Shown here in pieces: positions 1-64,000 of a stretch of DNA of 64,000 nucleotides. A model generated the notes under the pieces. It had not been told where the DNA came from. It saw only the letters and a list, made by a program, of their open reading frames with translations, and searched no databases. Origin of the DNA: Protonemura montana (Eukaryota > Arthropoda > Insecta > Plecoptera > Nemouridae); the NCBI GenBank assembly GCA_947568835.1, contig OX387603.1, forward strand, positions 6,050,701 through 6,114,700. Direction: 5' to 3'. Made by a program: the position numbers and the translations under genes. The first letter of the stretch is position 1; each line of letters begins with the position of its first letter.

Positions 1-1677
1 GTGATGAGAATGACGTCATCGGGGTAGGGAAAGTTCGACAGACGAGTCTAGCCGGTGCCGGGTGTTTTTTTTGTGAGGGTGATGCTGGCGGGGAGGGGGG
101 GGGGGGGGGGGGGCTACGGCCTATACTTTCCCGACCGCGAGAGAGTGTATTTTCCAGCCGCAACATGTACCACCGAATTTAAGTGTGAGACAACAGCAAT
201 TTTGTTACAGTTAGACGAAAAACGAGAGTTACGAAAGTGTAGGTTTTTGAAGAGATACCACAAATCCAGTCTGTTGATGATAAATTACTTGTGGTTATGG
301 AGAATCATCATGGATATTTTTTAAGAGTTGGGAACTTATGAGAGTTATTCATTGATTAAAATATCCAGCAGAGTTCGAATACTCGATTTTTTTCTTGATA
401 TGAATGTCAAACATGGTATTCATACTACATGGCTGGACCCTAAGTGTGTGCTGGGTGAAAAAATAACCATAAAATCAAACACAGCGAGGTCCGTAGTCAT
501 AATAGTCACAAAAATAGAGTACATTTTCTCTAAGCCCAGTCTCTTTTAGCCCACTTACCACCCTTCGGCCCCTGTGCCATTCTAAATAGGTGGCGTCCCA
601 ATAAATCTCAAAAGGACGACAGATTGGCAGATTGGGTTTGTAAGTATAATAGGTATTTAAGAGGCAAAGAATGAGTTAGGGTATAACCAAAGGAACAAAT
701 ATAAATCTAAATTCTGGTGACAAAGCAGTGAATTCTACAAACACCGAGCTGTCAAAACAGAGTTTTTTCACTCCTCGAATAGTTCCACCACTGCATCCTG
801 ATTCCTGTCCACGAACACAATTGCCCAACGCACTGCTAAGTACGAAATGAACAGGAATCGCGGCAATCACAGCAACTTGATCTACTACCCAACATGCTGC
901 GAGCTAGCGTCACGCAATGCGTGCGTTAAATGTTCTTGAAGGCAGGGTTGGAACCCGGGCTTTCCCACGCTCTCTAGACTTGCCGACTCCTAGCAAAGAA
1001 CAATTCTGCCGAACTTCATTCCAACTACTCGGGACAGCTGCAAAGTACTCGGCCAATAGCTCGCCGTTTCGTAGACCGATTCGATGTCTTAAAAGACCGT
1101 CTACAATTAAAAAAATAAATTGTGGGTACCAAACCGCACCTAATTGAAAACGCTTTATATACTCATCTCTTTTACGATTTTTGTATCACGTTTCTGTAGT
1201 TTGCGTTTTCAACAACTTTTTGTCATCTTCCAAATTACTTTTGGAAACGGAGTCCCGTTTTAAAGAAAAACTTGAGCATTCTAAAATGATTGAGCGTTTA
1301 TTAAAGTATATACCTACAGGGAGTTATGCCGCTCATTATCGCTTCCTGCACGGACCAAGTGGTAGGCAAAAGATACACGTCTCCGGGTTGCACGGTTTGC
1401 AAATGGACAAGGTTCGAGCCCAGGCTGGGTCTCGGCCACGGGCTCTCCGTGTATTTTGTAGTCAGGGGGGTGGGGGCAACTTGGATCACACAATTGTTGG
1501 CACGAATGCCGGCTTGGCTTCCGAAGACCACGCTACTCTTATCGGTCTGCTGAAATGTAATACAGCAAGCGAGGCGTCGCGTGTCTGCCGCTTGCAATAA
1601 TTAGCAACACGCCGAATAGGCGAATTCTTGAAGTAGGCTTTCCACCCTTTCCTGGGGTCCCGGCAAGGTAGGTAGCC
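1..1677. other. Upstream intergenic sequence, no gene seen
   Basis: No exon or recognisable protein is seen on either strand. There is a short T run at 64-72 and a G-rich homopolymer run at 88-113. The open frames here are short and resemble nothing known. The right-hand part (about 900-1,600) is less AT-rich and has two weak B-box-like strings (near 951 and 1,411), not enough to call a tRNA or SINE. Confidence 0.5.
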
Positions 1678-1957
1678 GTCGCCTCTGTACTGGACATTCC
1701 GTGACAGGGTGCTTGTTTCACTCCCTGCAAAGGAGTGGGGTCTCGAAGTCGCTTCTGTGCTGGACATTCCATGACAGGGTGCTTGTTTCACTCCACGCAA
1801 AGGAGCGGACACTCGCCGTCGCCTCTGTGCTGGACATTCCGTGACAGGGTGCTTGTTTCGCTCCACGCAAAACAGCGGACACTCGCCGTCGCCTCTGTGC
1901 TGGACATTCCGTGACAGGGTGCTTGTTTCGCTCTCTTCAAAGGAGCGGACACTCGCC
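1678..1957. repeat. 70-bp minisatellite, four tandem copies
   Basis: Four head-to-tail copies of a 70-bp unit start at 1,678, 1,748, 1,818 and 1,888. Each contains the shared core GGACATTCCGTGACAGGG followed by TGCTTGTTTC. The last two copies are nearly identical; the first is the most diverged at its 3' end. Seventy is not a multiple of three, so the long minus-strand open frame crossing it (1,486-1,977) repeats the same DNA in different frames and is not a gene. A single diverged unit lies inverted at 51,903-51,966, so the array grew from a piece of a dispersed repeat. Confidence 0.9.
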
Positions 1958-3937
1958 TTCACCACTCCGTTGAACAATTCGTGACAGACAGTGCGCCCCG
2001 CTGAAAACGTATTTCACTGTTTGTCAGTCTGTTTTGGTTTGTGGTAGAGGTCGACCCGCTCGATTGCGATTGAGACCAGCGAAGCAAGCGGAGGTCTTGT
2101 CTCTTTTCTTCGGACTCATCCGCGTTAAGTAGCGAGTTGCTGGTAACATCGGAACATCGCAGAGCAGCAGCAGGATGGCACCGCCCATTGGAGAGCCAGC
2201 CGACCGTTGAAACGCGGTAAAAACTCGGTTTACTCGCATTCCTCAGCCACCCGTCTTGCACGCAACTGGCCCGACAAGGACACGCTTATGCTTCGGCCCG
2301 AGCGTGCAACAAGGATGGCCACGCTGCAATTACAGAGGCCGCGTCATAGCATGGACCATTGGTCAGAGAGAGACACGACTTCTACGATGTAATTAGTTCC
2401 GAACGGGACGAGGTTTGCAATGAGAGCGAGTGAGATGGCGTTATTGGAAGTTGCATTGGGGAGAGGGAGAAAGCGGTCTGCGGGTCAAGAGGCTGTGCAG
2501 TTCCAAGTAGTGGCCGTTTCAATGGGATCGGAAGGTGTTGATGCTAGAGGGAGAAAGAGAGAGAGATGCAGAGGTAGATTGTCATGGGAGAGATGAGTAC
2601 GATATTTGAAAAAGATTATGCGATTTACAGTAGTATTGATGTGAGTGAGTTAATGAGTTGGTATATCAGAATTATAAATGTTTAAATGAAACTATTGTAA
2701 CTGAGTATCCTCCTGGCATTTTTTCTTCTTGTGGTTCGTTTGCCTTTTGCTTATGGGGCAACATTAAAGATCACAAAAAGAAACTTCAAATCCAGGAGCA
2801 AATACCGGACAGCTATGCGAAGACCGCATCTAAGAGATTCAGTTTTCCCACAATTTTACTTGAAAACCGCGACACCGGACCAAAGGCGGATTGCCGTGCT
2901 ATGAGAGAAACGGAGACAACGCCATGGACTGGCGAATGCTATCGAGAGAGAGAATGAGAGAGAGGTGTATAGGGCCGGGTGAAGGACCTCGGCAGGTCGC
3001 AGTCAGCTGTCAGCTCTTCTTGCGACAGGAGCCAGTGTCATCACAAGGACGAGGTCGTGCCTTGGCGGCCTAGGCCTCTGATTAAGTGCATGAATGGACG
3101 AACGCATGATGTGTGTTGCAGCATAGTAGTCGGTACCAAAGACCGTCGGTACCAACAGGAGAGTGGCCATGCATGTAGGCTGACTGACAGCTATATTGAA
3201 AGCTCTGATTTTAGATATTAATTCGAATTAGAAGCATCAAACTAGATTATACTTTAATGAGTCTGAGGAATGTTTTTTCATTGCTTTTAGAGCAATACAA
3301 GAGAGCATTTTTACATGTCACGACATGTCACAATTGTTTGGTTAAAATTTGGTTGAAATTGGTATTTAACTCTAAAACTGCAAAGACTAGAATTGCCATC
3401 TTGACTTGTTGACTTGTAGAGATCTGGCAGCTGGTAAAACACAGGCACAAAACGGTCTGCGCTGCTCTGCGAAGTTGTTTATATAATTTTAATTCCCACT
3501 GAAAAATGTCAAATTCTAATTACCTAAATGTGCTGCCATTAGGACTGCATATAAAAGAGATCCTCGTCCATTTCTTCTTCCCTGGTTGCTTGTATTCTTA
3601 CTTTTATCTTACTTTACGACGTCTCCTTGGATGACCTGTAAGATCAATTTCTCCTCAAAAATACATGCCAATTCTTCAAAAACCTAACCGGTTGCTTACA
3701 GATGCCGAATTGATGGTGCAGTCAATTAAAGCCAATGTGAACCCATTGTAAATATGTTGCAAGTGATTGTGTGACAGATTTTTGGAAAGTTTTGTAACAT
3801 ACAATTGTCTTCCAGGTTGGCTTTGACAAATTAAATTTGGGAAAATAGTGCAGAGCTATGGAAAAGTAGTCAAACTGACTAAATGCAATAAAAATCAGAT
3901 TTATCACAACTCATTTGATGTGTTTTGCCAGCATGTA
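1958..3937. other. Intergenic sequence upstream of Flamingo; may hold its 5' noncoding exon
   Basis: No coding exon is recognised. The stretch from about 2,040 to 3,100 is richer in GC and in purine runs (GAGAG tracts near 2,550 and 2,945) than the flanks. The first coding exon of Flamingo begins at a splice acceptor at 4,558-4,559, so at least one noncoding exon must lie upstream, and this interval is the obvious place. I cannot identify its promoter or donor site. From 3,100 to 3,937 the sequence is AT-rich with nothing recognisable. Confidence 0.4.
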
Positions 3938-4553
3938 ACCAAACGGTTTGGCTTGTCATAAACACTAGATCTTGTGAGATCACCGAAGTTAAGCCACACT
4001 GAGCTGGATCAGGCATTGGATGGGTGACCATCATACACATAACCAGTTCAGTTTGGGAGGGAAGTTGAAGGAATGAAAGTTAGCACAGCAACTACATTCG
4101 CCTTGCTTATCAATCTCTCGACGGCATGGATTTGTAGAGGAATCCATTTTTAACAAAAACTATTTGAACTGGGTTTTGAATACTAAGTAAAGAACAGCTA
4201 AATTTCCCAACGTTTCGTAACTTGTACTGGTAACTTCTTCAAAACCCAGTTCAAATATTTTTTATTAAAACTAGTGCTTAGGTTAAATCAAGTAGACATG
4301 AGTCTAAAAACAATCATAAAGAAATCCTATTGTTCGCGTTGTACCGTTCTTCAGAAGGGATGTTAAGACGGTGATCCCCTTGGTGCTTTTTGACTGAAGT
4401 AGGCTATGTGTCGGCACTAGGTTTCCCCTCCTTGCTTCTGGGCTAGGTTAGGTTCATCATCATCTGCATCTCTTATTCACTGACGCCATTAGACGAGTGT
4501 CACATGGCCTGTTGTCAAAATATTGCTTTGTTTAACCCCATTTATTAATTAAT
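3938..4553 (+). mobile_element. 5S rRNA-derived SINE (SINE3-like), copy 1, interrupted by a later insertion
   Basis: The head (about 3,965-4,035) matches the internal promoter half of 5S rRNA: GATCTTGTGAGATCACCGA, then GTTAAGC, and TTGGATGGGTGACCATC, the counterparts of the 5S strings ending TGATC(A/T)C(C/G)GA, GTTAAGC and TTGGATGGGTGACCGC. A body follows (AGGAATGAAAGTTAGCACAG, GCCTTGCTTATCAA, GCATGGATTTGTAGAGGAAT). A second insertion breaks it at 4,146-4,322. The body resumes (GTTGTACCGTTCTTC, GGTTTCCCCTCC) and ends in an (ATTA)-like tail at about 4,540-4,553. Copies 2 and 3 on the minus strand (49,989-50,231 and 50,948-51,345) align over the same body, which fixes the element's extent. A Pol III 5S-type promoter is inferred from the head. 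Confidence 0.8.
4146..4322. mobile_element. Small hairpin-bearing retroelement nested in the SINE
   Basis: This roughly 177-bp insertion interrupts SINE copy 1 and is flanked by AATCC on both sides (4,141-4,145 and 4,323-4,327). It contains a perfect 20-bp inverted repeat (4,161-4,180 and 4,238-4,257) around a 57-bp loop. Its right-hand 40-50 bases (ACTAGTGC, then GTAGACATGAGTCTAAAAAC) recur at 34,358-34,411, again inside a target duplication, so this is a family sharing one end. On the minus strand the loop reads TTTGAAGAAG ... ACGAAACG, like the two conserved core strings of a hammerhead ribozyme. The family (Penelope-like or retrozyme-like) is inferred, not shown. Confidence 0.55.
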
Positions 4554-4559
4554 TTCCAG

Positions 4560-7500
4560 CGTGTCGGCCTGGGCCATGCGGCGTGACGAGGCCATGCCGA
4601 TGGTAGCGCTGCTTGCGTGCGCGGCGCTGCTCGCTCTGGTGCCACGCTGCCGCTGCTACCTTGTGGTCGTCACCGAAGAGTTGGCCGCCGTCGGCGACGA
4701 CGTCTTCCGCAGTGGAGTGCCATTGCTTGGAGACCGCCGCTCGTACACGCTTAGCTCACACCGTACTGCCAGGTAGACACCGCTAGCACTCACCGACTTT
4801 CTGGATTAAATGCATTGCTGTCAAGCAGTTTGCCTCAAACCCTGACTTGACTGAGGGAAAAGCATAATTTGAAAAATTTCAATTCGATCGTTCTGACTTT
4901 TAGGGACCAAGCATCAAAAAGTTTTGTTTGACGAGAATTCTCAACACCCATTTGTAGCAAGAATTCTGTTCACCAAAATTTTTTGTGCACAGACTGAAAT
5001 TAAAAATATGTACATCAACCTACCTTTAGATCTACCAGCCAAGCACAGTGCATACCTCCTGTTTCTCCTACTCTTTTATTTGTTAAACTCACATAACTTT
5101 TGTCTCTCTCATAATGGTGTCACATCTAGTGTCAATGTGAATTCAAAATTTCATGGGCTTTGGTCTAGGGACACAGTTAGGGTCTTGACTTCTCATTCTT
5201 CTGATACAAACTTGTAATAATTCTCCACGGACTGGATCCACAAATCGGAATTAAAGCTTAACCCCCTTAATTTAGGAGTAAAGGTGTTATTACTATGGTA
5301 ACAACCCCTGCAAATCTGGAAACACCATCTGTGATTGGCTGATCATTACTTAAACTCTAACTTAAACTCTCCTTTGTGAATTTGCTATTTGCCTTCCTAT
5401 TGGGATCTCGGATGAACCGTGTATGACTTGAAGTTGACGTATTGCTTGCAGTTTTGCTAGTCGCCTCCTCAGCGTGGACCCCTTGAGCGGGGCGGTGTCC
5501 CTACGCCAGCCGATGGTCTGCGACGGAATGCGCCACCCCACGCTGTTCACTGCGCACATAGAGTCGCGTAGCGGCGCTGCAGCCGGCGTTGACTTTGTGT
5601 CGGTGCCAGTGCGAATCTTCGTTGCGGGTGAACGGTGCAGGAGCAACGACCATCACGACCAGGTAAGAGCCCTTAGATTGCTGACATGGAAATGTTGAAG
5701 AAATTAAATTGTTGTTATTGCTCCTAATTATAATAACAATAACAATCATTTGTTTATTGTAACATGAAACACAAACATGTTTTTTGACAGTCAGTTTAAA
5801 AATGATAAAACTTGAAAGAGGTAAAAAAAAAAAAAAAAAAAAATTGGATTTCACTTCAGTAGGTGCGTAGTATACACACTCACCGGTAGGTGTCTGGTAT
5901 GGCCACTTTTTCGACTGTGGGTTGGACAAAACTCCCCGCAAACATGTTTTCCTATCACGTCCGATATGTAATAAGCAAAATAATATTTGAAGGCAATATA
6001 TATGCAATTTAATATTCCTATTTTCATCCTATTGGCTGTTACCAGACAACTATTACAGCAACTTCCACCAATTAGACTGGTTTTACCATTTTTGGAACTC
6101 ATCCAATCTCGTGTAGTGAAATTTAATTGATTCTGGTAGAGACCTCGTCTCCAGTTTAAAAAAACTGTGAAACTAGATCAGTTCACAGATTTACTACAAT
6201 TTTGTCAAAACAGAGTTTAAATGAATGTAACATTATTGCAAAGGACCAGACTGTAATGAGGATGCAGAGCAATAATTTTTTCCCTGAAGAGTGCAGTATT
6301 TTTTCTTTTGGAATAACCTATTTAAGGACCAGTATTACAAATTGCTTAACTCCTAGGTAAAGTGGATGTCAAATCAATTGCCATGGCAACAACCAATCAC
6401 ATGCAGTGAAAGTCAGCTGTTTCTGTGAGTTAGGAGCCTAACTCTGAGTTAAACAATTTTGATAAACCAGGCCTCAATAGCTTCTATATACTTCAAGCAA
6501 TATAGAGCATTGAATTTCAACTGGTCAGCCTATTTTACTATTAGGAACACTACTACCATCTCAAAAATATATGGTTTACATTTAAAACCTAAACGAGCCA
6601 ATAGTAGTAAATCGGTTAGTGACAAACCAACTTTACACCTCTAGATGCACGAGCGTCTGTGGGCTGCTCGTAGCTGGCCGAGTGAGACGCATGTTTCGTT
6701 TGGGCTGCCCAGTGCTGAGCCAGCGCAGTCGGCAGTCTGCTTGCGCAAGTCGGCGCAGGTTATCAACCTGCGCAACCTTCTTCCTATCGGCGTGTCCGGG
6801 GCCTGCACGGTTGACTTTCTGGACGTCTCTGATACAAGGTGAGACTGCTAGGGTCTTGCTTTTCATTCTGGTAATTTAATATAAGGTAAAACATGGGTTT
6901 ATTTGCAAGTATTTTTATTTTACTGTTCTATTTCTCAAACATTTTTTTATCAAAACAGATAGAAAATATTACATTTAAGGTAGAAGGAATGATCTGTCCA
7001 ATCTTGTTTCTGCTTCTTCTTCATATTCCTTAAAAAAAAAAAAAAATTTCCATATCCATTTAACTCCATTTAATTCCATTTTCCTCCTCTTTTCTCCACA
7101 TCTGCTTGTACTTTTCTTTCCATCTTTTTCTCGGTCTTCCTCTTCTCCCTTTCTCATGTTCCGTGGCACATTTTTCTTGGCAATCTTTCTTTGCCCATTT
7201 TCATCACTTTTGGTTGTGGTAAATGCGAGTGAGCCCACATAACCAACCAACTTGTCAGATCAACAAGTCCCTCAGATATGATTCTTAAATATAGATAGCA
7301 AGTATAAGCATGCATACAATAACTCAAAATGACAATTACAATACCATTGATTTGGTTATTCATGGATTGTGATTCAATGATTATTCTGCAAAGCAAGTTT
7401 TGTATTTCTACAAACAAATCAGCGCAGAAGATGACTCCCAACTTCCCTCAATCTGCTCTTCAGACAGGGTTCTGAAACATTAAAAACATGTAAAACACAA

Positions 7501-7860
7501 TCAATTTGCAGATTTGTGGTCGAGCCACTGGGAGGAGACCTGGTCGCTGCCATCGACACGTGCATCGAGGAGCCTGTGTGGACCGTTTCAATTACGCTTA
7601 GCACTGACTGCATACCCAATCAGTCAAAATTACATCAACCCGATTCATCTGAAGAACGCCGATCTAGCGCGGTCGTGGAACAACAATTCAACGTGATTGA
7701 GGATCGCAACAAGATGGAGGCGTGCCGAGGAAAAGGAGCTGAGTTGGCGTCGACGGAGCACAGGATTCGGATCGTGTTTCACCACCGTGCGCTGAACGAC
7801 TCAGACGTGGCACATCGTGTACGGCGCGAACTTCGTGCTTCAAGTCCGTACTTCGACCAG
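4560..7860 (+). CDS. Flamingo exons 1-4: signal peptide and N-terminal region
   Basis: Exons: 4,560-4,772, 5,452-5,662, 6,645-6,838 and 7,512-7,860. Translation from ATG 4,576 starts [20 protein letters not shown], a hydrophobic signal peptide probably cleaved near [25 protein letters not shown] and VPVRIFVAG follow, as in the insect Flamingo N-terminus. Exon 4 ends with a basic RVRR at about residues 303-306, just before cadherin repeat 1. It fits a furin-type R-X-R/K-R site, although cleavage there is only a possibility. Phases across the junctions are 2, 0 and 2. Confidence 0.9.
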
Positions 7861-10800
7861 GTACGTAGGGGATGTGACACATTGTATTTCCATTGCATAT
7901 ATACACAGATATTCTATCCTTACGTGGCTAATGCTTCTTGAATAAAATTATGGTATGGAAATTAACTCGACTGAGTGTGTTAGCAACTTTGCGTTTCTGT
8001 AAGTGATTCCTCATTTTGACAAAGAAAACTTGAAAGTGATTATCCGCAGCACGAGAGACACAGGTTCACAGGTTTGGATAATAGCAAAAATCAGCTGAGA
8101 AAGACAGTGCCATTTTTGTAGGAAATCTGGTCTTGCTTACAACTTACTTAAGACAAAATGCCGAGTTAGGCAAAGTGGCAACTTCAAATCCTTTTATATT
8201 AAATAACTTTATGTAAAGGGTATATTTTACAAAGGCAAAGACACTGATATTGTTGAGAAAAAATAATGTAAAATATTCACAGATATTTACAGGAAGCTTG
8301 TGAAAAAACCTATGCATGATATTATATCCTACAATTTTATTCTGCAAAGTGATAACAGATACTTAAAGAAGATATTGTCTTTGCTTGATTATCTCTAGGC
8401 ACTGTACACTGCCAGCGTGATGGAGGAGCTGAAACCAGGCTCGCCTGTGGCCACCTTACGTGCCAGGGACCCAGATGGCACCGCCTTGTCGTACTCGATG
8501 GCCTCGTTGCTGGACGCTCGGAGTCAAGCTGCGTTTTCCATTGATGCCAAATCCGGTGCAGTAACAACTAGCGCGAGGTTCGTACCCCTGTTGTTTTTTC
8601 AGGCCAAGATTATGTGGTTCCAACTTGTTTGAAATCTTTCCAACCATGTTCTGCACTGGTATCAGAGAAATGGCTTCTTTGTACCAAACAGCATCAAAAT
8701 TTGGAAGAAACCAATGTGGACTGGGCATGACCATTAAGCAATCGATTAACCACTAGTAAAAGTGGCCTAGGCACAGCCTACTAGCAACATAAAGCATAAC
8801 TCTGCCAGTTTCTACAGGTGAATGCAATGCTAATTGAAGACTGTGTGTTAGCTATTTTTACTGGTGGTTCTTTTCCTGAAAATACTATAGAAAGCCAAAA
8901 ACGTAGATGTTGTTCCATAGTAGTGTCAAATGACTAGACAAACATTAAGATCAGGTAATAATCGTTCTATCCTGTCATGCACGCAGGCTGGACCGAGAGA
9001 CGGTGGACGTGCACTACTTCCACGTGGTGGCTGCTGCCGACTCTTTCCCCCCGCGATCGGCCACGACGACGCTGCAGGTGAACGTCCTGGACGCAAACGA
9101 CCACTCGCCCGAGTTCGAGCAGCGCGGCTACGACGCCACCGTGCGAGAGTCGGCGTCGGTCGGCTCTCCTGTAGTGGGCGTGCGGGCCACGGACCAGGAC
9201 ATCGGGCGGAACGCAGAGGTACAAGAGGCTTAGCGATGAGCGAGGCTTAGCTTTGACAATAGGGAAGATTTTTTTTCATACTCTTGAATGCCACAGGGTT
9301 CTCTTTAGAGGTTGCAGGACTCTCACTAGCGTAAGCTTAATTTAGCGTTCAAACTCAGTTTAAATTAACAAAGCAGGGTTACGATATTTGGCTGTGTGGA
9401 TGATTTTGTTTTTACAAACGTGATGGTTGATGCACTCTTCCCATGCCATCATTCTCATTGTTTAACTTTCCAAGAATCGTACTTACATTTCAATGTGGCA
9501 TATGCCTCTAGATTGAGTACGTGCTGGCCAATCAAACAGCCACCCTGGACGGAGGCGAGGCGTTCCGCATCGACGGCAAGACCGGCGCCGTCACCACGCG
9601 TTTGTCACTAGATCGGGAGCAGACGCAGACCTTCGAGCTGGTGGTTCTAGCCGTCGACCAGGTAGGCATCAACGGTGGATCTATCTACCAAGTGCGTTGG
9701 CACGTCTTAGTCTGAGTTAATTGAGGTGAAAACACTTCCAGAAGCTTGTGAATATATTCAATGACATGACTTCTAACTCGTTTGTCACTTACCAGGCAAA
9801 ACCGGTTACGGAACGTCGAACTGCTACCGCCACAATAAACGTACGTGTCGCCGACGACAACGACAATTATCCGCAATTCTCGGAGAGGACTTATACGGTG
9901 GATGTCCCTGAAGATGTGGACTGGACTAAAAGTCCCATCATAGCAACAATCAGGTACGCAGTGAACATTTCTGACTTCAGTCAAGGAATATCTTAGTGCA
10001 TTGTGTAATCTCCATGATAATAGAGAAAGAAAATTGCTGTATTTCTTCGTTCCTACTTCCTAATCTACAGAGCTGACCGAAATCTAACCTCAATTTGTCT
10101 GTCGCAGTGCCACCGACAAAGACGAGGGCTCCAACGCTGCTCTGCGCTATGCTATCGTCAGTGGCAACACACAATCTCAGTTTTCAATGGATGCTTCTAG
10201 TGGACAAGTCTCGCTTGTCAAGCCGCTCGACTTCGAGACGGTCAGAAGGTTTCGACTCGTTGTCAGGGCTCAGGGTACGTAATCAGTACAAGTACAACTA
10301 GTGTTGGGAATTTTCATGATTTTTTTTTGCACATTTAATTGAAAAAGTTCAGCACATATATTGTACATACATATTATATATTAAATATCATGTTCAAATT
10401 ATTATTATCATATTCATATATTTGGTTGCAGTACAGTAAAATATGACATTTGAAAAAAAAATTCAATTCATTTGATATCCGTTGGGCATTGTTGTTAAGC
10501 GAAGTAAGGATGGATTGAAATTTTAATCGGCGCAGGATGAATGATTTCTGAGTTGTATTTGGAGTCATTTTGGGCTGATCCAAGGATGCATTATTGATTT
10601 ATTGGGTCTACTAGGCTAGACAAAAAAAAATGTGTTTGACAAAAGGACTTTTGACATGTATGTAGATCATTTATCCAAGTAAAGTAATGTAACCTTGTTT
10701 TCCTTGCAACTCAGTAACTTTGTTGTCACTCTGATCCCTGCATGTGTTCGCAGATGGTGGCAGTCCCGCTCGGAGCAATACTACTCAGCTGCTGGTAAAC

Positions 10801-13800
10801 GTCGGCGACGTCAATGACAACGCACCTCGATTCTACACGTCGCTCTTCCAGGAGACGGTCTCGGAGAACGTGCCGCCCGGATTCAGCATTGTTCGGGTGA
10901 GTCCATAACCTCACGATCGTAACTTCAAATGGATTTATCTGATGCTTGAATGAGATTGCTGTGAGATGGATTGATGCTTTGCAAGCTGTATCAACATTTT
11001 CTATATTTCTTGTCCGTAGACAACAATTACAGAAAGCGCAGAAGTGCAAAAAAATATTGAAATGTTTACTTAAATGCTTATTTATTATTGCTTAGAAAAA
11101 TGTGCAGCAAGTGCTTTTATAGAGAACAACTATTTGCTGGTTTTTTTGATCTAGGTCTTTGATTCACTAAGAAAGTATGGGATGTGTATTTTAAATCAAC
11201 TGGCAACCTTAACTTAACCCAACCTTATCAACTAAACTTATCCCAATCCAACCCTACCAGGTGCAAGCGTACGATGCAGACGATGGTGCCAACGCAGATG
11301 TCCGCTATGCGCTTGGACCGCGAGACGAGATGGGCGGGGACACGGCGGAGATCCCGCTGGCCGTAGATCCGAGGACTGGGTGGCTCAAGACCACCCGTGA
11401 GCTGGATCGCGAGCACCGGGCACGATACCAGCTGCAGGTGGTGGCCAGCGACGGCGGCGATCCTCCCAGACAGGTTGGTAGTCAAGGGACTGGCAGAGCC
11501 TTAAGTGAAATGTCCTGTTCCAAGTCTGACCTAAATTTTGACAAACAAAAATTTAAATTTTAGACTGAAAGCACTGCTGTGTTGGTATTTTTTTGTTTTA
11601 AAATGGTCTTGTGAAGACTGTCAGTTAATTGTTGTTAAATTAAGGTATTGGTTACAGAAAAGATATTCACAATTTCTTATAACGTGCTAAATCGCACTAA
11701 AACTATTAGCAAGGTGCAAAAAAACTACAAAAAACTGATGCTCTGCTCAACTTTAATACGTTATGCTTTTATTTTAAGTTAGACAAAGTTATAAACTTGT
11801 ATACAATGCAGTAAATTCTGATTTTTTTGTCTAATAATAATTTTTTTTCAAAGTGAAACAACATGAAACAAAATCGGTTTCCATAAGCTCAACAATCTCC
11901 TCGTAGCCTATCCCGCACCATACAGAATTGGCAAACATAAAAGCAAATACAAAACAAGCTGCAAGTCAACACTTGTACTGACTATTCTTGGTTTGCAGGC
12001 TTCGGCTAGTGTGGTGGTGACAGTGGCCGACGTCAACGACAATGACCCGGTGTTCTCTCCGCGAGACTACGAGGCTGCTGTCAGCGAGTCTGCCTCCCCC
12101 GGGACCCCCGTAGCGACGGTGAGTGACCCACTTCCTTGTCGTCTAACTAGAGTCTAGAGTTGCTTTCTGTTAGGCCTTGGTCTGGATCTTCATATCAGTC
12201 TTTGCTTTCAATGACAGCTTTTCAGACTTCTACTGACCAAGATCCAACCTAGATGTTTACAATGCAATAGGACATCAAGACACTTGAAATTTCATATACA
12301 TATTAATATATTTTAATGCCATCAATGAAAGTTGTTCAGAAAATACCTGTGCAGCTTGAGAGATGCACGAAGCTCAGTCAGTATGATACAATAGAGAAAA
12401 AGATGCACCATTATAAAAAAAATCTATCATGTCCTAAGTGTGATGGTCTGTCATCAGCTGTAATGTCAATGAACTTTTTTATGAATCTGATTCAAATCTG
12501 GTTGGCGTGGTCCAAACTAGTGTTGTTATCACCCCACATCACATTAATACTTTTCAAAATGATGTCTATGAATTTTATAAATTCTTACGTGAGTTTAGTC
12601 TACAGTTTGTCAACAGTTAAATTTTCTCAATCCACAATTGGCTTCTTACATTCCAATACCCTAGATAAAAACCGGGCCACATGGTAGGGTTCCCACTTCC
12701 TGCAGACCAAATGTACGGTCTACCAAGCTGCTAGCCTTCTGAGATCCTGACTATACCGTATTCTCTTGGTGTTTTTCAGGTGACAGCGTCGGATCGCGAC
12801 GAAAATGCACGCATCACCTACGAGATTGCATCAGGCAACGCTCGCGGCCGCTTCGCAATCTCAACCCACGGCAACCGCGGCCTTGTCACCGTAGCTCAGC
12901 CCCTGGACTACAAGCAGGTATGTAGACGAATCTCATCGTTACTTGACCAGTTCCCTTGGTTCGACAGTAAACAAACAATGCAAGTTGCACCATTTTACGT
13001 TATGGCTTCTTTATTCAATTGGACCCAATTCAATTTCGACCCACAGACAGCATTATTATTAAGGGAAGTGCTAGAAAAAACACCAAACCATCAGTTCATT
13101 CAAAGACATTTATCAAAAGAAGTAATCATGCCCAGAATTTCTACTTGCCAAAGTATAGAAGCACAGCTGGTCAACAAGGATTTTTAAGCAGTAGCATCTG
13201 CACTTGGAACGAGCTGCCAAAGGCTATCATGTCTATATTCTCGAAGTACTCCAATCAAATATCGAACTGTATTCAAACATAAATTCTAACCTGTTTCATC
13301 TCTATATTAGAAACTGATTTCTGTATTTATATCCAAGCTGATAATAAATTACATTAAATAAAAATAAATAAATAAAATGTTCTCAATTGTTAGCTTTGAA
13401 ACGGCGTGGTCGGTAAAGATCCTTCGCTAACACACGTCCTTGCTCTTCAGGAGAAACGGTTCGTGCTGACAGTGACAGCAACAGACTCTGGCCGCCGCAC
13501 CGACACCACTGTGCTGACCGTGAACGTTACGGATGCCAACAACTTTGCGCCTTCTTTTGAGAATGCGCCGTACGCAGCCAGCGTCTTCGAAGATGCCGCT
13601 GTCGGGACGACTGTGGTGGTAGTTGAGGCGACCGATGGGGACGTTGGACAGAACGCTCACATTACGTACAGGTAACGGCCAGATGCTAAACCTTCTGTTC
13701 TTAAAACAGTAACAGTGGTCAGTAAGCCATTTTAGGAGTGTACTCATTAATCCAATTGAAAACCAACAATCTGCAGAAAAAATCGTGGTGAAATTGAAAA

Positions 13801-16800
13801 AAAAATGCTGTCTGTAAATGTGGAAACATGGGTCAACTGAGAGAATTAGCAACTGGCAACAGTGCTAGGCAACATTAGAAGAATGAGTTGCACAAGTTTC
13901 AACATAGAAAAAACAAAAAAAACTCAGTCACACAATAATACCCCCAGGGAACAACGCTCTGGCTTTCAATTAAATCACTTCAAAAGCAGAAAGCGCATCT
14001 CTTCCCCAGCACCTTTTCTCAACATACCTGTCCAGCCTAACCAAGTTTTACCAAAATCTTAACTCCTTGTGTTAGTTAAAACAATTGCCATACCAACAAC
14101 CAATCACATGCAGTGAAATTGAGATGCTTCTGTGAGTTAGAACCATAACTCGTTGAGTAATTTGGTAAAACCGAGCATATTTCAAACAAGCAAATCATCT
14201 AACGCAAGGGTTCCCGCTCTCCACCCAGCTTGGGCTTGGCCGACGAGCCCCCGTCGCCGGACTTTGAGATAAATGCGGTGACTGGAGCAATCACCCTGCT
14301 GCGACCGCTGGACCGCGAGACAGCCCCCAGCTTCCTGCTGACGGTGACGGCCCGTGATGGCGGAGTGCCCTCGCTAGCGGACACCACCGACGTAGAGGTC
14401 ACCGTTGCTGACGTCAACGACTCGCCGCCCATTTTTCGACTAGAGCACTACCTGGCCAGCGTGCCCGAAGACGCACTCGTGAGTGATTTTGAGCTTGTCT
14501 TCAGAGATACTGTTGTTCGGATTGCAGAAACTAGAGAACTGAGTTGAGTTGTAGATGTTAGGATGAGAGTTTACGGTTTCTGTATGAATAAGCATTCTTT
14601 GTGCCGGTTTTTTAGTGGACCGTTAAGAACCAAACAGACCGCTAATTTGTTATCTGCTTAGCAACAGTTGATCAGAAGATGTTTAATGTTTGTTAACGGT
14701 CTGTTAATAACTTAGCGTGCTGCTGAAAAACTGACGCAAAACCGTTTTTGATTAATTCACTATAGTCACTCACTAATCTCTAATGGAATAAGTACTCATC
14801 ATCAATGTTCAATTATTCCCATCCATCACAGCAGGCATTTGGTACTTTTTCTTCTCAAGTTCTTAAATAATTCTGAATTTAAACACAAGCAGATTTTGTT
14901 TGGGGACACTAAAAAATATGATAATTTACATGCAAGCCATTGGTTTAATATTAACAAAAAAAATTTTGTTTAACCCGATCAAACCCCATAGTCTATGACT
15001 ATATGGTATCAGAAATGTGATTTATTTATAATCTTAACATGGTTGTAAGGAATAATATGCACCTGAGTATTCATTTTCAGGTGAGATAATCCTGTATTGG
15101 ACCATCTTGCATACGACTTATATAGGTTTCAATCAATCGATGCGCATGAAATGTAAACATACCTTAGTTTAACAGAGTTTCCTATTGCAGTGCAAGGGTT
15201 AAACCAGGTTCTTTGTTTCAGGTCGGCACATCGGTGCTGCAAGTTGCCGCCACCGATGGCGACGTCGGATTGAACGGACGGATCCGCTTTGCGTTGCGTG
15301 ACTCGGACGGCTCGTTCGCGGTGGACCCGACTTCTGGCGTTGTACGTACGGCCAAGGCACTTGACCGGGAGTCCGTTGCTCGAGTTACTCTGACTGCACT
15401 TGCCATTGACAGGTAAGACCCTTGGAGATTAGATCTGGTCATTGAATCACATTTCCGACCTGTAATTGTGTCAAAACGCTATTTTCTTATCCTGCTTTAT
15501 TGACAATGACAATGTTTATTTATTTATTTATTTTATTTCACAACTTTGACATACATTTCTTTATAAATGCTATCGTATGTTGTTATCTTATTTGAATATT
15601 GCTAAGTTTAAGCCTTCATTTCTTTAGAGGTTTTTGGCAATGGTACTACCGCACCATAGGGCATAATTGTATCAGAAAATAAACAATTTTGAAGTTTTTT
15701 GAAATTGTAGATAAATCTTGTCAAATGGTTGAGTTTCGAAAATTCCTTAAAATCTCAATTTTGACAAAAAATATCTATATGCTGTCAAAACTTATTTTTA
15801 AAGGTTGTTGAACTGCAGGAGTCTTAGACTAAATTATGCAGGGAAAAATTAAGTATTTTTGAAATATATAGTATGTCCTTTTGAGCAAACCATATTACAG
15901 ATTTTTTTCTTAAAACACAGTCAAATTAATCCCAAAAGCAGAGCCAAATTTTCTAATTGAAAAAGCTTTAATTCTGCCCTGTCATATTACTGTGGATAGC
16001 ATTACATGATCGCAAAACGTGCTTCAAAGTCTAATGCCTCGATGACTGTACCTACAGAGGTTCCCCCGCCCTGACTGGATCTGCCGAAATCGTGATCGAC
16101 GTGGAAGATGTGAACGATTCGCCGCCTGCCTTTCCTTCGGAGCGTATCACACTGTACATCGCGGAAAACAGTCCTCCCGGCTCAACAGTAGGGACAATCC
16201 TGGCGCACGATCCGGATCAGGGAGCCAACGCTGTTGTCACATACTCTATCATCGGTGAGTTGATCCGGCAATGAAAGCACGAGAGTCGGGGATAGACGTG
16301 GAAATTAAAACAAAGGTCTTGCTACAAAAAAATCAACCCTTTGCACTGGAATAATAAATAATCCATTTGTTTCTTTATTTGTTATTGATCAAGAAATAAA
16401 AGAAGTTGATGTCTAAACATGATATTACAACAAATGAACAGATAGGTTCTAACTTTGGGTACTAGCACATGGTTTGAGACTCGGTGTTTCTTTACCGAAG
16501 AAAGAATCTGTAAATTGATTAACATTTCAATAAAAAAAAAATGTATTTGTAGGTTTACTATTTGAAGGAAATAATTAGTGAAGTACATAATCCACCTTCT
16601 GGGTGAGGACTTTTCTTATAAAAATTGGGCCCAAATAATAATTGAGCGGTTCCTAAATTGAGGTTACGTTGCAGGTGGTGAAGACTCACCTGCATTCTCG
16701 CTGGTGACTCGTCCCGGCCAGCCGGGGGCAGAGCTGCTCACGATGACCGAGCTGGACTTTGAGTCGCCTCGGAAGCGTTTCGAGCTTGTGGTTCGAGCAG

Positions 16801-19800
16801 CGTCTGCCCCCCTTCGAGCTGATGCCCGCGTGGAGGTTGTTGTCACGGACGTCAATGACAACGCACCGAAGCTCAAAGACTTTCAGGTAAAACGGTCTTG
16901 ATTGATTTACTGGTCTTTTGATCTTCTTGCTTCACTTTTGTTTCACCAACTGTTGCGTATATTTGTTGAAGGGTTAGCTTTGATGGCACCAATGAAGCCA
17001 ATATTTTTGTGGAACTTTTAGTTTTTAAATATTATGTTAGATTTGCCATGAACAATTATCATTTTATTTCAAAATCTCTTACGTTGAACTATTTTCAAAC
17101 TTTGGCTATTCTCTTTTACATGTAACATAATTCCAGCAAATCAATTAAAAATTTTTCTTACTCCAGGAATTCGTGCAAACAGACCACTTAAACGTTTTTC
17201 AGCCACATTCTTCACAGATTTTTTAACGTTGCAGAAACCCTGCTTATCTTATAAGCCCATGACATCAACGTAACCTAAAATCCTCGTTCCGCAGGTGGTG
17301 TTCAACAACTTCCGCAGCTGCTTCCCGACTGGCTCGTTTGGCCGCGTGCCGGCGTCTGATGCAGACGTGACAGACTCGTTGCGATTCCGAATCCTCTCCG
17401 GCAACAACGCGGATCTGGTTACGCTCAACGAAACATCTGGGGCGCTCACTTTGTCCCCGCGGCTCGACACCAACGTGCCCAAGACAGCAGTCATGGAGGT
17501 ACAGCTTGCAGCTCCCTACGTTTTCTACGCTATCCTCAACTTCAGCCCATTTTGTGTCAAAAATATATTTCATCTGAACAGGCATAGACAATACAGAAAT
17601 GAATTGTTTGGAAAATTCACAAAAGAAACCCCAATTACTTTTAAACATTCATGCTATCGTTCATCAAAGTGAATGCTAAGAATCAGAGTTCTTACCAAGA
17701 CCCCAAGGAAAGCACCAGTAGATTGTACGAAAAGAAACATTGCTAAGATTTGACTGGCTCTTGGTGTTTTTGTTCAAGATCAGGCTCTACACTGGTCTAG
17801 ATTCATTCTTGGCTCCCTTTTAGACCTAGTACTTTCATTACAGATGACAAAACTTATCTTCTCCAGTAGCCTGTCATTAACTGTTAGCCATTGGTAAAAA
17901 ATAGCCTTATTACAACACGATGTTTGATTTTCTTAGTCATAAAATCCTGAAGTTGCGCACTCTCAGCGAACAAGCGAAGGTATCCAGACTGGCACCAGGT
18001 TTACCCTCAGCTTTTCTCTAAACAAGGACCTGTTATTCACTGGTGTTATGATTGGCAGGTGTCTGTCAGTGACGGGGTAAACGAGGCCAAGGCGATGATG
18101 ACGCTGACGGTGCGGCTCGTAACCGACGAGATGCTGTTCAATTCGGTCACCGTCAGGTTGGCCGATATGACAGAGAAGGCTTTCCTTTCGCCGCTGCTCG
18201 GTTACTTTGTCGACGGATTAGCGGCCATCCTGCCGTGTCCGAGGGATAACATTTACGTGTTTAGCGTGCAGGTAATGTCACAAGTATATTTCAACTTTGC
18301 CAAAGAAAGATTAGATTGACAAATGGCCGGTTAATGAATAGAAGCAGAGAAAAGAAGGAAACACAGCGTAACAAGGTAATATCGACAGGTTGGGACAGAT
18401 GATGCGTGGTTTTTTACTTTTTGGCTGCTGTTTTGTTTTACTGTGTTCTACTTGTTTTTTTTTTGTAACAAGGAAAAAGTGCCAAAAAAAATTTGAACTT
18501 TTCTTAGCTTAATTGTCAGCGACGCTAAAATCAAAGTTATCTATAGAAGTGCCAAAACTAATGCTATGGTCACTTGTACGTTTGGCGGTGGTGATCTCTG
18601 CAAGACATCCTTATTAACCTACATTCTTAATTGCAAGGCCTTGCCAGCTATTCATTTTTTCAATTCAGTATTTGGATGCCCTCTTTGTTAGTTTCTTTCT
18701 TTTTGGGAACTTTCTTTATTTGACTCACTGCCGTTGCAAGGTTTATGCCAATTTGTAGTCCTACAAGTGTTTTTGTTGTGTTTGCAGGACGATACAGACA
18801 TCGGCTCGCGCATTTTGAACGTGAGCTTCAGTGCGCGACGGCCAGAGCTTACTGGCTCCGAGTTTTACCCGCCATCGTTTCTGCAGGAACGCGTCTACCT
18901 TAATCGGGCTATCCTAGCTCGACTGGCAACCGTGCAGGTACGGCCAAATAACTCTTCACATTATTGTCCATTCTTTGGAACAGTCTGTTCACTACTTAAT
19001 GTTAGTGACATTACTGAAGACAAAATCCAGCATTGATTGTCTTTCTGTGTTCTTTTCATTTGATTTCCTGTTGCTGTGCTTTGAGTGCAAGAAAGCATTT
19101 TGACTTTTTTATAAATGTCTCTTAACCTGCCCCAGTTATACTATCAAGGACTGTTTACACCTTTGTGTCCATAACCACATTCTTTCTAGAAAAGGTTGAA
19201 GAAAAGCAGACGTGTTCTCAATATTGTTAAAAAATTCTCACAAAAATTGAACGCAAAATAGAACACGAATAACATATTTGGCCATGTCGAATGAAACATT
19301 GGATAACAAGACTATTCTCTGTTTGCTCTGCAGGTGTTGCCCTTCGACGACAATCTCTGCGTGCGCGAGCCGTGCCTCAACTTCGAGCAGTGCCTCACCG
19401 TGCTCAAGTTTGGCAACGCATCAGGATTTGTTTCTAGCGATACTGTGCTCTTCCGCCCGATTTACCCCGTCACTACATTCGCATGCCGCTGTCCTCATGG
19501 GTTCACGGGTGAGTTGGCACACTGATGTTATTCTATTGTAGCTATAAAGAGTAGTTCTAATGTTAACAGATTTTTCTCCAAATAATCAGTTCAATTTCCC
19601 CAAAAGTAACTCACATTTTTTAGATGCAGCTACAAAACATATTGTGAATAATAAATATGAAGCCTGCCGGGATCAAGATTACTTACAGAATAGCTAGACC
19701 AAAATTTGTAGAGATCTGACCATAACAGAAATTTAGCAGTACTGTACTTCTATTTTGATGCAGCAGTTTGGCTATCAAATGCATTATGAAATGTAATTTT

Positions 19801-22800
19801 CACTAAAATGCAACTTTATAATTTAGAAATAGTTTAAATTACAAACAAAAACCACCAGAATAATGAATCTGCCTTACATTTCTTGCAATTAATACAAAAT
19901 TGTTGTACATAAGATTAAGGTTCTGACTGCACACTGCTGTTCTTGTTACAGGCAACAGAGAGCACTACTTATGCGACACCGAAGTAAATCTGTGCTACTC
20001 GAGTCCGTGCGGCAGGGAGGGTCAATGCGAGCGCACCGAGGGTGGATACGTCTGCGTCTGCCGTCCTGGATTCACAGGTAAGTCTCACTAAAAGAGAAAA
20101 TATAACCCAACATCTCACAGTATTTGATATTACACTTGCAAAACAACTATACACCATTTCCAGGATTGATTTTCAATAGTAGAGGCACGTAGAGGGTTTT
20201 ATTTATAGCACCGATCGGTACGAAACAAACTGACGCCGTAAGGTCAGTGTCGAAGAGGCCATTTTTGAAAAGTGCATCAACTACAAATCTTTTAATTAGT
20301 ACAAAATCTTGTTTTGTATCCAACTATAAGAGCCAGAAAGAGGTTTAAATTGTTCAAATATGTTATGGACTTGGACTGCCACTGTGAAATGGGCTATCAA
20401 GTATCAAATCTTAGCAAACCTGAACTAATCGTAGTTCGTTACCAAACCCAATGCACCATGTCTCTAACCAACTATCTGTCGCCTAGCCAATGCCAGGGCA
20501 GCCATCCTTAACTTCATCTAACCTCACCTGACCTATTATATCCCGCACACAGGCAAGCACTGCGAGATCGACTTCAAGCTCGACACGTGCCAACCGGAAA
20601 TCTGTCGATCTGGCTCGGCTTGCTCCCCGCTGGTTCGCGGTGGATTTCGCTGCGAGGGATGTGATGTCTCAGCCGGCAGCGAGCACTTCACACCACTCTG
20701 CGAGCTGCGGGCGCGGTCCTTCGACCGCCAGGCGTTCTTGACGTTCCCGTCTCTCAGGCAACGACATCGACTGCACATCAAGCTCAGGTGGGTGAACCCA
20801 ATGCCAAAAAGACTCATTTCTGGAGCAGGCTTGTGTTACCTGTACTGGGATTATGCATCGTTATTAGGTTGATTAAAAAAATGCTGCGTGGTTTTGCTAT
20901 AATATGATTATTGCAAATCTGCTAATTAGTGGCTGCGATATTATAATTATTTCCAGGAATAAGGTCCTAGAACTTTCTCTTGTGACTTAAATGCCTCTGT
21001 TGACACGATTTCTCAGAGAGCAAAAATTCCTGTCTGGTTCACAGCTTTGTTTCACTCACTATTTTCATTTTTTATTCTCATTTTGTTTGAGACAAACCAT
21101 TTTGTTTGTTTCTCTTGTTGGTTTATAAATACTACATGGTCAGTCTTCTAAACTTTATAAACACAAGATAGCATAATTAAGAAGCTCTGTCAGGAGATCT
21201 TGGTATTTCCATTGGCCAAACCGTGAATCTAAACTTCTTATCTATAAAGTTGGTAGCAAAAAGGGGTTTCTTAGAAATGTAGAAAAAATATTGGGCCTGT
21301 TTGCTTCGTGCCAGCTTTCAAAACCTGATGTTCCAACTCCCAGGTTCTCCACATTGTCCCGGTATGGGCTGCTGCTGTACAACGGCCGTTACAACGAGAG
21401 GCACGACTTTGTCGCGTTGGAGATCGTCGACGGCGATGTGCACTTCTCATTTTCCCTCGGCTCTGAAGTCACCACAACGACTGCGCGACTGGAGGGCGGT
21501 GTCAGTGACGGCCAATGGCACACGGTCATCGTCAGCTACTTCAATAAGGTAGCCGTGGTGATCAGTGGAAATTACTTGATAACAAGTAGCCTCTTGATGA
21601 CGAGGTTGAAAGTACACTCTTCAAAACTTTTCAACTCTGTTGAAGTGGAGTTAAGTTAACTTTTGTTTGAATGTCACTTGAATTTAGGGCTGGTTTCACA
21701 TTTTCCAGTAAACAAATAATATGAGGCTGAGAAGAAAATACCAGACTTAGGTATCTCATTGTCTTCGACCATGATCAAAGTCTTTAACTGGTAATTATCT
21801 CTCTAACCAAACATTGTAAAACTGGCTTGTAGTAAGTAATGAAAACTGAAATCTGTTCAGAGTCTGCTATCTTATTATTGAGATCATGTATACACTAAAT
21901 GGTTCACCCAAAGAAAGCCCAAGATAGTCAGGATTATCCACCATGAGACCATCATCCTAAACGCACCAACGTTGCCATGCAACCCGTACCACTGTCCCCT
22001 TGTTGACAGACTGCCGAGGTGTCGTTGGATGGCTGCGACGCTGCCTTGGCGCTGCCCCACGGCACTGCGCTGGGACCGCGCTGGTCTTGCGCAGGGTCCA
22101 ACATGGCTACCTTGCACCCACGCTGCGGCCAACTGACTGAGACGTGTCACCGCTACCTGGACTTGACGGGTCCCCTGCAGTTGGGTGGACTTCCCCGACT
22201 GCCAACCGCTTTCCAGGTCCACACCAAGGAGTTTGTCGGGTGCATGGCGGACGTGTACATAGACCACGCTCTGCTGGACCTCAACAGGTATGTGGGGGGA
22301 AGAATTTAACTTGTTCATTGTTTCAATTCATAGTTAAAGCAAGGATTACTGAAAAAAAAAAATGTGTGTACTTTAACAAAATAAGAACAATAAATCAGGG
22401 ACATTGGAGGGTATGGTGGGTACAAAATCAGCACCTGCAAGTATTTTTTTTTTTTGTGCAAGGGTAGTAAAGCATAGTATTTTGCTGACAGCTTCGGTAA
22501 CTTGTCTGATCTGTGACGCTTGGTGTGGTGACATTGCACTCTCTTTGATTTATTTGCCAGTTGTAAAGGAATAAAGCATGTCTGCAAAAAAATTTTTTTT
22601 TTTGGCCATTTAATCCCTTTCACAAAAACATTGCAGCCTTGGTACATTTAGTATGTGGGAGGTAGGCAGACCTGCAACTAAATAATCTCTAAATTCTGTT
22701 GTCCATCATTACGCTGGTCGTCGGTGACATTTAGAAATGTGCTTTGGTTACTAATTAACATTTTCCAATTGCATAGCCAGATTTTTTTTTGATATTTTGA

Positions 22801-25800
22801 ATTTTCAGTGGTATTTGGGTCTAATTTTACAACCCGCCAACATCTCTACAAGAAATGTTCTTACTTCTGTCAATAAACATGTCAAGTGTTTGAATGTCAG
22901 TGTCACTGGTTGGTAACTCCCTGTACGTTGCCTTTCAACAGCTTCGTGGCGGACAATGGTTCTGTGGCCGGCTGCCCTCCGCGGTCTGACTTCTGTGCAT
23001 CCGCGCCGTGCGCCAACGGCGGCATCTGTTCTAACGGTTGGGGCTCGTTCGTGTGCGCTTGTCCGGAAACATTTGCTGGGAAGGATTGCTCGGAGACCAT
23101 TGCCAGGTGCGTTTGAACTAGTCTAGTTTTGTCAATTTTAGTCATAAAGTTTTGTTTTCATGCATAATTTGTTCTATTAGGTGATTTGAAATTTCAAACA
23201 AATTTGTAAACTGTACTTAAGTGCCTAGTGCAATGCTTTGAACTGTCTATTACCATCCATTATGATTTATGATCAACGAAGAATAAAAACTTAAAACACA
23301 TTTCAATTATTAGATTTCTAGCTATGATAAGTATCCTCTCACTGAAAAAAATCACTAAGGCAACAACTAGCAATGAATAGAAGCATTGTTCTTCTTAAAT
23401 AATACTCAAAACTAGGGTGGTTTTGAGATTTAGTCTGACTCGTCTGTTTGTGCGCAGGCCGTGGCGTTTCCAAGGCGATGGATCACTGTCGTTCAACCCG
23501 CTTCTCCGACCGATCCAGCTCCCCTGGACAAATGCTCTGTCAGTCCGGACATTACAGCGGGACGCCTTCCTCATGAGCATTCAGATCGGACAGAACGCCT
23601 CAGTTTCGATCACAGTAAGCTGCTTTCCTGTCTGGTGTCAAATATTCAGAGCAAGGATTTTACCGTCTGCTTTCTTTGCGTCCATTTATTAGATTATGTG
23701 CAAAGATAGAAAACTTCAATGAATGTTTCAATCATTGGTTTTCGCTTTTTTATTAGAGTCTTTCTCATTAAAGTGATAAAAAATTAGGTATTTCATTGCC
23801 TGTAATCAACAGAAAGTCCACAACAAAACCTTGCTCCAAACAGAAAATGTAAAACAACCTTGATTAAAACTTTTTTAATATACATATGGAAAAGGATGTC
23901 AAATTGATTCAAGTCCTCAACACTTCATACGGACAATTCTTTGGAAAGAGTTACGAAAATGTTAGTTATATAATATCCAACTCATCTTTGTCTTCCATAC
24001 CTCTTGTATGTACTCTTGTATGTGTCTTCCATGAACAACGTTGTAAGCAAAACGAGCACCTGAAAATCATTCTCTTGTTTGTAGTTGGCTGGTGGCGAGG
24101 CTGTGTACACCGTTGGCGGTGAATCTCTGCGCTTGTCGCATGCACCTGTTGCCGACGGGGCATGGCACCACGTGTCTGCCACCTGGGCCGGCGCTGACCT
24201 GACGCTCACCCTGGACTACGGTCGGCGGGTTTCCATGACGCCCGTCGCCAAGCTGCAAGGACTCTACGTCGGCAAGATTCTGATCGGGGGACCTGACGCA
24301 GATGCCAACGCGATGGGATCGGAGTATGACTATCTAGATGGCTGCGTTCAGGTAATGAGCTTGAAGAGCTTTTTCTTAACATTTACGTGTTAATTTGCAA
24401 AAAAATTATAAATAGCTCTTCGTTTTCCTAATTATTTAAATAAAAAGCCGTCAATGTAACATGCTACATTTTTCTCCGCATATAGTGGTAACTTTCCATA
24501 TCATGAAAAATAAAGAGAGCCTTGAAAAATAACTCCTGTTACAGAGTCGCTGATATTACAGCTTGGCACTTACACATAAAGTTAAACCTAAGAAAAACAG
24601 AAGGAATTATTTTACAAAAATGCAATCTAGATTTTTAAAAATTAGTGTTAAGTTTAGATATTATCCAAATAAGTCAAAAAACCAAAATGGGTAATTGGCA
24701 ATTGCCTAATAAGTTAATGAGCTGTGCATTATTTAAAGCTGCAATTTAAGAATGGAGTTGGTAGTTTATATGGGTCATTCCATGTGTAATCACTCACCTC
24801 AAACTTTGACCGACCCAGATTTTGATGAAAATTGGTATACTTGTTAAGTTTGTTGACTTAGGGGCTATTTTTTAATTTTTTTTTTTTTGGTCCAACCGTT
24901 CGGATATTACAAGGGGGGGAAGTTGGGGTCATTTTGCCCCCCGCGCGTGTAGTGACCACCCTTTCTACGCAATATCTAGGGTTCTATGGGAGCTACAGAG
25001 CTGGGAAAAAAATCATCTGAAAGGTAATTTCATACCCTACCTGAATATGGAAACAAAAATGACGATATGTTAATACGAATTTAATTGTGATTTTACACAT
25101 CTGCATTTTCCAAAATGACCATATCGCTGATGAGTCATTTTTGATTTGCCTGATTTTTTTTCTATATGTACAGAACATACATATGATCATGTGTTCCAAA
25201 AATCAAGATGGGTGTTCTACTACTTTCCAAGAAAAAAAAATGTTTTCTGCAAATTCATTCATAATATAAATTAATATGAACTGAATTTAAGACAACATTC
25301 AAGAAAATGATCATTACTTACAATCATAGCTACTATGAAGTACAAATTTGCATATCTTAAGAGAGATGTAGTTTACCTTATTGAGGTACATATTTTATAA
25401 GCCCTGCTGTTGCCCTGTTGGTGTCTGTAGCCGACAAAAAGTATGTTCGACCAGTTGCCGTGTTGGGGTCGGCCAGTGTTAAAACATCAGCAAAAGCTAC
25501 AATTAGTTTGTCTTGTACACTGGGATAAAAATATGATGGAGCTGGTCCATGAGGGTGTAGAAAGTTGACTTGAAGTTCAAGAGACTGTGATGATTTTTCA
25601 AGAACACACGCTAGCCACCAGTCTTCGTTGTATGCTACAGTGATGAAACTGCCCACGTCTTTGAACTCAAACTCGGGTATTTCTGCTGCTGTTGCTTCCT
25701 CCTCTTCTTCTTCTTCTTCTTCTTCTCCTTCTTCATTTTTCTCAACAATCTTCACAATGTTGATTTCTTCAGAAAGAGAAAAGTGTTTCACATGTAAGGA

Positions 25801-28800
25801 AGTTAGCGATTTTGGGTAGAACGCATGAAAGCTTCTTGTGCCTACGATAGTTTTTAATTCTTTGAATCGTTCTTTAAGTTTGATGCCATTTGCTGTAATC
25901 TCTTCATTGGCTACAAACACAAAATTTACAGTCCACACATTTTCTGTTGCCCACCGGTAAAAGTCTATCGGCGTCATTATTTGGTCGGCATATGGTTTCT
26001 GTAAACTTGCCCGTGCTGCATTTCGTTTTACAGTCCCACCAACTCCATCGCATGGTCCTTTACCGTGGGATGTGGCAAAAAAATGCCACTCAGCAGTTAG
26101 TTCGAAGTCAACTTCATGATGGCACAAGTTGGAAAAATTCTTCTTATTCTTATATTGGGCTGCCGCTCCATCAGAAAAGTAAATTAAATGGGATACATCC
26201 GAAATGTTTTGTTTCAGGTGTCTTATCAGGTGCTTTTGGAAAGTGTGCACAGTAACGGTGTCATGAGTTAGCGAGTCAGAAATGACAACGTAACTTAAAT
26301 GTTGTATGTCTCGATCTTCAGGCTTAAAGTAACACACAAATGGGTGAAGGGTGCATTGGCTGTTATTCCAATGGTAACCTTGTGCAGCATCCTGGAGCAC
26401 AAAAGAATAATTCTCAGCGAAGTCGCCCACTACTAAAACTTCCCCTGGTTTAAGGTTGGCTTTCTTCTCCTGCATGAATGCCGCTTGCTGCCGTGCAATA
26501 AAATCATGATTTCTTAATAAAATGCATTTTTCAATAAAACAGTCAACAAACTCATCTGTAGGTTTCGTAATTGTCTCTAGGGTACATCTGTCTGTTGACA
26601 GCCACTGTTTATAAGTCACAGAGTCTATGAAATTTTCACTGAATGAGATTTCTAGCCATTCACGAAGTTCATCGGTTCCCGGACAATTGCCACACTTTCC
26701 TACAAAGCAGTTGAGAAGCGGGGGGTTGCACATGAGGCTGGCAAGGCAGTGTTGGTATGATTTGATGGTACCGTCTGAAAGCAAAGGCAGCTTTGCTCCC
26801 AAAGCCATCAACTTAACGTTTTGGTGTATCGTACAGACACAGACAGAATGTGTCCCAGCTGCTCCTGCCAGAACACAATGTTTGGGTCTGAGCTCTGCAA
26901 ACTTCGAGAATCCAACCTTGATGTCAGGATATTTATCTTTGAAGCTGCGATACACTTCACTTAAGTTGCTTAACACTAGTCTCTTCTGGCGGTGAACTCG
27001 ATTGTCACCCACTTTAACCGAGACAAAATCTTTTTTACCCGGCATGACACGGCTTACATCATCATTTTCATAAAACTCTTCAATCAGTTGAATGCAATCA
27101 GGGGAAAGAGTTTTTCCTGCTTTTTGATTTGCAGATGGCAGTATCCCTTGGGCCTTTACTAGTTGTTTGGTTTTACGTACCAAATGGTTAGATGCATTGA
27201 ACTCTTGCATTATTCTCTTAATGCTCCAACTTTTTGGAAGCACAGATAAAATTGTTATTTTCTCGCTTCTGGTACTCGTCTTAAACTTTTCTTTCAGTTG
27301 TGCTATTATCTCTGACCCATCACGGATGCTGTCCTTGCACTCCTCTGAAGATGTCAAATCTTCTTTGCTGATTTCTTCATTACTGGGAGATACTAGTTCC
27401 AATCTCTTCTTTACACCTTGTGTTATTTCGCTGAACTTTCTTTTCGAATAAAACATAGATTTACCCTTTAGTTTGGTGGTATTAATAGGTGACACACCAA
27501 ATGCAGCTAAAGACTGATTCACGGCATCTGCTTCACAGGGTATGTCCACGAAAGGTAGGTCAAGTTCAGTGGATTTAGTTGGCGTTAGAACAGAAACGGT
27601 TGTTAGTTCCTTCAGCCTGAGCGAGAGCAGCTTACGGCAAGTTGAGCATAATTTCTTTCCAGGGATGAGGTCGGCAATCTCCAAGTATTTCGTCCTGGAT
27701 GCTGCATTAATTTCTCTTAACCCATTAACTTTCACTATTCCACAGTGAGCCTGAAACGGATCGCAGCATAACTTGTGGTGACAGCTATACAGACGAAGGA
27801 ATTTCTTTTCATGTAAATGACACACGGTCTTCACATTATCACACTTAGTACGCAGAGCTAATGATAACTGCTGGTCACTATTGAAACTTTCAATGCTTTT
27901 AATCGCTAGATCTTCGATGGGTCCACATTCTTCTTCAAAGAACAGTCCAATTGAGCACATTATGAATCTCTAAATAAAAGGTGCTTGAGAGCAAATTAGC
28001 TTCTATCCTCATCAACATGAGGCCAGAGACTGATTGCTTTAGTCCAGACAAGAAATTACCAAACTTTTTACTTGTAACCTGTTACAACTTGATCCATGAT
28101 TCAGGAGCATGACAAACAATCTATAGTTGTATTCTAGGGAATACCATTTTAAGATTCTTGTAGATGCAAGTCCAGACAAGAAATGAACAAACTTTTGACT
28201 TCTATGAACTGTTTCAACTTGATCCATGATTTACAGGAATATGGCAAACAATCGATTTGTATTGTAGAGAATAACATTTCAAGAACATGCAACTGTGCAA
28301 ACAAAAATCAACTTTAATATAAAATATATGCCAGTGCTCTGATCACAATAATTGTGATCAAAATGCTGTTCTACTGGCAAAAAGGCACTTTTTTATAGAA
28401 AAAAATTTTTTTCTTGGAAAGTGGTAAAACACCCATCTTGATTTTTGGAACACATGATCATATGTATGTTCTGTATATATAGAAAAAAAATCAGGCAAAT
28501 CAAAAATGACTCATCAGCGATATGGTCATTTTGGAAAATGCAGATGTGTAAAATCACAATTAAATTCGTATTAACATATCGTCATTTTTGTTTCCATATT
28601 CAGGTAGGGTATGAAATTACCTTTCAGATGATTTTTTTCCCAGCTCTGTAGCTCCCATAGAACCCTAGATATTGCGTAGAAAGGGTGGTCACTACACGCC
28701 CGGGGGGCAAAATGACCCCAACTTCCCCCCCTTGTAATATCCGAACGGTTGGACCAAAAAAAAAAAAAAAAAAAAATAGCCCCTAAGTCAACAAACTTAA

Positions 28801-31800
28801 CAAGTATACCAATTTTCATCAAAATCTGGGTCGGTCAAAGTGAAATTTAATTAAAAGTGAGTGATTACACATGGAATGACCCATATGTCTAATGTACAAC
28901 CACCGTTCTGTCTCTTCTTTCCAACTAATAAACGAAGTTATGATTCAGGAACCTAGATTCATTCTGTAACCCTAACCTCACACTCTGACGCTTCCAGGAC
29001 GTGCGCGTGGGCTCAGCAACGGCTTCTCTATCCCGCCCGACCGTCCGAGACAACGTTTCCGACGGCTGCGTTTCGGCCGACCAGTGTGTTGGCTCCAACG
29101 GTGAATGTCCCGTCCACGCAGACTGCATCAGCCAATGGGAGCGACCCGAGTGCCGGTGCCAAGCCGGACACGTGGGCGCCACGTGCGTGGAAGCGTGCTC
29201 GCTGGATCCTTGCAAGAACGGGGGGCGTTGCGAGCCGACATTTTCGGACCCTCGAGGGTGAGTGCCTAGACATTGTTGCATCTTTTGTCATCACTTTTCC
29301 ATCTGTTAAGGGCTAGGTTGCTTAAAGGACTGTAAATGTAACCTCATCTTGACTCTTTTTCAAAGTAGGCCTTATTTTTAAACCATGAAGTTTTCTTATA
29401 TTCAACCAATGCTAACGCGCATGTGCCACTTTGTTGCATATGTCTTCCCAGTAACCCCGTCATGTTCTAGCATTGGCCAATCAATTTTGCCCATAATGTG
29501 GCGGACATGACAGATATTTTGCCAATTTCGGGTTACATGGCAGCTGAATAGCTCTCTCCCAATTGCAATACTTGTGTCATTATAATAACCTGATTTATTC
29601 AAGCAAAAATTGAACTGCCCACAACAGCTTTCCTGAAAACCCTGATTTGTCTTCTACAGCTACATGTGTCGTTGTGGCAACCTTACGTCCGGGCCAAACT
29701 GCGAGGTGGTGGCCGATACAGTCTGCCCGGCCGCGTGGTGGGGAGCTCCAGTTTGCGGCCCGTGCCGATGCGAAGTTGCCAAGGGATACGCTGCTGACTG
29801 CAGTCGGACCAACGGCACCTGCGTTTGCCAGGTACGTGGGCTGATTGTTGCATTGTTGGGGATGAAACCTACGTCTGTCTGTCTCTTAACCAATATAAGT
29901 AAAAGATTTTAAAAATAGCAGACTCACTGTCTATCGCCAATGTCTCTAATAATGACAAAGGCAAAACGCTGAAACGTCAAATTCTCGAAAACTTGCCGAT
30001 AAGTTGCGCTCCCTCTCTCCTTCCTTCTCCACCACAGTTAAAACCCACTGTTACCTATATTTGTCACCAATCGTAACTAGTTCCCAAATGTGTATGAAAA
30101 CTAGGCAAATTAAGTAGAAATGTTCAAAAAGTTGCCCATATTCCCTTTGTCTCTCACTTCAAGTATTTAAATTTGCTAATGTATTTGTTTATTTCTCCCT
30201 GTAGGAAGACCACTTCCAGTCTGTGCCGGACGGAGAGTGCCGGGCGTGCAAGTGCTATGCAACCGGCTCACTGGCTCCAGGCTGTGACCGAGAGACCGGC
30301 CAGTGCCGGTGCCGGGACGGAGTTATCGGGCAACGGTGTGATGCTTGCGCCAACCCTTATGCAGAGGTTACCCTCAGGGGGTGCGAAGGTAAGCCAAAGT
30401 GGTAAAGAACTGTCTTCCATGCAGCAGGATTCCTTAAGTGGAGATTTTTATAGAAAATCTATTTGGAATAGCAGAGGCTAATACTTGAGGTTTTTTCCAT
30501 ATGAATCTATCAGATTACGCTGTAAATAATTAAATATAAAGTTAAAAATTGGTTATTTGTTGCTAGACAATTGTGAGTGGTAATCCGTCTTATCAGTAGT
30601 TCAATTTAAGAGAATTAAACAGATATTTTGATAAATGAATTGAATTACAGTAAAGAGTTGATAAATTTAGATAGAAAAGAAAACAAACAAGCTGGGATAA
30701 AAAATATTGAGCAAAACACTTCAGGACAGAAGTGAAAGAGATACGACGACGCATCCCAAGTGCATTGGATGAAATATTGAAAGTGTGTGATTACTCCCTG
30801 TTGTGACTAATACATTCTGTGCTTCTCCGCTTCAGTGATCTACGACGGATGCCCCCGCAGCTTCTCTGCGGGTCGGTGGTGGCGTCGGGCAGCGTTCGAC
30901 TCGACAGCCACCGAGCCCTGCCCGCCGGGTTCGGTGGGCATGGCTTCTCGTCGCTGCTCGGCAACCGAGGGATGGCTCGAGCCTCACCTGTTCAACTGCA
31001 CCTCAGACGGGTTCATCGGGCTGCGCAAAGTCGTGAGTTACCTAGATCCTGGGGATCTAGTCACATGCCCAGTTGAACATGCATATCGCTCCCAGTGCAC
31101 ACCCGAGGTGCACCGGGGCAGCTAGCCGGATACGCCATTAGTATTGCAATTCCCCCTCCAGACAATCCAACAAGAATAAAACAATAGACACAGTTCAATA
31201 AGCCATTACCTGATTTATTTGAAAGGGTTTTTGGTTGTGGAGTTAGTAGCAAAATATACTTCACAATTAATATTTGTCTCTACATTCCAATTTATGAACA
31301 CTTAATGTTAGTGTGCTCAGGGCTTAGTAACAAATTATCTATATCAGTTACTATTGCATACCTAGCGTGATGTGAATCCTAAATGCTGCCAACTCTTTGA
31401 TACACAGCTTTCCGAGCTAGAGGCGCAGACACAAACGTTGGGCACGTTCGTGGCCATCAAGGTGGCGGCGGACTTGCGAGCCGCGACCGAGGCCCAACCG
31501 GATCTGCGAGGCGCCGACTTGCTGGTCACGCAACGGCTGCTCCGTGAGATACTAGGCCACGAGGTCGGCCAGGTTGGGCTCAACCTCACGCACTCGCGCG
31601 ACAAGGACTTTGTCGGCAACATTGTAGCAGCCGTGTCGGCAGTCTTGCAGGACAAGTACGACGGGTGAGTTGTTTGCCGGGTTGCCCAGTCCCGGAACTT
31701 GTTTTAAGTTGGAGGCTACATCCTGGGTAGAGTTGCTATTTGTATTTTTCTTGTGACATTTGAAGTGTTGTCTTGTTTGCAAATAGATTGTTTTAAAAGA

Positions 31801-34800
31801 TTTTTATCATCCTGTTGAAAGCAATTATTTTCAAGCTTAGAGTATTATCACCAAGGGCCAATCCCATTAGAACTGCTTCACCTGTTTTAAACTTGAAGTT
31901 CTTGTGGATTATTTTTCACAAATCTTTAACTTATTATTTATTTATGAACTGACTGGGGACCAAGCTTTATAGCGTCTTATAAAAAAATTGCAATGATTTG
32001 TGAAACCTTTGAATTAGCTGGAGCTAATTGTTGAATTGCTAAGTATATTACCTATTTCATGAAAGGAAAATAATGAGTTGATATTAAATGCAAGGTGAGG
32101 TTAGGTATGTAAATATTCTAAACAGTTTAAACTCGGCAGGCTATGGGAGACGGTAACAAGTCTGACGGGAGCTACTGCGGCATCACTCGTCACAGTGCTA
32201 CGTCGCTACCTTGGGGTGTTGGCAGCGTCTCAGCAAGACACCTACACTCGGTGAGTTATCGTTGGTGTATGCCCTGAAATGAGCATTAAAAAGACTCATT
32301 CTCCCCAAAATTTCTGGTGGAAAACCACTGTTGGCTGATATAGAGGAGCAAAAATGACAACAAGTTTTGGTAAGAGATTGGTGTCTCTAATCTAATTTAA
32401 TCAGAATCAGTCCATTCATGGTCTTAGTAAAGCTCTAAATTTCTTGTTCCTGATTGGCTGTTTTCTTGTGTTTTCTTCAGGCCGTTCGAGAGTGTCTTCC
32501 CGAACGCAGCCCTGGGGCTGGATGTTGTATCGGCTGAATCGCTCTTCGGTTTCGAGCCGCTCGGTTCGCGATCTGGGGAGACTGTAGTCTTGCCAGACAC
32601 AACGTCGTTCCTACTAGACCAACAGGTGGGTGCTGTCGTCTGTGTCAACCCATCTCCGCTCCCTCTCGATGTATCCGTTAACGTTTCGGCTCCTACGTAA
32701 CTTCAGCCTCTGAAATTTCCAGCCAGCTGAATCATTTTTTAACTTTTTGCATATGTTGGTAGAAATCTGCAGGTCGAAATCTAGCCTTAAACTAGCCAAC
32801 TTTACTCCACTGTCTATTTTTCTCTCTGTCTGTCTGTCTGTATGTTAAAATTTAAATGGCCAGCCACAGCCATTTTCATTTTGTTGTATTTTTTATGGTT
32901 AGGGACAACTTAGTTCAGAATTTTGAGTCCTGCAATGCTTAATTACTTTCCATAATAAGCTAGCTGAAGAGACCAAGTTCTGATGCAAACTGTTTTTTTT
33001 TTTTTTTTTTTAACTCCTAGCATTGTTAGGACTCTGAAATTTCCACCACACAAAGAAAACTCTTTCCAGCAACAAGTGTTGAGTCCTGCAATGCCATTTG
33101 AATGCAAACGTCATGTGTTTCTGGTTTTCCAGTCGGTCCCAATGCTGGCCTTCCCCAAGTACGACAACTACCTATCGCGGCGCGACAAGTTCGACCCATG
33201 GTCTCGAGTGCTTGTGCCACTCTCGCTGCTTAAACTGTCGCCCCCTGCGAAGGGACAGGTAAGGAAATGGAAGGATTTTGACAATTCTAAATTTCTTGCC
33301 GTGAGGTCGATGAAGTATTCAAGCGCATGCCCCAATGGTAGAACAATCATTTGGGATGAGTATTTATGTGTTGTAATATTCATAGGCAATTAAGAGAAAC
33401 TTTTCAGTTTAGGAAAAATGTACCAAACTTTGAATTTCACAAAAAAAATACAATTAATTACACCTCAAAGTTAATTGCACAATAAAACCATACATGTTCT
33501 TGACTTGTCCCTAAATTTAAAGGCAACTAATCCATAATGCTAGTTATTTAGACCTAACTTTTCCCTGTTCATATGTAAATTCTTCGAAACAAATTAACGG
33601 CCCTCTCCGCCACGCCAGGTGTCCCAGCGTGGACCTCCTACCACATCGTCTGCAGCTGCGGCGGTCGCGTATGTGCAGCTTCGTGCCGACACATTCCCGC
33701 CGCTGTATGACGAGACTGTCGCGAAGCGCTGGGGGGTGGAAATTCGTGTTGGAGCACCCGTCATGGCGCTTGCCATCCACGCCCCGCAAGCTGGTGAGTT
33801 GTTATGCCACTGTTGGATCGAGCTTAGAGCTCGAGATTTACATGGGCCAAAGGCCGACTTCTGCTATTTTTTGTGAATCGACCATTCCCTAAAATGGTGT
33901 TACTTGGTTCCCCAATTCTGCAATCGATGTTACTTGGTAAAGGTTTTGAGGCTAATGCTGGAATAAGCTTGAATGATTGAAAATAATTTTAACAATATTT
34001 ACCATTTTCAATTGAGTATCTTCGTAAGTAAATGGCGACATAGAATTGTAGTAAAGTACTCTTTAAAATTGCACATTTTTCCTAGAATTTAATTGAATTA
34101 ATTTAAATTATTATCTTTTTTTTTAATTCAAAAACTGTTTGTCTCTGCTGGTCCATGCGTTTTTACTTTTTATATCTTCCCCAAGATATTTTAATCCAAA
34201 TAAATCTGAATATCAAATCTAGTGCTTTTGCATACAAAATCGATGGTTTTCTCACAAAAACTGCTATGAAACCTCATCGTGCAGAATCTAATGTTGGATG
34301 GATTTCTGAAAGATCACGCGAGAGAACACTTTGCCTTGACCCAAACACAACTCTGTCGGTCAAAAACTAGTGCTAAGGTTAGATAAAGTAGACATGAGTC
34401 TAAAAACCATAACAACTCTGTCTGTTTCTCGCAGAAGACAACGAGGATGGTGTCCTGACTCGACCAGTGCTGCTGCGTCTGTGGCTGAACGAGGAACTAG
34501 CGCCTCTGTCTGCACGACTTAACCCACAATGCGTGCACTGGGTCCAGGGCCCCGAGGAGGGATCCAATCCGCAAGGCGGTGAGTCGTGACAAGCCTAATT
34601 AATTAGTACTATTCCAGATCATTAGGCAGGATGACAAAGCAATTAACTACTGTTGCTTTTCAGTTACTTTTCCTATGTATGTTTTGCTAGTTCTACTGTA
34701 CCTTTTTACACCTTTCAGTCATTCACAACATTCTTTATAGGAAAGACACATTTCTTCTTTGCTTGCCTAAGCTTTAGCAAAAGATGTATTGTATGAAAGC

Positions 34801-37800
34801 TTTTCGAGCTAAATCAAGGTATTCACCACCGTTTGGTTCTTCAGGTGGGTGGTCTCGAGATGGCTGTGTTACGCACCTCCCTGAGTCCTGGTTGCCGTCG
34901 GTTACTCAGCCGCTGCTGGTCAACTGCACTTGCCAAACGCTGGGAGTCTTCACCGTTCTTGTGGACCAGATTGATGCACAGGTACAACTGACTTGGTCTT
35001 CCGAGGTCGTGTGCAAGAAGTCGGCTGTATCCGACCTTATCGTGTTCGACACACACGAAAGACTCTGAGCTGTTAAGCACAAAAATAGTCCTAACTGCCC
35101 ACAGATCGTTTTGTCTAACCCAATCAAAACATAGGTTAAACAGTTAATTGTATGTTTTAAACATACAATAGGTGGTCTCATTAGTCTATTGCTTCAAAAC
35201 AATCCCTAAGTAAGCTCTTATAGAAACAAGCTGCCCATTGTTTGCAGCGTCCAAAATTCCGTACAGTACACTAATTCACATTTCTTCCATTATCAACCCT
35301 ATAAATTCCATACATTTATTTTTAAAAGAAAGAAAAATGTCAGAGGGTCTTGTTAACTAGGATTTTGTAGTAGAGAGAGAAGATCTAGGAGATAGGTGTC
35401 AAGTTAAGTTACCAATTCACTCGTTGTCTTCCCAGTACATCCCTGAGCCTGGCCGTTGGGAGGCGCTGGCCACTTACCTGTCGTTCGGCTTGGCACTGCC
35501 TGCGCTGGCACTGACCTGGCTCGCGCTGGCTTCTCTTCGTGGACTTGATACCAACTCAAACGCCATCCACAAGAATACCGTGCTCTGCGTCTTCCTGGCT
35601 CAGCTGGCGTTCTTCGTGGCACTCGTCTCGCGAAAACACTCCACGCTCATGGAGGTCAGTAGTTGGTAGCTTACGTTAGAAATAATGGGGAAATTACCTG
35701 GAAATTATTGTTGTGTGGAATACATTGTAAGAGGAAATGTGCTTTAAAAGCATATCAAAAAGAAAGGGTGTGTAATTTGTGTAAATTTGGGTGGGTAATT
35801 TGTAGAATAAATAATAATTATTAAGATATCAGCCACTTCCTAGACTACAGAAGATAGGACACACTGCTTGTGTTTCATGAAATACTGCTTACTTAAAAAA
35901 TGAACTTAAAAGCTAGAATTCTTTTTGAACATTTAAAAATTCAGTAAATTGGGCAATGAAAATGTACTTTTGACAAACAATTTTTCCAAGCACGGAAGCC
36001 AGAATCTCCTCGTATTAACTTTTTAATAGCAGATCAGAGTTGACAGCAACCGACTGTTTCCACAGTTCCCGTGCCGATTGCTTGCGATGGCGCTGCACTA
36101 CTTGTGGCTGGCGGCGTTCTCGTGGTTCGCCGTCGACGCCATGCACCTGCGGCGGATGCTGACGGAGGTGCGCGACGTGAACCACGGACCGATGCGGTTC
36201 TACTACACCGTCGGCTACGGCTTGCCCGCCATCGTCGTGGGTCTGGCCGTAGCTGTCCGGGCCGACCAGTACGGGAACTTCTACTTGTAAGTCGCCCCTT
36301 TGTTTGACGTTTTGTCAAAGCTGTTGCCAATTTGCCGCACTCAATTTAGCCTTTTGATCTGTAATGCCAATACCTATCCTTGTTGGAATTTAAACCTTCA
36401 GATTGTAAAATGAATTGATTTGTCAAGGAAGTCTCTCTAAAATTACATCTCCTAAATATATCTGCCATGTTACTGCTGACCATTTCTGAACTAAATCAAT
36501 TTTCTTTTGGGTTCTTATAAAGAATTCTATGTATAGAATTCCTATAGAAGAATTCCTATAAAGATTCTACGGAGAAATGGCTTCATTCCAAAACTTCCAT
36601 TGCTACAGCAGATTTGATTTTAAAATAGACTCAAAGTATGCTTTTGAGCTCGGTTTCAAGTCCAAAATTCTTAACATTTTGTGCTTTGCGTGCATCAGGT
36701 CTATTGTGTACATGCACATATAGTGACTTTGGGAAATGGTACCCATTGTACATTGGGTACCCACTACACCCATCATAGCTAGGGATGTTAAACACCAGCT
36801 GATCCTTTGCTCTTGCCTACAGCTGCTGGCTGTCGCTGTACGAGTCCGTGGTGTGGGCCCTCGTGGGTCCGGCTGTGGTCCTCATGCTGGCGGCACTTGC
36901 TGCGCTGGCGTCTTGCGTTAGCGCCGCATTCACGCTCAAAGAGCACGTGCTGGGATTCGGCTCCCTGCGCACCCTGCTATGGATTGCTGTCGTGAGTTAC
37001 ATGAATCATGAGACATAAATAATAGAAATGCAGTGACGATCTCATTGAGGTTAAATAAAATATTGAACAATGCTATTGATACAGATGCAAAATGTTCACA
37101 TATCAAGATAACTCTCACTAGGCTCTCATAACTCTCAAATATGCAAATTGTTTTCAAGCCATTTGTTTGTATAGGAATAAATACTCTAATGCTTTATCAA
37201 AATTTGTACATGTGTGGCAAATTAAGGTTGTATACTGATAGAAATAGTTCACTATTTTCAACAAATAATCAGAGTTTGGAATTTGGTTTCGCCGTAACGC
37301 ATAACACCATGCATAACACTATGCTTCAATCTCCAGGCCTGGCTGCCGCTGACGGGCGTTGTGTGGGTACTGGCTGCGTTGTCAGTGTCCGAACCCGATC
37401 CGCTGCTTTCACTGGCTCTGTCGGCAGCAACGTTACTGCACGCAGTGTTCACTCTTGTCGGCCACCTCGTGCTTAACGACCGCGTTCGAGCACGCCTGCG
37501 ACGGTACGACACTAACTGGTTTTTGCTTTTCATTCCTGATAAAATGTCAGTTTGGGTCTTCACAACAGCGACAATGAAGATGGAAGAAAGATCATTTTGG
37601 AAATTGGCAACCCATATTATTTGGGATGTGCTAGTATAAACTACCCATTATTGATAAGAATGCCAATCTGTACATTTGTAAAAGCCTTCTGTCTACTTAG
37701 ATAATGCATTGACAAGAAAATACTGAAGATTTAACGCAATGATGTGTTTTCTTCACATGCGCCACCGCTAGCTACTACAAGTTACAGCAAGTAACAGTAA

Positions 37801-40800
37801 ATTAGTGTGTTCCCAATTTGTATACCAACTTAAAACTGAAAATGCTTCATATACGAATTCCAGTCTATAACACTGCAAAGAAAATAGCTTTAAGATCATT
37901 AGTTGTGCTGGGATCACTTCCAACGTGCAGGTCAGCAACTTAAAGTAAACAGACATAAACATTTGCTTTCCAGGGCTGCGTTACGTCTAGCAGGACGCAA
38001 GACTCCTCCCGAGGATTCTGTAAGCTGCGCTGGAAGTGTAGCGGCAGCGGCTTCGCGCTCTGCTTTGGCCTATCGTGGCACGGCTGCGCTGGCTTCTATG
38101 CGCAGGCATGCCGGCATCTCAGCTTCCAGCACCACCTCTCGGTAAGCGTTCTCATTTAAACCTTTGCCTGGCGTGCTGACAGTGCTCTTTTTAAAACTTT
38201 TTTCTCAAATCACTTCAACTATTGATAGCAAGAATTAAAAATGATGGTAGATTTTCATTAGAAATGAGGTAGGCCCATTAAATGGTGGTCATTTGGCTTC
38301 TCTTACATGTGAACGTTCTGTCTGTTCAAGTTTGGAACCTGCATATTACTGTACGTAGGAACTTGAGGTCTTCGTATACTGTAGTTGGAGTTGAACAAGT
38401 TAGCAATATTTAAACACTGCTATCAAATTAAACTCTCTGCAAACAGCAACCTGCAATATTATATGAAAGTTATCGAATATTAAAAAGTAAAATTACATCA
38501 ATTGCAAACTGAGGGAAAGTTCGGCCAGTATCCACCTCTGAAGTATCTATCTTGTTGAATTTGAAACGAGCTGGGGATGCTAACCACTCTCTGCCTGTCT
38601 CCGTCCTTGCAGGTCGACCAAGACGGGCTCGTCACCATACCGCAGTGACAACCACTTGCGACACACCTCTACCTCCACCTCCAACTGCACCAGCGAGCCG
38701 GTAGGAGGTCGGCTCTCATCGCGGCATCACAAGAATGCTCGTAAGTACACGTCGCTCATCAAACACATTTTATTTTTTAAGTTTGGAGTTTTTTTTTTTT
38801 TTTTTTTAATACTATCTAACACTTTCTTAATCACTTGTCTAACTTATAACCACCCTTGCTTGTGAGATTCCAGGATCTCAGAATTTTATTAAAAGCATTA
38901 GAATGTTACAAATTGTTTGCAAAAGTATGGAAAACTTAGTCTTTATCCTGTAGATTGCATTCATTTTGCAAACAACCCTTTTACCCTTTTTCCTTGTCAA
39001 TTATGGCAAATTGACAGCTCAAAATCTAGGAATGTGTCGCGTAATCAGTTTTTCCAGACATTCAAATCTGTTACAGAGACAACAATATGTCCACAGTTCT
39101 GTGACGCTGTGGCATGTAGTAAGATAGACGCGACTTAAATGTGTGGTTGTCTTACAGCATCTGGAGGCCCGAGACGTGATTCCGACTCGGACTCGGAGGT
39201 ATCGGTGGACGGACGTAGCCTGGAGTTGGCGTCGAGTCACAGCTCTGACGATGACGAGTCGTCCGCAAGGCGGAGGATTCCTCCGCGGCTGCACAGCGTC
39301 GGTGAGTCAACTGTGACAATGTGGGGGACAAGTTGAATCTATTTCAACATTATTATTAATGTGAAGTTTGCAAGACTCAAAGAGGTGTGCTTTGATGGAT
39401 GTTCTTTCGGTGAAATTTCAGCTGTTTCCTGGTTCACAGCTAGATGTTGACTGTTAAATGCTGAATTTTTGTTTTTTTTCTCTGAGTTTGTTCGTAACAC
39501 GGTGTTTGGGGGTTCTTGTACAGTCTGTCAGAGACATGCCAAGCTGTTAGTTCATTATAACGTATCATTAACTATCAGGGAAAAGAAAAGGAGAATTTGG
39601 GCTTTTGTGGTGTGCTTTGTATCTTCTGGTCTCACAAACAAGGTATCATGCGAGGTAGATGCTACATGCTGTAATGTTTGATAGAGGTGGGGAAATTGAG
39701 TCAAGTTGCCCTTGAGGGACCTTGAACAAAGCTGCTGTAGGGTGAGTGGTCATGACTGCGATTTAAGCGAGGGCAGCGAGGTACAGCCGAGCAAATTCGC
39801 CAAGTAACAATACCCGGAACCAACCCTACTACCCGGGAATCTAATGGCATCCTCATTAATACCAAGGTTTACCAAGTAAATGCTGAACTGAATGCTGTAT
39901 TGTGTTGTCAGGCGTGAGTACTGCGCCGTCGTACTTGCCCAACATTCGCGAGGACGCCAGCTCTCCAACGGCGCCGCGGGGTCACGGCCGCCAGCCAGGC
40001 TTGGCACTCGTCTCAAAGAGCCAGCTCTTCCCCAACCTGCAGCCCGTGTTTGCGCCAAGGTGGTCGCGACAACTGCCAGAGTCCTGCCTGCCACCTTCCA
40101 GTAAGAACCTGTTAGATTTAAGCTAAAACAAGACAAATTCCTGGGAACCCTGCATGACTACCGCATATTGTTGTATTGGAGTATCTGCTTTATTTTAAGA
40201 TTGCTAAAGCAGGACAAGGTTTGAGCAAGGTTTGACACCAACAATAAACAAACATTTCTATAAAGAAAGTCTGTGTCTAGGAAGTAATTTATAATTTTTT
40301 ATTAGGAAACTTCTTAGAGATACAGAAACGCTTTGATATGCAAACATAGATAGCACATTCTCAAAAAAGGTGTTTCTGCTAGGTATAGTCAAATTTCCTA
40401 AAATTTTTGTTATTATAAACACCTGCCACCCCTAACCGTACTCTATGCAGTGACAGGAGGTGGCGACGATGGCAGCCGATGGTCAGGCACGGCATCTGAC
40501 AACGAGGACGGAGCCAAGGCGGTGGCCGCTCGTGAAAACTTCCTGCTCCGTGGGGACGGAGGAGGAGACCAACTTGGGGATGGTCGCGGCAACGGGAACA
40601 AGCTGCACGACAAGTACCTCTTCCCTTTCACTGCCGAGGAGGACCACAACGCACTCAACAGGTGCGTACATTTTGCTTGGCTTTGCTTTCCTCAGCTGTC
40701 TTGGTTTACTTTGAGGCTTTAGTTTTAGTTTAAACACTTATAAATGTCATCAAATCTATTTTTAACAAATGCAATTTTGAGCAACGCCTTAAGATGGACA

Positions 40801-41038
40801 ACAGAATACGCCACAGTTTTTTCAACTTTCGGCAACCTATGTAGCTGTAAGCTTGTCAGCTGATGATCTTTCAAGTGTGCAATCGTGCTCGTTGTAACCA
40901 TGTTTTTTTTTTATACGTTTGCAGGGAGGCAGGAAGCCGCGAGGACGTTTGGTTGGCATCCCTGCGCGCGGCCTCCCCGAGTCCGCTGCTCTACCCAGGC
41001 TCGGTTCTACCAACTTCGCTGCCACAAACTGACTCCGA
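4576..41038 (+). CDS. CELSR (fmi/stan): Flamingo / Starry night / CELSR adhesion GPCR (seven-pass cadherin), 50 coding exons
   Basis: The product is the seven-pass cadherin of planar cell polarity, a homophilic adhesion receptor at cell boundaries that also patterns axons and dendrites. Fifty exons joined with GT-AG introns keep one frame at every junction and give about 3,111 codons, close to known CELSR/Flamingo lengths. Domain order is diagnostic: signal peptide, 9 cadherin repeats (about residues 318-1,290), Flamingo box, three EGF, laminin-G, EGF, laminin-G, two EGF, laminin-type EGF, hormone-receptor domain, GAIN/GPS, seven TM segments and a roughly 320-residue tail with the conserved [11 protein letters not shown] patch. 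The start is ATG 4,576, which gives a clean signal peptide; the exon's acceptor at 4,559 implies an upstream noncoding exon. Introns otherwise hold only the elements listed separately. The extreme C-terminus is unresolved. Confidence 0.96.
5827..5842. repeat. Poly-A run in Flamingo intron 2
   Basis: A run of A residues at about 5,823-5,842 with no recognisable retroelement attached. Similar simple runs occur at 33,000-33,012 and 38,791-38,808 (T). They are listed as low-complexity sequence only. Confidence 0.6.
6326..6473. mobile_element. MITE, about 148 bp, in Flamingo intron 2
   Basis: The imperfect terminal inverted repeats are GGACCAGTATTACAAATTGC (left) and the complement of the right end GATAAACCAGGCC. 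Both run into TTAACTC. The interior CAATTGCCATGGCAACAACC and CAATCACATGCAGTGAAA recurs in the related copy at 14,043-14,175. No coding capacity. The mobilising superfamily is unknown. Confidence 0.65.
8399..10896 (+). CDS. Flamingo exons 5-10: cadherin repeats 1-3 and start of 4
   Basis: Exons: 8,399-8,577, 8,987-9,218, 9,512-9,661, 9,796-9,953, 10,108-10,274 and 10,754-10,896. Calcium-binding cadherin motifs are visible in order: DPDG, LDRE and DANDHSPEF close repeat 1; DQD, LDRE and DDNDNYPQF close repeat 2; DKDEGSNA and DVNDNAPRF close repeat 3. Repeat 4 opens with VSENVPPG. The lengths and motif spacing are ordinary for the family, and each exon ends at a good GT donor (GTACAA, GTAGGC, GTACGC, GTACGT, GTGAGT). 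Confidence 0.93.
11261..14478 (+). CDS. Flamingo exons 11-15: cadherin repeats 4-6 and start of 7
   Basis: Exons: 11,261-11,473, 11,999-12,118, 12,780-12,917, 13,451-13,671 and 14,229-14,478. The motifs are [14 protein letters not shown] and DVNDNDPVF (repeat 4), [11 protein letters not shown] with DANNFAPSF (repeat 5; its DXNDN motif reads DANNF) and [12 protein letters not shown] with DVNDSPPIF (repeat 6). Repeat 7 begins at [10 protein letters not shown]. The intron between exons 13 and 14 carries a LINE fragment and the one between exons 14 and 15 carries a MITE; neither disturbs the splice sites. Confidence 0.93.
12930..13378 (+). mobile_element. 5'-truncated LINE (CR1/L2-like) in Flamingo intron 13
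   Basis: One frame ending at a stop near 13,280 reads [20 protein letters not shown] then [10 protein letters not shown], the conserved C-terminal tail that follows the reverse transcriptase domain in CR1/L2-type LINEs. A 3' untranslated stretch of about 50-90 bp follows, and an AAATAAATAAAT tail ends near 13,378. The left boundary is uncertain. The copy is severely 5'-truncated and dead. Confidence 0.7.
14043..14175. mobile_element. MITE, related copy, in Flamingo intron 14
   Basis: The ends AAGTTTTACCAAAATCTTAA and GAGTAATTTGGTAAAACC are inverted relative to each other. The interior CCAACAACCAATCACATGCA matches the element at 6,326-6,473. It ends about 50 bp before the acceptor of exon 15. 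Confidence 0.6.
15222..18271 (+). CDS. Flamingo exons 16-20: cadherin repeats 7-9
   Basis: Exons: 15,222-15,412, 16,058-16,254, 16,675-16,886, 17,295-17,498 and 18,059-18,271. The motifs are [17 protein letters not shown] and DVNDSPPAF (repeat 7), [13 protein letters not shown] and DVNDNAPKL (repeat 8), and a weaker repeat 9 ([13 protein letters not shown], then [14 protein letters not shown]) without a DXNDN end motif, as is usual for the last repeat of the family. The end of exon 20 ([14 protein letters not shown]) begins the Flamingo box region. Confidence 0.93.
18788..20787 (+). CDS. Flamingo exons 21-24: Flamingo box, EGF-like 1-3, start of laminin-G 1
   Basis: Exons: 18,788-18,937, 19,334-19,508, 19,952-20,077 and 20,553-20,787. 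EGF 1 ([19 protein letters not shown], then [13 protein letters not shown]) is almost identical in layout to the CELSR hallmark EGF. EGF 2 has [12 protein letters not shown] and [12 protein letters not shown] 3 is [12 protein letters not shown] with CEGC. Exon 24 ends inside the first laminin-G domain ([20 protein letters not shown]). Introns within EGF domains are phase 1, as expected. Confidence 0.93.
21344..24351 (+). CDS. Flamingo exons 25-29: laminin-G 1, EGF-like 4, laminin-G 2
   Basis: Exons: 21,344-21,548, 22,010-22,287, 22,942-23,106, 23,458-23,614 and 24,085-24,351. Laminin-G 1 shows [27 protein letters not shown] and the closing [16 protein letters not shown] 4 is [19 protein letters not shown] with CSET. 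Laminin-G 2 shows [11 protein letters not shown] and the closing YLDGCVQ. The intron after exon 29 is phase 0 and has been expanded to 4.6 kb by a DNA transposon. Confidence 0.93.
24771..25245 (+). repeat. Left terminal inverted repeat of the transposon
   Basis: The complement of this arm is found at 28,410-28,883. Shared stretches include GTCCAACCGTTCGGATATTA, ACCACCCTTTCTACGCAATA and ATATCGCTGATGAGTCATTT. A mirrored pair of 68-codon open frames, one in each arm, follows from the symmetry and is not a gene. A poly-T run near 24,880 differs in length from its partner. Confidence 0.92.
25378..27960 (-). CDS. Transposase, 860 aa, zinc-binding and DDE-type, uninterrupted
   Basis: This is an intronless frame from ATG 27,960 to a TAA at 25,378. 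A Cys/His-rich N-terminus (about residues 40-110: CHLHEKK, CHHKLCC, CSTCRK) suggests DNA binding through zinc. A helix-turn-helix-like segment follows at about 245-270. The core shows [10 protein letters not shown] (Asp513), [13 protein letters not shown] (Asp597) and [16 protein letters not shown] (Asp638, or Glu624 just before it), the spacing of an RNase-H-fold DDE/D nuclease. After a run of glutamates (about 743-755) the C-terminus has WWLACVLE and [12 protein letters not shown], resembling a tudor/SH3-like module found in related transposases. Its role would be cut-and-paste transposition of the surrounding element. Catalytic assignment is by motif only. Confidence 0.85.
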   Translation of the reverse strand: MCSIGLFFEEECGPIEDLAIKSIESFNSDQQLSLALRTKCDNVKTVCHLHEKKFLRLYSCHHKLCCDPFQAHCGIVKVNGLREINAASRTKYLEIADLIPGKKLCSTCRKLLSLRLKELTTVSVLTPTKSTELDLPFVDIPCEADAVNQSLAAFGVSPINTTKLKGKSMFYSKRKFSEITQGVKKRLELVSPSNEEISKEDLTSSEECKDSIRDGSEIIAQLKEKFKTSTRSEKITILSVLPKSWSIKRIMQEFNASNHLVRKTKQLVKAQGILPSANQKAGKTLSPDCIQLIEEFYENDDVSRVMPGKKDFVSVKVGDNRVHRQKRLVLSNLSEVYRSFKDKYPDIKVGFSKFAELRPKHCVLAGAAGTHSVCVCTIHQNVKLMALGAKLPLLSDGTIKSYQHCLASLMCNPPLLNCFVGKCGNCPGTDELREWLEISFSENFIDSVTYKQWLSTDRCTLETITKPTDEFVDCFIEKCILLRNHDFIARQQAAFMQEKKANLKPGEVLVVGDFAENYSFVLQDAAQGYHWNNSQCTLHPFVCYFKPEDRDIQHLSYVVISDSLTHDTVTVHTFQKHLIRHLKQNISDVSHLIYFSDGAAAQYKNKKNFSNLCHHEVDFELTAEWHFFATSHGKGPCDGVGGTVKRNAARASLQKPYADQIMTPIDFYRWATENVWTVNFVFVANEEITANGIKLKERFKELKTIVGTRSFHAFYPKSLTSLHVKHFSLSEEINIVKIVEKNEEGEEEEEEEEEEATAAEIPEFEFKDVGSFITVAYNEDWWLACVLEKSSQSLELQVNFLHPHGPAPSYFYPSVQDKLIVAFADVLTLADPNTATGRTYFLSATDTNRATAGLIKYVPQ
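28041..28296 (-). repeat. 128-bp tandem duplication upstream of the transposase start
   Basis: Two diverged copies begin AGTCCAGACAAGAAAT at 28,041 and 28,169 and share CAACTTGATCCATGAT and GGAATA. They lie inside the transposon between its start codon (27,960) and right arm, where its promoter or 5' untranslated region should be. Confidence 0.75.
28410..28883 (-). repeat. Right terminal inverted repeat of the transposon
   Basis: Inverted partner of 24,771-25,245. Compared with the left arm it carries extra sequence near 28,842-28,858 (AATTTAATTAAAAG) and a longer A run at about 28,757-28,778. Otherwise the two arms match almost base for base. Confidence 0.92.
28998..31032 (+). CDS. Flamingo exons 30-33: EGF-like 5-6, laminin-type EGF, hormone-receptor domain
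   Basis: Exons: 28,998-29,257, 29,660-29,831, 30,205-30,388 and 30,836-31,032. EGF 5 and 6 end [19 protein letters not shown] and CKNGGRCEP. The laminin-type EGF has [18 protein letters not shown] and [18 protein letters not shown], closely following the CELSR pattern. The hormone-receptor domain has [25 protein letters not shown] and [11 protein letters not shown]. The first exon resumes in frame directly after the intron that holds the transposon. Confidence 0.93.
31408..34981 (+). CDS. Flamingo exons 34-40: GAIN domain and GPS
   Basis: Exons: 31,408-31,664, 32,140-32,250, 32,481-32,625, 33,133-33,258, 33,619-33,793, 34,435-34,578 and 34,845-34,981. Recognisable family blocks are [41 protein letters not shown] and [10 protein letters not shown]. 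The GPS has CVHW, GWSRDGC and [16 protein letters not shown]. At the usual cleavage point (H-L/T then S/T) this protein has T-L-G at about residues 2,521-2,523, so autoproteolysis is doubtful. A 54-bp insertion with an 11-bp target duplication lies immediately upstream of the exon 39 acceptor. Confidence 0.92.
34358..34411. mobile_element. 54-bp retro-insertion with 11-bp target duplication
   Basis: The direct repeat ACAACTCTGTC flanks this insert at 34,347-34,357 and 34,412-34,422. The insert (ACTAGTGCTAAGG, then AGTAGACATGAGTCTAAAAA) matches the right-hand end of the element nested in the SINE at 4,146-4,322. It is therefore a second, 5'-shortened copy of that family. It lies 23 bp upstream of the exon 39 start, in the branch-point/pyrimidine region. 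Confidence 0.75.
35436..37503 (+). CDS. Flamingo exons 41-44: seven-transmembrane domain
   Basis: Exons: 35,436-35,654, 36,066-36,286, 36,823-36,991 and 37,337-37,503, residues about 2,536-2,793. TM1-2 flank [22 protein letters not shown]3-4 hold [31 protein letters not shown] and [36 protein letters not shown] leads into TM5, and TM6-7 follow ([19 protein letters not shown] and [19 protein letters not shown]). The IHKN, MLTEV-N and FCWLSLYE strings are the usual CELSR markers. Confidence 0.95.
37974..41038 (+). CDS. Flamingo exons 45-50: cytoplasmic tail
   Basis: Exons: 37,974-38,141, 38,613-38,740, 39,158-39,301, 39,912-40,100, 40,451-40,661 and 40,925-41,038. The tail is Ser/Gly-rich and mostly low-conservation, but exon 47 contains [20 protein letters not shown] and [11 protein letters not shown], a patch also seen in CELSR proteins. 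Exon 49 reads [20 protein letters not shown]. Exon 50 ends at GAC-TCC-GA with a GTGAGT donor, so at least one further 3' exon must exist. Confidence 0.85.
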
Positions 41039-41452
41039 GTGAGTTCTTTTAGTTTTCAGCCTTATTAGTGCCAGCTTGGCAACTTTTTCTTTCGACACAA
41101 AGTTCTCAGCTCATCAGCTCTCAGTTCATTAGCTCATTTCAAGTTTTAGAAAAAGCCTGTACTGTATCCAGTCACAGATTTTTTAATACAACCAGGAAAA
41201 TATAAAATAACATGTACTATCATGTTTACATTTATCATCTGCAGCAGTCAGGCTATTTTCTGCCAATGTACTGCTTAAACTTTGTGCTAAAAGAACTGAA
41301 AAGGAACCAAAAGCAATCTCATGCGTGAAATTATCGTTTTTTACCTGCTGCCCTAAACTGTGAATCTAGACATGTACTAACCAAGATGGTGGTGGACTAA
41401 CTCTGTCTCTCTTTCTCTCATTGCTGCCCGTGCCGATGGATCTCTCCAACAG

Positions 41453-41513
41453 TGAGGTTCGTACTTTTACATCATTTATGTGCTGTGTCTTAATTTCATC
41501 CATCAATGGTTAA
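41453..41513 (+). CDS. Possible last Flamingo exon (tentative)
   Basis: The acceptor CTCCAACAG at 41,444-41,452 fits the phase left by exon 50 and would add about 20 codons (DEVRTFTSF, then CCVLISSING) before a TAA at 41,511. Alternatively only TGAG is a microexon before GTTCGT, or another acceptor (for example at 41,243-41,246) gives a different short end. The residues do not look conserved. An AATAAA at 41,747-41,752 could serve as poly(A) signal. Confidence 0.3.
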
Positions 41514-44041
41514 TGCCCCTTAGAGAAAAGAATGGGTTAGGCAGAGCCGTATAAAAATAGGGCGATTTTCTGCCCTAAAAATAGTTGTTGTTCTGGAATC
41601 ACGCTAGATCGCATGCCGGGTGGCGAATTCGACGGCAGCGCCAGTCGTTGTGGTGTGATTATTGTGCAAGTAACTTTTTGTGCAAAAGTTAGACTTTGAG
41701 ACTTGGCTGGGACTACTTGGCCAACGGTGCCTGAGGCTAACTAAGAAATAAATTCTTTGGGTCGACCCAGGTAAATCTGGCAGGCTCGGAAGGTTAACTA
41801 TTTTTAGAAACCCAGAATCACAAACATCTGTTATATTTTTGCTTTGCTGGCTAGCAAAGTACTGGGCCCAGTTTTACCAACGTTTTCAAATATTAGCTGG
41901 GAATGGTGTCGGTAAAAGTGACTGTTAGTTACAATACGTTAAAAGTTACTCCACACAAATTCATTATTATTCATATAAAAGATTTCTTTGATTATTTTTT
42001 AAGTAAATCTTATTCCGGAATGTTTGATAAATTCTGTTAACTGAATATGCGATTTGTTCTAGAAAAGATAAACAAGTTCTTAAAACTTCCACAAGTTGTT
42101 GTGTGGTCATAATAGTGGATACTTAGCTCGCAAAATCTAAAACGCGATCTACAGGCACCCAGTCAACATATCGCATCCACAAAAGAGCTTACAAAATGCA
42201 TAAGCGTTAGCCTCCAATAACATGCAATTGCTCTACATTAAATTAAGAATTCCTCCAGTTTTTCCCTTCACTTTTTAGCACCTAAACGCACAACGGAACC
42301 CCTTCATTATTTCAGGGATGTTATAGGACAAGACCAGCTATCTAACTGCCATAGTACAGAATTTATGCCCAGCTTTGAAAAAGAGCTAACAATTACAAAA
42401 AAATTGGTCTTGATTTATTTGCGTGAAAATGAAGGTGGGTTACCTCCTTGAAGTTTTTACAGAAGATAGAGTACATGACAAGCTATCGATCTGAGATAGT
42501 CTTAATTTTCAGCCCAGCCCTGGACAAAAAAAGGCTAACATTTACAAAAATGTGGGTTTTATTTATTTGCGCAAAAATACAGGAGGGGTACCTAGTATTA
42601 TTTTTCACAAAGTGTAAACAATTCCCGTGTGCTTAAAACGGCTGGCAGAAATTATTGTTGTAGAGACACTACTTTCAGCTAATTTCAACTTTTAATACTA
42701 GAATTCTAGCTTATTAGCAGGCCCTCCTTTGCATTTTAAGCATTTGTTATTTCCCTCCACCGTCGACTTAACTCGATGGCAGGTTGAATAGGTCGCTTCT
42801 ACCGTACCGTACCGACCGTCCGACCGTACGAAATTCGAATCCCAGCCTTCATAAATCGGCGACTTGACTTAATTATTATCGACAATTTTATCACGTGTTT
42901 AGTAATACAACTCTCACCGGTCCACTTAGATCTGTTGTATAGTCGTCGTCTACTGTGCCAGTGGTCAGCAGCTCGATTCCCGACTCCTGCCAATTTTGAG
43001 ACCCAAAGAACTTCATCTGGAACATATTTCTGTTAGAGGGATGGCGATAAAATAGTCCAAATAGTATTTTGGAATTTTTTTTACCAAGTCATTTATAGAA
43101 TATATATACGATCTATACCTCTCCACTTGCATGTTGGCTGCTTGGCTTCAAAACCTACTTTTTTTTTTTTTTTGACAGGATAGTAGTGAAGGGTTTTCTG
43201 GTATTTCGAGTAAAACAATGGCGGGAGTCTATGTTAGAATAGCATTGCTTAGGTCAAACCGAGGCAGTGTGATGACGAGCATCCAGCGGCGGCGGCTGTT
43301 TTCAACTACACTTGTTCATTTTGGTACATACCAAGACTCTTATGAATCGACCAATTTCGTGACACAAGTTTCGAAACCCAGCGCTACCACTGGACGGCAT
43401 TTGTTCTGCTAGATGCAAGATCTACAACCTTTGAGTAATCGAATATATAGAACTCAGAAAAAATCGTCGATGCTGCTGATTCGGATTCTATGTCCAAAAT
43501 AGGTAATTCGAGCAGTGAAGCCATCCAATCGATGTGGTGAAGGGTCCACGATCGAATCCCGGCCAAGGAATAATAGTATTATATTTTTTAACATCAGGCA
43601 TATCGATATCCGGGTTACCGATCGAAGTCCAGCATTGAAGGATCGAGTACATTTGATATCCACCAGATTGCGCTGGAGGTCACTATGCGTCTTAACACGA
43701 CTGCGTGTTCGTTGAAACTTAACAAATAAGAGTAAATGAGGGCACTGTGATCATGCATCAGTCATAAACTGGCGTTCCTCTAGTCGGCCTCTAAAGCTTG
43801 CGTTCTTACGTTAGCTTGTTGTAATTGGTGAAAGCCTATATATTTTAGTTGTCTAGTGATTCTGCACTGCTAGGTGCGGTAGTAGCTCTAGCTAGCGAGG
43901 ACGAATAATAATTGTACGTGATATATCAATAATTTTAAGAGATAAAATTCCGGGCTGCCAACGGGAATTCGGGGGGCACGGTAAGCAGGATTTTGAAACA
44001 TAAAATTCTAATAGGTTCATCTTTCTCCTCAAAGTATGGCC
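41514..44041. other. Intergenic sequence after Flamingo; diverged 2-copy repeat
   Basis: No gene is seen. Two diverged direct copies of a roughly 110-bp sequence lie at 42,336-42,445 and 42,481-42,593 (shared AGCTATC, GAGCTAAC/AGGCTAAC, ATTTATTTGCG and TACCT). From about 42,780 the sequence is less AT-rich and shows several B-box-like strings such as GATTCGAAT near 42,835 (complement) and GATCGAATCC at 43,551, suggesting decayed tRNA-derived repeats without clear boundaries. Confidence 0.45.
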
Positions 44042-44116
44042 GTCTGTGCGGCGCAATGGTAAAGCCGCTGCTTCGGTAATCTCAAAGGTATCCGCTACCT
44101 GGATCGAATCCTCTCG
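44042..44116 (+). repeat. tRNA-like (type II, Leu/Ser-like) segment
   Basis: GCGCAATGGTAAAGCC resembles an A box with D arm, AGGTATCCGCTACCT can form a long variable arm, and GGATCGAATCC is B-box-like. The acceptor stem does not close, so it is a tRNA-derived repeat head, not a working tRNA. Its 3' half recurs at about 46,255-46,292. Confidence 0.55.
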
Positions 44117-44207
44117 TTTTTACCGTTGGAATACGACATCCAACATCCACTTGTGATAGCTGGAGTCGGGAAACTTATATATATCAAAAATACCGAACAA
44201 ATCACAC

Positions 44208-44291
44208 GTCCGCTTGGTCGTGCGGTTAAAGGCATCGAATGTATCGATCATGTGATCATTGGTATTCCTAGATACCAGGTTCGAATCACGT
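44208..44291 (+). repeat. tRNA-like (type II) segment, array unit 1
   Basis: GCTTGGTCGTGCGGTTAAAG fits a Leu/Ser-type D arm, TGGTATTCCTAGATACCA a variable arm, and GGTTCGAATC a B box. Related segments lie at 44,940-45,034, 45,695-45,790 and 46,389-46,472; the middle two carry a different central part (CATCACATCGTC, then GAAGCTACTAGG). None closes a proper acceptor stem. Confidence 0.6.
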
Positions 44292-46795
44292 ATATGCCAC
44301 TGCACAGTTCTTACCTTTTGCCTTTTTTTTCGGGCGCATGGTTTAATAGCAGCAGAATTGCCGGGCGCTCCTAGCGCTTCGCGTCAGTCGCGCCCGCCAC
44401 TTTTGCGGGCCGGAGCCACGACCCCAAGCCCCACCTATACCCCATGTGCAGCTCCTACGTCTAGCATCAAGAGTATAGGAACGATAGGTACTTAGTGATA
44501 ACGTCAACCAGCGCCACCTGTTGGCAGATTCTCGTACTACCATTTAGACGTTTAACATGTTTGATACCCAGAGACTGGCGGTAGTACCAGATTTTGCCAA
44601 CAGGTGGCGCTGATTGATGCTAACACTTATTACCTATCGTTCCTATACTCTTGATGCTAGACGTAGGAGCTGCACACGGGAAGAGGTGGGGTCTGGGGTT
44701 CGTGGGAACGGCTCGCAAAATTGGCGGGCGTGACTGGGGCTTGGCGCTAGGAGTGCTGTTGAAACCATACGCAAACAAAAGAATGGCAAAAATGTACTAA
44801 GGAACTTTGTGATAGGTATCCAGTACGTGAATCGGCACTTCTCAATGAAGGAATCTTTACCGTTGGAATACGAAATCCAACAACCACCAGCGGGAGTCTG
44901 GAGACTTAAATATCTCAAAAATAAAAGGTAACGGAAATACCCGCTTGGTCGTGCGGTTTAAGGCATGGATCATTTCATCACATCGTCTAAACTGAATCTA
45001 TTAGAAGAGTGAAGCTACTAGGTTCGAATCACGTTCATTCCACGTTGTGGTTTTTCATTTTTGTTTTGGAAGTATATTTTAGACAGTAGCAAAATCGCCG
45101 GGCGCTCCTGGCGCTTCGCGCCAGTCGCGCCCGCCAATTTTGCGGGACGTTCCCACGACCCCAAACCCCACCTATACCCCGTGTGCAGCTCCTAAGTCTA
45201 GCATCAAGAGTATAGGAACGATAGGTAATTAGTGTTAGCATCAATCAGCGCCACCTGTTGGCAGATTCTCGTACTACTATTTAGACGTTCAACATTTTTT
45301 ATTTTTTCGATAGTTTGATACCTCAGAGACTGGCGGTAGTACCAGATTTTGCCAACAGGTGGCGCTGATTGATGCTAACACTAATTACCTATCGTTCCTA
45401 TACTCTTGATGCTAGACGTAGGAGCTGCACACGGGGATAGGTGGGGTTTGGGGTCGTGGGAACGGCTCGCAAAATTGGCGGGCGCGACTGGCGCTATGGC
45501 GCTAGGAGTGCTGTTGAAACCATACGCAAACAAAAGAATGGCAAAAATGTACTTAGGATCTTTGTGATAGGTATCCAGGACGTGGATGAGCACTTTACAA
45601 TGAAGGAATCTTTACCGTTGGAATACGAAATCCAACAACCACCAGCGGGAGTCTGGAGACTTAAATATCTCAAAAATAAAAGGTAACGGAAATACCCGCT
45701 TGGTCGTGCGGTTTAAGGCATGGATCATTTCATCACATCGTCAAAACTGAATCTACTAGAAGAGTGAAGCTACTAGGTTCGAATCACGTTCAATCCACGT
45801 TGTGGTTTTTCATTTTTGTTTTGGAAGTATATTTAAGACAGTAGCAAAACTGCCGGGCGCTCCTGGCGCTTCGCGCCAGTCGCGCCCGCCAGTTTTGCGG
45901 GCTGTTCCCACGACCCCAAACCCCACCTAAACCCCGTGTGCAGCTCCTAAGTCTAGCATCAAGAGTATAGGAACGATAGGTAATAAGTGTTAGCATCAAC
46001 CAGCGCCACCTGTTGGCAGATTCTCGTACTACCATTTAGACGTTTAACATTTTTGATTTTTTCGATAGTTTGATACCCAGAGGCTGGCGGTAGTACCAGA
46101 TTTTGCCAACAGGTGGCGCTGATTGATGCTAACACTAATTACCTATCGTTCCTATACTCTTGATGCTAGACGTAGGAGCTGCACACGGGGTTTAGGTGGG
46201 GTTTGGAGTCGTGGGAACAACCCGCAAAATTGGCGGGCGCGACTGGCGCGAAGCCAGTAATCGCAAAGGTATCCGCTACCTGGATCGAATCCTCTCGTTT
46301 TTACCGTTGGAATGCGACATCCAACATTCACTTGTGATGGCTGGAGTCGGGAAACTTATATATCTCAAAAATACGCAACAAATCATACGTCCGCTTGGTC
46401 GCGCGGTTAAAGGCATCGAATGTTTCGATCATGTGATCATTGGCATTCCTAGATACCAGGTTCGAATCACGTATGTGCCACTGCACAGTTCCACACTTTT
46501 GCCATTTTTTTCGGGCGCATGGTTTAGAAAGTAGCAAAATTGCCGGGCGCTCCTGGCGCTTCGCGCCAGTCGCGCCCGCCAATTTTGCGGGCCGTTCCCA
46601 CGACCCCAAACCCCACCTCTACCCCGTGTGCAGCTCCTACGTCTAGCATCAAGTATATAGGAATGGAAACTAGAGTTAAGCACAAAACAAGCATCAGAGC
46701 CACCTGTTGGCAGAATGTGGCACTACACTCTGGACTTGGAATAATTTTTTAGTTTTGTTCGAGTGTTATCTATTTCGATGGTAAGAAACCAAAAC

Positions 46796-46868
46796 GCAAC
46801 TACGCCGGGAATCGAACGCATTACCCCCGTGACACGAAGCACAGCTCTTACCACTGAGCTATACTCTA
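46796..46868 (-). pseudogene. Decayed tRNA-like sequence
   Basis: On the minus strand the sequence contains TAGCTCAGTGGTAAGAGCT, a good A box and D arm, and GTTCGATTCCCGGCG, a good B box, about 30 bp apart. The T stem and anticodon stem do not pair well and the acceptor ends do not match, so a working tRNA is unlikely. It could be a tRNA pseudogene or a SINE head. The anticodon is not assigned. Confidence 0.55.
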
Positions 46869-46922
46869 TTTGTTATAATGAGATGGTTATTGGTTGGTAA
46901 TTACCAACATGGTTCCCTTGAT

Positions 46923-47456
46923 CAGGCTTCCCACTCGTTCCTACTTTCCTACTTATTCCTACTGTTTAGTAGGAAAGTAGAAATTGTCCTACTTTTTACA
47001 TATTCATCCTACTTTTCCTACTTTGGCGCTTTAAAACTGCCAAAAAAGCTGAAATATGTAAAATATGTAATATCAACATGATGTCATTGCAATCCCAATG
47101 TCATGAAACGGATATATCCACGATTTTGCATGGGATACTAGCATTATTGAAGAATATGCATTTGCATTACTATCCTATCTCTAATTATCAGTATCGGTAT
47201 ATCATCAATCGTCAGAAATATTCAAATGTGATCTTTACGTACGCATACATTATATAAGAATGTACACATTTTATTATAAGAATTAAACCGCAATGTAAAA
47301 TTGCGTGCAATTTACTTTTGGATAGCACAAATCACACTACCTTAACCATATATTCCTACAAATCGGTTAGAATTGGTCCTACTTTTGTCTTACTTTTTGT
47401 TATTTTTTGTCCTACTATTCCTACTTTTTTGGATTCAAATGTGAGTGGGAAGCCTG
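46923..47456. mobile_element. hAT-like MITE, about 530 bp
   Basis: The terminal inverted repeats are CAGGCTTCCCACTC (46,923-46,936) and GAGTGGGAAGCCTG (47,443-47,456). CAGG-starting ends followed by CCCA are typical of hAT elements. Both ends carry subterminal CCTACTTT repeats, in direct orientation at left and right. A clear 8-bp target duplication is not seen. No coding capacity. Confidence 0.65.
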
Positions 47457-47598
47457 CTTGTTTATTGTGTAGCAATTTATGTTTTCTTCGTAATAGGCTT
47501 CGGTATGGTCAAATATCTGAACGCCATCAAGCGATTAGAAAATACCAGTTACAGCGCCGAGAAAACTCCACTTGTCCCTGCATAGTTGCAAACGTTTG

Positions 47599-47616
47599 CC
47601 CCCCCCCCCCCCCCCC
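47599..47616. repeat. C18 homopolymer run
   Basis: Eighteen consecutive C residues that abut the truncated hAT exon. Comparable G/C runs occur at 91-113 and about 55,319-55,332. They may mark sequencing or assembly weak points. Confidence 0.8.
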
Positions 47617-47621
47617 TTAAA

Positions 47622-47954
47622 CTAGCCAGGGCGAAATACTTGCCTACCGCCACTGTGGACGTCAGCTTTGTAATCATATGCACTCGGAGACCATGGTTTT
47701 GTCACCAGCGTGTGTCTCAGTTTGTCGGTTAGGTCCTGATTCACGAAGTGGCCAATATCCAAAGCAGCTTGAGGACCTAGATCACATTCAGTTTCAAATG
47801 CTGGTATTGGATTTTCGGAATACGCCGTCGTCGATGTAGATGCACATGCACTTTCAATACTACGATCGCTGTTGCCATGGCTTTCCGAAATTTCACGCGC
47901 ATCATCGTTCGCCTTTCTCTTCACACTCGCACTAAAAAATTTGCGTATATCCAT
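47622..47954 (-). pseudogene. hAT transposase, N-terminal exon fragment (TTF/ZMYM1-like)
   Basis: From ATG 47,954 the frame reads MDIRKFFSASVKRKA, then DLGPQAALDIGHFVNQDL and PWSPSAYDYKADVHSGGRQ. This is the characteristic N-terminus of the ZMYM1/TTF-type zinc-finger hAT transposases (MDIRKFF start, D-I-G-F-V block, P-W-P-Y block). The frame ends at a TAG just before the C18 run. The zinc finger and DDE domain are not found in the window, so this is a relic. The MITE with hAT-like ends lies 166 bp away and may be related. Confidence 0.65.
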
Positions 47955-48371
47955 ACTCCTACAATCAACACACTTAACTAAAATGCTCGGGCTAACAAAC
48001 CACCCTACTCGAATCGCACCCGACACATAACTGACTTACGTAAAGTTGGGTTCGACCGGTAGGAAAACTAAACCTTCATTAAGTGTAAAATTCTGTTCGC
48101 GGAATCGGAATCACGAGGGAGAATTTTGGGGAAGTAGTTACCTGCAACGTTCAACTCTTGTAGGATCCCAGTTTCATAGAATTACGCCGCGATTGTTTCG
48201 CTGGAAAGGTTGGATGGTCACTCACCTTTCCTCTCTAGAATGCAATACAAATTAAGCGTTTTCCGTTTAAATGGCACTATTTTGATCAATTAAATGAGAG
48301 AATATGTTAAACTTGCCCTTTGAATGATAAAATAACAAAGCCTTTATAGAGTGTTTATTTTTTAATGTTTG

Positions 48372-48430
48372 AAGATTTCCAAGGGGGTGCAAGCGCACCT
48401 CCCTTGCACCCCCCTCCTGACGCCCATGAC
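48372..48430 (+). repeat. Short GC-rich dispersed repeat, copy 1
   Basis: TTTCCAAGGGGGTGCAAGCG, then TTGCACCCCCCTCCTGACGC and CCATGAC. It contains an internal inverted repeat (GGGGGTGCAAG with CTTGCACCCCC). The partner copy is at 51,968-52,020. It may be the end of a larger dispersed element. Confidence 0.6.
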
Positions 48431-48737
48431 CGCAAGTGTTATCGTGTGGCACCTACCGTTACCACGTGTTGCCGGCTCGTTTGCTCAGCAGACAGTGCAG
48501 ACGTTTGCTCAGCAGGCTCTGACTATGTAGAGCTATACTATCATATAATCCTACTTTATGAATATATCTTATGACTCTTCAATAAAAAAGCCGATTTTTC
48601 AGTGTTCCGTTACAAACCTAACAGTCATTTAAATTGTGTGTGTGTGTGTGTTTTTTTTTTTTTTGCTTGGCAACGGCCAATAAGAAAATGTTTTTTGTTT
48701 GTTAACTCTAAGAGGCATGGTAGTAACACAGGTGGTA

Positions 48738-48764
48738 AGAAATGGTGGTATTACCACCATTTCT
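48738..48764. repeat. 27-bp perfect palindrome
   Basis: AGAAATGGTGGTA and its exact complement flank a single T. Nothing else identifies it. The GGTGGTA string recurs nearby at 48,731 and 49,027, suggesting decayed inverted-repeat ends. Confidence 0.7.
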
Positions 48765-49988
48765 GGATTTTTTTCTGCCGATTCCAAGGGCGGTAAAACT
48801 TATGCATACCTCAAATCGCTTGCGCTTAGATTCGTGGATTGGCTGTAAAAGAAGCTACATATTATTACAACACAAGAGTCAGTTCGCTCGCTCGCTGCCT
48901 TTGAGGGCATACTGATGCATGTGCGCTTTAATGTTTGAATACAAATGCATTTTTAGCTAAGCTGATATATCTACTACCATTTCTGAGCTTTCAATCAGTA
49001 TTTTCATAATTATTACGGGTTCTAGTCATAAAAAAGGGTGGTAATTTGCCCTTATACCACCATACACTATGAGTACTGCATGGTCTAGTACGAGGGTTGA
49101 AAGTTGTTTTAAAAAGTAAAGCATTATGAGAATTATTTTGATCTTTGTGACTGAGATGTATCACCCAATGGGACTGTCAGTGACCAGGTGCTAAAGCCAA
49201 ACTTGAAAATATCAAATGAACAGAAATTCATTTTGACGACGGTTCATTTTTGGATGGCAGTGAATTTAAAGGTGACTTTTGATGATGAAACAATGTAACT
49301 TTGCTATAAATACGAGAGAAATGGGTGGCAGACCTCAGTGAATTAAGAACTTCGGGGTAAACTTGTGTAATTGAGCACTTTAATCGCGCAATGATAACGA
49401 CGTAGCGTCCAGAAGACGACCCGTCGTTATTTTATTTTGTTTATTTATGTCTATAAGAGTTTTATATTATGTTCATATTAATTTTAAATTATTATATCTA
49501 ATATTTTTCCGTTATTAATGATTTTTGAAGCATATCTTATCTTTTCGCTTTGAATAAGGTAAACACGCTTGCTACATGGTAGGATTGTATTACCACCCCA
49601 TAGGGATGGGAGAGTTGGTGATAAAAATTGCCTACACGTATTATAGTGTTTGCCATTCAATAAGCATTAAACCCACCAACTAAAAAAGATAAAAATAAAC
49701 AAGAGTTAAAAGTTTGGAAACGGTTTGTTTGTCAACCTTTGACAAAACTGTGAATCTAATGTCTTTCCTTATGACATTTACTTGGGAGTGCATATACAAC
49801 TTTGGGTAACATTTCTTCCAACGGGCAGTTTTAATATGGCCAATTTAATTTATGAGACTCGTCCCCATGGGTACACCTAATCAGATACTTCTTATTTCAT
49901 CTAAACCTGCTTATTTAACTGGCATTTAGCATTGTGAAAACGGTGGGAATAGAAATGGAGAAGTTCGGCTGAAATTTAGTTATTTTTC

Positions 49989-50231
49989 AGGAAGGCTTCC
50001 AAGAAGGTGCAACTCGAACAGCAGGATTCCTCCACAAATCCATGCAGTCGAGTGTTTGATAAGCAAGGCTAATGAAGTTGCTGTTCTAGCTTTCATTCCT
50101 CCAACCTCTCTCCCGAATATAACTCATCATGTGTATGATGGTCACCCATTCAATACCTGACCCAGCGCAGTGTAGCTTAACGTCCGTGATCTCACGAGAA
50201 CCGGTGTTTCCAGCACGCCAAACCGTTCGGT
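49989..50231 (-). mobile_element. 5S rRNA-derived SINE, copy 2 (3'-truncated)
   Basis: On the minus strand the head reads CGTGCTGGAAACACCGGTTC, TCGTGAGATCACGGACGTTA and TTGAATGGGTGACCATC, covering most of 5S rRNA. The order of ACACCGGTTCTCGT and GATCAC follows arthropod-type 5S. The body (GGAGGAATGAAAGCTAGAAC, TTGCTTATCAA, GCATGGATTTGTGGAGGAAT) aligns with copy 1. It stops after GTTGCACCTTCTT and lacks the 3' third of the element. Confidence 0.8.
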
Positions 50232-50947
50232 GTGACGATTCGAGGAGGTCTCGTAAGCAATTAGACCCGCTGTGTGACTTGATTTGGTCAAGAACACTCA
50301 CATCTAACAAATGCTAACATAGTTAAAATGAATCTAATTATACATCCGCAATTAAAGTACGAGCATTTGCAGTTCTTTAGCATCTGCATGCCTGGAAAAC
50401 ATTTCGTCTGTGATAGCAGCCGTGGACGCCATTGCTGTTATCACCTCAATCCACTTCGAAAACCGGTCAGCCAATAAGAGCCGCGCTTCAGTCGATCGAA
50501 TGTTCGAGGCGGGGTTCGATCGAGCACGTGTTGTGACGTCACTTGCACAGCGATGCAGTAGGTTACAGGCGATACTCTTCTGTCGGCTACTCGCCTGGTA
50601 CGAAGAGACAAATTTTCGCCTCGTTTTAGACGATTATTTCAGTTGAAACTTGTCATGGTTGGATTAACCGTACGTATAGGCAGTCCCGCGGCACTCAAGC
50701 GTACCACGAGTTGCTTCAAAGTTTTCACAGGCAAACTAAATTTCCTGACAACGTCATTCGTTCCCAGCTACTTGACACAATTTTATGAAATATAGCTTTG
50801 AATTTTAGGCATAGACAACGCCTTAAAATAGGACCGATTGGGAGATAAAAATAAGTGATATTCTGACTTTTGTTGCAAAACTTGTTGCAAACCTTTACAA
50901 AATACGACATTTTCTGCGTTGTAGTGTGATCTTACAGATATTACAAA
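50232..50947. other. Unassigned sequence between two SINE copies
   Basis: No gene is recognised. A 78-codon open frame at 50,410-50,646 (+) lies in sequence that is less AT-rich than its surroundings but resembles no protein I know. Confidence 0.4.
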
Positions 50948-51345
50948 TTGATTGATTGATTGATTAGTGACGTTTAACGACGCACTGTTTTGACAACGGA
51001 CAATGTGGCACTGCTCTAATAGTGCCGGTAATTGAGTGATGATGAGAATGATGATTTACCTTCCTAATTAAGAAGGGAGGAGGGGAAACCCGGTGCACGT
51101 GGCCTACTCCTGTCGACGAGCACCAATGGGACCACTGGCTTAATGTCCCCTCCGCAATTGAACTATTGAACTATTGACAGCAATTGAAAAAATTGAAGGA
51201 CGGTACAACTCGAACCACAGAATTCCTCCATAAATCCATGCTGTCGAGAGGTTGATAAGCAAGGCGAGTTAAGTTGCTGAACTAACTTTCATCCCTCCAA
51301 CCTCTCTCCCAAACAGAACTGGTCATGTGTATAATGGTCACCCAT
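50948..51345 (-). mobile_element. 5S-derived SINE, copy 3 (head mostly missing)
   Basis: On the minus strand it starts with only the last bases of the 5S head (ATGGGTGACCATTATACACA), then the body (GTTGGAGGGATGAAAGTTAG, GCATGGATTTATGGAGGAAT, GGTTCGAGTTGTACCGTCC) and the complete 3' part (GGTTTCCCCTCC, TGTCCGTTGTCAAAACAG, GTCGTTAAACG) ending in a (AATC)n tail. About 40 bp of A/T-rich sequence is inserted in the middle. This copy defines the true 3' end of the family. Confidence 0.8.
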
Positions 51346-51902
51346 TTTTCAGAAGTCAAATCCAAAAGCTGACAACCACGTGAAATGATTTAAAGCATAG
51401 ATTTAAATTTCAAATCAGGTTGGATTGTTTCGCTCGCTACGCTCATCAAACACATACCATTTCAATGTCTTAATGTCGAAGTCGATACGGGAAAATAACT
51501 TCAATAACCACAATTTAATGGTCAAATTAAGTTGCAGGAGACATTTTGCATTACATGCATGCTATTATGATATCAGCAATCAGAGGCGCCGGAGCAGCGA
51601 TCATATTTCAGAGATTAGCCAGATCAGTGAACTCCAGTCTGTTAGAGCCTCTCTTGCAGTCCTGGAACATCAAACACGGAGAGAGATTTTTCTGCTTTTT
51701 TGACTGCCGAGTTAAATTTTAACCAATGGACTTGTTTCGCGACGACCAGCACTACAGCGAAATGAGTAATTCGGCTTTGGATGGGTGCGGAGTTTTGTGT
51801 CTGCAAGATAGCCGTCAAAAACAAGGTGTGAGCTTACCGATTATTTGAAATAAGAAACCTGGACCAATACTTTGTTCCCTGCCAGCAAAAATTACAAATT
51901 GA

Positions 51903-51966
51903 TTTTGTTGCGTGGAGCGAAACAAGCACCCAGTTACGGAATGTCCTACACAGAGGCAACGGCCAA
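51903..51966 (-). repeat. Single inverted copy of the 70-bp minisatellite unit
   Basis: The complement contains GGACATTCCGTAACTGGGTG and CTTGTTTCGCTCCACGCAA, matching units at 1,678-1,957 over about 50 bp with few changes. It stands alone and next to the GC-rich repeat at 51,968-52,020. Confidence 0.75.
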
Positions 51967-51967
51967 T

Positions 51968-52020
51968 GTTATTTCCAGGGGGGTGCAAGCCCCCATGCAC
52001 CCCACTCCGGACGCCCATGG
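51968..52020 (+). repeat. Short GC-rich dispersed repeat, copy 2
   Basis: TTTCCAGGGGGGTGCAAGCC, then CCATGCACCCCACTCCGGAC and GCCCATGGG, in the same orientation as the copy at 48,372-48,430. Adjacent to the lone minisatellite unit; the two may be parts of one dispersed element. Confidence 0.6.
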
Positions 52021-52490
52021 GCTCTAGCCTATCCATTCTTTTCTCTAAGGTATGACCTTGTATGACTTCTCTTACCACTCAGCCACACCTTTGTCACAAG
52101 TGGTCACAAGAAGTCACAAGTTTGGTCATCTATGGTTGCTGGCTAAGGCAACCAGTTATAAGGCCAAAACATTTTCAATAAGTTCTGCGAGCGTAATTAC
52201 AAGGATGGAAATATTGTTACGACCAGAATTAAGATTGGTACTTGAGCTTGGCCAAAAGATCTCGCTTGGTACTGTGAGAGTTCGTATCTTGTCGGGATAA
52301 AATTTAAGTCCTACTTGGCCAGAAAGAAATATAAAAAAGCGCTTACCCAAGCTGTAGTACACCATAAGCACTGTTCAAACTGGGAGCTGGTTTCTCTCTG
52401 ACACACTTCCTGACCACATGAATCCAGCTGGGCCATTTGGATATTGCTGACGCTTCTCATGCAAATTCCTATCTACATGCGGCAGCTCAC

Positions 52491-52736
52491 CTAAGCTCCA
52501 ACTGCAAACATGCAGTTTGCAAAAATATAATGTTCTACTTTCTTGCGTTCCACAGGAAGGATACGAGTGAGACTCCAGTCTGACAGTTCAACTTCCACCG
52601 CCCGAAAGACACACTCGGTGGTGAAGTTCCCGCTCTGCAAAGTGACGGCTATTGAACATTCACGAAATGCTATTGTAACCGTTTCCAATTCGCCGATGTG
52701 ATCTGTGCTCGTGGTTGATGTCGTCTGTATTTGCAT
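52491..52736 (-). CDS. Unrecognised 81-codon open frame, possible exon
   Basis: ATG at 52,736, reading MQIQTTSTTSTDHIGELETV, then IAFRECSIAVTLQSG, TTECVFRAVEVELSDWSLTR and ILPVERKK. Its alternating hydrophobic pattern and GC-richer composition look more protein-like than other open frames of the interval. I do not recognise the family, and no neighbouring exon is identified. It may be a first exon, a relic or chance. Confidence 0.25.
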   Translation of the reverse strand: MQIQTTSTTSTDHIGELETVTIAFRECSIAVTLQSGNFTTECVFRAVEVELSDWSLTRILPVERKKVEHYIFANCMFAVGA

Positions 52737-55700
52737 CGTTTTATTTGCAACAGTTTGATTGAGGTCAGAAGAGTGACTTCTTTACTAAGATGTGAATAGC
52801 GTATGGGAGTTTATGTAATTCAAAACATTCCAAAGTTGAAACAGAGTTCAAATTCCAGTTTCGCTTTGCTTAGTAATTTAATAGGCAGCGAATTGTTGGG
52901 TTTTTTCCAACGTCTGCGGCAAAACCATTGTGCGTGTGAATCGATGTGAGTCTGTTTCGTCCCACTGTTTGTGCTGTTTGTGCCTGAAGCTCGGAGCTTG
53001 GAACCGTGTGCCTCGTAATTTCGTAGCTTTGTGCGAGCTCATAGTTTGAGCAGCGGGAGGTTTTTGCCATCGCTCAAAACATTCCACTTTTAGGTTTAGC
53101 TCTCGTAGTGCCAGCTAATTTTAATGAACTATCGAAAAATTCACTTGTACGAATGATGACTTCAATATCAATATTCAGTTGTGTCCGTGAACTCTCAAAT
53201 CTATATAAGGTGAGACTGGATTGTCCATTGTGTTTGATGTAAATGTGGCATTAGACCTAAGCACCAAAAAGGCATTGGCCAGTCTAACATATTTTTGAAC
53301 TGCAATGCACACAACATTAATACGATCAACTGATCCCATAAGAAATGATCTTACAGCTTATAGTGTACTTAAGTGGCCTGAAGTTTGCAATCTTGTTTGG
53401 GTCTACATAGCCATTCACAACAGCATTCGAAGACTAGTACTCGGACACAAAACAACCAAGGAAACATCTAGGGAGCCACTGCCTCAAATAATGAGACATC
53501 ATACTGTCTGTGGTTGTGAACACATTTTTTATCAGTGTAGCTAGTTTTATTTTTTTACTCACTGGTAGCTGATTTTCCATGTCAATGTGATGAACTTTTT
53601 ACTATTTATTTATTAATGCATATCTCGTAGCAGTGTGCAAATGTTTGTATCAGACGAATTATTCAACAAATATTTTTCGAATAATTTTTATTCACATTTG
53701 GAATATGAGTTTTTCAAATATTTGTACTTCGAAATTGTATATTCAAAATTGAAATCGCCTTTTTTAATGAAAAAAAAAACGGAGATGGCAATTTCTCAGT
53801 TTTTTTGGGGTAGCAATACTTTTCAATGCCTATTAGTGCCAGGCATACACAATATTTAAAACTAGTTCAAATTTTAGCAAACAGTGGAAAAACTATTTAA
53901 ACTTGACTGATTACTCAAACTTTTAATGGATCATTCAAACGTTGGAAAAATATTTGTGCAAAACAAAATATTTAATTCACACTGATATCAGAGTTTTTCA
54001 CAAGCCTATTATTTGATGTTTGATTCAGTTTCTATTTTATCTTTTTGCAATAATTTAATGTTCAATTCTAGCACTAAGAATGCTATTTGCACGCTGCTGA
54101 TATCTGGGTATTGCATTGAATTATGATTCAATGAAAGTCTCTGTTATTTCATAAATATTACCTTATTTTGTTGTTTTGCAAAGTTCTTCTGCAAGGGTCG
54201 AACAGAAATCGTTCTTGAGAGATTTCTAGTTATCTCAGAGCGTGCAATTGTCCTGTCCATGGAGTTTTTTTTTTTTTAACAAACTAGATTATATCCATAG
54301 ACAAAATTAGGTAGAGCATGTGCTCCTCACAATGTCTTTAGTAACACTTCTGACAACCAATACACTGGACCGCTTTTGTTTTGCTCTCCAAAAGATTGAA
54401 AAGAAGATTGTAAAGACTTTTTCAAGACTTGCAAGACTTGCTAAAAGCCTAATTTTGCTGTCACTACTCAAGAGCTCTTTGGCATAACTTAAAGGTTGTA
54501 TCCATTTCAACTGCGTAGTTGTTAGCACATTTTGCATTTTTAATGTGCCTATGCATTTTATGAATGGTACTTGGACTCGATGTAAGTACTTACTTAAGCA
54601 ATGAGTTGGTTTTCGACCGGCGATTATGTTTTTTATGATGCATTCCAAAGTTGGATGGAACTTAGCTTAGTGTTGTAAATGTAGGTAGGTACATAGCTTT
54701 TGCAATTGTCTCAAGATCTCATGCACCAAGACACTAATGTAATTAGTACTTATTTCAAGACTGTCTAGTGCATAGTTTATACATTCCATGACAAGCGTTC
54801 TTGCAAGAACCATAAAAAACCCCTGGTACCTAGTACTTTCTAAATGCTTTATGCGTAGGGTGACCCAAGGATAAATTATGTCTTTCCAGTGAATTTCCTG
54901 TGCTAACAAAGAAACTAATTAAGGCTTTTCATCTCATTTCATTCCAACGGTAAAAGGTTGAAGAATTGCAACCCAGATGTCCCAAATTTCCCAGGACTGT
55001 CCTGGGAAACTTGGAACATCTTCGGTTTTCAGGGACCTATCCTGGTGTCCCTTGGGACACTGGGACGCCTAAATGCCACCTGGTATGCCACCTGGGATGC
55101 CTAAATACTCCTAGTTTTCCATTCATACATTCTTCAGTTGATTCTAAATAGAATCTCAAGTCTGTGATCACCGGGCAATGGCCAGTGTACGACGGCCTTT
55201 GTACTGATGGGCATTCAAAAAGTCGAAGCTTATAAGAAAGAGCAAGGAATCGCCAGAGCCCACGGAGTATTAGTTTCACAGGGACAGCGACTAGCACCGA
55301 GTCATCTGCTCGTACAGCTCCCCCCCCCCCCCTCACTGAAGTGTATGGGTGTTGATGTCTAGACTCCCCACCTTTAAAATTCATTTTATTTTTATTTGGT
55401 CCACCCCCCACCCATCCCCCCAAAAAAAAAAACACCAAAATAAAATGTTTTTTTTTTTTGGTTTGTTAATGTGGTCACTCTATTTATATTGCAAACAAAC
55501 ATCTAAAAATTCAATTCCTTGTATAGTGTATATTATAAAGTATAATTGTCATCATTCAAACATACCTTGCAGCCTGCTGTAATGTTGTAAACCTATTCCC
55601 ATCCAACAATCTCAATGATAAAATAATTGCCTATGTAATATGAATAATAGTATTCATAACAAGATTTTTGGCAAAATGTATGTACTCAACGGTATTACAT

Positions 55701-56967
55701 TTTTTCCGCAAAGTTTGTTCATCACCTCGAGGGAATACAAGTCAAATCTCTGTTTATGAATCTGCATTTGTTCTCAAATCACACATTTTATTCCAGTCAA
55801 AACTTGTTATTCCTCAACAAAGGCGAGTTCTTAGGCAATCTTGTATTTTCATTTTCCACGATTGTTTTTTTTTTTACCTTGAAAGTGTATCTATATGTGA
55901 ACTCAGATCATTGGCAATTAAAACTTGTCTTACCAATTCTGTCATCTCTGAATTCCATCCTCCAGTGTCAAGCAGGTGTAGCATTCAAGAACAAGGCTGC
56001 AGCTGAAACTTTATACAAATGGTCATACCCACCCCTCTTCATCTTTTGTAATCGGTCATTTCAAAAATGGTTTGTTGCATTCACTTCTTTCCCTTTCCCT
56101 AGTCACATTGTTTATTAAGGCTTTTTTTTTTTTTTGAAAAGGTGTTTAAAAGGAGCAAACAATTTTGAAGAAATTATCATTTATTTAGTCTGTTGCATAC
56201 CTCTAGAAGAAATAGCATTCCTATCAAGAAACCCAAAATTCCTGCTAATGCTTTGAGGCACCAACTCTTTTCACACTTTTCTTTCAATGTCAAGTATTTG
56301 GACAATTTCAGTCTTATGAGGCCAAATCCAGCAGTTTTTTTGAAATATGAAATGCCTCATTCATTAGCCATCATGAATAGAGAACAGTGAAGGAATCGAT
56401 GTCAATGCAGCCCAAAATAATTCAGTACTGCTACGTTAATTTCTGATTAATTGTTTATACATAAGTACATGGATGTTACATAGTAAAATCTAACAAATAA
56501 AAACATGGGAGCATAGTTACATTAGGATGTATGTATAATTATTTTGTAATATGTTACTGATAGTATCAATACTTTCCTCATATTCATCCTTCAGGCCCCC
56601 TTGATAAAACAATTGATAATAAAGTGCCAGGCACCCACAACAACACACTTATGCAGGAACCAAGAAATTGCCTTGGGCCTGATTTAAGGCTATGTACTAG
56701 CATCTTTGGCTGGGATACTCCCCAAAAGGGCTCAAAATGTTTAAAGCCAATACTAAATTTAATTCCTTTCATCCTTTTCAGAACAATAATCCACTGCCAA
56801 CTGTTGGCCAGCATGGCATCCCTGAAAGAATCATAAGAAGCCAGAAAGTGATTGGCCTGTTCAGAATTTAAAGCTAATCTGTTCAATTTGAAATACCTTT
56901 TTCAACACACAACCTCTCTTCTTAATTTTGTACACACTCTTGTGCAAGCCTCCAGAGCTCCAATCTG
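52737..56967. other. AT-rich intergenic sequence, nothing recognised
   Basis: Long AT-rich stretch with poly-T and poly-A runs (near 54,267, 55,423, 55,450 and 56,125), a C run at about 55,319-55,332 and a short CCCAGGA-CTG-TCCTGGG palindrome at about 54,990. Open frames of up to 133 codons show no family resemblance. It should contain the 3' untranslated region of the ABCG gene, immediately left of 56,968. Confidence 0.45.
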
Positions 56968-59691
56968 CTAAGGCTTGTTAGGGTTGTTCCGCGGAGGAGT
57001 GACATGCCGTGGGAGGCGTCGTACCAAGAACGCTCCGCCACCTAACAGCAGAGCGACCAACCAGAAAGCAGCGGGTGCAGTGGCTAAGAGCCAAGAGGGC
57101 GTGGCATCTGGTGCCAGCCCCATCCACCTAAGGGCAGCAGCACCATCAGGGGCAGGGCACGGGAGCTGCACGATGATGTCCTGGTGCTGCACCTGGGGGC
57201 AGATTGGCCAACCGCATTCACATCAGCCCTGCTAGTCTTACACACACAGATAAAATAAACATAATATGCACCATTCATTAATTATTTTGGGTTGCATATG
57301 AGTAACATAAACCATTTTTATTATGGCGTGCTAAATATGATCCAAATGGGTAGCAACACGTTGGATACTATTATAAACTTTCCGAAGTTACATTTTTATC
57401 TATCACCACCTAGACGCTCTCATTTTAATAATATGAATTCCAGGTTATATATGCAAATTGGTTGCTGAAGGAAATACTCTGCATAGTCAAAACATGACTA
57501 GTAAAACAAACCAAGTCAACGCTTTGTGGTCTTCACCCCCAACTGGTGTTTCGCACGGCACCCACCTGTTTGCTGCGGCACGTGAGAGCAGCCAGTGCAA
57601 GCGCGTGTGTCGAGTGCTGGGGAGGCAAGATGGCTGCCAGTAGCCAGCGCTGAGGTGACACCATACGCAGCCACACCAACGGCCAGTGCAGGTCGTCAGG
57701 GTGCAGCCATTGGCCAGAGACCAGTGAAAGCACCGACATCACAACCAGCGCAATGCCGCTGGCCACCAGCCGGCTGCCGCAAGCCAGCACAAGGAATGTC
57801 AGCGCCTGCTGGATCGCCAGCAAGTGCAGCAGCCAGTATCCTGCATGGAAAAAGAGATGTAGATTCGCTTTTATTTAATGCAGGTTTGGGTGAAATAGCA
57901 CAGGGCACAGGGCTTAAGATTTGAGCACTATGAGCTGGAGCAGTACTTTGCCATGTCTCTACTTGGAAGTGAGTTGAAGGAATTGAAGTTAGGTAAGATA
58001 GTGCCAAGGCAAACATTGAAAGGAGGGTCCCATGGAGGAATTGAATAACCCGGCACTGCACCATGGCAAAATGCTCGTTGAATAACTGTCCTACACAACC
58101 TGCCATACCAGAGAGAGAATGATGACGTTAAGTGAGAAAAATCTCTGCTAAGTTGGATGGATGGCTGCAATGAATGCAGCGAGTCTCAGTGGTGAGAGCG
58201 GTAACGTACCAAGATGGAGATAGAGGTCCATGGCGTCTGATCCTGGAGGATGCAAACCGCTCACAATCAGTGCTGGCAGCAGGTACGCCAACCAAACGCA
58301 TGCACACATCGGGAGATTCACCAATGTCTGAAACAAAACATATTCAATGGAGCGTCATATCACATAGGCTCCATAGAAACAAATTTTTAACTTGAAATGG
58401 GGGTGCCAGATGACACAGAAAACTAGAAGGCTACAACTAGTTAGTGGTCAGATGCCAAAAGGCTGGATAATGGATGTGAGAAGGAAAAGATAAGGATAAA
58501 GAGTGCAACTTACCATAATAAATAGAAAGTTGTCTTTGCATTCAAAACTTCATGTGCCACAGAATAAATAAACTTAAGTTGTTGGAAGATGTTGATCTTC
58601 TGCTGTGACATTGGCAATTTGTTAACCTAATTGAGTGTACGACTATTAAATTTCACTGACAAGTTGAGCTTCACTTGACCCCTGAAGTCCACACATACTT
58701 TACTGAGTCAATCAGTATTTCTTGGTTACCATTGGATAAAAAAATATTACACAATGGCTCCCAACACTTGGACTTGAAGTATAACATTTTTGTTCGGTGG
58801 ATTTGTTTTTGAGAAGGTGTGGTCGTGCTGCCGTGAGCTAGGTTGCTAGTTTGATGTAATGTGAATACCTTGGTCAAGAAGTATGCTGTCCGGGAGTAGA
58901 GCCGGTCAGCAATGTCACTCTCCACGGACCGGTGTTCGCGTTTCACCTCGGCAGACACCAGGAGCAGCATCAGGGGCCACGAGCCCAGCGTGAGAGCATT
59001 GACCAGACCCAGTCTGCAGCATAAATTAAGAAGTCTAGATATAATTTTTGTTTGTGAAAGGGGGAAGAGAAAAGGAGGAAAAACCATATCAAGGTGGCTC
59101 CCAGGCTTGTTCTATTTAGCAAGGCAGAAGCCAAAATTTCAAAAATGCCACAATTGGCCATTTCTTACTCATTAAGTTGAGTTCCTTCTATCCTCTTTGA
59201 CAGCTCATTTACCAGCCTTTTTATAGAACTCTTATTTAAAATAAATGGGCAGTTATTATTTTTTTTTTTTTTACCTTCAGTATTCTAGATTACCAGAGTG
59301 GTTATATTATGAAAGGTGGTGTATTTTGATTTTGGCAAAAAAAAATGTAAAAAAAAGTCTGCTTAAAACTATTAAGTTTTGCATTCTGGTTTCATAAGCA
59401 CTAAAATCAAGAAGCTGCTTTCAAAGTTAAACAGATTACTCACACAGATTACATAACAGATTACTGATTTAAATGAGAGAAAGGAAACTCCTAAAAGACC
59501 AGAGTACCAGACTTCAAAACCCTTAAAGAACAAGCGTGGACTTTGCTTGCCTGTCAGAGAGACGTAACGTCGGATCGGTGGCAGGTAGCGCGAAGAACAC
59601 AGCACCCAGCGCCAGAGAGGTCAGTGCAGCCAGCAGTGCCAGCGCAAACCAGCGCACCAGGGTCAGAGGCTGGGAGAATACGGCCGCTCGG
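56968..59691 (-). CDS. ABCG8-like exons: transmembrane domain and C-terminus
   Basis: Exons: 59,551-59,691, 58,869-59,013, 58,210-58,327, 57,566-57,840 and 56,968-57,192. Hydrophobic helices include LVRWFALALLAALTSLALGA, LVNALTLGSWPLMLLLV, ACVWLAYLLPALIVSGL, QALTFLVLACGSRLVASGIA and WLLATAPAAFWLVALLLGGG. HREHRSVE-like residues (KREHRSVESDIADRLYSRTA) form the conserved ABCG loop after TM2. The exon at 59,551 ends CTGACAG and the intron starts GCAAGC; joining there gives DRLGL in frame, so a GC-AG intron is the simplest reading. Confidence 0.85.
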
Positions 59692-62600
59692 CTAGAAATG
59701 CAGAGAGAAAAACACAGATCAAGATCTGTTCACCTTAATCAGAAGAAGAATGATCCCATAAGTGTTCAACATACTTTGGAAAGTTCATTTTCATTGATTT
59801 TAATTTTAACATTCACATATAAAAGATACTTTTGGGCTTATACAAACTGGGTTTTCTCTGCGTAGTTTGACAATTTTTGCTAAATACTTAAAACTTACTA
59901 GAAGGGAGGAGTGTTAAAAAGGGGTAAGGAAACACAGCTTACTGAGGCAGAAATAGCTAGTTGCGTCAAATGAAGCGCGATCGGCCATTTATATTCCAGT
60001 AAGTTGCGTTTTCTGTTTTACTCGTCTCGAATTCATAAACTTGTAAAAACAACTTGTGGTCAATAGCTGGCAAGTTTGCCAAGAGTAAAGAAAACTGCAG
60101 ACTAACGTTGCTATGGCGATGCACTGCGAGGGGAAGGAAGCGTGCCGGATCTTAGGCGGCAGCGGTACTGGCGGGCCCGGCTCGGCCAGCGCGGGCTGCC
60201 TGCGCTGGAACGCCTCCGCCAGCGCTGCAATGCGTTGACTGGACTCCAGCATGGCCTCGGCACTCAGGTCGTCCAGAGTGACAAGGTCAACTGCACAGGG
60301 ACAGAGTTGAGTCATTAATTTAATCATTAATTAAGATCTATAATTTAAGCATCTTTAATTTTAGTAAAATAATTCCAGAAATGCTATGTTTCTTTGGATC
60401 AAATCGGGGATGTCAAAGCGCACTTGCTAACGCCCAGATAGCCCATCACCCAATTTATCGAAGAACAATACCCAGATCTTTAAATTGGAACAGGTTATTT
60501 CATTACTTGGAACCGATCCGGGTACCTGAAGGCACCCCTAATTAAAATGCTTTTTAAATGCTCCATTCAAAAAGGGCTGGACATGCAAGAGAGACAATAG
60601 CTATGCCATTTAGTGGCATGACTAGGTGTACCCTGGGATTTCTCCCTGAGATTGGATCTGAATATCAAATCTACCTCCAATATTGCCCACTTAAGTGACT
60701 CACGGTAGTAGTCGGCCGGGTTCTTGAATGCGGGACACGGAAAATCGCATGCAGCAAAGAATGGAAGTGCAGCCCTTGTGCGTCCCGCAAACATAGTGCG
60801 CCCCGCCGACAGCAGTACGACGCGGGACAGCATCGTGAAGACCTCGTACGTTGGCGGGTGCAGAGTCATAATGACTACGGCGCCGCGACTAGAGGCCCAT
60901 TGCCGCAGGAACTCCACGAGGAAGAACGTGTCGAAGATGTCCATGCCACGGGTTGGTCTGTCCAGGGTCACCTGTCGTGGGGAATTTACATTAGGTTCTT
61001 GTAAAGAGGCTGTCACGTACTTACATCCAAAATTGTATAGTTTTTAAGCAATTTTTTTCACAAAAGACCCTTGAAAATAGCACGATGAGAAAGAGCACAT
61101 CAAAAGGTTTAGAAGAGTAATTATGGAGTACTTTCATCATACTGGCCATAAGAGCCTATCAGCATGTTCATTCACTGTGTGATATCTGACATTTAATCAA
61201 CTTTCCTGGACACAAACATTACAAAAACATAATACTTAATTGATCAAACATAGATTTTGTCTTCATTAGAGAACGTAGTTGACCTCATAGAGCAAATTCT
61301 TGCTTGGAAACTAAGAGATTCCTTGTTTATTCACATATAAAAAATAAGTTCATTTAAGGTGATAAAATCTTCCTCAAAAGCATGAAGCGCAGTGCCAACT
61401 CACCAACGCAGCATCCAAAGCGAGCTGGCAGCCGACGTGAAGGCGGCTTTTCTCTGAAGCTGTGAGTCGCGAGACCGACGTGTGTGAAACCTGTGCCAGC
61501 CCAAGCTCCTCCAGAAGCGCAGTAGTCTGCTTAACAAGCCGTCAACAAGAGGTTATTAAGCAGAGATTTCACCATACAGAGAGAGGCACTTAAGTTAGAC
61601 TTGACAGGGTCAGATTGCCCATGGCAGGTCACACAGGCAGGTCATTGCAGGTCACACAAGGATAGTAAAGGTAAGACAGCTCTAGCAAGGGTCGTGTCTA
61701 AGTCTCTGGTACACTGGAGTGTGTATTACAAGTATATCGCTCTCATACTTTAGTTTTAAATCTATATTGTTGATTAAGTCTTAGATTTGAGTTGAGTAGG
61801 GACAAATTGCACTGGTATGGTTCTTTGAAGATAATGGCTGAGCAAAGAATTCTGATAGAAATTTTAGGCTACAGTTGTGAGACAAAGGAGGGAGGGGAGA
61901 CAAAGAGAGATATAGAGAGGAGTTAATAAGGATGATTTGGAAGAAAGAAATGTCATGTGTAATGAAGTGGAAACCAAGAAATTGTGGAACGATAAGAAGT
62001 TTTTGGGAGGCATTGTGAAAATGTGATGAGGAAGAGGATTATGACGAAGAATGGTGAAGCGTAGCGTTTGGCCTAGCTGGCAGGCTTCAAAAATAGGTAA
62101 ATAAGCCTTATATATTTGAATATTTGTTCATCATTACGATTTAACACATAAAAGTTTGCATGCCATTGGGATTAAAAACTGTGGAGAACTTTTCTTCCTA
62201 TTATCCAAATTCTTGCCACCTCTACAATCTTCCTCATGGGCTGAGAACTGGTAGGCAAATAGCATAAGCATACAGAGACCTGTTCTGACCAAATAAACTC
62301 ACCCTGTCCTGCATTTGTCCTTTATCTGCGGGCTTCACCGAACGCAACCAGCGTGCCATGCGTAAGGTCTGCGCCACTGTCAGGTCCTGCGCCATCTCTG
62401 CGCCGGCACGGGAGTGCGCCACGCGGTCGCGCAGAGCAGAGGCTCGTATTGGGCGGCCATTGAGCAGACGTTGGCCGCGTACCTTGCCCCGGTGGCGGCC
62501 AGAGAGCGCTTCAAGCAACGCAGTGCCCTCCTCCTCTGTAGAATTTGAATGTCATCAGGCTAGGTTTGAGTTTTATGACGATTTTCTACAGTGTCTCATT

Positions 62601-63801
62601 TGGAACGCTTGACTTTTGAGATGTTGTGACTGTTCGAGTCTTTCATGGAGAGTCAGTCGAGCAGAAAAAGTGTACCTTCCAAAAATATATAACTTTATAC
62701 TCAAAATTTGCTCTTTTTTTTACTTCTGGATCTTAAAAGCATTGAAAAACAGCTGATGACAGTAAGGGTACCTGATGTAAAAACTTATAACATGCTTTAC
62801 CCAGACCTGTCTCTTGAACCCCAGGCTCATACAACAAGGGTGCATTTGTCAGTTGCCAATAAATAGAAACCCAAGTTAAACAAAAAAACTTGGGTCAAAT
62901 AATAGAACAAGCTCCTCACCCGAGGTGGCCATGATGGCAGTGACATCTCCCCCAAACGTCTCCATGGTGACACCAGAGAGCAGAGGGCCGTTGCTGTCTT
63001 CCACCGCCAGGTTGATGCACTGCAGGTGTGGATGTCTATACGAGGGCGGTGGATCATCCTCCTCCTCTGGGCCAGGGTCCGGCCCGTTATTGACGACAAC
63101 GTGATGCGAGCTACCCTTTGACGAACGACGTCTACAAACGAAGAAGAAAGATGTTTTCTTTGGATCTCTTCATGTCTACAAATTTTTCGGCAGGGATTGG
63201 AATTCAAAGTACCTAGCTTACCTACAGCAAAATTTGTGCCTACTTGTAATTAACGTCAAATATTATAAACCAAATAAAACTAAACCCTTGATCAGTCTGA
63301 GATCCAAACGTAAAAATTTGAAAACACAACGAAACTGTTTGAATATATTTTCCTCTAATATAATATGCAGTTTCGTAGCACTTGTCAACTCAAGATTCAG
63401 ATTCAAGATTCAGGTTAAACTCCTTGCTTACAAACCAGGTCTGTACAAACTATGGCCAGGTCTGTCCCTAAACAATTAAAATAACTTCAAGTTGACACAG
63501 CCATGTTTTGCCTTTACAATTAATTTAAAAAACATCTTAAAATCTTAGTACTGTGTACGATACAATAACGTATCTTCAGAGATGTATTAACTCTACTAAC
63601 GTGCTGCGCTGTTCGTGTTGAGGCGGGAGGTAGCCCGGCAGCGGAGCAAGGGACGGCGGCGCACGCAAGTCGTGCAGTGAACGTCGCATCTGCGCTGGTG
63701 CGGGGTGCGGTTGTGACTGAACTTGCGACTCGGCGCGTGCTGCGTGCAACAGGTTGGCCTCGCTGCGGCTCTTCCCACGAGACCATCCGCGATCCGTCGG
63801 T
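56968..63801 (-). CDS. ABCG8: ABCG half-transporter, ABCG8-like, 11 exons, 5' end outside window
   Basis: This is a reverse half-transporter (nucleotide-binding domain, then six TM helices) of the sterolin group, which in mammals exports sterols as an ABCG5/ABCG8 heterodimer. Eleven exons keep frame throughout (about 708 codons, stop at 56,968). Support for ABCG8: LDRPTRGMDIFDTFFLVEFL, CPAFKNPADYYLDLVTLDDL and the C-terminal CRSKQVQHQDIIVQLPCP. No start codon is found in the first visible exon (63,601-63,801), so at least one exon lies beyond the right edge. All three ATP-site motifs are degenerate, pointing to a non-catalytic subunit. One intron has a GC donor. No ABCG5 partner is in the window. 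Assignment to G8 rather than another sterolin-like member is from motifs only. Confidence 0.85.
60107..62535 (-). CDS. ABCG8-like exons: degenerate nucleotide-binding domain
   Basis: Exons: 62,303-62,535, 61,404-61,526, 60,704-60,971 and 60,107-60,290. Where the Walker A loop (G-x4-GKS/T) belongs the protein reads TSEEEGTALLEALSGR, with no GK. The signature LSGGxRRR is LTASEKSRLHVG. Walker B is VTLDRPTRGMD, with Arg in place of the catalytic Glu. The H-loop His is kept (MTLHPPTYEVF). The linker continues NPADYYLDLVTLDDLSAEAM, typical of the G5/G8 group. Confidence 0.85.
62920..63801 (-). CDS. ABCG8-like exons (first two visible): N-terminal cytoplasmic region
   Basis: Exons: 63,601-63,801 and 62,920-63,131. 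The first reads RSEANLLHAARAESQ, then MRRSLHDLRAPPSLAPL, a Ser/Pro/Gln-rich leader. The frame was chosen because it is the only one that continues through the AC-A junction into RRSSKGSSHHVVVNN. The second exon ends with YRHPHLQCINLAVED and GGDVTAIMATSE, the start of the ABC domain. The donor of the first exon is GTTAGT and of the second GTGAGG. Confidence 0.75.
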
Positions 63802-64000
63802 CTATTTGCAACGATATAGTTAGTGTTTCATTGGTTTTCAGTGGATCAAACCTGCAAAGCATCTATTTGTTGAAAATGACCATGAAAAGTTTAAGTTACA
63901 TAGTGATTTATGGTATGGTCAAAGGTTGTACCACTCTTAACATCTACAATGGTGGGGCTGTTAATAGCTAGTTAGATATAGTTCCTTTCTCCGTAGAAAC

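What the first reader, a model, noticed from the sequence alone, without database searches (positions are those of the whole stretch)
24771..28883. Uninterrupted DNA transposon with unusually long inverted arms inside a Flamingo intron
Seen directly: near-identical arms of about 475 bp, an 860-codon intronless transposase without stops, a Cys/His-rich N-terminus, three acidic residues in conserved-looking motifs (GDFAEN, FSDGAA, CDGVGG) and a tudor-like C-terminus. The element lies in antisense to the host gene. The combination of TGGG/GGG ends, an ambiguous TA or ATAT target duplication and this protein does not let me place it in a superfamily with confidence; Sola2 is my leading guess. Intact arms and frame suggest recent activity.
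Basis: partly seen in the sequence, partly recalled or inferred. Interest (0 to 1): 0.7.

Follow-up and report, generated by a model that had tools for sequence, protein, structure and literature searches.

The report
Freshly multiplied intact jumping gene
A complete cut-and-paste jumping gene sits in an intron of an animal's Flamingo gene; about 165 nearly identical copies lie in the same genome, so it spread very recently and may still move, but it is probably a new member of a known kind of transposon.

Summary
The element is window 24772-28882 (4111 bp), flanked by ATAT, with arms of 477/467 nt (98% complementary) and one 860-aa frame, antisense in an intron of a Flamingo/CELSR-like gene. 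The TA-or-ATAT doubt is settled: 33 of 35 insertions with both flanks have an exact 4-bp duplication, none longer, in AT-rich targets. The genome holds about 165 copies; 29 copies compared differ at 9 of 119,219 positions and decayed tips are almost absent: a very recent burst. I found a sister family (46% identical protein, same 12-nt tip, 3780 bp) that conserves D513, D597 and D638. Many sister copies are near-perfect palindromes (foldbacks) of the element's 3' part, in repeated size classes; the window family shows none among the copies examined. Best reading: an autonomous, probably active DDD cut-and-paste transposon of the Sola superfamily, most likely Sola2. TSD, size and arm length fit published Sola descriptions, but no library held a Sola profile, so membership is untested by homology. 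Both structure predictions were too poor to show whether the Asp residues meet. The arms lie within Sola's published range. The tudor-like C-terminus has no Pfam support and is absent from the sister protein.

The parts
24768..24771 (.). target site duplication ATAT, left
   Evidence: 33 of 35 insertions have an exact 4-bp duplication
24772..25238 (.). terminal inverted repeat on the 3' side of the transposase gene (467 nt)
25378..27960 (-). transposase gene, 860 aa, no intron; D513, D597, D638; Cys/His clusters at 47-108 and 362-459
28041..28284 (.). 130-bp unit in 1.9 tandem copies between the 5' arm and the ORF
28406..28882 (.). terminal inverted repeat on the 5' side of the transposase gene (477 nt)
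28883..28886 (.). target site duplication ATAT, right

Best explanation
An autonomous cut-and-paste DNA transposon of the Sola superfamily, most likely Sola2, seen very soon after a burst. The 860-aa transposase is inferred to bind the tips (GGGTCATTCCAT) and arms through its Cys/His-rich parts and to cut and join DNA with an Asp-Asp-Asp triad (D513, D597, D638) in an RNase-H-like core. It inserts with a 4-bp stagger into AT-rich targets with a weak palindromic preference (TNRC-WWWW-GYNA). Shown: ends, copy number, near-identity, intact frames, 4-bp duplications, target preference, conservation of the three Asp in a sister family. Inferred: catalytic role, fold, zinc binding, present activity, Sola2 membership.
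For: About 165 copies; 53 of 53 scored protein matches (581 candidates) identical, full length, stop-free; 9 differences in 29 x 4111 bp; 33 of 35 insertions with exact 4-bp duplications in AT-rich targets; three Asp and a Cys/His cluster invariant in a sister protein, with codon-position identity 56.5/68.4/31.7%. Published Sola passages: DDD, 4-bp TSDs, mostly 2-9 kb, TIRs 11-1124 bp (PMC10741241); amoebal Sola2: AT-rich 4-bp TSDs, 888-aa transposase (PMC3627910).
Against: No homology test against any Sola protein was possible. No Pfam, NCBIfam or PDB match and no structure model worth using. The amoebal Sola2 elements in PMC3627910 have short TIRs (12-21 bp), unlike these. 4-bp TSDs also occur in other superfamilies (recalled). 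Activity today is not shown.
Confidence: 0.7

Rival explanations
1. It belongs to a separate, undescribed superfamily of DDD cut-and-paste transposons that shares only the 4-bp duplication with Sola.
For: No profile or structure match; no relative in viral or prokaryote contigs, although Sola is said to occur in bacteria (PMC10741241); the motif strings occur in no held paper.
Against: TSD length, AT-rich targets, protein size and arm length all fit Sola; the libraries searched hold no Sola family by name among the matches, so absence of a match says little.
Confidence: 0.18
2. It belongs to another known superfamily with 4-bp duplications (Chapaev/CMC, Ginger or Academ).
For: TSD length alone allows it (recalled).
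Against: No integrase, helicase or other Pfam match up to E 10; tips start GGG.
Confidence: 0.06
3. The near-identical copies are largely an assembly artefact.
For: Long identical repeats are hard to assemble; one locus is a nested composite with a flipped terminal segment.
Against: 35 insertions with distinct flanks, 33 with their own 4-bp duplication; copies lie on several large contigs.
Confidence: 0.02

Closest known systems
Sola superfamily, Sola2 group (Bao et al. 2009, recalled, not held; passages of PMC10741241, PMC3627910, PMC4455052 and PMC10294476 read)
   Same: 4-bp AT-rich TSDs, DDD-like triad (inferred here), size, one large transposase; Sola TIRs of 11-1124 bp are published
   Different: Long arms, whereas the amoebal Sola2 elements of PMC3627910 have 12-21 bp TIRs; no Fanzor gene; homology untested
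Foldback elements, e.g. Tetris of Drosophila virilis (PMC4079207, search listing and start of abstract only)
   Same: Sister-family derivatives consist almost wholly of inverted repeats
   Different: Their arms are the transposase coding sequence of an identifiable parent family; the window element itself is not a foldback
Mu killer / MuDR of maize (recalled; PMC8224964 in search listing only)
   Same: Inverted duplication of transposase sequence that could make hairpin RNA
   Different: No RNA evidence here; here the foldbacks occur in several repeated size classes

Membership tests
Sola superfamily | 4-bp target site duplication | tested here: met
   33 of 35 insertions
Sola superfamily | DDD transposase | tested here: inconclusive
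   Three Asp conserved in a sister family; structure models unusable
Sola superfamily | Size mostly 2-9 kb and TIRs of 11-1124 bp | tested here: met
   4111 bp; 477/467 nt; range from PMC10741241
Sola2 group | AT-rich 4-bp TSDs | tested here: met
   W at 117 of 132 TSD positions; AWWT and the like in PMC3627910
Sola2 group | Transposase sequence similar to Sola2 transposases | not testable with these tools
   No Sola2 protein or profile available; Pfam, NCBIfam and PDB gave no transposase match
Tc1/mariner | TA duplication | tested here: not met
   4-bp duplications
piggyBac, Kolobok, Sola3 | TTAA target (recalled) | tested here: not met
   Varied 4-bp duplications, listed for 27 copies; none is TTAA
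Ginger and Academ | Integrase core, or helicase (recalled) | tested here: not met
   No such Pfam match up to E 10

The most novel reading that the evidence does not exclude
Two sister families are caught in a sequence-based arms race in one genome. The sister family has bred mobile, near-perfect palindromes of its own transposase gene, which if transcribed would make long hairpin RNA that silences it (as Mu killer does to MuDR, recalled). The window family shares no exact stretch of 19 nt or more with the sister copy compared, so 21-24 nt RNAs from those hairpins would not match it perfectly; this would explain its unchecked burst of about 165 copies.
Probability: 0.12. Interest if true: 0.75.

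Novelty: new member of a known kind. Interest (0 to 1): 0.45.

Why it matters
This transposase had no match in Pfam, NCBIfam or the PDB sequences. A paper search pairing Sola terms with excision or transposition assays found 31 papers; in the 15 listed no Sola term was counted, and the other 16 were not seen. A family of about 165 near-identical full-length copies, with clear ends, 4-bp duplications and a sister at 46% identity, is good material for testing how this kind of transposase cuts and joins DNA. The two families, one with mobile palindromic derivatives and one with none seen so far, would also let one test when foldbacks arise and whether they restrain their parent.

Tried and rejected
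Relatives elsewhere: viral contigs by protein, fragment and two-row alignment and genome contigs confirmed none; these scans rest on a few short peptides each. A degenerate motif scan of viral contigs gave two stretches whose translations around the motif look unrelated.

Structure: whole protein and core fragment, both without an alignment, gave mean pLDDT 34 and 37; I ran no fold search on them.

TA duplication rejected. Single copy rejected. Older decayed copies of the window family: only 3 more tips per strand at up to 3 mismatches. A wobble-excluding exact pattern found nothing. The motif count of 304 looked at first like 304 copies; it is about 165 of this family plus about 141 sites of others, the 100 listed of which all belong to the sister family. 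A third lineage: one site, with TGA where the motif has Cys.

In one search I compared copies without orienting them, so its difference counts are wrong; one search replaces them. In one search the sister element carried extra bases at both ends, so its positions are off by one; one search uses the right bounds.

Paper searches; no held paper contains the six motif strings tried. Bao et al. 2009 and Yuan and Wessler 2011 are not held.

Full report
OBSERVATION. Window 24772-28882 is a 4111-bp element flanked by ATAT on both sides. Its arms are inverted repeats of 477 and 467 nt, about 98% alike, with an indel 27 nt from the tip. One ORF of 860 codons lies on the minus strand at 25378-27960; it is the only ORF of 170 aa or more listed in the window. 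Of 8 plus-strand segments tested, 6 match cadherin, laminin G or secretin-type 7TM domains above the curated cut-off, one matches EGF just above it, and one has no match, as expected of Flamingo/CELSR. The element is therefore antisense in an intron of that gene.

COPIES. The genome has 258 Mb in 34 contigs. Exact 26-nt tips: 164 forward and 164 reverse. With up to 3 mismatches: 167 and 167. The 5'-side 50-mer, one per copy: 165. An inner-arm 32-mer with up to 2 mismatches: 164 and 165. In the 100 tip places listed, 48 elements pair up, 46 at 4111 bp, one at 4110 and one at 4112; the other 4 places are a nested cluster of two copies. So deletion derivatives and decayed tips are nearly absent. 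The protein search scored 53 of 581 candidates; all 53 were 100% identical, full length and stop-free. The other copies' frames were not read.

AGE. Of 30 loci (L009-L038, the window copy among them), 29 gave a full element with both tips; L015 did not and was dropped. These 29 differ from their majority at 9 positions in 119,219 bp (7.5e-5 per site); 22 of 29 have none. With a mutation rate near 3e-9 per site and generation (recalled), this is at most some tens of thousands of generations, and less if shared differences predate copying or are assembly errors. The window copy shares its one difference with L014.

TARGET SITE. Pooling the 29 with 14 tip pairs (L039-L066) and removing repeats gives 35 distinct insertions with both flanks; L067 and L068 belong to the nested cluster and were not used. 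33 of 35 have an exact 4-bp duplication and none a longer one; chance agreement is 0.5% per insertion. The exceptions are the nested copy L016 and L029. W fills 117 of 132 TSD positions (P 4e-12). Counting both strands, C lies directly beside the TSD at 29 of 66 (P 5e-6) and T three bases further out at 35 of 66 (P 2e-4). The target reads TNRC-WWWW-GYNA. These positions were picked after looking, so the P values are optimistic (all).

A SISTER FAMILY. A count of the catalytic motif with up to 3 mismatches gave 304 sites, more than the 165 copies. A pattern made to exclude the window family found 141 sites; the 100 listed all read HGKSACDGVG. One copy (L071) has arms of 511 nt at 98%, a 697-aa ORF opened by TTG, so its start is uncertain, and the TSD CTAT. 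It is 3780 bp long and starts with the same 12 bases. Its protein is 46% identical over 698 aligned positions (48% in the alignment). D513, E516, D597 and D638 are invariant, as are Cys and His at 362-459. Codon-position identity is 56.5, 68.4 and 31.7%, so the protein is under selection. Of 65 matches listed for the sister protein (64 of 474 candidates scored), 49 are full length without stops. The sister protein lacks the window protein's acidic stretch and C-terminal domain, so that domain is not needed by every member if the sister is autonomous.

FOLDBACKS. Of the first 100 of 141 motif sites, 60 form 30 head-to-head pairs at a few fixed distances (1318 x8, 1415 x7, 1203 x6, 834 x5, 899 x2, 1525, 830); 40 are single. 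The middle of one (L072) is two oppositely oriented 99.8% copies of about sister positions 2410-2938, self-complementary over 1025 nt at 98%. Only this one centre was read. Among the first 100 of 202 exact sister tips, 42 elements pair: 24 are 3778-3784 bp; 15 have lengths of elements that hold a motif pair (3304 x4, 2723 x4, 3090 x4, 3412, 2718, 2789); the rest are 3694, 3767 and 1006 bp; 16 tips are unpaired. Repeated size classes suggest that foldbacks themselves moved. The window element and the sister copy share no exact stretch of 19 nt or more.

MECHANISM. Motif order, conserved Asp and the 4-bp duplication fit a DDD cut-and-paste transposase. This rests on conservation and analogy. AlphaFold without an alignment gave mean pLDDT 34 and 37, which I do not use. 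Pfam, NCBIfam and PDB sequences gave no transposase match.

COMPARISON. Passages describe Sola as DDD with 4-bp TSDs, mostly 2-9 kb and TIRs of 11-1124 bp (PMC10741241), as divided into Sola1-3 in Repbase (PMC4455052), and amoebal Sola2 as having AT-rich 4-bp TSDs, an 888-aa transposase and short TIRs (PMC3627910). PMC10294476 curated 14 Sola2 elements with profiles for 17 superfamilies (passages); PMC12477816 lists Sola-2 in Ectocarpus (passages). The element works like, and probably is, a Sola2; homology was not testable here.

VERDICT. A real, intact, very recently amplified transposon of a probably known kind. The surprise lies in its youth and in the contrast with its foldback-rich sister.

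Noticed in passing
G000 C1:13656551-13659273 (centre read as L072), C1:2860663-2863966 and others: Sister-family foldbacks: near-perfect palindromes of the 3' part of the element, in repeated size classes.
   Followed up: partly
G000 C1:22022459-22030684 (L015, L016): One copy of the window family inserted in another's 3' arm at TTAG; the inner copy's last 85 bp appear inverted relative to a plain nested insertion. Recombination between inverted repeats or an assembly error could explain it.
   Followed up: partly
G000 C14:1480919-1480947: A single site resembling the catalytic motif with TGA where the Cys codon lies: perhaps a decayed third lineage.
   Followed up: no
window 28041-28284: 130-bp unit, 1.9 tandem copies, inside the element between the 5' arm and the ORF; possibly promoter or leader.
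   Followed up: no
window 44063-44371 and 46196-46531: Two similar translated segments (KGIRYLDRILSFLPLE...) about 2.1 kb apart on the plus strand, perhaps another repeat.
   Followed up: no
window 1675-1957: 70-bp unit in four tandem copies, 88% matches.
   Followed up: no
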